From NCBI GenBank assembly GCA_021791195.1, contig JAJYXB010000021.1, positions 1 to 50,667 on the forward strand: a DNA stretch of 50,667 bases, in the 5' to 3' direction. This document shows positions 1 to 50,667 of this stretch, in pieces (within the stretch, counting starts at the first letter, position 1; the number at the start of each line of letters is the position of its first letter). The notes below the pieces were generated by a model that did no database searches, was not told the origin of the DNA, and saw only the letters and a list, made by a program, of their open reading frames with translations. Source of the stretch: Actinomycetes bacterium. Lineage in GTDB: Bacteria; Actinomycetota; Thermoleophilia; BMS3ABIN01. The position numbers and the translations under genes were made by a program.

Positions 1-604
1 GAACCCATGAGCGAGGTAGACTCGCGCCGAACACACGTTCCGATTGCGGCTCCGTCCCTGAATCTCATTCTTTGTGACCGAGAATCTTTGACCCGCTAAC
101 AAAAAGAGATTTTCAAGATCAGCGCCCAGCTGGATCAAACCACTGCGCTTCCCTGGTTCCCAAAAACATCTCATGCGCGCTGGAAATATCGCCAGCGAGC
201 TCTTCCATAATGGAAACCCTGCCTGCTCTCAAAGGATTTAGCTTGATATACCGGACTAGTTGTAATAGATATGTTTCATCCCGGCAGACAAAGTCCTTGA
301 AACGATTTTGGAATAGGTGGCCCGCCCGGTTGTATTTCTTGTTGAAATAAATAGCGTAGAAAGTGAGCAACCTTTGCATGAACAGCGAAATGGAGCCGGG
401 ACCACGACGTAGTAGCAAATGTACGTGATTCGGAACAAGTGCGTAGGCGTAAACAGGAGTTTCCGTTTCCGTGCTGAGCGTTCCGAGCCTTTCCAGAAAT
501 TTTTGTCGATCCCTTTCCTCGCAGAATATTTCGCGGCGTTCGATCCCGCGCGCGATCACGTGATAGAACAAACCGGGCGCATCAATTCTGGGTTTCCTGG
601 GCAT
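1..604 (-). pseudogene. REP-associated tyrosine transposase (Y1_Tnp), frameshifted and cut by the window edge
   Basis: The intact reading frame (119-604) encodes 161 residues of a Y1 transposase, the single-strand nuclease family linked to REP elements. Visible are the N-terminal start of the family (PRKPRIDAPG), the metal-binding HUH-type motif HVHLLLR, and the segment RYIKLNPLRAG that carries the catalytic tyrosine. The frame stops at 119-121, but in another frame of the same strand, directly after the stop, the sequence continues as DLENLFLLAGQRF and then EIQGRSRNRNV, which fits the DnaA/HTH-like C-terminal domain of longer members. One indel near position 120 would rejoin them. The gene runs off the left edge, so its true end is not visible. 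Probably inactive, though a sequencing error at the frameshift cannot be excluded. Confidence 0.8.
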
Positions 605-667
605 GGCGGCAGTATACTATACGGACAACACCGATGAAAAGCACTGAAAAGTGACGGGAGTATCAAA

Positions 668-698
668 TCAAAGGCTGGAATAAGTTCAAAGGCTGGAA
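668..698. repeat. Direct repeat, 13 bp, two copies
   Basis: The 13-mer TCAAAGGCTGGAA occurs at 668-680 and again at 686-698 between the transposase remnant and the lepA end. It probably belongs to the same repeat-rich flank as the longer motif next to it. No function is evident. Confidence 0.6.
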
Positions 699-701
699 CT
701 T

Positions 702-769
702 AAGAAAGTTAAGGAACGTCCCCTATTTTTTCGTAAAGTTAAGAAAGTAAAGGAACGCCCCTATTTTTT
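702..769. repeat. Two copies of a REP-transposase-associated motif
   Basis: Copy 1 (702-731) and copy 2 (741-769) read AAGAAAGT[T/A]AAGGAACG, then [T]CCCCTA and a T run. They differ by one substitution and one missing base. Read on the minus strand this is the GGGGACGTTCCTTAACTTT type of motif I associate with REP-family transposases. Copy 2 overlaps the 3' end of lepA and contains its TAG stop (761-763). The T run and inverted order could also help termination. Confidence 0.65.
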
Positions 770-2593
770 TTCGATGTTGAGCACCGCCAGAAATGCTTTC
801 TGGGGGATCTCGACATTGCCCACCTGCTTCATCCGCTTCTTGCCGGCCTTCTGCTTCTCCAGCAGCTTGCGCTTGCGGCTGATGTCGCCGCCGTAACATT
901 TCGCCAGCACGTCCTTGCGCTTGGCGGGGATGGTCTCGCGCGAGATGATCTTCTTGCCGATAGCGGCCTGGATCGCCACCTCGAACAGCTGCCGCGGGAT
1001 CTCCAGCTTGAGCCGCTCAGCCAGCGCCTTGCCCTGCGCATACGCTTTGTCACGATGGACGATAAGTGACAGTGCATCGACCGGCTCGCCGGCGATGAGG
1101 ATGTCCAGTTTCACCAGTTTGCTCTCACGGTAGCCCGACATCTCGTAATCGAGCGAGGCGTAGCCCCGGGTGCGCGACTTCAGCTGGTCGAAGAAGTCCA
1201 GCACGATCTCCGCCAGCGGCAGCTGGTAGTGCAGCTGCACCCGGTTGGATGACAGGTACTGCATGTTCTCGAAGTCGCCGCGGCGCTCCTGGCAGAGCTC
1301 CATCACCGGTCCGACAAAATCGCCGGGAACCAGCACCGAGACCTTCACGTAAGGCTCGCGCACAAGCGCGATGCGCACCGGGTCGGGCATGTCCGCCGGG
1401 CTGTGCACGGTCGCCTCGCTGCCGTCGGTCAGCTCCACTTCATACTCGACGTTGGGAGTGGTGGCCAGCAGTTCCAGGTTGTACTCCCGCTCCAGCCGCT
1501 CGCGGACGATGTCCATGTGCAGCAGCCCCAGAAAGCCGCAGCGGAAACCGAAACCGAGCGCCTGGGAGACTTCCGGCTCGTAGCTCAATGAGGCATCGTT
1601 GAGCTTCAGTTTGTCGAGCGCGTCGCGCAGCACCGGATAATCGTCGCCCTCGATCGGGAACAGGCCGCAGAAGACCATCGGCTTGGCTTCGCGGTAGCCA
1701 GGCAGCGCCTCGGTAGCCCGGCGCGAGGCGCTGGTGAGGGTGTCGCCAACGCGCAGATCGCGCACTGTCTTGATGCCGGTGATGATGTAGCCGACCTCGC
1801 CGGCGGCAAGCGAACCGGACGGCATCATGTTGGGCGAGAAGAAGCCGACCTCCTCGACCTCGGCCCGTGTCCCCAGCACCATCGCCACGATCTCATCACC
1901 TTTTTTGAAGACGCCGTCAACCACGCGCACGAATGCGATCACGCCGCGGTACTGGTCGTAGATGGAATCGAAGATGAGCGCCCGCGGCGGCGCCTGGGGG
2001 TCGCCCGCCGGCGGCGGGATGCGCCGGACGATCGCCTCCAGCACCTCCGCCACCCCCTCGCCGGTCTTGGCCGAGACCCGCAGCACTTCATCCGGGTCGG
2101 TGCCAAACAGCTCGGAGACTTCAGCCGCCACCCGTTCGGGATCGGCTGCGGGCAGATCGATCTTGTTGAGCACCGGCACGATCTCCAGATTGTTGTCCAG
2201 CGCCAGATATGTATTAGCAAGCGTCTGCGCCTGGATCCCCTGCGCCGCGTCTACTACCAGCAACGCTCCCTCGCACGCTGCCAGGCTCCTTGACACCTCG
2301 TAAGTAAAATCAACATGGCCGGGCGTATCGATCAGGTGCAGCATGTAGCTGACGCCGTCCCGCGCCTGGTAGAGCACCCGCGCCGCCTGCGCCTTGATGG
2401 TGATGCCGCGCTCGCGCTCCAGGTCCATCATGTCGAGCATCTGGTCGGTGATGTCGCGGCCGCTGACGGTGTTGGTGATCTCGAGCACGCGGTCGGCCAG
2501 CGTCGACTTGCCATGGTCGATGTGGGCGATGATGGAGAAATTCCGGATCAGCGACTGTGGGGACACGTTGTTATTTCCATTCCTGTTTGACAT
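761..2593 (-). CDS. lepA: Elongation factor 4 (LepA), ribosome back-translocation GTPase
   Basis: A 610-residue translational GTPase of full family length. All G motifs are present: AHIDHGKST (P-loop), RGITIKA (switch I), DTPGH, NKID and SAKTG. The LepA-specific C-terminal domain follows, with [10 protein letters not shown] and a basic [24 protein letters not shown] stretch split by no frameshift. The frame is open for 35 codons upstream of the chosen start, but those lie inside the end of murJ; the ATG at 2593 opens the expected MSNRNGNN leader and sits two bases after the murJ stop, so the pair is a tightly coupled operon. EF4 remobilises stalled ribosomes under ionic or pH stress. The stop codon lies in a transposase-linked repeat. 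Confidence 0.97.
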
Positions 2594-2595
2594 TT

Positions 2596-4188
2596 CTACG
2601 CCGCTCCGCCGCGCACATTCCTGAGCAGCCCCAGCTCGGGCATGCGCGCGGCCAGCGCCAGAGCGATGAAAACACCCGCGCCCGCCGCCATCGAGCACAC
2701 CAGCGAGACGATCTGCGCCGACAGGCTGCGGCCCAGCCAGCTATCCATGCCCCACCAGACCGAATAGGAAACCGCCGCCACCGCCGCCGACAGCAGCGCC
2801 ACCATCATCGCGGAGCGGATGATCTCCCGCCCGTTTATCCGCCCGAGGCGGCGGCGCATCAGGATCAGCAGGACGAAAAAAGTGGTGATCGAGACGACCG
2901 AGGTCGAGAGCGGGATGCCGCCCAGGCCGAAAGGAATGATGAACAGCCAGTTGAGGAAAGCGTTGACGCCCAGGTTGAATATCGCCACAATCGTCGGCAC
3001 CCAGGGGCTGCTGAGCGAGAAAAAGCTGCGCGTGAGCATGGCGCTGCCGCCGCTGAAGGCGCTGCCGAAGGCGAAGAAGAAGAGCGCCGATGACACCAGC
3101 GACGTACTGCCGGCGCCGAACTGGCCGTGCTGGTACGCCAGCCGCACCAGCGGCTGAGCCATCACCAGCATGAAGGCCGAGGCCGGGATCAGCATGAAAA
3201 AGATCATCCTGAGGCCAAGCGATACCGTCGCCCGAAAGGGATCCGGGTCGCCGCGCGCCGCCAGCTTCGACAGCGTCGGAAACAGCACCGTCCCCACCGC
3301 GATCGCGAACAGCGATTCCGGCAACTGGTACAGCCGGAAGGCGTAATTCATGGCCGCGACGCCGTCTTTCCCCAGAAACGAAGCGAACTGGATGTCAACC
3401 ACGCCGTTGAGGTTGATCAGTCCCAGGCTGAGGCTGACCGGCAGCATCAGCGCTCCAACACGGCGCACGTTGCGGTTGCGCCAGGCCAGGCTCCAGCCCA
3501 GCCGGCCGCCCCTGCCCCTGAGCCACGGGAGCTGCATCAGCAGCTGCACCATCGTCCCCAGCAGCACGCCCCAGGCCATCACCTCGATGCCCAGCCGGCT
3601 GGCTCCGAGCACGATCGCCAGCAGGATGACGGCGTTCCAGGCGATCGGCGCCACCGCCGGCAGCGTAAAATGATCGAAAGAATTAAGCACCGAGATGACC
3701 ACGCCGGTGATGGCCAGCACCACCACGGTGGGGAACAGCAGCCTTGACATGCTGACTATATTTGCCATCATCGCCGGATCGTGCCGGTATCCCGGCGCGA
3801 ACAGGGGCATGATCTGGGGTGCAAAGATGACGCAGAGGACCACTACCAGCCCCAGCACCAGCGCCATCACGGTGAAGACCGTGCGCACCACCAGCCAGGC
3901 TTCCTCGCGGTCGCCTTTCTCCAGCAGGCCGGCAAAGACAGGAATGAGCGCGGCGCTGAGCGCCGCCTGCGCCACCAGCACCTGTACCGTGGACGGCACC
4001 AGGAAGGCGACATCGAAGGCGCTTTTCTCGGCGCCGGCGCCGAAGTAGGCGGCCGCCACGATCTCGCGCACATAGCCGAAACCGCGTGACGCCGCCGTGG
4101 CGCCCATCACGATCAGCGCCGCGGTCGCCAGCCGGCGGCCTACCGGTGTTTTTTCGGCGTCAGGCACCTGTTCCAATTCGAAAGACAA
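2596..4188 (-). CDS. murJ: Lipid II flippase MurJ (MviN family)
   Basis: A 530-residue polytopic protein with about 14 hydrophobic segments, matching the MOP-superfamily MurJ family, which moves lipid II across the cytoplasmic membrane for peptidoglycan synthesis. Family landmarks are the N-terminal [16 protein letters not shown] segment and the later [24 protein letters not shown]-like region, seen here as [17 protein letters not shown]. The first 15 residues are polar and precede membrane segment 1. It is the upstream gene of a two-gene unit with lepA, two bases apart. Actinobacterial MurJ proteins often carry a long cytoplasmic pseudokinase tail; this one does not. Confidence 0.95.
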
Positions 4189-4293
4189 ACCTTATCCCTT
4201 TGACGTTAACCGGGCATTTGTTCAACGGCGCCGGCGCCGTTCCCTGCCCGCGGCCGGCCGCCGGACAATCCTGCGGCATCCGGCGCTTCAGGC

Positions 4294-4317
4294 ATGTTTA
4301 CAATTATGTTTACAATT
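4294..4317. repeat. Perfect tandem 12-bp repeat in the murJ/TSUP divergent intergenic region
   Basis: ATGTTTACAATT is present twice back to back (4294-4305, 4306-4317) in the 307-bp region between the divergent murJ and TSUP genes. Just downstream on the plus strand lies TATAAT at 4335-4340. A tandem site in a divergent promoter region suggests a regulator-binding site. The rest of this intergenic stretch shows no gene or clear structured RNA. Confidence 0.5.
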
Positions 4318-4495
4318 CTGAAAAAAGGCGAAGTTATAATTGAGTCCCAAGAACAGAGATGGGCTGTAAACTCCTTCCGGCAGTTTGACCGGATAGATTT
4401 TATAATCGGACCGTCAGCAAACCTCACTTGGGGCTCACCCTTTAACCGGATTCCCGGTCGCATCGTCTGATTTCCGGCATGCTAAGATATTTTCC

Positions 4496-5233
4496 GTGCC
4501 GGAACCCGCCACACTGATAATCGCATTTTTCGCCGTCCTGACCGCAGCCGCGGTGCAGGGCGCATCGGCTTTCGGCTTTGCGCTGGTCGCCGTGCCGCTG
4601 CTGATGCTGGTCATGCCGGCATCCGAGGCGGTCGCGACCAGCCTGATGCTCGGCTCGCTGCTTAATCTGCTGATGATCCGTGACGAGCGCGCACAGATCG
4701 CCTGGCGCGAGCTGCTGCCACTGCTGCCGGCCACCGCCGCGGGAACGCTTGCCGGGGCCGCGCTGCTCACGCGCCTGGACGGCGCCGGCTTCAGGATCAT
4801 GCTGGCGGCCGCTTTCCTCGGCGTTTCGCTGATGATGCTCAGCGGCCGTTCCCTCCCGGTCCGGCCCGGACGCGCCTTCGGCTGGACCGCCGGCCTGCTC
4901 AGCGGCGCACTCAACGGCGCCACCAGCATGGGCGGACCGCCCGTGGTACTTTATCTCACCGGCCGCCGGCTTCCCAAGTCTTCCCTCAGAGGCACGCTGG
5001 CGACTTTCTTCATCCTGGGAAATCTGGCCGCGCTGGCCGCCTTTCTGGCCGGCGGGCTCATAAGCGCACCGGTCGCCAGCCGCGCACTGCTGCTTGCACT
5101 GGCTGTCATCCCAGGCTACTTCGCCGGCCGTTTTTTGACAAACCGGCTCGACAGCGATGGCTTCCGCAAAGCGGTGTTGCTGACCATGGCCGCCACGGCG
5201 CTGGTGGAGATCGGCCTGGCGGCTTTCAGTTAA
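4496..5233 (+). CDS. TSUP (TauE/SafE) family membrane transporter
   Basis: A 245-residue membrane protein with about eight hydrophobic segments in two related halves, the layout of the TSUP family that exports sulfite, sulfoacetate or other organosulfur anions. The two family signatures are visible: VQGASAFGFALVAVPLL near the start and LSGALNGATSMGGPPVVLYL at the matching place in the second half. The start is a GTG at 4496; no strong Shine-Dalgarno is seen just upstream. It is transcribed away from murJ and stands alone, so its substrate cannot be inferred from neighbours. Confidence 0.88.
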   Translation: MPEPATLIIAFFAVLTAAAVQGASAFGFALVAVPLLMLVMPASEAVATSLMLGSLLNLLMIRDERAQIAWRELLPLLPATAAGTLAGAALLTRLDGAGFRIMLAAAFLGVSLMMLSGRSLPVRPGRAFGWTAGLLSGALNGATSMGGPPVVLYLTGRRLPKSSLRGTLATFFILGNLAALAAFLAGGLISAPVASRALLLALAVIPGYFAGRFLTNRLDSDGFRKAVLLTMAATALVEIGLAAFS

Positions 5234-5264
5234 TAGTACAGCTTATTGACGATAACAGGTTATA

Positions 5265-5409
5265 GGGCTCCGGGAGGTCAGAAGCCGGGACAAGGGCAGC
5301 TCCAAAACGCAGGGAACGACGGCAGCGGAGTCCGTCAGCTTTGATGAAGCCTGTTTGCGGAGCAGTGTGGGTCCCGAGTTTGGAGGCCGAAGATCACCCG
5401 GGGCCTTTT
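5265..5409 (+). ncRNA. Candidate structured RNA with a closing stem and a possible pseudoknot
   Basis: The 186-bp gap between two converging genes can fold as one closed unit. GGCTCCGGG (5266-5274) pairs with CCCGGGGCC (5397-5405) through nine base pairs including one G-U. Inside, CGGGAC (5286-5291) pairs with GTCCCG (5371-5376), CTCCAAA (5300-5306) with TTTGGAG (5379-5385), GACGG (5318-5322) with CCGTC (5332-5336), GCTT (5338-5341) with AAGC (5347-5350), and CGCA (5308-5311) with TGCG (5356-5359). The first two internal pairings interleave, which is a pseudoknot. The 3' side runs into TTTT. I do not recognise the class; it does not show SRP, RNase P or common riboswitch cores. Strand is inferred from the T run. 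Confidence 0.4.
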
Positions 5410-5419
5410 CGTTTCCCGT

Positions 5420-8266
5420 CTATCCCCCGCCGGCCGCCTGCAGTTTCGCCAGCGTGTCCTGCAACGCTTTGAGTTCGCTGCCGTAGGTGGCCCAGTCGCC
5501 CTTCTGCTGAGCCGCCACCGCGTTGTTGTAATGCGTCGCGGCGGCATCGATCAGCGCCTTGACTGCCGGACTCGGCGCGGCGCCGGTGGCCGCCGGCGCT
5601 GGCGTGGTCGCCGACGAGGGCGGCTTCTGCGTCACGCCTGTCACCGGCGTCCCGAAGATCTTGCCAAGCGCCGTTGCCAGATCCTGCTCCATGATCACCT
5701 GATTGCCGTATGACACCAGCACCCGCTTCAGCTCGGGGATCTGCCCCTGCGAGGCGCGCAGGTAAAGTGGCTGTACATAGAGGATCGACTGGTCGATCGG
5801 GATCACCAGCAGGTTGCCGTAGATCACCTGGCTGCCGCTCTGGTTCCACAGCGTCACCTGCTGCGAGATGGTCGGGTCCTGGTTGAAGCGGGCCATGATC
5901 TGCTGCGGCCCGTAGACGAGCTTGTCCTTGGGAAAGGTGAAGACCGTCCGCTGGCCGTAGACGCCCGGATCGCACTTGGCCGCCATCCACGAGATCATGT
6001 TGTCCTTGGTGCTGGGGACGAACGGCTGCAGGAGCATGAACTGCTCCTGCGTCTCGCCGGGCAGGCTCATGATCACATAATACGGATTCATCTGGGCGCC
6101 GTTGGGGCCGACGGTGGGGATGCTCCACTGGTCTTCCTTGTTGTAGAACACCTGCGGATCGGTCATGTGATAAGTGGCGTACATCTGTGCCTGCGCCTTG
6201 AGCAGGTCTTCGGGGTAGCGCAGATGCTGGCACAGCTCGTCGGGCATCTTGCTGCCGGGCGTGAACAGGCCCGGGAAGATATTCTCGTAGGTCTTGAGCA
6301 CCGGATCGGTGTCGTCCACGGCATAGAAGGTGACATCGCCGTTGTAGGCGTCGACCACTACCTTCACCGAGTTGCGGATGTAGTTGTAGCCGTCCGGCGC
6401 CGGCTGCGAGTAGGGATAGCTGTCGCTGGTGGTGTAGGCGTCCTGGATCCAGTACAGCCGGCCACCGGCCAGCACCAGGTAAGGATCCTTGTCGTAGCGC
6501 AGGAAAGGCGCGATATCCCGGATCCGGTCGCTGATGTTCCGGTGGATCATGATGCGCGTCTGGTTCTGGATGGCGTCGCTGACCAGCAGCTTCAGGCTGG
6601 CGAAGCGCCAGCTGAAGGCCAGCCGGCTGGGCAGGCTGGAGACATCGACGCCGCCCTTGCCGGCATAGTTGGTGTAGACATTCTGGTCGCCCTGCGGGTA
6701 GTCGAACTCCTTGGCGCTACTGTCGACCACCACGTAGTCGTTGGCCTGTTCACCGTAATAGATCGCCGGATTGGTGACATTCAGCTCGGGCGTCGAACTT
6801 TTCGGCGGCAGGTCCTTGATCAGCAGCTGCGGCAGACCCTCGGAGCTCACCTGCGCCACCTGGCTCATCGCCAGGCCGTAACCATGGGTGTAGACAAGGT
6901 GCTCGTTCTGCCAGGTTTTGGCCTGATCGGGCAGATTGTCAACCGCCAGTTCGCGCGCCGACAGCATCACCTGGGTCTCATTGCCGCCGATGCGGTAGCG
7001 GTCCACATCGACATCGGGGAAACTGTAATAAAGCCGGATCACCTGGATCTGGTTGTAAGTCTGCCCCAGCACGCTTGGCTCCCACAGGCGGATGTTGTTG
7101 ATGGTGGCGGCATTGTACTGCACGTCGGCCGCCGTCAGGTTGTCGGAGGCAGCAAACGGTTTCTCGTCGAACCCGTTCAGGTCGAACGCCTGCCGGGTGA
7201 AGTCGATGTTGTTCTTGATGTACGGCGCCTCCTTGGCCAGCTCGTTCGGCGACACCTCGTACTGCTGCACTACAAACGGATAGACCGCGCCGGCGAAAAT
7301 CGCCGTCAGTACGATGATGCCGATGGCCGCGATCGGCAGCTTCCAGCCGCGGAAATAGGTGTTGATGAGGAAGAGCAGACCGGCCAGCAGCGCCGTGGCG
7401 AACAGGAACTTGTATACCGGCAGCTGCGCGTGGACGTCCGTGTAGCTGGCGCCGAAGACGACGCCCCGCGGCGAGAACATCAAGGTATAACCCTTCAGCA
7501 GGTAGCCGGCGCCGAGCGTGAACATGATCAGGCCCAGCAGCACCGACAGATGCCCCTTGACGTGCGGGGCGAAGCGGAGGCGGTCCTTCTCCCAGTTGAT
7601 GGCGTAGTCGAAGAAGTGCATGCCAGCGGTTGCCAGAAAGGTGAGGATCAGCGTCCACCAGACGTACGACTGCAGCGTCCTGAGGAACGGCAGCGCAAAG
7701 ACGTAGAAACCGACATCGTGGCCGAACACCGGATCGCTGATGCCGAAGGGCGCCCGGTCGAGGAATTTGAGAAAGTCGAGCCAGCTGCTGCTGCCAGCGC
7801 CGATGACCACCAGCGTCGGCAGCAGCAGCCCCAGCGGGATCAGCAGCCTGAGCAGCCGGTCCGGCACCGGTACCCGCTCGACGATCTCGCTGCCGGGGCC
7901 CACCTTGAACCGGGGCGACATCCGCCGCGCCAGCAGGACATTCCCATAGATAAAAGCGAAGAAGATGGCGCCAGCGCCAAAACCCAGCCCCAGCCGGCCC
8001 AGCAGGCTCGTCCAGAAAACGCCGCGGTAGCCCACCTCGCCGAACCAGAGCCACTCGGTATACAAGTAGACGCCGCGGCCGAAGAACAGGATCAGGCAGA
8101 GGGCCACTAGCGCCAGCACGATGCGCAGCCATATCCGCCGCTTGCGCTCCTTCTTCGGCTTGAGCGGACGCACGTTCCCCGGCTGCTGCTCCGAGGACAG
8201 CCCGAAGCGCCGGGAAAGGTATTCCCAGAATTTGGAAAACTCGTATGGCGGCAGGTTGTTGTCCAT
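5420..8266 (-). CDS. UPF0182 family large membrane protein
   Basis: A 948-residue protein of usual UPF0182 length (about 900-1000). A polar basic N-terminus (residues 1-45, ending KKERKRR) is followed by about seven membrane segments up to roughly residue 330, then a large extracytoplasmic domain with family features such as QQYEVSPNELAKEAPYI and later WLAAKCD-like ISWMAAKCDPGVYG and QTVFTFPKDKLVYGPQQI regions. A Pro/Ala/Thr-rich linker precedes a short helical tail near residues 880-948. The molecular function of the family is unknown; it is widespread in actinobacteria and cyanobacteria. It is a single gene converging on the TSUP gene. Confidence 0.93.
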   Translation of the reverse strand: MDNNLPPYEFSKFWEYLSRRFGLSSEQQPGNVRPLKPKKERKRRIWLRIVLALVALCLILFFGRGVYLYTEWLWFGEVGYRGVFWTSLLGRLGLGFGAGAIFFAFIYGNVLLARRMSPRFKVGPGSEIVERVPVPDRLLRLLIPLGLLLPTLVVIGAGSSSWLDFLKFLDRAPFGISDPVFGHDVGFYVFALPFLRTLQSYVWWTLILTFLATAGMHFFDYAINWEKDRLRFAPHVKGHLSVLLGLIMFTLGAGYLLKGYTLMFSPRGVVFGASYTDVHAQLPVYKFLFATALLAGLLFLINTYFRGWKLPIAAIGIIVLTAIFAGAVYPFVVQQYEVSPNELAKEAPYIKNNIDFTRQAFDLNGFDEKPFAASDNLTAADVQYNAATINNIRLWEPSVLGQTYNQIQVIRLYYSFPDVDVDRYRIGGNETQVMLSARELAVDNLPDQAKTWQNEHLVYTHGYGLAMSQVAQVSSEGLPQLLIKDLPPKSSTPELNVTNPAIYYGEQANDYVVVDSSAKEFDYPQGDQNVYTNYAGKGGVDVSSLPSRLAFSWRFASLKLLVSDAIQNQTRIMIHRNISDRIRDIAPFLRYDKDPYLVLAGGRLYWIQDAYTTSDSYPYSQPAPDGYNYIRNSVKVVVDAYNGDVTFYAVDDTDPVLKTYENIFPGLFTPGSKMPDELCQHLRYPEDLLKAQAQMYATYHMTDPQVFYNKEDQWSIPTVGPNGAQMNPYYVIMSLPGETQEQFMLLQPFVPSTKDNMISWMAAKCDPGVYGQRTVFTFPKDKLVYGPQQIMARFNQDPTISQQVTLWNQSGSQVIYGNLLVIPIDQSILYVQPLYLRASQGQIPELKRVLVSYGNQVIMEQDLATALGKIFGTPVTGVTQKPPSSATTPAPAATGAAPSPAVKALIDAAATHYNNAVAAQQKGDWATYGSELKALQDTLAKLQAAGGG

Positions 8267-8383
8267 CCAGGGACACCATACTATTTTTTAGCATGGATTT
8301 CCTGCCACCCCGCCAGCGTCTGAACGCCCGCCGCAAGATTTTCGCAGAATTCCGCCGAGCTACTATCTTGCATCCAGTTTTTG

Positions 8384-8392
8384 TGCTATTAT
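8384..8392 (+). promoter_or_regulatory. Probable extended -10 promoter of rpsT
   Basis: TG-C-TATTAT (TG at 8384-8385, hexamer 8387-8392) is an extended -10 element, one base from TATAAT. A weak TTGCAT lies upstream at too short a spacing to be a standard -35. It predicts a start near 8399 and a 40-nt leader before rpsT. The preceding stretch back to 8267 holds no gene. Confidence 0.45.
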
Positions 8393-8441
8393 TCGCCCTT
8401 GCGTGCTGATTTCTATCCACGAAAACCCGCAGGAGTTTTGA

Positions 8442-9080
8442 TTGGCAAACATCAAGCAGCAACGTAAACGAGTCAAGATCGCCAGGCGCGAGCGCCTGGA
8501 GAATCTCAGGTATAAATCGCGGATCAAGACCATGTTCCGCTCACTGTCCGTCGCGGCCCAGGACGACCAGGACAAGGCCCAGCAGATCGGGCTGGAACTG
8601 ATCTCGCTGATCGACCGCGCCGCCAGCCGCGGCGTGATTCACGCCAACAATGCCTCGCGGAAGAAATCTCAGGTGACCGCCGTGGTCAAGCTGGGCGAGG
8701 GTGTCTCGCTGCCGGCAGGCCCCGCCACCAGGGAGGCCAGGGACGGCAAGAGCAAAGCCGACCAGCGCGCCGGACGATCGACCGCCAAGCGCGAGAAGAA
8801 GGCGGCCACCAAAGAGAAGCAGGCCGCCTTGGCGGCAGCTGAAGCGGCCGCCGCCAAGGCCAAGCCGAAAGCGGAAAAAGCTGAGGCAGCCGCGGCGGAA
8901 GAGAAAGCTCCGGCGGCTGAAGAAGCTCCGGCAGTCGAAGAAGCGCCGGCGGCTGAGGCTGAAGCGAAAACGCCCGCGGAGGAAACCGCCGAACCCGAGG
9001 CAGTCGCGTCGGAACCTGCGGCTGAGGCTCCCGAAGAGGCGCCCGAAGCCGAAGCCGGCGAGGAAAAAGCCGGCGACTAG
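8442..9080 (+). CDS. rpsT: 30S ribosomal protein S20 with a long Ala/Glu/Lys/Pro-rich C-terminal extension
   Basis: Residues 1 to about 88 are a standard bS20, the 16S rRNA-binding protein: MANIKQQRKR start, helical core with SRIKTMFRSL and the closing HANNASRKKSQV. A TTG start at 8442 follows AGGAG (8431-8435) at six bases. Family members are about 85-90 residues long; this one has 212. The extra tail begins lysine/alanine-rich (AKREKKAATKEKQAALAAAEAAAAKAKPK in pieces) and becomes glutamate/alanine/proline-rich, with no recognisable fold. The frame is uninterrupted and the stop is clean. The tail is probably disordered and exposed on the ribosome or cleaved. Confidence 0.93.
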   Translation: MANIKQQRKRVKIARRERLENLRYKSRIKTMFRSLSVAAQDDQDKAQQIGLELISLIDRAASRGVIHANNASRKKSQVTAVVKLGEGVSLPAGPATREARDGKSKADQRAGRSTAKREKKAATKEKQAALAAAEAAAAKAKPKAEKAEAAAAEEKAPAAEEAPAVEEAPAAEAEAKTPAEETAEPEAVASEPAAEAPEEAPEAEAGEEKAGD

Positions 9081-9125
9081 CCAGGACTTCGAACCCCGGC
9101 ATCTTCTGCTATTCTTTGGCGCAGG

Positions 9126-9890
9126 ATGCCTTACCCCTATCTCATCCGGGAAAGTGCGCGCGCGAAACTTGTGCGCCTGAAGTACACCCCTCAAGACGGC
9201 CTGGTGGTCGTCGTTCCCCGTGGTTATGACCGCCGCCGCATCCCGCCCATCATCGACCGCGAGCGCCGCTGGATAGAAAAAGCGCGCGCCAGCGCCGAAC
9301 AGCAGCGCCTCCTGCTCGCCGGGCAGGCGCCGCCGGTGTTGCCCGCTGTCATCACCATGCGGGCCATCGGCGAGGAATGGGACGTCGCCTACGGCCACGG
9401 CGCGCGCAGCCACGCGCGGGAAAATGTGGATGCGGGCCGGCTGGATGTCAAGGCAGACGGCCGGCAGCGGCAGATAGATGCCCTCAGGGCCTGGACCGGC
9501 CGCAAGGCGCGCAGCCGCCTGGTCCCGTGGTTGCGGCAGCTGAGCGATGAGCATGGGCTGCCCTTCGGCCAGACCGCGGTGAGGCGCCAGCGCACCCGCT
9601 GGGCCAGCTGCTCGCCAAAAGACACGATCAGCATCAACATGAAGCTGATATTCCTGCCGGCGCTGCTGGTGGAGTATGTCTTCGTGCACGAGCTCTGCCA
9701 CACGCGTGAGCTGAACCATTCACGCCGCTTCTGGCGGCTGGTCGCCGGCATCGAGCCGGATTGCAGGCGGCTGGACCGCGAACTGCGCCAGGCCTGGTGC
9801 TACGTCCCGTGGTGGATGTGCGAACCCGGCAGCGGCGAACTGAACCAGAGCCATCATGAAGCACGGTCCAGCGCTTTGCCAAGCTCCTGA
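9126..9890 (+). CDS. YgjP-like metallopeptidase domain protein
   Basis: A 254-residue protein of the YgjP/M48-related zinc metallopeptidase group. The C-terminal half carries the zinc motif HELCH followed by NHSRRFW, where the second histidine and the downstream NH are the expected ligands, plus the preceding family block RTRWASCSPKDTISIN. The N-terminal half (residues 1-110) has the IRESARAKLVRLKY and RWIEKARA segments typical of the family. No signal peptide is evident, so it should act in the cytoplasm; its substrate is unknown. It follows rpsT by 45 bp on the same strand, and its last 37 bases overlap the 3' end of the converging ligD polymerase gene. Confidence 0.88.
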   Translation: MPYPYLIRESARAKLVRLKYTPQDGLVVVVPRGYDRRRIPPIIDRERRWIEKARASAEQQRLLLAGQAPPVLPAVITMRAIGEEWDVAYGHGARSHARENVDAGRLDVKADGRQRQIDALRAWTGRKARSRLVPWLRQLSDEHGLPFGQTAVRRQRTRWASCSPKDTISINMKLIFLPALLVEYVFVHELCHTRELNHSRRFWRLVAGIEPDCRRLDRELRQAWCYVPWWMCEPGSGELNQSHHEARSSALPSS

Positions 9891-10834
9891 GCTTCGGTTA
9901 ACACCCCCGCAAACAGGTCCCCATGGCGCGCCAGCCGCGCCGGCATGTTCCTGATGGTGAAGTCAGCCGGGCGCAAGCCGCGCCTGAGCTCATCCCACCG
10001 GAGCGGCGCCGATGCTGGCGCCCCGGGACGGGCCCGCAGTGAATATGCCGAGGCCAGCGTCTTCCCCCGGACATTCTGCATGTAGTCGAGGTAGAGCTTG
10101 CCGCCGCGCCGCGCCAGCGCCGGCTCCAGCGTGATCAGGTCGGGCCGCTCCTCGCGGCAGAGCATGGCGATCAGTTCGGCGAACCGGCGGCATTGCGCGT
10201 AACTGTAGCGTGGCGTCACTGGCACGTAGATGTGGATACCGGTGGCGCCGGAGGTCTTGGGATAACCCCGCAGGCCGAAGCGGTCCAGCTGCTTTTTGAC
10301 CAGAAGCGCGACTTCAATGCAACCTTCGAAATCCTCCGGATCTGTGGGATCGAGGTCGAGCGCGATGATGCCGGGATTTGCCAGGTGCGGCAGCGCCGAC
10401 AGCCACGGATTCTGCGAGATGCAGCCGAGGTTTGCCAGGTACAGCAGCGCCGGCAGGCCGTCGCAGATGATGTAATCGACGCTCTCGCCGGTGCCGCGGT
10501 GATGCAGCCGCTCGGTGCGGATCCAGGCCGGCGTGTCCGGGGCGGCGTTCTTCTGGAAGAAGAAACCGCCGACGGCGCCATCCGGGTGGCGCTTCAGGCT
10601 CAGCAGCCGGCCGGCCAGATGGGGCAGGATGAACTGCGAAACGCGGAAGTAGTAATTGATCAGGTCGAACTTGGTATAGCCCTCATCCGGCCAGAAGCGC
10701 TTGTCCAGGTTCGTGAGCCTGAGCTCGCGCCCTTCCAGGCTGACGCTCTGGCTGCCGCGGGCCAGCAGCGGCAGGTCCGGCAGCAACCGGGGGCCGGCGT
10801 CAGACGGCGATGCTTTTTTCTTCCCTGACGACAT
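9854..10834 (-). CDS. ligD: Stand-alone LigD polymerase domain (NHEJ primase-polymerase)
   Basis: A 326-residue archaeo-eukaryotic primase-type polymerase matching the PolDom of bacterial LigD. Visible landmarks are NLDKRFWPDEGYTK near residue 42, the catalytic acidic motif LDLDP, the SGATGIHIYVP nucleotide-binding motif (SGxxGxH) and LDYMQN. It adds ribonucleotides or deoxynucleotides to broken ends before ligation. It is a separate gene rather than being fused to the ligase, overlapping it by 35 bp, so translation is coupled. Its 3' end overlaps the converging YgjP-like gene. All catalytic residues expected for activity appear present. Confidence 0.94.
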   Translation of the reverse strand: MSSGKKKASPSDAGPRLLPDLPLLARGSQSVSLEGRELRLTNLDKRFWPDEGYTKFDLINYYFRVSQFILPHLAGRLLSLKRHPDGAVGGFFFQKNAAPDTPAWIRTERLHHRGTGESVDYIICDGLPALLYLANLGCISQNPWLSALPHLANPGIIALDLDPTDPEDFEGCIEVALLVKKQLDRFGLRGYPKTSGATGIHIYVPVTPRYSYAQCRRFAELIAMLCREERPDLITLEPALARRGGKLYLDYMQNVRGKTLASAYSLRARPGAPASAPLRWDELRRGLRPADFTIRNMPARLARHGDLFAGVLTEAQELGKALDRAS

Positions 10835-12278
10835 CTCGCGCTCGCTTGTCCTGCCGCAGGCTGAGGAAGACCGGCTGGCGCAGAACGCCTTCCTGGGTCC
10901 ATTCGCTGAACTTTACCTGGGCCACCAGCTCTGGCCTGATCCAGTGGGTCCGTTCGTTCGCTGCTGGAGGCGCCGCGAACGGCTTCCCGGCCGTCTCCAG
11001 CGGCAGCATCAGCGCGTGCAGCCGCGCCAGCGCCTCCTCGGAGAAGCCACTGCCGACGTGACCGGCGTAGACGAGCCGCCCGCCGTCGTAATAACCCAGC
11101 AGCAGGGCGCCGAAATGCGTGCGGCTGCCACGGGGCTCGGTGAAGCCGCCGATGACGAACTCCTGCTCCTGGACGGCCTTGATCTTCAGCCAGTCGCGCG
11201 AGCGGCGCTGGCGGTAGGGGGCGGTGCGGCGCTTGGCCATGATCCCCTCCAGCCCGAGCTCCCTGGCCGCCCGGAAGAACGCCTCCCCTTCGCCCGCGAT
11301 TGATTCGGTGCGGCGCAGATATTTGTGCGGGATGAAGATCCGCTCCAGGATCTGCAGGCGGCGCGCCAGCGGCAACCCGGTGAGGTCACGCCCGTTCAGA
11401 TAGAGCAGGTCGAAGAGGTAATACCGGATCGGCGTCGTCGCGGCAGCCTGCTTTATCTCGCGCGCGCCGGTCAGGTTCATCCGCGCCTGCAGCAGCTGGA
11501 AACGGGAGATGCCACGCTCGTCCAGCGCCACGATCTCGCCGTCGGCCACCATCTCCCGCGCCAGGAACATCTTGCCGAAATTCGCCAGCTCGGGGTAGCG
11601 GAAAGCCTGCTCCTTCTGGTTGCGTGTCCTGATGCTGAGCGACCCGCCGCCGTCCAGGTAAGACAGCGCCCGGATGCCGTCGAACTTGATCTGGAAGAGG
11701 TGCTCGCCGGAGTCGAACGGCGCTGGCGCCTGGTAAGCCTGCATGGGGACCACACGCGCGGGCATCGGCGCCGCTGTTCCCTCCCGGGCCAGGTCGGGAT
11801 CGAGCTCGTCCGGTTTGTTCAGCAGCACCAGCCAGTTGCGGCCCTTGCCCTTCATGTGCACCAGGGTGAACTCGCCGCGGACCTTCTCTCCCTCGAGGCT
11901 CACGGTCAGCACCCCCTTTTCCAGCGCCGCCGCCGGATCGCGGGAAGTCCGGTACGTGCCCCGATCCCAGATCTCGACCTTGCCGGCGCCGTATTCGCCT
12001 TCGGGGATGACGCCCTCGAAGTCGATGTAATCCAGCGGATGGTCCTCGACCTGCACCGCCAGCTTCTTGCGGTAATGAGGCGTCGCCAGGCATTTGGGGC
12101 AGGCCCACGACCTGAGCACGCCCTCCAGCTCCAGGCGCAGGTCGTAGTGGATGTGCGTGGCATCGTGCTTCTGGATGACGAAACGGCGCCGCTCCTCCCC
12201 CACCGGCGGCCGGCGGCCCGGCTCGGGCTCCGGCGTGACGCCGAAACGGCGGCGCCGCCGGTATTCGCCGAGGCTCAT
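10800..12278 (-). CDS. ligD: LigD phosphoesterase-ligase (ATP-dependent DNA ligase for NHEJ)
   Basis: A 492-residue two-domain protein. Residues about 30-155 are the LigD 3'-phosphoesterase: HDATHIHYDLRLE (His42, His44, Asp46, Arg48), VEDHPLDY (His80) and EGEYGAGKV. From about residue 185 comes the ATP-dependent ligase, with the adenylation site FQIKFDGIR (Lys198) and a C-terminal OB fold including VYAGHVGSGF. In Pseudomonas or Mycobacterium these domains are fused to the polymerase; here the polymerase follows as its own gene. The ATG overlaps the ku stop by four bases (ATGA). Together they form a complete two-component-plus-polymerase NHEJ pathway. Confidence 0.95.
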   Translation of the reverse strand: MSLGEYRRRRRFGVTPEPEPGRRPPVGEERRRFVIQKHDATHIHYDLRLELEGVLRSWACPKCLATPHYRKKLAVQVEDHPLDYIDFEGVIPEGEYGAGKVEIWDRGTYRTSRDPAAALEKGVLTVSLEGEKVRGEFTLVHMKGKGRNWLVLLNKPDELDPDLAREGTAAPMPARVVPMQAYQAPAPFDSGEHLFQIKFDGIRALSYLDGGGSLSIRTRNQKEQAFRYPELANFGKMFLAREMVADGEIVALDERGISRFQLLQARMNLTGAREIKQAAATTPIRYYLFDLLYLNGRDLTGLPLARRLQILERIFIPHKYLRRTESIAGEGEAFFRAARELGLEGIMAKRRTAPYRQRRSRDWLKIKAVQEQEFVIGGFTEPRGSRTHFGALLLGYYDGGRLVYAGHVGSGFSEEALARLHALMLPLETAGKPFAAPPAANERTHWIRPELVAQVKFSEWTQEGVLRQPVFLSLRQDKRARDVVREEKSIAV

Positions 12279-13084
12279 GATACGCGCTTCCTGCGGCGGG
12301 GCGCCTCCTCCCCGCTCTCCTGACGGGCGATGCTCTTCTTTAACGCATCCATGATGTCAACCACAGGCGCCAGCGGCGCCAGCTTGGGCACGGTGATCTC
12401 CTTGCCCGCGATCTTGCGCTCGATCACCTGCAGCAGTTCGTCGCGGTATTCATCCCGGTAGCGCTCGAGATCGAAGGCGGCGGTCATCTTCTCCACCAGC
12501 CCCTCGGCCAGCTCCAGCTCGCGGCGGTCAAGCTCCTCCTCCGCGGCGGGCATGTCGAGATCTTTTGCGCTCCTGACCTCGTCATGGTAATAAAGCGTCT
12601 CCAGCAGCAGCGCTCCCTCCCGCGGACGCAGCACGGCCATATGCTGTTTTTCCCGCAGCGAGAACTTCGCCAGCGCCGCCTTGTTCTGCCGCGTCATCGC
12701 TTCCACCAGCAGGCGGAAGGCATTGAGGCTGGTATCCTGTGGCGCCAGGTAATAAGACTTCTGGTAATAGATGGGGTCTATCTCCGCCAGGTTGACGAAA
12801 TCGATGATCTCGATGGCGCGGCCCTTGCGCACGGTCACCGCCTCGAAATCCCTGTCCTCCATCACCACGAAGCGGCCTTTCTCGAACTCGAAGCCCTTGA
12901 CGATCTCCTCACTGGAGAGGATCTTCTCATCGGCAGGGCAGACTTTGGCATAATTGATCGGCGTGTTATCCTCGGCGTGCAGCTGACGGAAGGAGACGCT
13001 CCTGCTCTTCGTTGCCGGATAGAGGCTGACCGGTATGTTAACCAGCCCGAAACTTACCGGTCCCGACCAGATGGCGCGCGGCAT
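12275..13084 (-). CDS. ku: Ku DNA-end-binding protein
   Basis: A 269-residue bacterial Ku, the homodimeric ring that threads onto double-strand ends and recruits LigD. It begins with the family signature MPRAIWSGPVSFGLVNIPVSLYPA read in two parts (RAIWSGPVSFGL, NIPVSLYPAT), and continues with QLHAEDNTPI and YYLAPQD in the core. The C-terminus is short and basic (RRRKRVS), the tail that contacts DNA and LigD. It is the first gene of the ku-ligD-ligD unit and is divergent from the HEAT-repeat gene. Confidence 0.97.
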   Translation of the reverse strand: MPRAIWSGPVSFGLVNIPVSLYPATKSRSVSFRQLHAEDNTPINYAKVCPADEKILSSEEIVKGFEFEKGRFVVMEDRDFEAVTVRKGRAIEIIDFVNLAEIDPIYYQKSYYLAPQDTSLNAFRLLVEAMTRQNKAALAKFSLREKQHMAVLRPREGALLLETLYYHDEVRSAKDLDMPAAEEELDRRELELAEGLVEKMTAAFDLERYRDEYRDELLQVIERKIAGKEITVPKLAPLAPVVDIMDALKKSIARQESGEEAPRRRKRVS

Positions 13085-13246
13085 GATCCCTGCTCCTTGT
13101 GCTTGTGGGAAGGTTAGATATTCCCCACAGTCGCCGGACTTAACCGCCGGGCGGCCGCAGACGCGGTGCGAAAAAGGGTATAAGATATTTGCCGCCGGGC
13201 TCCGCCCGCGGAGTCCGCGCGACCAGACCAGAAAGGATACCGCTAC

Positions 13247-14083
13247 ATGGACAACAGGCAGCTGGAAGAAATGCTGGCCCGGAAACGCTTCGGCGAAGTC
13301 TCAAAGCTGCTTTATCAGCACCGGGAAGAGGCGGTGAGGGAACTGATCCGCCTGCTGGATACATCCGATGACGAGACGCAGCGAGGCATCCTCAACGTGC
13401 TGGGCCGCTACGGCTTCGACCACCCTGAAGATGTGTTCGGCCACACCGGCACGATCATGAAGCTGCTCAATGACAATCCGGGGCTGAAGTCGGAAGGCGT
13501 CTGCGCCCTCGGTAATCTCGTTTTCAACTACCGGAACAAGTCTGAGGAGGTGCTGCCGATCCTGCGGGTGATGCTGAACGAGCCCGACCTGTTCATCCGC
13601 CAGGACGCCGCCTACGCCATCGGCAACATCGGCTTCAATTTTCCCGACCTGGTCGAGGACCAGCTGCCGCAGCTGTTCCGGATGCTGGATTCAGACAGTG
13701 AGGACGAGCGCGAGGCGGGCGCGCACGCGCTCGGCAAGATCGGCGTCAACTCTCCCGAGCTGATCAAGGAACACTTCCCGCAGCTGGTAAGCGTGCTCAA
13801 GCACGCCAAGGAGACCAGCTGTGGCGGCGTCGTCTTCGCCTTCGGCGCCATCGGCTTCAATTATCCGGAACTGGTGCGTGAGCACATGCCGCAGCTGATC
13901 AGCTACCTGCAGGGCCGGGACCCGACCGTGGTGAAGAACGCGATCATGGCCATCGGCATCATCGGCATGACCAGTCCCGAGCTGATCGAGGACGCCATCC
14001 CCTACCTCGAGAAACTGTCCCGCAGCGACGACAAGGAGATCGGTCTGAACGCAATGGTGGCGATGACGCGGATCAGCAAGTAG
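13247..14083 (+). CDS. HEAT-repeat protein
   Basis: A 278-residue soluble protein built of about six helical repeats of 38-42 residues from residue 35 to the end. The repeats share a pattern such as A(Y/H)A(I/L)G(N/K)IGxNxP(D/E)L followed by LPQL, seen as AAYAIGNIGFNFPDL, AHALGKIGVNSPEL and AFGAIGFNYPELV. This is a HEAT-type scaffold, used for protein-protein contacts; no catalytic domain is visible. An AAAGGA ribosome site precedes the ATG. It is divergent from ku and has no informative operon partner. Confidence 0.85.
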   Translation: MDNRQLEEMLARKRFGEVSKLLYQHREEAVRELIRLLDTSDDETQRGILNVLGRYGFDHPEDVFGHTGTIMKLLNDNPGLKSEGVCALGNLVFNYRNKSEEVLPILRVMLNEPDLFIRQDAAYAIGNIGFNFPDLVEDQLPQLFRMLDSDSEDEREAGAHALGKIGVNSPELIKEHFPQLVSVLKHAKETSCGGVVFAFGAIGFNYPELVREHMPQLISYLQGRDPTVVKNAIMAIGIIGMTSPELIEDAIPYLEKLSRSDDKEIGLNAMVAMTRISK

Positions 14084-14136
14084 CGGGCCGGTCAGCCGGC
14101 CTGCCTTGCCGGTGGCCTGGCGTCCCGGCCGCGCGT

Positions 14137-14169
14137 CCGGCCGATGATTAACCGGCCGGCCCGGCTTTT
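14137..14169. terminator. Possible terminator hairpin between the HEAT gene and the converging glutaredoxin gene
   Basis: CCGGCC (14137-14142) pairs with GGCCGG (14154-14159), followed by GCTTTT on the plus strand. The stem is short, the T run is four, and several alternative GC-rich hairpins compete, so this is only suggestive. Confidence 0.3.
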
Positions 14170-14170
14170 C

Positions 14171-14434
14171 TCACGAGCCCGCCAGCAGCGGGTCGAGCTT
14201 GCCCTCGCGGTCGAGCGCCGAAAGGTCGTCGTATCCGCCGACGTGGTAATCGCCTACGAAGATCTGCGGTACGGTGCGCCGGCCGGTCTTCTCCTCCAGC
14301 GCATCGCGGCCGCTGGGATCGAGATCGATGTAAATCTTATTGATATCCTGCACACCCTTGTTCCTTAGCAACGCCTCGGCGGCGTTGCAGAAACGGCAGG
14401 TCTCGGTGCAGTACATGCTGACTTCCGGTTTCAT
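14171..14434 (-). CDS. Glutaredoxin (GrxC-like)
   Basis: An 87-residue thioredoxin-fold protein of typical glutaredoxin 3 size. The active site is CRFC (Cys13-Cys16), followed by the cis-proline motif RTVPQIFVG and the glutathione-binding GGYDDL. It reduces disulfides or glutathione-type mixed disulfides; in actinobacteria the low-molecular thiol may be mycothiol instead. The rhodanese gene lies 44 bp upstream on the same strand, so the two are probably co-transcribed as a small sulfur/redox unit. Confidence 0.92.
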   Translation of the reverse strand: MKPEVSMYCTETCRFCNAAEALLRNKGVQDINKIYIDLDPSGRDALEEKTGRRTVPQIFVGDYHVGGYDDLSALDREGKLDPLLAGS

Positions 14435-14478
14435 GGCCTCACCTTCACGTTTGATCGCTTGCCGGTATGGCGGCGCCG

Positions 14479-14886
14479 CTACTTTTCCAGCGACTTGTTG
14501 GCCCTGCTCCAGGCCGTGACGCCACCCTTGAGATTATATACATTGCTGAAGCCGTGCTTGCTCAGCACGATGCTGGCCACGGCCGAACGGCGGCCGCTGC
14601 GGCAGCTGACGATAATCGGCCGTCCCTTGACCTTCTCCAGATCCTTGACCCGGCGGCTGATCTGCCCCAGCGGGATGTGCCGGGAATTCGGAATGCGTCC
14701 GGCGCGGTACTCGCCTTTCTCGCGCACATCGAGCACTACCGCCTTCTGCTCCTCGATCAGCCTCACAGTCTCGGCTACCCCCACATTGCGTACGCCAGCC
14801 GCGCGCAGGCGGCGCGCCGCATTCAGCCGCATCAGCAGGTAACCGCTGACGAGTCCCAGGGACAGGAAGATAAGAACGTTCTGCAT
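14479..14886 (-). CDS. Membrane-anchored rhodanese-domain sulfurtransferase
   Basis: A 135-residue protein. Residues 1-20 form a hydrophobic segment ending before arginines (LLMRLNAARR), so it is anchored in the membrane. Residues 35-132 are a single rhodanese domain, with VLDVREKGEY, the substrate-loop CRSGRRS (catalytic Cys95) and the closing NLKGGVTAW. The six-residue active loop is that of true rhodanese sulfurtransferases rather than Cdc25-like phosphatases. It lies upstream of the glutaredoxin, which could reduce its persulfide. Confidence 0.9.
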   Translation of the reverse strand: MQNVLIFLSLGLVSGYLLMRLNAARRLRAAGVRNVGVAETVRLIEEQKAVVLDVREKGEYRAGRIPNSRHIPLGQISRRVKDLEKVKGRPIIVSCRSGRRSAVASIVLSKHGFSNVYNLKGGVTAWSRANKSLEK

Positions 14887-15038
14887 AAAAGCTCCTTCGG
14901 GAAAATTTTTGTGATCCGCACAGTGGACTTACAAACAGATTAGATGCAGAAACCTGCCTCTGGTTTCAAAATCGTCAAAATAACTGATAAAACTACACGA
15001 AGCCAGCAAGCCAAACAGACGATGGGAGCCGATAACAG

Positions 15039-15884
15039 ATGAATCAGTCCGCCGCAGCCAGGCCAGGCATTTCACTCAGTGAGATCCTGACCGACTCCTG
15101 GAAGATCTTCACCGAGCATTTTCGCGCCATCCTGATCATCATCCTGATCGTGCAGGTGCCGCTGCAGATCGCTTTCTGGGGGATCAACCGTGTGCCCATC
15201 CTCAGCAGTCAGCAGGATTTTCTCGCGCAGCAGGAAAACCTGATCAGCAACAACAAGTCCGACCAGGTCGACCGCGCGGGATTCGTGCAGGCGGTAGCCG
15301 AGCTGTCCGTCGCATCGCTGGCGGTGCATTTCTTCGGCTCGCTGATAACGACACTGTCGGTGATGGCGATAGTGCTGGTGGTCAAGGCGGCCAGAGAAGG
15401 CGGCAGAATCGACTACCGCGAAGCGCTCCGGCCGGCGCTGGCCCGATGGCCGGCGGCCATCCTGACACTGTTGATGATCCAGGTCATGCTATCGGTGCTG
15501 TTCGTCTTCCTTGTCGTGCCGATGATCGTGTTCTACGTCTACTGGACCTTTGCGATCCAGGCGGTGATCATCCATGGCAGGAGCGGCTGGGGCGCCGCGC
15601 GTTACAGCATGGATCTGGTTAAAAACCGCTGGTGGAAAGTACTGGGCTTTTCGCTCGTTTTCGGCATCATGTCACAGGTGATAGCAACCGTCATCAATGC
15701 CATCAACGTGGAGCGGGGCGCTTTCCCGGCCGACATCGCCTTTGCGGTCGTCACCAGCATAGCCCTGGGTTATTTCGTGGTCGCCTACGCCCTGTTTTTC
15801 TTTGACCTCGACGCCTCGAGGCAGCCGGCCGGCGCCCAGCCGGGCGGCAGTGAGGACGATGAAGCCTCCCGTCGGGGAGAGTGA
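15039..15884 (+). CDS. Integral membrane protein of unknown function
   Basis: A 281-residue protein with about five to six hydrophobic segments (near residues 30-55, 90-120, 145-175, 200-225 and 235-265). The pattern of a soluble-facing start (ISLSEILTDSWKIFTEHF), a long second loop and GWGAARYSMDLVKNRWWKVLG resembles the glycerophosphoryl-diester-phosphodiesterase membrane-domain / YciC-like group, in which a membrane domain occurs without the enzyme. No catalytic motif is present. The 152-bp divergent region upstream separates it from the rhodanese gene. Confidence 0.7.
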   Translation: MNQSAAARPGISLSEILTDSWKIFTEHFRAILIIILIVQVPLQIAFWGINRVPILSSQQDFLAQQENLISNNKSDQVDRAGFVQAVAELSVASLAVHFFGSLITTLSVMAIVLVVKAAREGGRIDYREALRPALARWPAAILTLLMIQVMLSVLFVFLVVPMIVFYVYWTFAIQAVIIHGRSGWGAARYSMDLVKNRWWKVLGFSLVFGIMSQVIATVINAINVERGAFPADIAFAVVTSIALGYFVVAYALFFFDLDASRQPAGAQPGGSEDDEASRRGE

Positions 15885-15893
15885 AGTCCGCGG

Positions 15894-16880
15894 TCAAGCG
15901 ACGGCGTCCATGATCCTGGCAACCGCGATCTCCAGGGCCAGGTCGGGCCTCAGCTCGCTTCTTCCTTTCAGGTCGGCGTCCAGCCCGGACAGCAGCCTGA
16001 TCGACTCCCGCAGCCCTTCCGCGGTAAAGCCGCGGCTCTGCTCGGCGACCTTCCTGGCCGGATATGGCTTCAGGCCAAGAGCCAGCGCTGCCTTGCCGGG
16101 ATCCTCCCCCCTGTCGCCAGCCTCCACGACGCTGGCCAGCATGCGCAGGTGCCGGGCGATCTGATAGAAGACCGCGGCCGGCGCCGCCCGGTCCGCCAGC
16201 AGCGCTTCCAGTTGACGGAACACGAGCGTCCGGTCCCGGGCGCCCAGGGCGTCGGTAAGATCCCAGATGCGCACCTCGGCCGACACCCAGCAGACCTCGT
16301 CGACATCCTCCACGGTCACACCGCCGCCGCCGAGATACGCGGCCAGCTTGTCCAGCTCGCTGGCGATGGCCCGCTGGTCGTGACCGGCAAGAAACACCAG
16401 CCGCTGCGCGGCGTCCGGCGCCAGTTTCAGCCGGCGCTGCTTTGCCTGTTCCTGCGCCCAGCCCGGCAGGTTCCCCGGACGCGGCGCTTCATAGGAAAGC
16501 ACCATCCCCGCGGCCTCCACCGCCTTGAACAGGCCCTCGTTTTTCCGGATGCCGCCGCCGGTCAGCGCCACCACGGTTTGCGGCGGCGGATCGGCCAGAT
16601 AGGTGACCAGAGCGTCTTTATCCGCTTTGGCCCAGGCGCCGGCGTTTTTTACCAGCACCAGGCGGACGCCGGCGCCGAACGGCATCGTGCTGGCAGCCTG
16701 GATCACTTCCATGGCGCCATGTTCAGCAGCGTCAAAGGTATCGACATTCATGTCGGTGCCGGCATCGGCGATCACGCGGTCGCGCAGGCGGCGCACCGCC
16801 ATCTCCACCTTGGGACCGTCGCTGCCGGTAATCAGATAAACCGGTTTTAACGCTTCCTGTTTTTTTGCTTTTGCAGCCAA
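15894..16880 (-). CDS. holA: DNA polymerase III delta subunit
   Basis: A 328-residue protein of normal HolA length. It has the N-terminal AAA-like fold of the clamp-loader wrench subunit: VYLITGSDGPKVEM at the start, the LVLVKNAGAW strand, the degenerate region VVALTGGG, and the C-terminal collar with FYQIARHLRML. Like other delta subunits it lacks a functional Walker A lysine. It opens the sliding clamp during loading. It lies 103 bp downstream of comEC on the same strand, the order comEA-comEC-holA commonly seen in Gram-positive bacteria. Confidence 0.93.
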   Translation of the reverse strand: MAAKAKKQEALKPVYLITGSDGPKVEMAVRRLRDRVIADAGTDMNVDTFDAAEHGAMEVIQAASTMPFGAGVRLVLVKNAGAWAKADKDALVTYLADPPPQTVVALTGGGIRKNEGLFKAVEAAGMVLSYEAPRPGNLPGWAQEQAKQRRLKLAPDAAQRLVFLAGHDQRAIASELDKLAAYLGGGGVTVEDVDEVCWVSAEVRIWDLTDALGARDRTLVFRQLEALLADRAAPAAVFYQIARHLRMLASVVEAGDRGEDPGKAALALGLKPYPARKVAEQSRGFTAEGLRESIRLLSGLDADLKGRSELRPDLALEIAVARIMDAVA

Positions 16881-16983
16881 TTATCCCTCGAGTTTTCCAG
16901 CCTGCCGGAACCGGCCGGCTTAAGCGGATGCCGCCACGCCGCCGGCAAGCCCCGGGCGCGTTCCCGGCGCCGGCCGCCTGACC

Positions 16984-19416
16984 CTAACGGTCCGTGGTCA
17001 CTTCCATGCCCGCGCCGGTCAGCGACACGTGCACGGTGCCCTGATGGTCGGTGCGGAAGACTTCGGGCCCGGCCCGTTTCAATTTTGTCAGCGTATCGGC
17101 GGCCGGATGGCCGTAATCGTTGGGGTCGCCGACCGAGATCACCGCAACCGCGGGTTTTACCAGTTCCAGCACCTGTGCCAGCCCGCTGTCACTGCTGCCA
17201 TGGTGGCCGATCTTGTACACCTCCACCGGCGGCAGCCCCAGCGTGCCCAGGACATCGCCCTCCGCGTCCCCTGGACAAAGTATATCAAGACCCTGGAAGC
17301 TCGCCACGATCACCACCGAATTCGCGTTGGGATCGTCCGGGCGCTGGCTGTCTCCGGGATTGCAGACTTTAAGGGCCAGCCCGCCGTAAGTCAGCGTCTG
17401 CCCCCGTTTCAGCGCCCGGTAAGGGATGTTCCTGTCCCGGACCAGCCTGAGGAAGTCACGGTACATCGGGCTCGCGGTCTGCGGTCCGCCGTCATAAACC
17501 GATGCCACCGGGTAGCTTTTCAGCACCTCCAGCAGCCCGGCGAGATGATCGGCGTGCGGATGCGTCAGGATGACGGCATCCAGCCTCCCGACGCCGTTTT
17601 CCCGCAACCGGTCCAGCACCCGGGAGCCGGGCCCGCCATCGATCAGGATGGTTGCCTGCCCTGGCAGCTGGATCAGCTCGGCGTCGCCCTGGCCGACATC
17701 CAGGAATGAAACAGTATATGCTGCCGGCGCCCGTCCGGCCCGTCCGCCGGCGCAGGCGAAGCCGGCCGCCAGCGCCAGTACCAGCGCCAGCGCCAGTACC
17801 AGCCGCCGGCGGCGCCTGAGCCAGCCGGCTGCCGCCCTGAATCCGCAGGTCCTGCTGACGCCGACTGCCAGCGCCAGCGCCAGGTAAAAAAGGATGATCG
17901 CGGCCCACGATGGCGCCGGGCCGCTGTAGACCGCTCCCGGCAGCGAGGCAAAGAAGTGCGCCACGGAGATGACATAGCCGGTGCAGGCGGAAGCGGCGGC
18001 GTTGAGAAGCCAGCCCAGATCGGCGCTGAGCATGCCGGCGGCGATCGACAGGACGCCCAGCAGCATTACCGGCCCTGCCGCGGGTTCAGCAAACAGGTTG
18101 GCAGGTACGCATAATATTGATATCTGCTGGAAGTGGACGAGCGTGATCGGCGCTGTCACCAGGCCCGCCGCGGCCGAGATGGAGCAAGCCTCCGCCAGCA
18201 TCTTCGGCAGGAAAGCCAGCGCCGCTGCCATCAGCGGCGCCACGAGGAAGATCGCCAGCACGGCGCCGAATGAGAGCTGGAATCCGGGATCGAGCAGGCT
18301 GTAGGGGTTGAGCGTGAGGATAACGGCGGCCGCCAGGGCGAGGAAATAGTAGCGGTCGCTCTGGCCGGAGAAAAGCAGCGCCGCCAGTCCCAGGATACCG
18401 ACCACACCGGCGCGCAGGATGGAAGGACCGGCGCCGGTCAGAGGCACGTAAACACAGATCACCGCGATAGCAAATAGCGAGGACATTACCGGCGGCAGCC
18501 TGAGCGCCCGGCACATCAACGCCAGGATGAAGCCCAGCAGCACAACATTCTGACCCGAGACGGCAAGCATGTGCAGCAGGCCCGAATCGCGAAAATCAGA
18601 GATGACCTGGTCCGGGACCTGACCGGTATCACCCAGGACCATGCCCTTCAGGACCGCTCCTGCCGCGCCCCAGCCGCCATTCTCCAGGTTGCCGGTCGCG
18701 CGCCTGCGGGCGGCATCGACGAACCCCCGCCAGCCGCCGCGTGAATCCGCCAGCGGCCTGACAGCGTCGGCGGAAGCGCTCAGAACCGCGTTGATGCCGC
18801 GGCGCTCGAGAAACAGCCCGTAATCGAAATCCGTGCCGGCATTGGCGGGAGGCTCGCCGGCATCGCCGCTGACGCTCACCCGGCGGCCGATCCTGAGTCC
18901 GCCGGCCAGACCGGCCGCGCATGAATCGCGGCACCGGACCTCGACCATGACATCCTCACTGTCGGCCGCAACCGCGTCCAGCCGCCGGACCCGGTCGACG
19001 TTCATGACGAAACTGATCCGGTTCCCCTTTTGCGCCGGCGCCTCGGCCACATAGCCTTCCAGCGTCACCCGCTTGCCCAGATAAGCCGTCTTCAGCTCGC
19101 TGCCGCCAAGCGCGTCCAGACGCGCAGCGCCGATGAAAAAACCCGCGGCCAGAAAAGCCAGCGCGATCAACAGCGCCGGGCGCCGGCAGCGACAGGCTGC
19201 GCCCAGCAGCGCGGCGGCGAGCAGCGCCGCCGGTCCGGCAGCCCACCATGAGTGTGATAACAGACAGGCCGAAACGCCGGCGACATACGCCAGCAGTACC
19301 GCCAGCGGCGTGCTGGGCCGGACCCCGGACGGCCATCTGTCAAGGCCTTTGCCAGCTACTGAGCCTGCAAACCTGATCGACTTTTTTAGGTAATACAGTG
19401 GCAATCCGGCGTTCAC
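16984..19416 (-). CDS. comEC: ComEC/Rec2 DNA uptake channel
   Basis: An 810-residue full-length ComEC. The N-terminal membrane segments precede an OB-type DUF4131 region (residues about 60-200). The Competence domain follows with GMVLGDTGQVPDQVISDF and HMLAVSGQNV, and about ten membrane spans. A C-terminal metallo-beta-lactamase-type domain (residues about 570-800) has SFLDVGQGDAEL, HPHADHL and IGHHGSSDSG. ComEC forms the channel that takes single-stranded DNA into the cell, and the lactamase domain may degrade the other strand. All motifs look intact. ComEA is encoded 200 bp upstream. Confidence 0.95.
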   Translation of the reverse strand: MNAGLPLYYLKKSIRFAGSVAGKGLDRWPSGVRPSTPLAVLLAYVAGVSACLLSHSWWAAGPAALLAAALLGAACRCRRPALLIALAFLAAGFFIGAARLDALGGSELKTAYLGKRVTLEGYVAEAPAQKGNRISFVMNVDRVRRLDAVAADSEDVMVEVRCRDSCAAGLAGGLRIGRRVSVSGDAGEPPANAGTDFDYGLFLERRGINAVLSASADAVRPLADSRGGWRGFVDAARRRATGNLENGGWGAAGAVLKGMVLGDTGQVPDQVISDFRDSGLLHMLAVSGQNVVLLGFILALMCRALRLPPVMSSLFAIAVICVYVPLTGAGPSILRAGVVGILGLAALLFSGQSDRYYFLALAAAVILTLNPYSLLDPGFQLSFGAVLAIFLVAPLMAAALAFLPKMLAEACSISAAAGLVTAPITLVHFQQISILCVPANLFAEPAAGPVMLLGVLSIAAGMLSADLGWLLNAAASACTGYVISVAHFFASLPGAVYSGPAPSWAAIILFYLALALAVGVSRTCGFRAAAGWLRRRRRLVLALALVLALAAGFACAGGRAGRAPAAYTVSFLDVGQGDAELIQLPGQATILIDGGPGSRVLDRLRENGVGRLDAVILTHPHADHLAGLLEVLKSYPVASVYDGGPQTASPMYRDFLRLVRDRNIPYRALKRGQTLTYGGLALKVCNPGDSQRPDDPNANSVVIVASFQGLDILCPGDAEGDVLGTLGLPPVEVYKIGHHGSSDSGLAQVLELVKPAVAVISVGDPNDYGHPAADTLTKLKRAGPEVFRTDHQGTVHVSLTGAGMEVTTDR

Positions 19417-19576
19417 TTATGATAAAAATAAACTTGGGTGTCGAGAGGTTCCGGTTTTCACCCGTCCGGGATCACGCCCACTTGCTGTTGGCGGCTTTCC
19501 TGCGAGGAGTTTCATGCTGGCTCCTTGCTGGGGGGGAAGCCAAAAATGGCGGGCGATCGGCACTTTCTACCAACCG

Positions 19577-19601
19577 GCGGCGCTGCCGTTGGCAGCGCCG
19601 C
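19577..19601 (-). other. Perfect 11-bp hairpin between comEA and comEC
   Basis: GCGGCGCTGCC (19577-19587) and GGCAGCGCCGC (19591-19601) form a perfect 11-bp stem with a three-base loop just after the comEA stop. There is no T run on either strand, so it is not a standard intrinsic terminator; it could stabilise the comEA 3' end or reduce comEC read-through. Confidence 0.55.
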
Positions 19602-19616
19602 AGGGTTGACCGGATC

Positions 19617-20234
19617 TCACAAGGTCAACTCCCCCTTTATCTGATCCAGTTTTGCCTGACCGATGCCAGGCACCTCGAGCAGCTCTTCGATGCTTCTGAA
19701 CCCGCCATGCGCTTCCCGATAATCAATTATCTTTTGCGCCGTCTTCGGGCCGATGCCGTCCAGACTGTCCAGCTGAGCGGCGTTTGCCGAGTTCAGATTC
19801 ACCGGATTGCCAGGCGAGGCGCCGGCAGCCCCGTCACCGGCAGGCCCGGCACCGCCGCCGCCTGTGCCCGGCGCCGTGCCGCCGGCCGCGCTGTTCTTTT
19901 GCGGCACGGCTACCTGCTGTCCATCCGCCAGTTTGGCGGCGAGGTTTATCTTTGACAGATCCGCGTCAGGAGTGGAGCCGCCGGCAAGGGCCACCACGTC
20001 GGCCACACGGCTGCCGGGCCCGGCCTCGTAAAGTCCGGGACGGGTAACCGCGCCGACCACATGGATCTTCATGCTTGCCGCGGCGCTGTCGGTCACCGCG
20101 GCGATAGTGATCGCCGTGGCTGTATGGTGGCCGTCATCCGTCAGATGGCCGCGCAGGTAGCCCGCGCCGATGGCAAGGATGACGAACCCGGTGAGGGACC
20201 AGACGATTATCTGGCGCCGGGAGAGGCTGGACAC
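19617..20234 (-). CDS. comEA: ComEA competence DNA receptor
   Basis: A 205-residue protein with one N-terminal membrane anchor (residues 8-28), a SLBB-type soluble domain (HVVGAVTRPGLYEAGPGSRV, GGSTPDADLSKINLAAKLADG) and, after a glycine/alanine linker, a helix-hairpin-helix pair (NLNSANAAQLDSLDGIG, IEELLEVPGIGQAKLD). This is the usual ComEA architecture: it binds incoming double-stranded DNA outside the membrane and passes it to ComEC. The GTG at 20234 is used as start. No pseudopilus genes are in the window. Confidence 0.94.
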   Translation of the reverse strand: MSSLSRRQIIVWSLTGFVILAIGAGYLRGHLTDDGHHTATAITIAAVTDSAAASMKIHVVGAVTRPGLYEAGPGSRVADVVALAGGSTPDADLSKINLAAKLADGQQVAVPQKNSAAGGTAPGTGGGGAGPAGDGAAGASPGNPVNLNSANAAQLDSLDGIGPKTAQKIIDYREAHGGFRSIEELLEVPGIGQAKLDQIKGELTL

Positions 20235-20341
20235 AGGTGTGGATATGGCTGGCTCCGCTTCCGCATGGGTCGTTCCTCCGCTTTCAGGCAGCCATAATCA
20301 ACGCGGGCACCCCGTGCGCGGTCGCGACGGAAAATCCCACG

Positions 20342-20364
20342 AAAAAAGGCGGCTCTCGGCCGCC
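20342..20364 (-). terminator. Intrinsic terminator of leuS
   Basis: On the minus strand GGCGGC-CGAGA-GCCGCC is followed by six T. It lies 78 bp past the leuS stop and before comEA, so it separates the two units. Confidence 0.85.
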
Positions 20365-20441
20365 CAGCGCGATTAATATACATCCCCGCCTGCGGGAGTG
20401 CAAGTGACAGCGCCACCCGTCCCGCAAACCCCTTCTATCCT

Positions 20442-22943
20442 TTACCTTACCACCAGGTTGACCAGCCTTCCTGGAACTATTACCTCTTTGACAACCTGCT
20501 TGCCGGCGGTATAACGCGCGGCGCGCCCGCTGGCACGCGCGGCCGCCAGCAGCTCCTCCCTGCCGGCCGAGGCGGGCATCCGCAGCCGGTCGCGCACCTT
20601 GCCGTTAACCTGCACCACCAGCTCGTAAGTCTCCTCCTCCAGGTACGCCGCGTCGGCCTGCGGCCACGGCTCCTGCCAGAGCCGCTCGTGTCCGAGGCGC
20701 TGCCACAGCTCGGCGCAGATATGAGGCGAAAAAGGATCCAGCAGTTTCACCACCGACCCGGCGACGAAGCGCATCACCGCGGCGCCCTGCTCATCGGCCA
20801 GCAGGCTGTCTTTCGCCAGGTAGGTCTCATTGACGAGCTCCATCACCGCGCTGATGGCGGTATTGAAACGGAAACGTTCGCCGATGTCGGCGCTCACCTT
20901 GGCAATCGTCTGATGCGTCTTGCGCAGCAGCGCCGCCGCCCCGTCCCCGGCGCCGCGGAAATCCGCAGCCGCGGGCGCCGCACCGGTCTTCTCCACAATC
21001 TCGTTGACCAGCCGCCATACCCTTCCCAGGAAACGGAAGGAGCCTTCGATGCCCTGATCCTGCCATTCGACGTCCAGCTCCGGCGGGCCCACGAAAAGGA
21101 TGTACAGCCTGAGTGTGTCGGCGCCGTAACGCTCCACATGCTCGTCCGGATTGACCACGTTTCCTTTGGACTTGCTCATCTTGGCGCCCTGGTAATAGAT
21201 CATCCCCTGCGTAAACAGGTTTTTGAACGGCTCGCGGAAATCGATCATCCCCAGGTCATGCAGCACCTTGGTGAAGAAACGTGCGTACATCAGGTGGAGG
21301 ATAGCGTGCTCGACGCCTCCGATGTACTGATCGACCGGCATCCAGTAGCCGGCGGCATCCCTGTCGAAGGCGGCCTCATCATTATGCGGATCGGTGTAGC
21401 GGAGAAAATACCATGACGAATCAACAAACGTGTCCATGGTGTCGGTCTCGCGCCGCGCCGCGCCGCCGCAGGCAGGGCAGGTGGTATTGACAAATTCTTC
21501 ATTGGTGGCAATCGGTGACTTGCCCCTGGGGGCGTAATCCTCTACCTCAGGCAGCAGCACCGGCAGCTCGCTCTTCGGCACCGGCACCACGCCGCATTTT
21601 TCGCAGTAGACGACCGGGATCGGCGCGCCCCAGTAGCGCTGGCGGCTCACCAGCCAGTCGCGCAGGCGGTAGCTGACGGCGGCCCGGCCCAGATGCTCGA
21701 CGCTGAGCCACTCGGTGATGGCGCTGCCGGCCTCGCGGTTGGGCATGCCGTCGAAACGGCCGGAATTGACCATCAGGCCCTCCTCCTCGAAGGCGGCGTC
21801 CAGCGCCGGCCCATCACCGGCGCCCGCGCCCTCGCCGGAGACCACCACGCGCACGTCGATGCCAAATTTGCGCGCAAACTCAAAATCGCGCTGGTCATGC
21901 GCCGGCACCGCCATGATGGCGCCGGTGCCATATTCCATCAGCACATAATCGCTGACATAGATGGGAATCGACTCGCCATTGACCGGATTGATGGCATAAC
22001 GTCCGGTGAACTCGCCGGTCTTGTCCCGGTCGGCGACGGCGCGGTCCACCAGCGGCTTCAGCCGCGCCGAGGTGACGTAATCGCGCACCGGATTCTCGTA
22101 CTCGGTGCCGTCCACCAGGGTTCCCACCAGTTCATGTTCCGGCGCCAGCAGGAAGAAGGTCGCGCCAAAAAGCGTGTCCGGCCGGGTGGTGAACACAGGG
22201 ATGTCGATCTCCAGGTCGGCCACGCGGAAGATCACCTCGGCGCCCTCGCTGCGGCCGATCCAGTTGCGCTGCATCGTGATCACCCGCTCCGGCCACGACT
22301 CCAGCAGCTCGAAATCCTTCAGCAGCTGCTCCGCATACTCAGTGATGCGGAAAAACCATTGCGCCAGGCTGCGCGGCTCCACCGTGGAGCCGCAACGCTC
22401 GCAGCTTCCCTGCACCACCTGCTCGTTGGCCAGCACGGTGGCGCAGGAGGGACACCAGTTGACCGAGGCCTCCTTGCGGTAGGCGAGTCCGCGCTCGAAG
22501 AGCCTGAGGAAGAAGTACTGCGTCCATTTATAGTACCCGGGGTCGCAGGTGGCCAGTTCGCGGCTCCAGTCGATCGACACGCCCAGCCGGTGCAACTGCT
22601 GGTTGATGTTGTCCGTATTGATCCTGGTCAGCTCAGCGGGGCGCAGGCCGGTCTTGATGGCGGCGTTCTCGGCCGGCAGGCCGAAAGCGTCGTAGCCCAT
22701 GGGGTGGAAGACGGTGAAGCCGTTGCGCGCGCGGAAGCGGGCGATGACATCGCCCATCGTGTAGTTTTTCACATGTCCCATATGAAGGGTGCCGGAAGGA
22801 TAAGGGAGCATCTCCAGCACGTAGCTCTTCCGGGAACGATCGGCCGCGGCCGCATCGGCAGGATTGACAACCACGAATGATTGCTCTTCCTTCCAGACCT
22901 GCTGCCATTTGGCTTCTATCTCTGCCGGATCGTATCTGTCCAT
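20442..22943 (-). CDS. leuS: Leucyl-tRNA synthetase
   Basis: An 833-residue class I synthetase, normal for bacterial LeuRS. It shows the HIGH-type motif HMGH in PYPSGTLHMGHVKN, the editing domain (TTRPDTLFGATF), a zinc-like segment with CEKCG and CPACG, WYFLRYTDP, and the KMSKS loop KMSKSKGNVVNPDE. The C-terminal anticodon-binding and LeuRS-specific domains end with VNGKVRDR. Nothing is missing. It charges tRNA-Leu and edits norvaline-type errors. It stands alone with its own terminator. Confidence 0.98.
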   Translation of the reverse strand: MDRYDPAEIEAKWQQVWKEEQSFVVVNPADAAAADRSRKSYVLEMLPYPSGTLHMGHVKNYTMGDVIARFRARNGFTVFHPMGYDAFGLPAENAAIKTGLRPAELTRINTDNINQQLHRLGVSIDWSRELATCDPGYYKWTQYFFLRLFERGLAYRKEASVNWCPSCATVLANEQVVQGSCERCGSTVEPRSLAQWFFRITEYAEQLLKDFELLESWPERVITMQRNWIGRSEGAEVIFRVADLEIDIPVFTTRPDTLFGATFFLLAPEHELVGTLVDGTEYENPVRDYVTSARLKPLVDRAVADRDKTGEFTGRYAINPVNGESIPIYVSDYVLMEYGTGAIMAVPAHDQRDFEFARKFGIDVRVVVSGEGAGAGDGPALDAAFEEEGLMVNSGRFDGMPNREAGSAITEWLSVEHLGRAAVSYRLRDWLVSRQRYWGAPIPVVYCEKCGVVPVPKSELPVLLPEVEDYAPRGKSPIATNEEFVNTTCPACGGAARRETDTMDTFVDSSWYFLRYTDPHNDEAAFDRDAAGYWMPVDQYIGGVEHAILHLMYARFFTKVLHDLGMIDFREPFKNLFTQGMIYYQGAKMSKSKGNVVNPDEHVERYGADTLRLYILFVGPPELDVEWQDQGIEGSFRFLGRVWRLVNEIVEKTGAAPAAADFRGAGDGAAALLRKTHQTIAKVSADIGERFRFNTAISAVMELVNETYLAKDSLLADEQGAAVMRFVAGSVVKLLDPFSPHICAELWQRLGHERLWQEPWPQADAAYLEEETYELVVQVNGKVRDRLRMPASAGREELLAAARASGRAARYTAGKQVVKEVIVPGRLVNLVVR

Positions 22944-23038
22944 CGCAGGCCCATTATAACAACGGTCCCGGGATTTTGGTTATCCGGCGCCGGCGCTGCC
23001 CGGGTGCGCCCGCAAGCGGGCCGCCGGATGAAAATATC

Positions 23039-23069
23039 AAAAAAAGGGCGCCCCGCCAGGAGCGCCCTT
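23039..23069 (-). terminator. Intrinsic terminator of the lytic-enzyme gene
   Basis: On the minus strand AAGGGCGCTCC-TGGC-GGGGCGCCCTT has a strong GGGCGC/GCGCCC stem and is followed by a run of T. It lies 67 bp beyond the stop at 23136. Confidence 0.8.
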
Positions 23070-23135
23070 GGTCATTTTGATGCCTGGGACTGTGCAGCGG
23101 GGCAGCGCAGCCAGCGTATCGGGTACAAGACACGT

Positions 23136-23654
23136 CTAATAGCAGGTCCACTCGCCCTGGCGTCCCTGGGAGAACATCCAGGCCGCCGCCATGATCTGGG
23201 CGTGGCCGTCGAAGATGCTCTGTCCGCCGTAAGGCGTGCCCGACCAGGTGGCCGGGTTGAACTGGAACAGCCCCTTGCAAACGCCGTTATCCGCCAGCGG
23301 ATCGCCCTTGCTTTCACAAATCATCACCCGGTAAAGAACCGCCGGATCCTGTCCATACCTCTGTGCCGCCGCGACCAGGTCGGGACCCCACTTTCCGTAG
23401 CTGGCGATCGCCTCCTGATCCTGCTGCGCCTGCTGGAACTGCCGGGCTTTGGCGGCGAAAACAGCGCGCCCCCGGGCGATCTCCGCCTCGATCCCGGATG
23501 TCTTCAGCTCCGCGACGCTGGCGCGCTCGGTGCCAAACAGCATGCGCGGGTCGATCTGCGGTTCCACATGTGCCGCGTCTGCGGTGTAGGCATAAGATCC
23601 GTATGCGCCTACGACCAGCAATCCAAGTGCGACAACCAATAAAACATAACGCAT
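23136..23654 (-). CDS. Secreted lytic transglycosylase / lysozyme-fold protein
   Basis: A 172-residue protein. The open frame extends 50 codons further upstream, but those lie in a structured leader; the ATG at 23654 has AGGAAG just upstream and opens a signal peptide or anchor (residues 2-22). A helical region (residues 30-85) precedes a lysozyme-like domain: YGQDPAVLYRVMICESKGDP with the catalytic glutamate Glu114, then GLFQFNPATW and a final GEWTCY. This resembles SLT transglycosylases and resuscitation-promoting-factor-type enzymes that cut peptidoglycan glycan strands. Expression is probably controlled by the riboswitch-like leader. It has its own terminator. Confidence 0.82.
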   Translation of the reverse strand: MRYVLLVVALGLLVVGAYGSYAYTADAAHVEPQIDPRMLFGTERASVAELKTSGIEAEIARGRAVFAAKARQFQQAQQDQEAIASYGKWGPDLVAAAQRYGQDPAVLYRVMICESKGDPLADNGVCKGLFQFNPATWSGTPYGGQSIFDGHAQIMAAAWMFSQGRQGEWTCY

Positions 23655-23671
23655 TCTTCCTTTCCGGCCGG

Positions 23672-23850
23672 CTGGGGCCTTCGGGTAGCTAACATAACCG
23701 GCAGACGGTCGCACCGTCAGCACCGTCTGCCCCCCGCTTGTATTGCAGTTCACCTCCCGATCCTGGACAACATGAAAAACGGGACGTTTCCACCGTCCCG
23801 GCACACAATCCGCGGCGATCGGCCGTTTGACGCAAATCCTTTAACGCGCC
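23672..23850 (-). promoter_or_regulatory. Probable riboswitch leader, c-di-AMP (ydaO/yuaA) type suggested
   Basis: The leader upstream of the lytic-enzyme gene is rich in structure. A ten-pair hairpin GGCAGACGGT/ACCGTCTGCC occupies 23700-23731. It is followed in transcription by GTTAGCTACCCGAAGGC (23677-23693), very close to the conserved 3' segment CAGCTAACCTCGTAAGC of c-di-AMP riboswitches. Earlier elements include a CGGGACG/CGTCCCG hairpin with a GGTGGAAA loop (near 23783-23803) and GGGAGGTGAACTGC, comparable to the conserved GGGGTGAATC. Actinobacterial c-di-AMP riboswitches commonly sit before cell-wall hydrolase genes, which fits. Exact boundaries are uncertain. The remaining bases to 24047 hold no gene. 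Confidence 0.55.
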
Positions 23851-24047
23851 AGTCCTGACAATTCCGGACGCCTTTCGATATGCACGCGCACACGCACATT
23901 CGCACGTGTCGGAAAACTGGAAAGAAGAGGATGGCGCCGCGAAAGACGTCTTAGTGGAAGGGCAGTGCACCCGATCCAAGCCGCAGGCTTGTTGTCAAAA
24001 TAACTAGAGTATTGTAGGTCACTAGCTACAGATTATCAACTGTTTAG

Positions 24048-26252
24048 TTACTTCTGTAACTTGCCGGAGGGGCCTTTCTCCCCCAGCTGTACGTCTGGCA
24101 GCCAATCGAGCCAGCGGGGCAGATACCAGTTCCAGCGGCCGAGCAGCGCCATCGTGGCCGGTACCAGCACCGAACGGATCAGCGTCGCATCAAGCAGCAC
24201 CGCGACCGCCAGGCCAAAGCCCATCTGCTGGAACATGATCAGCTGGCCGCTGGCAAAACCGCTGAAAACGGCCACCATGATCAAGGCCGCGCCGGTGATG
24301 ATCCTGCCGGTCGACTTCAGGCCGAAAGCGACGGCGGCGCTGTTGTCGCCGGTGTCCAGATAATGTTCGCGGATCCGGCCCAGCAGGAAGACGTGATAGT
24401 CCATCGACAGCCCGAACAGCACCGAAAACAGGAAGAGCGGCAGCCACGCCTCCACCGCCTCCACCTGACGGAAACCGAACAGGCTGGCGCCCACTCCCTT
24501 CTGGAATACGAGCACGATAAGGCCGTAGGCGGCGCCCACGGACAGGAGGTTCATCAGAATGGCCTTCAGCGGCACCACCAGCGAGCGGAACACGATCATC
24601 AGCAGCAGGAAGCTCAGCCCGAGCACGAAGGCGAACACCAGCGGCCGGTAAGTGTTGGTCAGGCCGAAGTAATCGGCATCGATGGCCGGGCCGCCGGTTA
24701 CCACCACTTCGGCGCCGCTGCCGCCGAAGGCGGCCGGTATGTAGTCCTGCCGCAGCCGCTTGACGATATTAACCGCCTCCTGGCTGTCGGGCGAGGCCGT
24801 GATCGTCAGCGTCATCATCGCAAGGTCGCCGGCGCCGTTTGCCTGCACTTGCGGCGCGCCGCGAAATTCCGCGTCCTGTTTGAGCCTGTTGGTGAGGCGT
24901 GCTATCCCCTGGCGCACGCGGCTGCTGTTGACGTCACCGTTGATGACGACCTCCACCGGATTGATCAGGCCGTAAGAGAACTCCCGGCCCAGCTTCAGAT
25001 AGGCCTGCTTGGACTGGAAGCTGTCCGGCAGCGCGTTGATGCCGCTGGCGCCGGTTTTCATCTGGAAATAAAAAGTCGCCGGCACCGCCAGGATCACGAT
25101 CACGCTCAGCGCCAGCAGCAGCGGCCGCCGCATCACCTTGTCCGCGATCCATGTCCAGAAACGGCCGCTCTCGCCACTACCGGCCAGCTTGTGTACGAAC
25201 GGCACCCTGACTGAGTTGACCCGGTGCCCCAGCAGCGCCAGGATGGCAGGCAGCAGCGTCAGCGCCGCCGCCACCGCCACGGCGACCACGAAAATGGCGC
25301 CGGCGCCCAGACTGACAAAGATGCTCATTGGGATCATCAGCATCCCCAGCAGCGCGAGGATGACCGTCATGCCGCTGAACAGCACCGCCTTGCTGGCCGT
25401 AGCCCCGGCGACCGCGATCGCCTGATATTTGTCCCGGCCGCGCTCCAGCTCTTCGCGGAAACGCGACAGCACAAACAGCGTATAATCGATGCCGACCGCC
25501 AGCCCCATCATCGTGATCATGTTGGCTACGAAGAAGCTCAACTGATATTTCTGGCCAATGACGGCGGTGATGCCCAGTGCCACGATGATGGCGAAGCCCG
25601 CCAGCGCCACCGGCAGGCCGGCCGCGATCAGCGTGCCGAACACGACCAGCAGGATGATCAGGGCCAGGATGATGCCGACCGTTTCCGTCCGGCGGCCGTC
25701 GGACTGCGCCACCGTGTTGAAATCCCTGTTGGTGCTGGCGACGCCGATGGTCATCACGCTGAGGCCGCCCATGGTCGAGGCCCTGGTGATGTCGATCAGC
25801 TTGCCCACGTTGTTCTCGGCGTGGTCCAGCGCGCCGGCCATCTGTACGGGGATGATCGTACTGTGGCGGTCTTTCGAGACCATGGACTGATCGTGCGTCT
25901 GGTAATAGCTGATGGCGCCCTCGACCACTCCCGGCCCCAGCGCCGCGATCCTGCTGCCTAGGGCCTCTACCTGCTGCCTGAAAGCCGGATCGTCGACGGT
26001 GCGGCTTTTGGAAGAAACGATGACGATTTCATGGAATTTCTGCGGGCCGGTCAAGCGGCTTTGCAGCAGATCCAAGCCCCGCTGCGACTCCGGCATACCT
26101 GTGAATTTCATCTCATTTGTCAAGGCCCCGCCCAGTAGCCGGGACACGGCGACGGCCGCCAGCCCCGCGATCAGCAGCCAGACGGCGATCGTCGTCCACG
26201 GCCTGCGGGCGCACCTCTCCGCCAGGCCTGCGGTAGACACGAAGTTACTCAT
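24048..26252 (-). CDS. MMPL-family RND transporter
   Basis: A 734-residue inner-membrane protein with 12 predicted spans in two halves, each with a large loop, as in MMPL/RND exporters. The first repeat includes GVGIDYTLF-like AVGIDYTLFVLSRFREEL, and the second GLSMDYHVFLLGRIREHY, the paired D-Y motifs that carry protons. Such pumps export lipids, hydrophobic compounds or drugs. The ATG overlaps the stop of the upstream TetR gene by four bases, so pump and regulator form one operon and the regulator probably represses it. Confidence 0.93.
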   Translation of the reverse strand: MSNFVSTAGLAERCARRPWTTIAVWLLIAGLAAVAVSRLLGGALTNEMKFTGMPESQRGLDLLQSRLTGPQKFHEIVIVSSKSRTVDDPAFRQQVEALGSRIAALGPGVVEGAISYYQTHDQSMVSKDRHSTIIPVQMAGALDHAENNVGKLIDITRASTMGGLSVMTIGVASTNRDFNTVAQSDGRRTETVGIILALIILLVVFGTLIAAGLPVALAGFAIIVALGITAVIGQKYQLSFFVANMITMMGLAVGIDYTLFVLSRFREELERGRDKYQAIAVAGATASKAVLFSGMTVILALLGMLMIPMSIFVSLGAGAIFVVAVAVAAALTLLPAILALLGHRVNSVRVPFVHKLAGSGESGRFWTWIADKVMRRPLLLALSVIVILAVPATFYFQMKTGASGINALPDSFQSKQAYLKLGREFSYGLINPVEVVINGDVNSSRVRQGIARLTNRLKQDAEFRGAPQVQANGAGDLAMMTLTITASPDSQEAVNIVKRLRQDYIPAAFGGSGAEVVVTGGPAIDADYFGLTNTYRPLVFAFVLGLSFLLLMIVFRSLVVPLKAILMNLLSVGAAYGLIVLVFQKGVGASLFGFRQVEAVEAWLPLFLFSVLFGLSMDYHVFLLGRIREHYLDTGDNSAAVAFGLKSTGRIITGAALIMVAVFSGFASGQLIMFQQMGFGLAVAVLLDATLIRSVLVPATMALLGRWNWYLPRWLDWLPDVQLGEKGPSGKLQK

Positions 26253-27019
26253 GTGTTTCCCCCTCCCCGATCACCAAAAGTCTCCAGCAGTCCGTGGATG
26301 AGCGCCAGCGCGCCGCGCTCGAATTCGGTCTCAAAGCCCAGGAACGTCCATTCCGGCGCCGCCTTGACGATATTGGGAAACTCCTCCGGATCAAGCGATG
26401 GCAGAACCTGCGAGAAATCATCCTCCATCTCCACAGCTTCGGATCCCGGCAGGTCGAACCAGTGGGGCGCCTCGCGCATGACGGCGCCGCGTACGTAGAC
26501 CGCGAAGATGTTGACGGCGGCCAGCGCATCCGCGGTGCCCATGCCGGCGTCGAGAAAGATCCCCAGCAGCGTATCCACCGGCCTCAGGCCCGCCCGCGTT
26601 CGCGGCGGCCGGTTGGCCACCACCTGGATCAGGCCGGGGTGCGCCAGCAATGCCTCGCGGTAAGCATGCGCCGCGGTCAGCAGCCGCTTCTCCGGCGGCC
26701 TGGCCGGGTCGTCCAGCGACACGTCGATCTCGTTCATGATCACTTCCACCAGACGGTCCAGCAGCGCCAGTTTGCCGGGAATGTGATGGTAGATCGCCAT
26801 TGGATCGACGCCCAGCTCCCGCCCCAGCCGCCGCATCGACAACCCCGCATAGCCCTCCCGGTCCAGGATCGACAGCGCCGTGGCGATGATCCTGCCAGCG
26901 GTAAGAGGCGGCTTCGCCGGCTTGCCGGAGCGCCCGTGCCGCCCGCCGGCATTGCCCGTTTTTCTGCCTTCCTGGTTCATCTGGCGAACACAAGCATCCC
27001 CCGCCGCTCCTTCTTTCAT
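26249..27019 (-). CDS. TetR-family transcriptional regulator
   Basis: A 256-residue TetR. After a basic N-terminal extension (residues 1-40) comes the DNA-binding domain with AGRIIATALSILDREGYAGLSMRRLGRELGVDPMAIYHHI in its usual order (helix-turn-helix at LSMRRLGRELGVDPMAIYHH), followed by a TetR_C-type ligand domain (residues 95-250). GGAG precedes the ATG at 27019 by six bases. It is the first gene of the operon with the MMPL pump, and two operator-like palindromes sit immediately upstream, so autoregulation is likely. Confidence 0.93.
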   Translation of the reverse strand: MKEGAAGDACVRQMNQEGRKTGNAGGRHGRSGKPAKPPLTAGRIIATALSILDREGYAGLSMRRLGRELGVDPMAIYHHIPGKLALLDRLVEVIMNEIDVSLDDPARPPEKRLLTAAHAYREALLAHPGLIQVVANRPPRTRAGLRPVDTLLGIFLDAGMGTADALAAVNIFAVYVRGAVMREAPHWFDLPGSEAVEMEDDFSQVLPSLDPEEFPNIVKAAPEWTFLGFETEFERGALALIHGLLETFGDRGGGNT

Positions 27020-27030
27020 GCGACTCCGTT

Positions 27031-27064
27031 TCTACGACGCAGAGAATTGATTCTACGCCGTAGA
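27031..27064. promoter_or_regulatory. Paired TetR operator-like palindromes
   Basis: TCTACGCCGTAGA (27052-27064) is a perfect palindrome around one central base, and TCTACGACGCAGA (27031-27043) is an imperfect copy, 21 bp apart centre to centre, or two helical turns. They start 12 bases before the TetR start codon, the position expected for an autoregulatory operator pair. Confidence 0.75.
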
Positions 27065-27225
27065 GACTATTCCAGATGATTCCGGGCGTCAAACGCCCGA
27101 CCGGGGAAATCCGGCGGCGCTGCCCCGCCGCGGGCCGTTTTGCCGGTACGAACGCCGCGCTGTACTTCCCGTAGCTGGGGCAGTACAATTAACGCCTCTG
27201 ATCTCCGGGCGGGGAGGTTTGGCAG

Positions 27226-28032
27226 ATGAAGGTGCTCAGGCGGGCTATCCTGCTGGCGCCAGCGTTGTTGCTGCTGCTGTTCACCATGGGCTGCGCCCAG
27301 GGGCAAAAAGCGGCAGGCCCCGGCACTGCTCCATCGGCCACGTTCGGTCTTTCGGTCGCCACGACAGCCGCCCCCGCGGTTACTCTCCCCTCCACCACCA
27401 GCCACGCGAGCTCTGCGCCGGCGGCGCAGCCCACGGCTGAAGGCAGCCCGGCCGCCTGCGACGAGGCTCTCTGGCAGCACATCTATCATCCGCAGCGGCT
27501 CAGGAGGATCTCGGACTGCGTCACCATCACCGGCACCATCGCCGCTATCCGGAAAGAGGCCGACGGCGATTATCACATCCTCCTGTCGGTGGACGGACAG
27601 TTCACGAACATGATCAACCGACGGAATATCGACGAGCAGCATGGAGATCTGGTGCTCGAACCCGTCTGCCAGAACCGGATCACTCAGGAGGATGCAAAAT
27701 CAGCCTGTGATGCGTTCTCATATCCGATTGCAATCCCCGCCGTCGGGCAGAGGGTTACGGTTACCGGCGACTACGTGCTTGACACGGAACATGGCTGGAA
27801 CGAATTGCATCCCGTATATTCTTTTTCAGCGGCGGGCGCCTCCGTGTCATCCCGGCCGGTAGCCTCCGCTGCTCCGGCCCAGGCTGCCCAGGCAACGCAC
27901 CAGACAGCTCCGGGCCCGCAAACTGCGGCCGCCGGAGCCACGGCACAGTGTAATGATGGCACCTATTCCCACGCGTCAACCCACCGGGGCGCGTGTTCTC
28001 ATCACGGCGGCGTCAAGACCTGGTATCGATAG
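27226..28032 (+). CDS. Lipoprotein with C-terminal DUF3761
   Basis: A 268-residue secreted lipoprotein. A signal peptide ends in the lipobox LFTMGC (Cys23). A Thr/Ala/Ser/Pro-rich linker (residues 25-75) leads to a domain of about 100 residues with SDCVTITGTIAAIRKEADGDYHI and VGQRVTVTGDYVLDTEHGWNELHPVY, the pattern of an OB-type fold. A second Ala/Pro linker leads to CNDGTYSHASTHRGACSHHGG, the DUF3761 motif with two cysteines and several histidines, possibly a metal or disulfide site. Function is unknown. It is divergent from the TetR-MMPL operon. Confidence 0.85.
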   Translation: MKVLRRAILLAPALLLLLFTMGCAQGQKAAGPGTAPSATFGLSVATTAAPAVTLPSTTSHASSAPAAQPTAEGSPAACDEALWQHIYHPQRLRRISDCVTITGTIAAIRKEADGDYHILLSVDGQFTNMINRRNIDEQHGDLVLEPVCQNRITQEDAKSACDAFSYPIAIPAVGQRVTVTGDYVLDTEHGWNELHPVYSFSAAGASVSSRPVASAAPAQAAQATHQTAPGPQTAAAGATAQCNDGTYSHASTHRGACSHHGGVKTWYR

Positions 28033-28059
28033 CGCCGCCGGCCGCCGCCAAATCATTCC

Positions 28060-29352
28060 CTAAGAGGTCCGCTCTTTCAGCGAACGGCACCACAGATATG
28101 TGATTATGCCAACTGCCGCCGGACCGGCTGCGACCAGAATGCGCAGCGCCGCTCTCAGCGTCACCACCGAGCCGCCAGCAGCTACCGCCACCACGTCCTG
28201 GCTGCCGGCGACAATCAGCACCAGCAGGAAGGTGATAGCCGCGGCGCCGATGGCGGTGCGCACGGGGCTGGCGACGGGAGGCTGAAGTACGTGATGCAGC
28301 TCGCGGTCGCCGGTGACGCGCGCCTCGATGAACGGCCAGAAATAAAGCAGGCCGAACATGACCAGCGGCAGGATCACCCCCGGGAAGAAAAGTCCGGGGA
28401 TGGTATGACCGGCGATCCGGATGTCGGCCGAGGGGAAAAGCCGCAGCGCTCCTTCGAGCCAGATGATGTACCAGTCCGGCTGCGAGCCGCTGGAAACCGC
28501 GTCGGCGTTGAAGGGACCGAACAGCCAGATGGGATTGATCTCGACCAGTCCTCCGAGCGTGGCGATAGCCGCGAAGACGAGGAAGAACAGCCCGGTGAAC
28601 TTGGTGCTGTAGACCGGCCACATCCGCGAGCCGACGATACGCTGGTTCGAGCGGCCCGGACCGGGACAGTTGGTATGTTTCTGCCGCCAGAGAATCATCA
28701 GGTGCAGGCCGAGCAGCGCCAGGATGAAGAAGGGGACGACCACGTGCATCCCGTACAGGCGCGAGATCGTCACCTGGGCAGGAACGTTGCCGCCGAACAT
28801 GATAAAGGCCAGCCAGTCGCCAATGAACGGCACCGACAGCAGGACGGAGTAGGCGATCCTCAGCCCCGTGCCTGACAGGAGGTCATCGGGCGCCGAGTAG
28901 CCGGTGAAATCGTTGAACATCGCCAGCGCCAGCAGCGTCAGGCCGATGATCCAGTTGATCTCCCGCGGCCGCCGGAAGGCGCCGGTGAAGAAGATGCGCA
29001 GCAGATGGATGGTGATGGCGCCCATGAAGATCAGGGCGGCCCAATGATGCATCTGCCGTACAAAGAGCCCGGCGCGCACATCGAAGCTGATCTGCAGGGT
29101 GGACCGGTACGCCGCCGACATGTCCACACCTTTGAGCGCCTGATACGAACCTTCATAGACGACCCTGGTCTCGCTGGCGTTGAAGAAGGGCGCCAGGAAG
29201 AGTCCCGTGCCTACCAGGATGATAAAGGAGAAGAGCGCGATCTCTCCCAGCATGAACGACCAGTGGTCGGGGAAAACCTTGTCTAGCGCCCGGCGGGCGA
29301 ATGAGGCCGCCCCCAGGCGTTCGTCAAACCAGCGTGCCAGCCGCGAGATCAT
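28060..29352 (-). CDS. qcrB: Cytochrome b subunit of the cytochrome bc complex
   Basis: A 430-residue membrane protein, shorter than the roughly 540 residues of mycobacterial QcrB. Haem b ligands are visible as histidine pairs in MHHWAALIF / IHLLRIFFTG and YGMHVVVPFF / LGLHLMILW. The quinol-oxidation motif is PDWY (in GSQPDWYIIW), the actinobacterial form associated with menaquinone rather than PEWY. About eight to nine spans are predicted. Its ATG overlaps the qcrA stop by four bases. It oxidises menaquinol and passes electrons to the Rieske centre and haem b. Confidence 0.94.
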   Translation of the reverse strand: MISRLARWFDERLGAASFARRALDKVFPDHWSFMLGEIALFSFIILVGTGLFLAPFFNASETRVVYEGSYQALKGVDMSAAYRSTLQISFDVRAGLFVRQMHHWAALIFMGAITIHLLRIFFTGAFRRPREINWIIGLTLLALAMFNDFTGYSAPDDLLSGTGLRIAYSVLLSVPFIGDWLAFIMFGGNVPAQVTISRLYGMHVVVPFFILALLGLHLMILWRQKHTNCPGPGRSNQRIVGSRMWPVYSTKFTGLFFLVFAAIATLGGLVEINPIWLFGPFNADAVSSGSQPDWYIIWLEGALRLFPSADIRIAGHTIPGLFFPGVILPLVMFGLLYFWPFIEARVTGDRELHHVLQPPVASPVRTAIGAAAITFLLVLIVAGSQDVVAVAAGGSVVTLRAALRILVAAGPAAVGIITYLWCRSLKERTS

Positions 29353-30218
29353 GCCTTGTTCCAGAACTCGGGGCCGGGCGTCCCGGAGAAATCGCCGCCG
29401 GCGCGCAGGATGCCGTCCCTGCCGATCCTGAGCGGCAGCTGCGGCAGCGGGCGCCCCGCCGGGCCTCCTACCACCACAGCGCCCCGCAACACGTCAAAGG
29501 CCGACTGGTGGCAGGGACAGAGCAGCACGTTGATGCTTTTTTCAAACTGCGCTACCGGACAGCCGGCATGCGTGCAGATCTTGGAAAAGGCGAGGAAGCC
29601 GCCAGGCGCCCAGCCCGAGCGCTCCGGTGGCAGCTTGAGCGCCGCCTGATCGACGCGCAGCAGCAGCGTCTGCGAGGCGGTGGCATTTACCTGGCCCGCG
29701 GGGAAGACGGTCATAACCGCGCCGACAGGCATATCAGCGGCGGACACCGGCTTGCCGTCAGGGGTCACCAGCATCATCCCATTCTGCCACACCGTCTGAA
29801 ACAGCACCGGCAACGGGCTCTTTCCGAGCGAACGGATCAGCGAGACAGGTCCCAGCACCAGCAGGCCGGCGGCGATCCCGAGCAGCCAGCCAAGCAGCCT
29901 GCGGCGCGCAATCTTGTTCTCCCCGACGGCAAGCGATTCGCGGAATGATTCGATCTCTTCCTCGCTGGATGCCAGATCGCCCCGGTCTTCACTGATCTCC
30001 TCGTCGGGCATCATCCCATGAGCCCAGAACACCATCCCCGCGCCCACGCCGGCGAACGCCAGCGCCAGCGAACCTCCCAGCCAGGCAGTCCCCCGGTCGC
30101 TCCAGTAAAACACGAGGAAGGCGCCGGCCGCGGCGATCGAGATCACAAACGCGCTCACCGCTCTTAGCAGCGGCCCGCGGCGAGAGTCACGCTTTGGCAT
30201 CCCCGAATCCCGGCTCAT
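29349..30218 (-). CDS. qcrA: Rieske iron-sulfur subunit of the cytochrome bc complex
   Basis: A 289-residue protein when started at the ATG at 30218, which overlaps the qcrC stop by four bases and is preceded by a G-rich site; a start eight codons earlier is possible. Three membrane segments (near residues 20-42, 45-68 and 110-130) precede the Rieske domain, the three-span form typical of actinobacterial QcrA. The [2Fe-2S] ligands are in CTHAGC and CPCHQS. It carries electrons from menaquinol to the cytochrome c subunit. Confidence 0.95.
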   Translation of the reverse strand: MSRDSGMPKRDSRRGPLLRAVSAFVISIAAAGAFLVFYWSDRGTAWLGGSLALAFAGVGAGMVFWAHGMMPDEEISEDRGDLASSEEEIESFRESLAVGENKIARRRLLGWLLGIAAGLLVLGPVSLIRSLGKSPLPVLFQTVWQNGMMLVTPDGKPVSAADMPVGAVMTVFPAGQVNATASQTLLLRVDQAALKLPPERSGWAPGGFLAFSKICTHAGCPVAQFEKSINVLLCPCHQSAFDVLRGAVVVGGPAGRPLPQLPLRIGRDGILRAGGDFSGTPGPEFWNKA

Positions 30219-30910
30219 CCCCGCCCCCTTCTCTCGATCCACAGGACCAGCAACACCAGGACTCCCAAAACGCCGATGGACGCCATGCCCTCGGTAACCG
30301 GGCCCCGGTATCCCAGTGAAACCCCGCCCGGATGCTCCGGCTGTTGCAGCAGTTGCACGTAAGCGACAATCGAAGAGAGATCGTGTGAGGAGATGACGCC
30401 CACGGGAAAAACGGGCATCGGTCCGGGGCCGCCCCTGATCGCGGAGGCGATCGCCACCGGCGCCAGACCGGTGAGCGCCGGCGCATTGCCGCCGGTATGC
30501 ACCAGGGCGCCGCCACGGGCGGTGGCGCCGTGGCAGCCGGCGCAGTCAAGCCGGTAGAGAACGCCGCCCCGGCTCAGATCGCCGCCGGTCAAAGAGACAG
30601 TGGCGATGCTGGAGGCGACATATTCAGACACGGCGCTGATCTGTGCATCGGACAGCCGGCCGCTGAAGCTGGGCATGCCGTCACGGCCCGAGCGGACCAT
30701 CTGCGACACAAAGCCGGCGTCGCCGGCCGCTTCCAGACTGGGCGCGCGCTGACTTCCCTTCCCGTTCGACCCGTGGCAAGAGGCGCAGTTTTGCTGAAAT
30801 GCCGCTGCACCCGGGAGAGCCGGCTGGCCGCTCTGGGCAGAGGCAGCGGCAGCCTGACTCCAGCAGGCAAGTGCTGCTATCAGAATGAGAACCAGAGATC
30901 GTCGTACCAC
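30215..30910 (-). CDS. qcrC: Dihaem cytochrome c subunit of the cytochrome bc complex
   Basis: A membrane-anchored cytochrome with two CXXCH sites, CASCHG and CAGCHG, in two tandem cytochrome c domains and a C-terminal membrane helix ending in RRGRG. This is the QcrC architecture of actinobacteria, in which the subunit replaces a soluble cytochrome c. The open frame reaches 30949; the GTG at 30910 is preferred because GGGGAG precedes it at eight bases and it opens a clean signal peptide. It is the first gene of the qcrC-A-B operon. Confidence 0.92.
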   Translation of the reverse strand: MVRRSLVLILIAALACWSQAAAASAQSGQPALPGAAAFQQNCASCHGSNGKGSQRAPSLEAAGDAGFVSQMVRSGRDGMPSFSGRLSDAQISAVSEYVASSIATVSLTGGDLSRGGVLYRLDCAGCHGATARGGALVHTGGNAPALTGLAPVAIASAIRGGPGPMPVFPVGVISSHDLSSIVAYVQLLQQPEHPGGVSLGYRGPVTEGMASIGVLGVLVLLVLWIERRGRG

Positions 30911-30995
30911 AGCATCCACTCCCCATGGATATCTCTGCTGTGTTACCACGCACCCCCGATTTCAAACCATGCCGGGCCCCGGCGTGCGTACCTCT

Positions 30996-32552
30996 TTAGG
31001 TATGTGACACTGAGTCAAACAGCCGCAGGTCGAGCGGCGGCAGGTCCCAGTTGCCGCTCTGGCGCAGGTGACTCTGCACGACGGCGTTGACCTGCGGCGA
31101 TGCCGGATAATTCCCCACGGCGCCGTCGCCCATCACCAGCCAGATCCGGCGCGCTCCGTCCACATCGTTCATGATCGCGTCTGTCAGCTCGTTGCTGCCT
31201 GCGATGAGATTCTGTTTCGCATCCTTGTAGCCATTCCAGGTCCCCGGAATCATGCTGACTTTTCCACCGGCGATGTTGCCGCCGGTTGTTGGCAGCGTCC
31301 GTGACGAATAAAAGGCAAAAGCGACGACACAATGCGCTTCGGGAAAACACATGATCTCGTCATCCGGCTGCCCTTTGGCGGCGATGATCGCGGCGATGTC
31401 GCGCCAGTTCTCGTTGCGGCGCACCCGCACCTCCATCTGGGCGTAATAAGACATTACCAGCAGCAACGGCACGCCGGCCAGCCAGGCCAGCCTCGCCGGC
31501 AAGCCGGTGAGCAGCAACGCGATAAACAGGGCGGAAAGCGGCGCCGCCCAGGCATAATAGCGGGAGGCGAACTGCGCCTGCGGCGAAGCCAGCTGCACCA
31601 CTACGGGAACCGCCACCAAAAACAGGGTGTAAACGCCGGCGGCAACAACATCCCGCTTCAGGAACCTTTCCCTGACCGGCCTGAAAGCCAACAGGGAGAT
31701 GAGCGCGGCGGCCACGGCGCAGGCAGCGATTACCGCCGCAGTGGGAACGCCGATCGCCATCACCCCGCCGCCGATCGACTGCGTCGCATAGCCCCGCACG
31801 AAAACCAACGGCCAGTTGACCAGATCCTCGAGAAATAGCTTTTTCGGCGGTATCGCCAGGCCAGACCGTCCGCTGGTGGCGGATGCCGTCAGCAGAAAGA
31901 AGATCGCCAGCGTAAGCCCCAGAAAGGCATGGCTGATGGCCCATTCGCGGACGCGCTCCTTCCCCGGGGCGCGCACGATCCAGAAAACCGTCAGGCCGGC
32001 GATGACGACGATGAACGCCAGGAAATAAGTGAAGATGACCAGCAACGTCGCGATGACATACATCGCCCAGTTGCTCCAGCCGCCTCGCCTGCTGGCACGG
32101 ATAAGGAAATAAAAGGAGAGCAGGGTGAACAGGGTCAGCCAGCTGTAGGAGGTCGCATCACGCGAATACCAGATCATCAACGGGCAGACAGCGGCGAATG
32201 CGGCCGCCCACAGTCCCGCTGACCGCGAACGCAGCTCTTTGCCGGCCAGGTAGACAAGCGGCAGAGTGAGGATGCCGAGAAACGCCGGCAGCAACCGCGC
32301 CATGGTTTCATCCCCGGCCGGCATCGGCAGGAAATGCTGAATCAGGTTGTATGCGGGCGGATGCCCCTGGGCGATCGCTTCGGTCACAATGTGGCCCAGC
32401 GCCAGCTTGCTGGTCCAGACGCTGGCCAGCTCATCGAAATTAAGGCTCTCATGGCTCAGCTTGACCAGCCTGATCAGGGCGCCGCCCAGCACCAGCAACG
32501 CCAGGATGATGGCGGCCTGCCGCCGGGACCATAATCTTTTTAACTGTTCCAA
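30996..32552 (-). CDS. GT39-like (GT-C) membrane glycosyltransferase
   Basis: A 518-residue protein with about 11-12 hydrophobic spans in the first 400 residues and a soluble C-terminal part. After the first span, the loop holds NFDELASVW, whose Asp-Glu pair is the catalytic site of GT-C enzymes, and a second loop has SRDATSYSW, both typical of the GT39/PMT_2-type family. Such enzymes transfer a sugar from a polyprenyl-phosphate donor outside the membrane. The acceptor is unknown. It is followed by the cytochrome bc operon on the same strand but 86 bp away. Confidence 0.85.
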   Translation of the reverse strand: MEQLKRLWSRRQAAIILALLVLGGALIRLVKLSHESLNFDELASVWTSKLALGHIVTEAIAQGHPPAYNLIQHFLPMPAGDETMARLLPAFLGILTLPLVYLAGKELRSRSAGLWAAAFAAVCPLMIWYSRDATSYSWLTLFTLLSFYFLIRASRRGGWSNWAMYVIATLLVIFTYFLAFIVVIAGLTVFWIVRAPGKERVREWAISHAFLGLTLAIFFLLTASATSGRSGLAIPPKKLFLEDLVNWPLVFVRGYATQSIGGGVMAIGVPTAAVIAACAVAAALISLLAFRPVRERFLKRDVVAAGVYTLFLVAVPVVVQLASPQAQFASRYYAWAAPLSALFIALLLTGLPARLAWLAGVPLLLVMSYYAQMEVRVRRNENWRDIAAIIAAKGQPDDEIMCFPEAHCVVAFAFYSSRTLPTTGGNIAGGKVSMIPGTWNGYKDAKQNLIAGSNELTDAIMNDVDGARRIWLVMGDGAVGNYPASPQVNAVVQSHLRQSGNWDLPPLDLRLFDSVSHT

Positions 32553-32628
32553 GCGCTACCTTTCCCGCCGGATCCGATGCCGTCCGGCACCGCGGCCGGC
32601 TGCTCATATTCTAGGAGGAGCTGACAAG

Positions 32629-32688
32629 GTGGACAAGTGGATTCGTCCAGCCGCATCGTCTCGCCGGCAGGGATGCCGCGAGGTTTAG
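32629..32688 (+). CDS. Possible 19-residue leader peptide before the aldo/keto reductase
   Basis: AGGAGGAG (32613-32620), the best ribosome site in this region, precedes a GTG at eight bases. The frame is VDKWIRPAASSRRQGCREV then TAG. It is out of frame with the downstream reductase, whose own start has only a weak site. It could be a translated leader, or a sign that the reductase once began here and was frameshifted. Confidence 0.35.
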   Translation: MDKWIRPAASSRRQGCREV

Positions 32689-32741
32689 GAAATCCCGCCC
32701 GCAGGAAGGAAAAATATCGTCAGCAAGCCACCGTTGGGGCC

Positions 32742-33545
32742 ATGGAACAGGACCAGACCATCAAGCTGCTATCCGGAAACGCGATGCCGGTCTTCGGCCT
32801 GGGCACGTGGCTACTTAACCTGGACACGGCCGGCACCGTCGCCCATGCGCTGGAAATCGGCTACCGCCTTATCGACACCTCGAGCGATTATGGCAGCCAG
32901 CCCGGTATCGGCGCGGCGATCAGGGAGAGTGGCATCCCCCGGGAAGACATCTACCTGGTCACCAAGGTGGAGGAAAACGATGACGCCTACCGCCGCACTG
33001 TTTCGAATCTGGCAGAGCTGGGCCTCGACCGCGCCGACATGATGCTGATCCACCGGCCGCCGATCCGGGGCGCCGGCGAAGACTTGTGGGAAGGCCTGAT
33101 CCGGGCCCAGAATGAAGGACTCACCAGGGACATCGGCGTAAGCAATTATTCCAGCGAGCTGATCGAAATGCTGATCGCGGCCAGCGGCGTAACGCCGGCC
33201 GTCAACCAGATCGAATGGAGTCCTTTTGGCCGCAGCCAATATATGCAGGCATACCGCCGCGAAAAAGGCATCGTCATCATGGCATACAGCCCGCTGACGC
33301 GGACCAGGCGGCTCACGGACGGGACGCTGCTTCAGATCGCCGGGCGCTACCACAAATCTGCCGCCCAGATCCTGATCCGCTGGAGCATCCAGTCAGGCAA
33401 CGTCGTCATTCCTAAAGCCAACCAGTGGCAGCATCTGGAAGAAAACATCGATGTGTTTGATTTCGAGATAGACGCCGCCGACATGCGGCGGCTTGACAGC
33501 CTCGACGAACGCTACTCCGCCCTCGGATCCCTGCCCTATATCTAG
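32742..33545 (+). CDS. Aldo/keto reductase
   Basis: A 267-residue NADPH-dependent oxidoreductase with the TIM-barrel AKR layout. The catalytic tetrad is complete: Asp45 (LIDTSSDY), Tyr50, Lys75 (LVTKVEEN) and His104 (LIHRPP). Later motifs are IGVSNYSSELI, VNQIEWSPF, and the cofactor site VIPKANQWQHLEENIDVFDF. The frame is open for 35 codons upstream, but homology begins at MEQDQTIKL, so the ATG at 32742 was chosen. The C-terminus is short. Its substrate cannot be read from the context. Confidence 0.92.
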   Translation: MEQDQTIKLLSGNAMPVFGLGTWLLNLDTAGTVAHALEIGYRLIDTSSDYGSQPGIGAAIRESGIPREDIYLVTKVEENDDAYRRTVSNLAELGLDRADMMLIHRPPIRGAGEDLWEGLIRAQNEGLTRDIGVSNYSSELIEMLIAASGVTPAVNQIEWSPFGRSQYMQAYRREKGIVIMAYSPLTRTRRLTDGTLLQIAGRYHKSAAQILIRWSIQSGNVVIPKANQWQHLEENIDVFDFEIDAADMRRLDSLDERYSALGSLPYI

Positions 33546-33549
33546 GCCG

Positions 33550-35367
33550 TTACCCTTTGCGCGCCCGGACGCGGTCGATGCGGTTCAGCAGCTTTTTCCG
33601 CAGCCGCAGTGAGAGCGGAGTCACTTCCAGCAGTTCGTCGTCCTCCAGGCAGGCAAGGCTCTGTTCCAGGCTCAGGATCGTCGGCGGCGTCAGAATGATG
33701 GCGTCGTCGGCGCCGGCGGCGCGCATATTGGTCAGCTTCTTCTCCTTGCAGACGTTGATCTCCAGATCATCGTCGCGGGAGTTGAGGCCGACGATCATGC
33801 CGGCATAGACCTGCGTCTGGGTAGGAATAAAAATGATGCCGCGTTGCTGCGCGTTATTGAGGCCGTTGGGCACCGCCTTGCCAGGCTCGCTGGCCACCAG
33901 GGCGCCGTTCCGCATCCGGGGCATGCCGCCGGTGAGCGGCATGTACTTGATGAAAATTGAATTCATGATAGCAGTGCCCCGCGATAGCGTCAGCAGCTGA
34001 TTGCGCAGCCCCAGCAGTCCGCGGGTGGAGATCTCGAAGATCAGGCGCGCGCTGCCGTCGTGGTTTGCCTCCTGCTTGAGCAGGAAGCCCCGGCGGCGTC
34101 CGACCTCACCCGTCACTGCCCCCACATATTCGGAATCGACGTCAACGGTCAGCTCCTCGATCGGCTCATGCAGCTTGCCCTCGATCAGCCGGGTGATCAC
34201 CTGCGGCTTTCCCACCTGCAGCTCGTATCCTTCACGCCTGAGCGTCTCGATGAAGACGGAGAGGTGCAGTTCGCCGCGGCCGGAGAGGATATAATCGCCG
34301 CGTTCGCCGATCTCCATCCGCAGCGAAACGTTGGTCTCCAGCTCCCTCCTGATCCTTTCCAGGATCTGGCGGCCGGTGACAAACTGCCCTTCCCGGCCGG
34401 CAAAAGGCGAGGTGTTGGCCGACACCGACATCTTCAGTGTCGGCTCTTCGATCTCGATGGTCGGCAAGGCCTCCGGATGCTCGCTGTCGGCGATCGTTTC
34501 GCCGATGCCGGCATTGCTGATGCCGGTCAGGGAAACGATATCGCCGGCGTACGCCTCTTCGAGCTCGATCTTCTTCAGCCCCTGCGAGACATAGACCTTG
34601 TCAACCCGGGCCTGCTCCACGCTCCCGTCCTTCCTGATCAGCATGATGGCGGCACCCGGCGTGATGCTGCCGCGTTTAATCCGGCCGATCACGTGCTTCC
34701 CCTGATAGCTGTCGGGCTCCAGGGAGGTGACCAGCATCTGGAACGGCTGATCTTTCCCGCTGATGTCCGGCGCCGGCACGTGGTTCATGATCGCCTCAAA
34801 AACCGGCGTCAGATCAGCATTGTCCTCCGCGTCGTCCGGCATTTCCTCCCACGCCTTGCCGCCGCGGGCCACGGAATAACAGATGGGGAAATCGAGCTGG
34901 TCCTCATGAGTAGCCAGGTCAAGGAACAGATCGTGGGTCCGTTCGATGACCTCACTGATGCGGGCGTTGGGCTTGTCGATCTTGTTTATGACCACGATCG
35001 GCTTCAGCCCCAGCTCCAGCGCTTTCTTCAGCACGAATTTGGTCTGCGGCATCGGCCCTTCCTGGGCATCGACCACCAGCAGGGCGCCGTCCGCCATATT
35101 AAGCGTCCGCTCCACCTCGCCGCCGAAATCAGCGTGGCCGGGAGTATCGATGATATTGATCTTGACATCGCCGTACTTGACGGCCGTATTCTTTGCCAGG
35201 ATGGTGATGCCCCGCTCCCGCTCCTGGTCATTCGAATCCATGATCAGATGCTGACTGAAGGCGGCTTCATTTTCCCTGAAAGTCTTGGACTGTTTGAGCA
35301 GGCCATCGATCAGTGTGGTTTTGCCGTGATCGACGTGGGCGATCACGGCGACATTCCTCAACTCCAT
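33550..35367 (-). CDS. typA: Ribosome-associated GTPase TypA/BipA
   Basis: A 605-residue translational GTPase of normal length. It opens with MELRNVAVIAHVDHGKTTL and shows RGITILAK, DTPGHADFGG, NKIDKPNAR and the TypA C-terminal block QTQVYAGMIVGLN and KEKKLTNMRAAG. A longer open frame reaches 35394, but those codons lie in a terminator hairpin, so the ATG at 35367 is preferred. BipA assists 50S assembly and translation under cold or stress. The gene is preceded by an attenuator-like leader. Confidence 0.96.
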   Translation of the reverse strand: MELRNVAVIAHVDHGKTTLIDGLLKQSKTFRENEAAFSQHLIMDSNDQERERGITILAKNTAVKYGDVKINIIDTPGHADFGGEVERTLNMADGALLVVDAQEGPMPQTKFVLKKALELGLKPIVVINKIDKPNARISEVIERTHDLFLDLATHEDQLDFPICYSVARGGKAWEEMPDDAEDNADLTPVFEAIMNHVPAPDISGKDQPFQMLVTSLEPDSYQGKHVIGRIKRGSITPGAAIMLIRKDGSVEQARVDKVYVSQGLKKIELEEAYAGDIVSLTGISNAGIGETIADSEHPEALPTIEIEEPTLKMSVSANTSPFAGREGQFVTGRQILERIRRELETNVSLRMEIGERGDYILSGRGELHLSVFIETLRREGYELQVGKPQVITRLIEGKLHEPIEELTVDVDSEYVGAVTGEVGRRRGFLLKQEANHDGSARLIFEISTRGLLGLRNQLLTLSRGTAIMNSIFIKYMPLTGGMPRMRNGALVASEPGKAVPNGLNNAQQRGIIFIPTQTQVYAGMIVGLNSRDDDLEINVCKEKKLTNMRAAGADDAIILTPPTILSLEQSLACLEDDELLEVTPLSLRLRKKLLNRIDRVRARKG

Positions 35368-35397
35368 ATACTGTCTCTTTCTGTTTTTGTCCACGAA

Positions 35398-35473
35398 AAA
35401 AGGCTCCCGTGAGCCTTTTCAAGTCAGGCTATGTTCGTGTGCGGTGGTTACGCCGCTCCCGACAGGCGCGGCG
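35398..35473 (-). promoter_or_regulatory. Attenuator-like leader of typA with an intrinsic terminator
   Basis: On the minus strand, reading toward typA, GCGGCG/CGCCGC forms a hairpin (35451-35456 with 35468-35473) and then GGCTC-ACGG-GAGCC flanked by A and T runs forms a canonical terminator (35398-35419), only 30 bases before the typA ATG. Because the A/T runs are symmetric it is also bidirectional. Either typA is controlled by read-through, or the terminator belonged to a lost upstream gene. Confidence 0.5.
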
Positions 35474-35552
35474 GTTCAGGACACGCCCTGGATTTTTCCC
35501 CACATAACAGTCTAGCGGATTTCCGGAACAAATTCCTGCGAGGGCCTGGGAG

Positions 35553-35849
35553 AATCTGCCGATCGTGATAATCGCCGCGCTGAAAGGAAGAATCTTCTCC
35601 GCGCTGTTCGGCGTCTTCATCCCCACGCTTGCCCTGGTCGGCGCAATCAAACTGGCCAGACCTGGTTCGGTCTGGTCCCGGCGGTTCTACAAGAGGGCCA
35701 ACTGGGCCTTGAAGACTGATGGCCCTTCCACTCGGTCTATTTTTTTATCACGGTACGAAGAACGTAAAAGAACACACAAAGAAGCTAGAGAAAGACTATT
35801 CCTGAACGTCAAAGCTGCGAATTCAACTTTTCGCCCCGGTTTCCGTTAA
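35553..35849 (+). pseudogene. C-terminal fragment of a paralogue of the 38044-38799 membrane protein
   Basis: From 35553 the frame reads NLPIVIIAALKGR, GVFIPTLALVGAI and GSVWSRRFYKR, matching NLPIVVIAALKGR, GIFIPTLALIGAI and DSVWSRRYYR at the C-terminus of the intact gene 3 kb downstream. Similarity is also visible at the DNA level, including a shared 20-mer TTCATCCCCACGCTTGCCCT. Nothing upstream of 35553 matches. After residue 45 the match weakens, though basic RYEERKRTHKEARER resembles the paralogue tail. No ribosome site. The rest of the region 35474-35893 shows no other gene. Confidence 0.75.
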
Positions 35850-35893
35850 ATCTAAATATGATATTGAGGTGACAGTAAGGGAATATATCTGCA

Positions 35894-37750
35894 TTGAATA
35901 ATATAGCGAACAAGAAGATCAACAGATTCGCCAACTTTTTCAGGCAGTTCAGTCTTTTAACCCGGTTCTCGCTGCTGACGTTGATAATTGTCATAATCGT
36001 GGGAATGGTCAGCATCTGGGTCATGCAGCGTCTCCTGGAGCAAAACATAATCATCCAGGAGGCCAACAATGCCGCAGACCAGGTAAAAACGGTGCTTGAC
36101 AAGAGCCTCAGCTCTTCGGACCTCGCCGGACCTCCCGATCCAGCCCGGCTGGGGCAGATCGACGCGCTTATCCGCAAGGAAATCATCAATGGCCACATCG
36201 TCCGCATCAATATCTATAGCCGCTCAAAACAGATAATTTACTCCAACAACATGAAGATGGTGGGACAATCGGTACCCAACGATGAAAACCTTACGAAGGC
36301 TCTTGATGGCCAGGTCACTTCCGATATCACGTCGCCTACAGAAGAGCTCGGCGACCATGGACAGCATGACAGGTTGATCGAGGTTTACGCGCCGATCAGA
36401 ATCCAGGGTTCCAATGAAGTGCAGGGAGTCTACGAAATCTACCACGACATGGGGTTGCTTGACACGCAGATCGCCACGATGCGCCGGTCCGTCGGGCTCA
36501 TCCTTGGCCTTGGCCTGATAGTCTTATATGTAGCACTCTTCGGGATCGTGCGTAACGCCTCCCGAAAACTGATCCGCACCAGTGAAGAGAATCTGAGGCT
36601 TTTTGAAGAAGAAAGCGCCCGGCGCTCAGAGCTGGAAGCCCTGTATAAAATCTCCCGCGAACTGTCGACCGCCGCTCCCAACTCGGACGAGATGCTCGAC
36701 ATCATTGTCCGCAGCGCAGCGAAGACAATTCATTCGAGTTATGTCTGTGCCCTGCTTACCGAAAATGGAAATGTTGTCTCGTGCACAACGTACCCGATGA
36801 GAGATGATATCCAGAATTTGGATTTTCAATGCGTACCGGCAGCCAATCTACCCTTCCTGCAACGAGTTCTTCAGCATGATGAGCCCGTGATTGTAAAAAG
36901 CAGCGAAGTTAACGACCTCACTGAAAGTGAGCGAAAGATACTGACTTTGAACCTCGCAAAAACCATCTGTCTGGTGCCAATAAGAAAAATTGGGCAGACA
37001 TCGGGTGTCCTCCTGATTGGCGAGATGCGTAGCGACAACCGTGAGCCCTTCTCGCCGGAAAAGCTGAGCCTGGCCAAGGGTATCGCGGATCAGACCGCGG
37101 CCGCCCTTCAACGGGCGCAACTGTTTTCCAACCTCGAGCAGGCATACCTGGAAACAGTCCTCACCCTCGCCAACGCCGTCGAAGCCAAGGACACCTACAC
37201 CAAGAACCACGCGGACAACGCCTCCCGGATCGCGGTGCTGGTCGGTAAGGAGCTGGGACTATCAGATAACGAGCTCGAAGACATACGCTATGGCGGCGTC
37301 CTGCACGATGTGGGCAAGATTGGCGTTCCCGACTCCATCCTGAACAAGCCCGGAAAACTCAACGATGAAGAATGGGCGCAAATGCGCGGCCACGCCGCCA
37401 TAGGCGCCGATATCCTCAAGCCCGTTCCCCGCCTGAAAGGCGCCGCTGATATCGTGCGTCATCATCATGAACGATACGATGGCAACGGCTATCCCGATGG
37501 ACTCGCAGGTGAGGATATACCTATAGGGGCACGCATATTGACGACGGTTGATTCCTACAGCGCCATGGTTGACAAGCGTTCATATAAGGCCGCGCGTCCA
37601 CATGAGGATGCCGCGGCAGAACTAAGGCGTTGTGCCGGCACCCAGTTCGATCCCCGGGTAGTGGATGCCCTTCTCGGTCTTTTTAAACGCGGAGCGCTCA
37701 TTCCCGGCGATTATGAGGCGCGCGTCGTTGAGAACAAGGCTCCGCATTAG
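35894..37750 (+). CDS. Membrane sensor protein with GAF and HD-GYP (c-di-GMP phosphodiesterase) domains
   Basis: A 618-residue protein. One membrane segment (residues about 23-45), an extracytoplasmic sensor region (46-195) and a second segment (about 198-220) form the input. A short coiled coil leads to a GAF domain (about 250-400) and an HD-GYP domain (about 410-610) with HDVGKIGVPDSIL and HHHERYDGNGYPDGL, so the metal ligands and the GYP signature are complete. Such enzymes hydrolyse c-di-GMP to pGpG or GMP. The TTG start at 35894 has no close ribosome site, so the exact start is uncertain. It is flanked by the partial and intact copies of the same membrane-protein gene. Confidence 0.9.
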   Translation: MNNIANKKINRFANFFRQFSLLTRFSLLTLIIVIIVGMVSIWVMQRLLEQNIIIQEANNAADQVKTVLDKSLSSSDLAGPPDPARLGQIDALIRKEIINGHIVRINIYSRSKQIIYSNNMKMVGQSVPNDENLTKALDGQVTSDITSPTEELGDHGQHDRLIEVYAPIRIQGSNEVQGVYEIYHDMGLLDTQIATMRRSVGLILGLGLIVLYVALFGIVRNASRKLIRTSEENLRLFEEESARRSELEALYKISRELSTAAPNSDEMLDIIVRSAAKTIHSSYVCALLTENGNVVSCTTYPMRDDIQNLDFQCVPAANLPFLQRVLQHDEPVIVKSSEVNDLTESERKILTLNLAKTICLVPIRKIGQTSGVLLIGEMRSDNREPFSPEKLSLAKGIADQTAAALQRAQLFSNLEQAYLETVLTLANAVEAKDTYTKNHADNASRIAVLVGKELGLSDNELEDIRYGGVLHDVGKIGVPDSILNKPGKLNDEEWAQMRGHAAIGADILKPVPRLKGAADIVRHHHERYDGNGYPDGLAGEDIPIGARILTTVDSYSAMVDKRSYKAARPHEDAAAELRRCAGTQFDPRVVDALLGLFKRGALIPGDYEARVVENKAPH

Positions 37751-37840
37751 CACGGCGCCGCGCCCCTTTCCCCAGTCATTTTTCAGAGCCAGTGGCGCGG
37801 CGCTCCTTCCCGCACCTGCAGAAACCGCGCCTGGCTCTGT

Positions 37841-37924
37841 TTAACGCCCGGTATTCTTCATCCCGACCGAGCTGGAGAGCCCCTCGGGAAAATTCGAGAT
37901 GAAGATGGCCATCACAGTGACCAC
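37841..37924 (-). pseudogene. C-terminal-type fragment of a ZIP-family metal transporter
   Basis: On the minus strand the frame reads VMAIFISNFPEGLSSSVGMK and then NTGR and a stop. This matches the conserved span of ZIP (ZupT-like) zinc/iron transporters, including the metal-binding N-x-P-E-G. Only about 27 codons remain, with nothing of the family before or after. Confidence 0.6.
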
Positions 37925-38043
37925 GCATGGCATCCCCCCTCCTTCCTGCCGTCGATCCTGAATACCCGGATATGACTGCCGGGAAATACTCATACCCGGT
38001 TTCCCGGGAAGTGCCGCATACATGGCATCAGCGCAGGGCGGGC

Positions 38044-38799
38044 ATGATATCCGGCATGGACGTCTTCCGCATACTCCCCGGTTACGAGACAGCGGTCTAC
38101 AGCACCGGCCGCGAGCCGGCTTTCATCATGATGCTCGCGTTCGCGTTGACATTTATTATCGTACGTGGTTATACGCGGCTGGCCCGCATCCGCGGCTGGG
38201 GCAGCGCTTCTTTCGGCGGCGTCCACACGCATCACCTGGTGTTCGGCATCATCCTCGCCTTCGTCGCCGGCGCGCTCGATTTCGGCTTTTCTCCCGGTCC
38301 CGGGCCGGCCTTCCTGCTGCTGGCGGCGGCGTTCGGCTGCGGCATGGCACTGGTGCTGGACGAGTTCGCCCTGGTATTCCACCTTCAGGATGTCTACTGG
38401 GAACAGGCGGGCCGCAAGTCGATCGACGCGGTCGTCGTGGCGCTGTTGCTCGGCGGCCTGATCATCCTGCAATCGACCCCCTTCGGCACGAATCTGAATG
38501 ACGCCGCCTGGGTGATCGCGGCCGATGTGGCGCTCAACCTGCCGATCGTGGTCATCGCCGCGCTCAAGGGCCGGGCCTTCTACGCCCTGTTCGGCATCTT
38601 CATCCCCACGCTTGCCCTCATCGGCGCCATCCGCCTGGCGCAGCCGGATTCGGTCTGGTCTCGCCGCTACTACCGTTCGCGTCCCAGGAAGCTCGAACGC
38701 GCCCGGCACCGCCATGAAAAGTACCTGGCCCGCTGGCGGAGCCGCAAGGAACGAGTCTGGGACCTTATCGGCGGAAAGGTCGGAGGGCCGGGCAAATGA
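38044..38799 (+). CDS. Conserved six-span integral membrane protein of unknown function
   Basis: A 251-residue protein with about six hydrophobic segments. A hallmark is GGVHTHHLVFGI at the start of the second segment, with adjacent histidines facing the membrane edge, followed by DEFALVFHLQDVYW. The C-terminus is strongly basic (RPRKLERARHRHEKY, RWRSRKERVWDLIGGK) and cytoplasmic. The frame is open back to 37927; the ATG at 38044 gives the usual MISGMDVFRILPGYETAVYS-like beginning, and GGGCGG lies just before it. I know no function. A truncated paralogue lies at 35553. Confidence 0.75.
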   Translation: MISGMDVFRILPGYETAVYSTGREPAFIMMLAFALTFIIVRGYTRLARIRGWGSASFGGVHTHHLVFGIILAFVAGALDFGFSPGPGPAFLLLAAAFGCGMALVLDEFALVFHLQDVYWEQAGRKSIDAVVVALLLGGLIILQSTPFGTNLNDAAWVIAADVALNLPIVVIAALKGRAFYALFGIFIPTLALIGAIRLAQPDSVWSRRYYRSRPRKLERARHRHEKYLARWRSRKERVWDLIGGKVGGPGK

Positions 38800-38848
38800 A
38801 GCGCGTCGGAGAGTCGCAGCCGCGAGATGCCGCGGTTTCCGGGTATAG

Positions 38849-39166
38849 TTAGCTGATGAACACCGACGAGATCGCCAGACTGCGCCTGGCCAACAAGCGG
38901 ATCGTCCACTTGATGTTCTCCACCTGAAACTGCGACGTTTCCAGGGACTTGGCCGCAAATTCGATGTCACGTTCTTCCTTCAGGATGCGGTTCACATACT
39001 GAAGGGACTCCTGGCTCTCGCTGGCTGGCACGACCGTGAACTCATGCTTGTACTTGTTCATGAAGTAACGGGCCTCGTTGGCGCGCAGACCGGCCAGCGC
39101 CTCGGCGACCGGCGAAGACTCCAGACCGGCCGTGGACACGTTCTTGAAATCAACGACTGGGGACAT
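38849..39166 (-). CDS. Hypothetical protein, C-terminus possibly replaced
   Basis: A 105-residue soluble protein I do not recognise. AAGGAAGG precedes the ATG at 39166 at seven bases, so the gene is probably translated; the longer open frame to 39352 runs through an SRPBCC remnant. Residues 25-85 are predicted helical and charged (ALAGLRANEARYFMNKYKHEF, in two parts, then QYVNRILKEERDIEFAAKSLE). The last 19 residues are the antisense of the start of a winged-helix gene fragment, so the original end of this protein may be lost and the junction lies near 38905. Confidence 0.5.
   Translation of the reverse strand: MSPVVDFKNVSTAGLESSPVAEALAGLRANEARYFMNKYKHEFTVVPASESQESLQYVNRILKEERDIEFAAKSLETSQFQVENIKWTIRLLARRSLAISSVFIS
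38856..38927 (+). pseudogene. N-terminal fragment of a winged-helix DNA-binding protein
   Basis: MNTDEIARLRLANKRIVHLM then FST and a stop. The first 17 residues match the beginning of the actinobacterial winged-helix (HTH_42) family, which typically starts with an ...LRLANQRI segment. The match ends abruptly after about residue 17, and the remaining DNA belongs to the opposite-strand gene. It lies in the expected place downstream of the membrane-protein gene. Confidence 0.5.
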
Positions 39167-39186
39167 ATTCAATCCTTCCTTTATCT

Positions 39187-39300
39187 TTATGATAGCGTCC
39201 AGACCACGGTGAGATCCTTCCCACCGCTGACCCATGAATAGGATAGCCGGCTCGGTTCCTCGACCTCGAGAACTTCGCATAGCGATATCTTTGGTTCCAT
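39187..39300 (-). pseudogene. Truncated SRPBCC/Aha1-type gene behind arsR
   Basis: Three bases after the arsR stop an ATG opens MEPKISLCEVLEVEEPSRLS, then YSWVSGGKDLTVVWTLS and TAA. This matches the middle of SRPBCC (AHSA1/Aha1-like) proteins, where VLEV...RLSYSW and VVxWTL are conserved strands. ArsR-SRPBCC pairs are common. Only 37 codons remain of about 150. Confidence 0.6.
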
Positions 39301-39303
39301 TAG

Positions 39304-39633
39304 CTATTGCTCCTTTAATATCTGGCTTAATACACCGATCTTCTCTTTCCAAAACTTTTCGTAGAAGCTTATCCAGTCCCCTATCTGCCGAAGCGGCGCC
39401 GGATTTACCTGATAACGGGTTTCCCGGCCGACCTTGCGGCTTGCCACCAGGCCCGCGTCCATCAGGATCGTCAAATGCTTGGAAACAGCCGTGCGGCCCA
39501 TTTGGAAATGTGCGGTCAGCTGGCGCAAAGAAGACTCCTTTTCTTCTGCCAGCAGAACCAGCAACTCGCGCCGATGCTCATTGGCGACGGCTTCAAAAAT
39601 ATCCCTCGACGGGGCAATCGCATTCATTTCCAT
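39304..39633 (-). CDS. ArsR/SmtB-family regulator
   Basis: A 109-residue winged-helix repressor: FEAVANEHRRELLVLLAEEKESSLRQL, then the recognition helix region MGRTAVSKHLTILMDAGLV and the wing ETRYQVNP. No ArsR-type metal-binding cysteines are present, which fits the SRPBCC-linked subgroup rather than a metal sensor. A start two codons later (39627), with GGGATGGAA before it, is equally possible. A strong inverted repeat lies in its promoter. Its usual partner gene is truncated. Confidence 0.9.
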   Translation of the reverse strand: MEMNAIAPSRDIFEAVANEHRRELLVLLAEEKESSLRQLTAHFQMGRTAVSKHLTILMDAGLVASRKVGRETRYQVNPAPLRQIGDWISFYEKFWKEKIGVLSQILKEQ

Positions 39634-39640
39634 CCCATTA

Positions 39641-39666
39641 AATAGGACACCTTTTGGTGTCCTATT
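39641..39666. promoter_or_regulatory. ArsR operator-like inverted repeat
   Basis: AATAGGACACC (39641-39651) and GGTGTCCTATT (39656-39666) form a perfect 11-bp inverted repeat around TTTT, eight bases before the arsR start. The AGGACACC core is the type of site used by ArsR regulators paired with SRPBCC proteins. Repression of its own operon is likely. Confidence 0.75.
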
Positions 39667-39753
39667 AATTTAACAATCGACCAGGTGGGTGTCAAGAACT
39701 GCGGAAAAAAGACAGGCGCTGGGGAACGGCAGGAGCCGTTTAGCGTGTGCGGC

Positions 39754-40752
39754 TCAGTAACCCAGGACGATATTGTCGAGCCCCACCGGATTCTGGCAAC
39801 ACTCAGTCGCGGGGTTCGAGAGGCTGATCGTCAGCCTGTCGATCGTCTCCGCCGTTTCGGGATTTCTTACTGTGGCAAAATTGCCAAAAGTGTTCGGCAC
39901 GGTCTTTGACAAGCTGAAAATCAGTGTTGAGTTTCTGTAGCCGTTGATTGTATAAGGGATGGGAGTCATACTGGAGTAGAAGTCAACAGATTGGAAGCTG
40001 AAGGCAGAGCCGCCGCGCGTTATCTCGACCACTCCCGTGGTGGTGGGCTCATTCGCCGAGCGTTTGAAAATTATCGCCGGAGCCGGATTCCCATAGCTGG
40101 CCATAACTTCCCAACTTCCCGAGACGGCAGACACCTTGAAGCCTGACTCGGCATATGTGTTGAACCGCGCGCCGTTGCTGGAAAGGCTATTAAAGGCGAT
40201 TTTAGCCATGCTCGCGGGAGTGACCTGACTAGTTGCGGTGTTGGCAGAAATCTGCGGCGGAGGGGCTGGACTCTGCGGGGGCACGCTTGGAATCTGTTGA
40301 GGAGGCCTTGTTGGAATCTGTTGAGGAGGCCTTGCTACCGAAGACGTTGAATTGCCCACCTCATATGCAGGACCTTCTCCCGACGTATGTATTTCAAATA
40401 TGGCCCGGCAATTGGAACGGTCCTGGGAAATCATCTGGACGGAAGTGCCGGAAGAGCCTCCTGGAACGGGACCGATCGACACCGATCCTGACGAGCCATT
40501 GCCGTCTTTAATAGGTATGTCCTGAACCGTTACGGGGACGGCAGCCGAGCCGTCGGAGGGTGAGGCGGAGAAGGAGTAGGAGCAGCCGCCGCCGGCAAGG
40601 GGAGTTCCCTGAACGGTGACAGTGTTGCCGGCATCAGTAGTTTCACTCGCTGTAACCGGAGCCGTTTCTCTGTAGCTGGCGGCATAACCGATCCCGCCTA
40701 GAACCGTGGCAAATGCCAATGCTGACAGGAATATAATGACCTTTTTCCTCAT
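39754..40752 (-). CDS. Secreted protein with a Pro/Gln repeat linker and a beta-rich C-terminal domain
   Basis: A 332-residue exported protein with a signal peptide (residues 1-25, KKVIIFLSALAFATVLGG). The first part (30-130) is Ser/Gly-rich and beta-like. A linker at 140-165 contains RPPQQIPT and RPPQQIPS, encoded by a perfect 24-bp tandem duplication. The C-terminal domain (about 185-332) with FNTYAESGFKVSAVSGSW, TVPNTFGNFATV and NPVGLDNIVLGY resembles the lectin-like beta-sandwich found in PEP-CTERM-type surface proteins, but no sorting motif follows. Function is unknown. Codon use and position suggest a separate unit from the kai cluster, 66 bp away. Confidence 0.75.
   Translation of the reverse strand: MRKKVIIFLSALAFATVLGGIGYAASYRETAPVTASETTDAGNTVTVQGTPLAGGGCSYSFSASPSDGSAAVPVTVQDIPIKDGNGSSGSVSIGPVPGGSSGTSVQMISQDRSNCRAIFEIHTSGEGPAYEVGNSTSSVARPPQQIPTRPPQQIPSVPPQSPAPPPQISANTATSQVTPASMAKIAFNSLSSNGARFNTYAESGFKVSAVSGSWEVMASYGNPAPAIIFKRSANEPTTTGVVEITRGGSAFSFQSVDFYSSMTPIPYTINGYRNSTLIFSLSKTVPNTFGNFATVRNPETAETIDRLTISLSNPATECCQNPVGLDNIVLGY
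40287..40334. repeat. Perfect 24-bp tandem duplication inside the secreted-protein gene
   Basis: TTGGAATCTGTTGAGGAGGC plus CTTG is repeated exactly (40287-40310, 40311-40334), adding eight codons (PPQQIPxR) in frame. An exact copy suggests recent slippage and a possibly variable linker length. Confidence 0.85.
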
Positions 40753-40817
40753 CGAGCCCCCACTTACATCGAAGTCGCACCCGAGTATAACAACTTTATG
40801 TCAACACCCGATGCTTG

Positions 40818-43052
40818 TCAAGTATTTTTCTTGTCTGTGAGCGCGACTATCAGCAGGGCAACATCGTCGTTCATTTTGCCTCCGCTGAAGTTCGAAATGG
40901 CCTTGAAGATATGTTGAGGCATTTTAGGCAACGACACCGGGGCCGCAACAATTTCAGTTAAACGTTGTATTCCGACGTGAGCGCCCTCGATATTGCGAGT
41001 CTCTATCACGCCATCTGTATAAAGGACGAGCATATCCCCGCGTTCGACAACGGTACGCTCTTCAGAATATTGAAGATCGGAAAAGGCTCCTAATATTGGC
41101 GACGAAGTGGCAAGGGTCTCAATCTCGCCGCTCTTTCTTTTAATGATCGCCGGGGTGTGCCCTCCACTGCAATAAACAAGATCCCCGGTCTTAATATCGA
41201 TTGAGCATAAAAATACAGTTACAAAGTCATTTGCTTTGCTGGCTCGAACAATGACCTTATTGGTTTTTCCTATCACCTCAGCCGGTGAGTAGCCCTGTTT
41301 TGCGAAGGATTTGATCGTGTTTTGCACCTGCAAGGTGAGCGTGGCAGCCGACACGCCCTTTCCCGCGACGTCACCGATCAGAACCCAGATTTTACCTGCG
41401 CCCACCTCAAAAATGTTATAGAAATCTCCGCCGACTCTTGCCGACTCGGTTGCGGATCGATAAAGGTGACTGAACTCGACACCCTGCAACTGTGAAGGCG
41501 TAATGATGAGCGCTTCCTGAAGCGTCTGGGCGATGTTACGTTCCGCCGCATACAAACGAGCATTTTGTAAAGCCAGCGAGAGAGAAACGGCCAGCTTCCG
41601 GGCAAAGTCCAGGTGGATTTCGTCGAAAGCTTTTTTGCCCGGGCTTCTGACAAAACGTATTGCAGCTTCGACTTCATTTTTTATGCTTACGGGAATGAGC
41701 ATTATTGAACCGGCATTAAAAGCTTCCAAGGCTCTCGCAGAAACAGGGCTATCGCCGTCGCCTTGGGAAAAAATGAGGGGTTCCCTCGTTCTTGCTATGA
41801 GATCGAGGTCAGGCGCATCTTCGCCGGTAAGATGAACGCCGGTAAGATCCCTGGGCAGCCCTTCGGCATACTCGGCCCGCCAGTAATTTTCGTGTTTCAT
41901 CTCAAATGAAACCGAATCGCAATCGACTGCCGAGCATGATTGTCTGACGACTGCTTCCATAATTGCCTCAAATTCAAGAGAGGAATTGATCGAGGCGTTG
42001 ATTTCATTCAGGGACGCCCGCAGCCTTTCAGCTTCCAGTTCGTCGGTAACATCGCGGAAAACCAGGACTGCACCAAAAATAATTCCCTCTTCCGATAAGA
42101 TGGGCGCACAACTATCAGCAATCAAAGTCTCCCGTCCATCACGTGCGATCAGGATGGTATGGTTGGCGAGGCCGGTGATTACTCCCTCGGAAATTGCCTT
42201 CTCAACAATATCTTCCGCCCGCTTGCGAGTTTCTTCGTTGATGATATTGAACACTTCCGGGAGTGGCTTTCCCACCGCCTCTTCCTGACTCCAGCCGGTT
42301 AAGTGTTGCGCAACGCCATTAAGCAACACGACCTTGGAGTCTGCATCAGTAGCAATCACGCCATCGCCGATGCTTTGGAGAGTTATCGCCAGCCTCTCTC
42401 GCTCTTCCTGCAAAGCTCGCTGGACAGCGCGACGCTCGAAAACTTCCGCTGCCAAATCCACATTTACGGCATTGAGTTCCCGCGTCCGCTCCGTGACCCG
42501 CCGCTCAAGCTCTTCAGCCTCACGCCGCAGCTCCTCGTTCAGCCGGCTAATGCTTTCCTGGGCCTTCTTTTGCTCGGTAATGTCAGTAACCACGAGGAAT
42601 ACGGTGGGCTCCTGATCAATCAATTGGGCGCCATACGAAAGGTAAACCGGAACGACCCTTCCGTCAAAATCCATCTCCAGCTCTGTTGCGCCCTTTTCTT
42701 CCAGAGCTTTGGCCCACAGCGCATCAAATTTCCGTGCGTCCCTGGCAGCCACCATCTCACGGAAGCTTCTGCCCAGAAGCGAACCGCTCGAGCTACCCCC
42801 CGCCATCATTATGAACGCGTTGTTGGCATAAATTATCACGCCTTCCGGGGTCAGACTCAGGGCGCCTTCATTCATTGACTCAACGAGGATGCGGTAGGGC
42901 CGCTCTGCTCCATGAAGCATGTAAAGTTCTTCACCCTCAGCCCTGGAGACAACCAGCGCATCCACCTCGCCGCTGCGGATGCTGTCGATTGTTGCTTCTG
43001 CTTCCTGCAGGCGTGATTTTAGGTCCTGTATCTCAGCAAGAAGGTCTTTCAT
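40818..43052 (-). CDS. PAS-PAS-GAF-PP2C (SpoIIE-type) serine phosphatase
   Basis: A 744-residue cytoplasmic signalling protein. A short coiled coil (residues 1-35) with LLAEIQDLKSRLQEAEATID leads to PAS 1 (about 50-165), a second coiled coil (165-220), PAS 2 (about 222-345), a GAF domain (about 350-505) and a PP2C domain (about 520-740). The phosphatase motifs are intact: GGDFYN, GDVAGKG, SGGHTP, YTDGV and NDDVALLIV. SpoIIE/RsbU-type phosphatases dephosphorylate STAS anti-sigma antagonists to activate a sigma factor; no STAS or anti-sigma gene is in the window. GGAAAG precedes the ATG. It is 17 bp after the second kaiB, so it is probably co-transcribed with kaiBC. Confidence 0.92.
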   Translation of the reverse strand: MKDLLAEIQDLKSRLQEAEATIDSIRSGEVDALVVSRAEGEELYMLHGAERPYRILVESMNEGALSLTPEGVIIYANNAFIMMAGGSSSGSLLGRSFREMVAARDARKFDALWAKALEEKGATELEMDFDGRVVPVYLSYGAQLIDQEPTVFLVVTDITEQKKAQESISRLNEELRREAEELERRVTERTRELNAVNVDLAAEVFERRAVQRALQEERERLAITLQSIGDGVIATDADSKVVLLNGVAQHLTGWSQEEAVGKPLPEVFNIINEETRKRAEDIVEKAISEGVITGLANHTILIARDGRETLIADSCAPILSEEGIIFGAVLVFRDVTDELEAERLRASLNEINASINSSLEFEAIMEAVVRQSCSAVDCDSVSFEMKHENYWRAEYAEGLPRDLTGVHLTGEDAPDLDLIARTREPLIFSQGDGDSPVSARALEAFNAGSIMLIPVSIKNEVEAAIRFVRSPGKKAFDEIHLDFARKLAVSLSLALQNARLYAAERNIAQTLQEALIITPSQLQGVEFSHLYRSATESARVGGDFYNIFEVGAGKIWVLIGDVAGKGVSAATLTLQVQNTIKSFAKQGYSPAEVIGKTNKVIVRASKANDFVTVFLCSIDIKTGDLVYCSGGHTPAIIKRKSGEIETLATSSPILGAFSDLQYSEERTVVERGDMLVLYTDGVIETRNIEGAHVGIQRLTEIVAAPVSLPKMPQHIFKAISNFSGGKMNDDVALLIVALTDKKNT

Positions 43053-43069
43053 GCTTTCTTTCCGTTTGG

Positions 43070-43360
43070 CTAATCTGTCTTGGGTCTCAGATCGAGGCCA
43101 ACGAGGATTCGCTCAGTTTCGGACATGTCGCCGATGAACTTGCGAATCGGCAGGGGGAGTTTCTTGATCAGTGTGGGAGCGGCGATGATTTGTTCGCCCT
43201 GAGCCAGCTGCGGTTGCTGAAATATATCAATTATTTCCAGCTCGTAACGCCCCTGCAGATGCTCGTCAAGTATCTGCCTGATGTTCATGACGGCCCTGGC
43301 GGACCGGGGCGTCATACCCGTCACGTAAAGCTTGAGAACGTATTTTTCGTCTATTGCCAC
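43070..43360 (-). CDS. kaiB: KaiB-family protein, second copy
   Basis: A 96-residue thioredoxin-like KaiB domain: LKLYVTGMTPRSARAVMNI, then LEIIDIFQQPQLAQGEQI, IIAAPTLIKKLP and RKFIGDMSETERILVGLDL. The GTG start at 43360 follows the stop of the first kaiB after one base, so the two are translationally coupled. It lacks an extended C-terminal tail. Compared with cyanobacterial KaiB the core and the cis-proline APTLIKKLP are conserved. It is the third gene in the kaiC-kaiB-kaiB-PP2C series. Confidence 0.92.
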   Translation of the reverse strand: MAIDEKYVLKLYVTGMTPRSARAVMNIRQILDEHLQGRYELEIIDIFQQPQLAQGEQIIAAPTLIKKLPLPIRKFIGDMSETERILVGLDLRPKTD

Positions 43361-43361
43361 C

Positions 43362-43661
43362 TTACAACCCTTTTCGCGACGCGATGTCCAGTCCGACCAG
43401 AACCTTCTCGGTGTTTGAAAGGTCGCCGATGATCTTTCTTAGCGGCGGCGGCAGTTTCCGCACCAATGTGGGCACCGCCAGGATCTGGTCACCTTTGGCT
43501 AGTTGGGGATTCTTGGAAAGGTCAATTACCTCGATGCTGTATTTTGATCCGAGATGCTCTTCGCAGATCTTTTTCAGATTGGTTAATGCCAGCACAGACT
43601 TGCTGGTCTGACCGGCAACATAAAGGCGCAGATCCCAATTGTTGGATTCTTTGGTCATCAT
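43362..43661 (-). CDS. kaiB: KaiB-family protein, first copy
   Basis: A 99-residue Kai[60 protein letters not shown] and EKVLVGLDI. It is a complete domain and shares about half its residues with the adjacent copy. GGAAGG precedes a double ATG, so the start is at 43661 or 43658. It lies 54 bp after kaiC. KaiB binds the KaiC CI ring and recruits or releases output proteins; two copies could bind as different partners or in mixed rings. Confidence 0.94.
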
Positions 43662-43715
43662 CCTTCCTGTCTACCCGCGATCAAAAGGAATTATCACTTT
43701 TCCGATTTCCTCATT

Positions 43716-45239
43716 TCACCCAATATCAATCTGTTTTTCCTTCATCTCCTGAGCCGCACGAGCAGCGCCGGTGAGCACTCTACCCGAGCCGACGTAGATA
43801 TCCAAGAGATCGACACCCTTGCTGGTTATCAGAAACTCACGCATCTGATTGGAATGGGCCATGCCACGAGATTTGAGTATATACATAACCCGTGTGCGCT
43901 CACCGCTATATTCGATATCACGCAGGAGCAGCCAGGTGTCCATTATGGACGAGATGCCAACCTCCGTTTTCTCGAGGGCGTCGCCGCCGTGCGTAAGGCT
44001 GGTGCAAAAGCTGGTGATTCCCCTTGATTTGAAAAAGTCGAGCATACGCATGAGCATGGACTGAACCTCGGCACCTTCACCAATAGCGCTCATGTTGGAT
44101 ATCGGATCGAATATGACAACTTTTGGGTCGAATTGATTTACCTGTTTATGGATCGTCACCAGATGCTTTTCCAGACCGGTTAGGGTTGGCCGGGCGTTCT
44201 TAAACTCCAGCAAACCCCGCGTTCTCCATTTGCTGAGATTGAGGCCGATGGATTTCCCGTTGCGGACGACCTGATCTGCAGATTCCTCTGAAGCGATGTA
44301 GAGGCATCTTTCACCGCGAGAGCAGGCTGCATCGGCCAGATGCATTGCCATGCTGGTCTTGCCGGTTCCCGCCGTACCGGACGCGAGGATGCTGCTGCCT
44401 TTGAAATATCCCTTTCCTTCCATCATCGCGTCCAGCCGTGCGATGCCGGTGGAAATACGCGCTGTTGATACTTTATGGTTGAGACCAATGGAGGTCAGCG
44501 GCAAGACCGACATCCCGTTCTCATCTATCAGGAAGGGATACTGGATTGTCCCGTGCGTCGAGCCGCGGTACTTGACGATACGAACTCGACGCGTTGACGT
44601 TTGCTCCGATACCTGGTGATCCAGCATGATCACGCAGTCGGCGACATATTCTTCCAACCCGTGCCTTGTGAGTGTGCCGTCACCCTGTTCGGCCGTGATG
44701 ACCGCGGTCAGACCCTGGTCCTTTAACCAGCGAAACAGGCGCCTGAGCTCAGACCGCAGGATATTCTCGTTCGGGATACCGCCGAATAGCGCCTCAATAG
44801 TGTCAAGAACGATCCGCTTGGCTCCGACTGACTGAACTGCATGGTTGATGCGGATGAACAGGCCCTCGAGATCATACTCTCCAGTTTCCTCGATCTCGCT
44901 ACGTTCTAGATAGACGTGGTCAATCGCAAGTTTTTTTTGTATTTCCAGGCGGCGCAGATCAAAGCCGAGCGATGCCATGTTCTCGTAGAGCTCCTCCTCG
45001 TTTTCCTCAAAAGATACTAATACTCCAGCCTCCCCGTATTGTTGGGCGCCCCGCACGAGAAACTCCACGGCCAGAAGGGTCTTGCCGCAACCCGCATTCC
45101 CACAGACCAGCGTCGGTCTGCCAGCGGGAAATCCTCCATCGGTGATCTCATCCAGGCCTTCAATTCCGGTAAGTACCTTTTTCAGCTTTGCGAGAGAAGG
45201 GGTTGCCACAGGCCGGTTCGCCTTCCTTTTTGCCATCAT
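43716..45239 (-). CDS. kaiC: KaiC-family dual-RecA ATPase/autokinase
   Basis: A 507-residue KaiC with two RecA-like domains. CI has Walker A GNAGCGKT (residues 47-54), catalytic glutamates Glu78-Glu79 and Walker B IVLD (Asp146). CII has Walker A GTAGTGKT (288-295), Glu318-Glu319 and Asp378. At the place of the phosphorylated Ser431-Thr432 of Synechococcus KaiC the sequence is GISSIMD (Ser430-Ser431). GAAGGAG precedes the ATG. No kaiA is present. KaiC proteins couple ATP hydrolysis and autophosphorylation to output through KaiB. It follows the PAS-HD-GYP gene by 62 bp and precedes two kaiB genes. Confidence 0.95.
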   Translation of the reverse strand: MMAKRKANRPVATPSLAKLKKVLTGIEGLDEITDGGFPAGRPTLVCGNAGCGKTLLAVEFLVRGAQQYGEAGVLVSFEENEEELYENMASLGFDLRRLEIQKKLAIDHVYLERSEIEETGEYDLEGLFIRINHAVQSVGAKRIVLDTIEALFGGIPNENILRSELRRLFRWLKDQGLTAVITAEQGDGTLTRHGLEEYVADCVIMLDHQVSEQTSTRRVRIVKYRGSTHGTIQYPFLIDENGMSVLPLTSIGLNHKVSTARISTGIARLDAMMEGKGYFKGSSILASGTAGTGKTSMAMHLADAACSRGERCLYIASEESADQVVRNGKSIGLNLSKWRTRGLLEFKNARPTLTGLEKHLVTIHKQVNQFDPKVVIFDPISNMSAIGEGAEVQSMLMRMLDFFKSRGITSFCTSLTHGGDALEKTEVGISSIMDTWLLLRDIEYSGERTRVMYILKSRGMAHSNQMREFLITSKGVDLLDIYVGSGRVLTGAARAAQEMKEKQIDIG

Positions 45240-45301
45240 TACTCCTTCAAAGATCAGAACTTATAGCCGGATTAGGCTTATCATATCTGCTGAGATTCGA
45301 A

Positions 45302-46420
45302 CTATTCTGCTTTTTCTTCTGGCTCGACAAATCTGAACCCCTTTTCATTGAACAGACGGGTGCAGCAGTCGACTACTTCAGAATCATACAACTTGCCCTT
45401 ATTCAATGAGATCTCATCCAGCGCTTCCTTTGTACCCGGGGCAGGGCGGTAGGGGCGGTGTGAAGCCATGGCCTCGACCACATCGGCCACCGCCAGGATT
45501 CTTGCCTCCAGAAGGATCTCCTCTCCGGTCAGGCCTGAAGGATATCCGGAGCCATTCATCCTTTCATGATGTTGAAACGCCATTTCTGCCACGGGCACGG
45601 GAAATTCAATATTTCGCAATATTTTGTAACCGACTTCTGTGTGTGTCTTTACCATGTCGAACTCGATTTCGGATATCTTGCCGGACTTTGTAAGGATTTC
45701 TGCCGGCACGGCCACCTTACCTATGTCGTGAATGGTACCGGCCATGCTTGTTCCTTCAAGCCGTGCTTTCGTAAAACCCATCTCTTCAGCAATGGCACAG
45801 GCGAGCTGGGCAACCCGCCTTTGATGACCTGCTGTATAGGGATCCCTGGATTCCGCCATCATCGCAATCGCGCTGACTGTCTCAGAGATGATCCTTTCCG
45901 ACTTTGCCAAACTCTGCTTCAGCTCATCTTCCGATTCTTTGCGTTTAGAGATATCGGTAATAATGAGGAAGACAACGGGCTCATTATCAATCAACTGGGC
46001 GCTGCCGGAGAGGCGAACCGGGACCGGCTGCCCATCGAACACCAGCCGCAGTTCCACAATCTCCCCAGTTTCCACGATATCCGCCCAGAACCGGTCGAAT
46101 TTCTCCAGATCCGGATCGTATACGAGGTTCCTGAAGCGTAGAGCAAGGGATGCGCCGCTTTCCTGTGCTCCCGACATTCTGACAAAGGCGTTGTTGGCGT
46201 AAATGATCGCGCCCTCTGCAGTAAGGCTCAGTGCACCCTCGTTCATGGATTCGACGAGAATACGATAGGGACGCTCCGCTCCCCGTAACATATAGAGCTC
46301 TTCGCCGGCGTCGCCTGAAACAACCAGCGCATCCACCTTGCCGCTTTTGATGCCACTGATTGTATCTTCCGCTTCCTGCAGACGCGCACGCAGATCTTCT
46401 ATTTCAGCGAGAAGATTCAG
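45302..46420 (-). CDS. PAS-HD-GYP c-di-GMP phosphodiesterase with a probable CTG start
   Basis: A 372-residue protein when read from the CTG at 46420. An N-terminal coiled coil (NLLAEIEDLRARLQEAED) leads to PAS (about 60-165), a short coiled coil and an HD-GYP domain (about 175-345) with IHDIGKVAVPAEIL and FQHHERMNGSGYPSGL. HD metal ligands and the GYP motif are complete. No ATG, GTG or TTG exists in frame between the upstream stop and the conserved N-terminus; the first standard start (GTG at 46336) would delete the coiled coil that its paralogue at 40818-43052 keeps. GGGAG lies 11 bases before the CTG. It is the first complete gene of the kai cluster. Confidence 0.85.
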   Translation of the reverse strand: MNLLAEIEDLRARLQEAEDTISGIKSGKVDALVVSGDAGEELYMLRGAERPYRILVESMNEGALSLTAEGAIIYANNAFVRMSGAQESGASLALRFRNLVYDPDLEKFDRFWADIVETGEIVELRLVFDGQPVPVRLSGSAQLIDNEPVVFLIITDISKRKESEDELKQSLAKSERIISETVSAIAMMAESRDPYTAGHQRRVAQLACAIAEEMGFTKARLEGTSMAGTIHDIGKVAVPAEILTKSGKISEIEFDMVKTHTEVGYKILRNIEFPVPVAEMAFQHHERMNGSGYPSGLTGEEILLEARILAVADVVEAMASHRPYRPAPGTKEALDEISLNKGKLYDSEVVDCCTRLFNEKGFRFVEPEEKAE

Positions 46421-46440
46421 AACGGTTCTTTCTCCCTGGT

Positions 46441-46644
46441 TTATTCAGACTTCTTGGAGAGAAAACTGGTCATTTGACCAAAGGTCTCTTTGCAGATATT
46501 TTTCAGGTTCGCAGGCGCGGCAACGGACTTCCCCGTCTGTCTTGCCAACTTAAGAATCCAGGTTTCGGGTTTTTTGCCATCTCGTTTTATACCCTGCCTT
46601 CGATGGTTTATCACTATTTTGACGTGGCCTGGAATAATGGACAC
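46441..46644 (-). pseudogene. Truncated kaiB-like gene at the head of the cluster
   Basis: The frame contains ETWILKLARQTGKSVAAPAN then LKNICKETFGQ, which aligns with the N-terminal strand and helix of the nearby KaiB ([31 protein letters not shown]). After that it changes to MTSFLSKKSE and stops, without the APTL and GLD parts. About 45 codons of the family remain. It looks like a degraded third kaiB rather than a working protein. Confidence 0.7.
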
Positions 46645-46769
46645 TCAACAAAGCCGCTTTCCCAGGACGCCACATTTCCTCAAAAGCGGTGGGCCTAAAT
46701 GTATGCTATTTGATCCTTTCTATGCTGGATGAGCCAGAAGACGCGATCCAAGCAAGACCCTGCATAAGG

Positions 46770-46791
46770 GGCTCAGTTTGAGCCGCTTTTT
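46770..46791 (+). terminator. Possible intrinsic terminator, plus strand
   Basis: GGCTCA-GTT-TGAGCC is followed by GCTTTTT. It lies in the decayed region and no complete plus-strand gene ends before it, so its original gene is unknown. The stretch 46645-46984 shows no other recognisable feature. Confidence 0.45.
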
Positions 46792-46984
46792 GGCAGCTGC
46801 TGCCCGTCCTAATCTTTGTTGGGTCTGTCAAGACTTGCGTTCTAATCAAGGCTGAGAGTCAGAAATCCTATTTTTCGGATATTCTCTGGCGGCACTATTA
46901 CGACAATCAGTCAATTCATCCCTTTATCCTCAGAAACGCAGCCGAGCAACTGATGGCCTCCAAAGGTTTGCCTTCCAGACTTCT

Positions 46985-49752
<2,768 letters not shown>

Positions 49753-49810
49753 TCAGCTGTTTGCTTTGCGAGCACGAAAAAATTCCTTTTCCATGAAGTT
49801 GGTATGAAGA

Positions 49811-50527
49811 TTAATTGCCGCAGCATTTTTTAAATTTTTTTCCACTGCCGCAGGGACAGGAATCGTTTCTTCCAACCTTCGATGGATCGAATTTTCTAAT
49901 CTCTAATGATCGCAACATCTCCTCGGCAATTTGCCTAATTGATGCCAATTCGACGCCCAGTAACGGTCTCTCGCCTTCCGGGTCGATTGCATTCCATCCT
50001 GTCGAGTTACCCCTAGTTAAAGCAACATAGCCTTCTTCTAGCGCTCCATCGACATGAGCTCCGCCATCTGTATCAGCCATTTCTAGCACGAGATCATGTC
50101 GTGTGAAACAGCGGCCGTTAAGGTCTCTTATAACTATTTTTTTGTTCCACCACTCTTCAAAACTCACCAGCCTATCTTCTGTAAATTCTGAATCGTCGGC
50201 ATCGATTAGTGGCACATGTTTTATTTCGTTACCTTCAGCGCTGTTGATTTCAATTTTTTGGGCTGTAAGACCGGTGTGGGAAATCAAATTGCCAGGAACG
50301 AGAGCGGCGGATGTGTCGAAGAACAGGAGGCAATCTTTCAATCCAAGTTGACTTAGCAATGACTCCGAGTTCTTGGTGTCGTGTACGAACAGACGTATTC
50401 TGGTTGCCAGTTGTTTGGCCTGCACTTCTAATCCATCATCATAGGAAGAAGCTGACGCCTCCATTAACTGAATCTGCTGCTCCAACTGAGCGAAGAGATC
50501 GTTCTTTGTTTGAGGAATTTTTGCCAT
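49811..50527 (-). CDS. Protein with a C-terminal SEC-C zinc-binding motif
   Basis: A 238-residue soluble protein. The last 22 residues are a SEC-C motif, GRNDSCPCGSGKKFKKCCG, with the C-x-C...CC zinc ligands known from the SecA tail. The preceding 215 residues show no family I recognise; they contain an acidic helix (residues 5-40) and segments such as EEWWNKKIVIRDLNGR and MADTDGGAHVDG, the latter reminiscent of a small-molecule or nucleic-acid pocket. Function is unknown. It has the same orientation as katG. Confidence 0.8.
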   Translation of the reverse strand: MAKIPQTKNDLFAQLEQQIQLMEASASSYDDGLEVQAKQLATRIRLFVHDTKNSESLLSQLGLKDCLLFFDTSAALVPGNLISHTGLTAQKIEINSAEGNEIKHVPLIDADDSEFTEDRLVSFEEWWNKKIVIRDLNGRCFTRHDLVLEMADTDGGAHVDGALEEGYVALTRGNSTGWNAIDPEGERPLLGVELASIRQIAEEMLRSLEIRKFDPSKVGRNDSCPCGSGKKFKKCCGN

Positions 50528-50594
50528 TGTGTCGAGCGAGAAAAGGTCGTGCCCTTAAACTTCTGTAAATTCTAACAGCCGCTAAAGGAAGAGC

Positions 50595-50653
50595 GGCCAT
50601 CGTTCTCCAAGATATTAGGTATCGAGTCCAATATCAAAGGAGAGACGATGGCC
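50595..50653 (+). other. Long hairpin enclosing the ribosome site and start of the edge gene
   Basis: GGCCATCGTTCTCC (50595-50608) pairs with GGAGAGACGATGGCC (50639-50653) with one extra base, and GATATT (50611-50616) pairs with AATATC (50630-50635). The ATG at 50648 and the AGGAGA ribosome site (50638-50643) lie in the 3' arm. This would block translation when the transcript enters from upstream. Confidence 0.65.
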
Positions 50654-50667
50654 AGAGTAAACGGTAA
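50648..50667 (+). CDS. Start of a gene cut by the right edge
   Basis: After AGGAGA an ATG opens MARVNG and runs off the window. Too little remains to identify it. The start-sequestering hairpin is typical of transposase genes that avoid read-through expression, so a mobile element is possible. Confidence 0.4.

Follow-up and report, generated by a model that had tools for sequence, protein, structure and literature searches.

What occupies the short space between the converging genes for a TauE/SafE-family protein (positions 4496-5233, + strand, with its stop at 5233) and a UPF0182 protein (5420-8266, - strand, with its stop end at 5420) in a 50,667-nucleotide stretch of an actinobacterial genome (the window)? 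An inspection of the letters without database searches (the sequence-only reading) had proposed that this space encodes no protein and holds a new structured RNA with a pseudoknot at 5265-5409. The gap is indeed non-coding. The folding energy of the window sequence by itself is unexceptional (z = -1.2 on the + strand and -1.1 on the - strand), so that a comparison with relatives must decide; the case for a structured RNA is built on conservation and covariation rather than on folding energy.

This comparison confirmed a conserved, covarying non-coding RNA. A DNA search of 99 relatives recovered the element from each of the other five genomes of the genus, at ~70% identity across its whole length in four and as two separate pieces in one, and fragments of it from other genera of the family. 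A covariance model (R1) detected it in 18 of 19 genomes of the family (Actinomycetota, Thermoleophilia), with a weaker match in G008 (E = 9.9e-8) than in the others; the exception is a genome of 86% completeness, with a best R1 match of E = 0.6. At nearly all of these loci the RNA adjoins the 3' end of the UPF0182 gene. In G004 and G005 another gene (a methyltransferase gene in the one tested) is inserted between the two, and in G005, the locus tested for it, a TauE gene is still found on the other side of the RNA. We designated this form type I; the numbering of the subtypes (I-V, f5) is our own.

Thirteen full-length type I sequences, taken from loci read in relatives, were aligned (alignment A1). 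RNAalifold, with no structure supplied, predicted a single long rod, which reads from the outside in as GAGCYCCGGG/CCCGGRGC, an A-A mismatch, GGUC/GAUC, a loop, GUC/GAC (elsewhere GCC/GGC), RRCC/GGYY and SGGA/UCCS; a variable stem (P3) and an apical hairpin (P4) were added by inspection. In the window, the closing stem P1 is formed by 5267-5274 and 5397-5404, is paired in 12-13 of the 13 sequences and shows a compensatory change from C-G to U-A in relatives. The nine-pair closing stem of the sequence-only reading stands as drawn (GGCUCCGGG/CCCGGGGCC, nine pairs starting from 5266/5405, or 11 with the flanking wobbles). It is followed by P1b (GGUC at 5276-5279, pairing with 5392-5395; U-A to C-G in two relatives), a 4x4 internal loop (5280-5283 opposite 5388-5391), P1c (5284-5286 with 5385-5387; middle pair U-A to C-G in four of 13), P1d (5288-5291, RRCC in relatives, with 5378-5381; second pair A-U to G-C in five of 13) and P2 (GGG at 5294-5296 with 5373-5375; outer pair G-C to C-G in three of 13). 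Six of the seven modelled pairs of P3 (GCUCC at 5299-5303 with 5359-5363) show two-sided change, and the apical P4 (GACGG...CCGUC, 5318-5336) has compensatory changes as well and is also present in the wider alignment A5 described below. On the 3' side of the P2/P3 junction, the unpaired GUGUGGG (5365-5371) corresponds to invariant or near-invariant columns of A1.

Pair counts bear this model out. Over the 13 sequences 88.6% of the cells of the type I rod are paired, and pairing falls to ~50% if the partner columns are slid by one. Compensatory changes in homologues, which had been set beforehand as the test of the structure, are present: 15 pairs are double-changed, as compared with 9.6 ± 1.8 in shuffles (none of 500 shuffles reaches 15), and the covariation score is 0.244 versus 0.147. 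These data support a predicted unbranched rod consisting of the closing stem and then short helices parted by internal loops.

The two interleaved helices of the sequence-only reading fared differently. Both can be written exactly in the window sequence, where CGGGAC (5286-5291) is perfectly complementary to GUCCCG (5371-5376) in the six-pair helix and CUCCAAA (5300-5306) to UUUGGAG (5379-5385) in the seven-pair one, but in the 13 homologues they pair no better than shuffled columns do (43.9% versus 42.9% of the cells, with a covariation score of 0.078 versus 0.085). They thus resemble chance complementarity. The pair counts do not support the pseudoknot, and we dropped it, as its interleaved pairs lack the excess covariation that the rod has.

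As to the ends of the RNA, 5265-5409 was about right, although the real span of ~5262-5413 is slightly longer on both sides. R1 places the window copy at 5263-5413 on the + strand with 133.6 bits and E = 9.9e-33, a score to be read with the window sequence being part of the R1 training set; R2, a model whose training set excluded every type I copy of the genus, the window copy included (see below), found it with E = 1.6e-10. The segment terminates, as claimed, in a T run (TTTTCGTTT). This T-rich tail (5406-5414), a likely intrinsic terminator, directly follows P1 and occurs at the type I locus on the + side only; in the five subtypes counted, the tails are on average 54-68% T. Upstream, a conserved TGACGATAAC box (5247-5256), kept in nearly all type I copies, is a likely -10 region (GATAAC) six bases before the RNA. 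No tRNA or tmRNA gene was found in the window or beside ten cousin loci. At 119-604 (- strand) the window also has a reading frame that resembles, as judged by eye, a small transposase of the REP-associated kind.

The RNA is not confined to the UPF0182 locus. The sequence-only reading missed that the element belongs to a multi-copy family that occupies several loci in a genome. R1 also matched, less strongly, further loci and a different family of Thermoleophilia; reading these showed the same architecture and a strongly conserved internal loop in which 5' UGGAGGAAA is opposite 3' GAGUACGAUGAAG. Nineteen diverse sequences were combined into alignment A5 (90.4% of cells paired; 76 double-changed cells versus 23.9 in shuffles), from which R2 was built. 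In the window's family, 18 of the 19 genomes have R2 matches, and so do 18 of the genomes sampled from a second family of the same class (f5); often a genome holds several copies. There are four in the window's genome and up to seven in another. Those of the window's genome are the window copy itself (C2:5263), two copies in tandem downstream of pgk (C23:15441 and C23:15676) and one upstream of aroF (C5:24961). Comparison of these relatives shows 5263-5413 (+ strand) to be a predicted non-coding RNA of ~150 nt and one copy of a multi-copy, rod-shaped family of Actinomycetota.

A third model, R3, was made of type IV alone, from classes of the phylum other than that of the window (alignment A6, 29 double-changed pairs). 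It has strong matches in most sampled genomes of type IV's class, and it also detects, at E = 1e-4 to 3e-6 per genome, type II and type III copies of the window's family, none of which was used in training; the window copy itself is not reported by R3. Chiefly because of this cross-detection by R2 and R3, we regard the subtypes as one putative superfamily. What links the subtypes is the closing stem together with the loops, and the case is least strong for the shortest forms (69-70 nt). Such miniatures, with a similar closing stem and a U run, were seen in family f16 (L135 960-1029, L137 1501-1569, L138 1501-1569); they may belong to the superfamily or simply be terminators that look alike. 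A pattern scan of named species genomes yielded convincing members in actinobacteria only, several of them labelled Thermoleophilia; the non-actinobacterial ones among its 30 matches had no convincing R1 match. A phage origin was also considered and rejected, as none of 14 pattern matches on viral contigs was convincing by R2 (best E = 0.0044, partial).

The subtypes differ in length and surroundings. Type I (~150 nt) lies beside UPF0182. Type II (~150 nt) is found downstream of pgk in several genomes (L063, L065, L104, L141), with genes for AMIN-like lipoproteins near two loci; at L063 (1501-1902) and L141 (2942-3334), two different copies stand in tandem downstream of pgk, ~85-95 bases apart. 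Type III (~130-150 nt) was read at six loci (L140, L143, L145, L147, L149, L150), at which it lies ~110-210 bases ahead of the start of the DAHP synthase gene aroF and in the same orientation. The f5 type (~154 nt) has several copies beside fpg/mutM, converging on fpg. Type IV (~183 nt) belongs mainly to another class of Actinomycetota. After type IV copies, a conserved CCCCCAUGGUUAAUA-like stretch was noticed (L159 2016-2197, L167, L171), and in L159 the RNase P RNA gene begins ~530 bases from the type IV copy on the opposite strand. The flanking genes thus differ among the types (UPF0182; pgk or AMIN-like lipoprotein genes; aroF; fpg/mutM), which argues for a stand-alone RNA.

Furthermore, the window has a second RNA. 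The sequence-only reading had flagged the type I RNA and overlooked a related one ~900 bases upstream, type V (~104 nt, 4340-4443, + strand), which R2 reports in the window with E = 0.0077. It has the closing stem GAGUCCCAAG/CUUGGGGCUC, preceded by TTATAAT. Orthologues occur in many genomes of the family, are placed just upstream of the type I RNA in many relatives and are more conserved than type I (81% mean column identity), with a nearly invariant core (AUGGGCUG-AAACUCC...CCGGCAG...GUCAGCAA) that may hold a fold of its own. Type V has no match in Rfam 15.

In all subtypes the closing stem has the general form RGYCCCRAGAAGUC/GGUUUCUUGGGGCU with a T-rich tail after it. Purines make up 82-91% of the unpaired bases in each type counted, as compared with 50% of the paired ones. 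Promoter-like sequences vary from type to type. Most copies of f5 and type IV have TTGACA-like and TATAAT-like boxes 15-19 bases apart that end a few bases before the RNA start, and 16 of 22 match the promoter at p <= 0.01 versus shuffles. Type II has good -10 boxes, type I matches the consensus just slightly better than shuffles do, and type III scores below shuffles. Independent transcription is well supported for some types and is plausible for type I via its conserved TGACGATA box, as far as can be read from these motifs; type III copies may have no standard promoter of their own.

The window copy has the RGYCCCRAG closing stem, the covarying inner helices and the purine internal loops of the family. 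The GGAGGAAA/GAGUACGAUGAA internal loop is absent from it and is replaced by CAGGGAAC/AGCUUUGAUGAAG. The other type I copies of its genus (g1) lack this loop as well, whereas most type I copies in the rest of the family retain it; the loop is therefore not defining for type I, and its loss may mean that the window copy has diverged functionally. Types II, f5 and IV, as well as most type I copies outside g1, share GGAAA facing (G/A)AGUA, which is reminiscent of the sarcin-ricin or bacterial loop E module (AGUA facing GAA). The likeness is one of sequence alone, and its AGUA side is missing from the window copy.

The RNA could not be assigned to a known class, in line with the sequence-only reading. 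Among the 4227 models of Rfam 15, none matched the window RNA or the tested relatives and cousins above its gathering threshold, and for the window RNA no meaningful match appeared even at E up to 10 on a short stretch. Nor was a description of the rod RNA found in the titles and abstracts of open-access papers. It shares with the orphan structured RNA classes from comparative genomics, such as those outlined in PMC2864571, its discovery by covariation, a strong structure and an unassigned role; it differs in that the tested copies match none of the Rfam models. Taken together, it very probably represents a new stand-alone RNA family, as judged from comparative analysis.

How such an RNA would act can be approached through its rivals. 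The family could be one of base-pairing regulators whose purine-rich loops bind pyrimidine-rich segments of mRNA or rRNA. The share of purines among unpaired bases, the resemblance of GGAGGAAA to a Shine-Dalgarno sequence and the several divergent copies per genome all agree with this. Nevertheless, it appears rather unlikely, since the loops are kept as two-sided motifs (GGAAA facing AGUA), suggesting a folded module over a free seed, and no exposed single-stranded seed is common to all types. A 6S- or Ms1-like rod that binds RNA polymerase, its loops mimicking an opened promoter, is less probable still. Such RNAs are likewise non-coding, stand-alone and rod-like with paired ends, the rod RNA has purine-rich bubbles, and actinobacteria offer a precedent, as an RNA polymerase-binding RNA besides 6S, Ms1, is described for them in PMC9130861 and PMC4191392. 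However, each of the six family genomes tested encodes a canonical 6S RNA at another site (74.8-80.4 bits; C3:42113-42269 in the window's genome), and the 6S model RF00013 has no match at our locus even at E up to 10, so that 6S RNA itself was rejected. Besides, the rod RNA has several purine loops rather than one large central bubble, and several paralogues of differing length per genome would be unusual for a 6S-like RNA.

A cis-acting leader, i.e., a riboswitch-like attenuator, would suit the position of type III upstream of aroF on the same strand, and for this type a cis role in the control of aromatic amino acids is possible, given that position and the lack of a clear promoter. For the family as a whole, it is improbable: the window has no same-strand gene directly downstream of type I (UPF0182 converges on it), in line with the original argument against a riboswitch, the f5 copies converge on fpg, and promoter-like boxes and T-rich tails flank the RNA in several types. 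The converging genes and the terminal T run in the window might also suggest a mere terminator or spacer hairpin, but we find this highly improbable for an element of ~150 nt with covarying inner helices, a conserved box directly upstream and a T run on the + side only, whose relatives are also located outside convergent gaps (downstream of pgk, upstream of aroF). We give the least credence to a CsrA-sequestering RNA or a Y RNA. The rod RNA is a stand-alone RNA rich in GGA motifs, as are CsrB and CsrC (RF00018/RF00084), and one copy weakly resembles CsrC below threshold (18.2 bits, E = 0.2), but it is a rod rather than an array of short hairpins. Moreover, in none of 12 RNA-carrying genomes was there a CsrA above the cut-off (sub-threshold fragments only, inside reading frames of at least 500 aa) or a Ro60/TROVE protein, and both candidates were ruled out by the absence of these partner proteins.

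We lean slightly towards the explanation that the copies belong to a multi-copy actinobacterial family of rod RNAs that act in trans and are probably bound by a shared protein, the last of these, as the mode of action, being proposed with reserve. According to this proposal, the RNA would be transcribed from a primary-sigma promoter directly upstream and would end at the closing stem and U run. On a stiff rod, the purine loops would stack into non-canonical modules (tandem G-A, loop-E-like); indeed, GGAAA facing (G/A)AGUA resembles sarcin-ricin, and GGAA facing UGAA permits tandem G-A pairs. One putative protein common to all copies would recognise the lower rod close to the closing stem, and the variable upper part would tell the copies apart. 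Most likely, the RNA would serve in a stable trans-acting RNA-protein particle or as a regulatory RNA rather than in the control of TauE or UPF0182.

Thermoleophilia have few cultivated members, which may explain why the rod RNA was overlooked. With covariance models, invariant loops and well-defined ends at hand, it is directly testable. If the subtypes of ~100-190 nt (perhaps down to 70) are a phylum-wide multi-copy superfamily, a reading that we hold only tentatively, they would constitute a previously unseen RNA-protein system of Actinomycetota, in which one shared closing stem would serve one shared protein and the upper domains would be particular to each subtype. The RNA is present in 18 of the 19 genomes of one family and in 18 of those sampled from a second, and it has a cousin in a further class; this spread suggests a core role in the cell, so far missed by RNA libraries.
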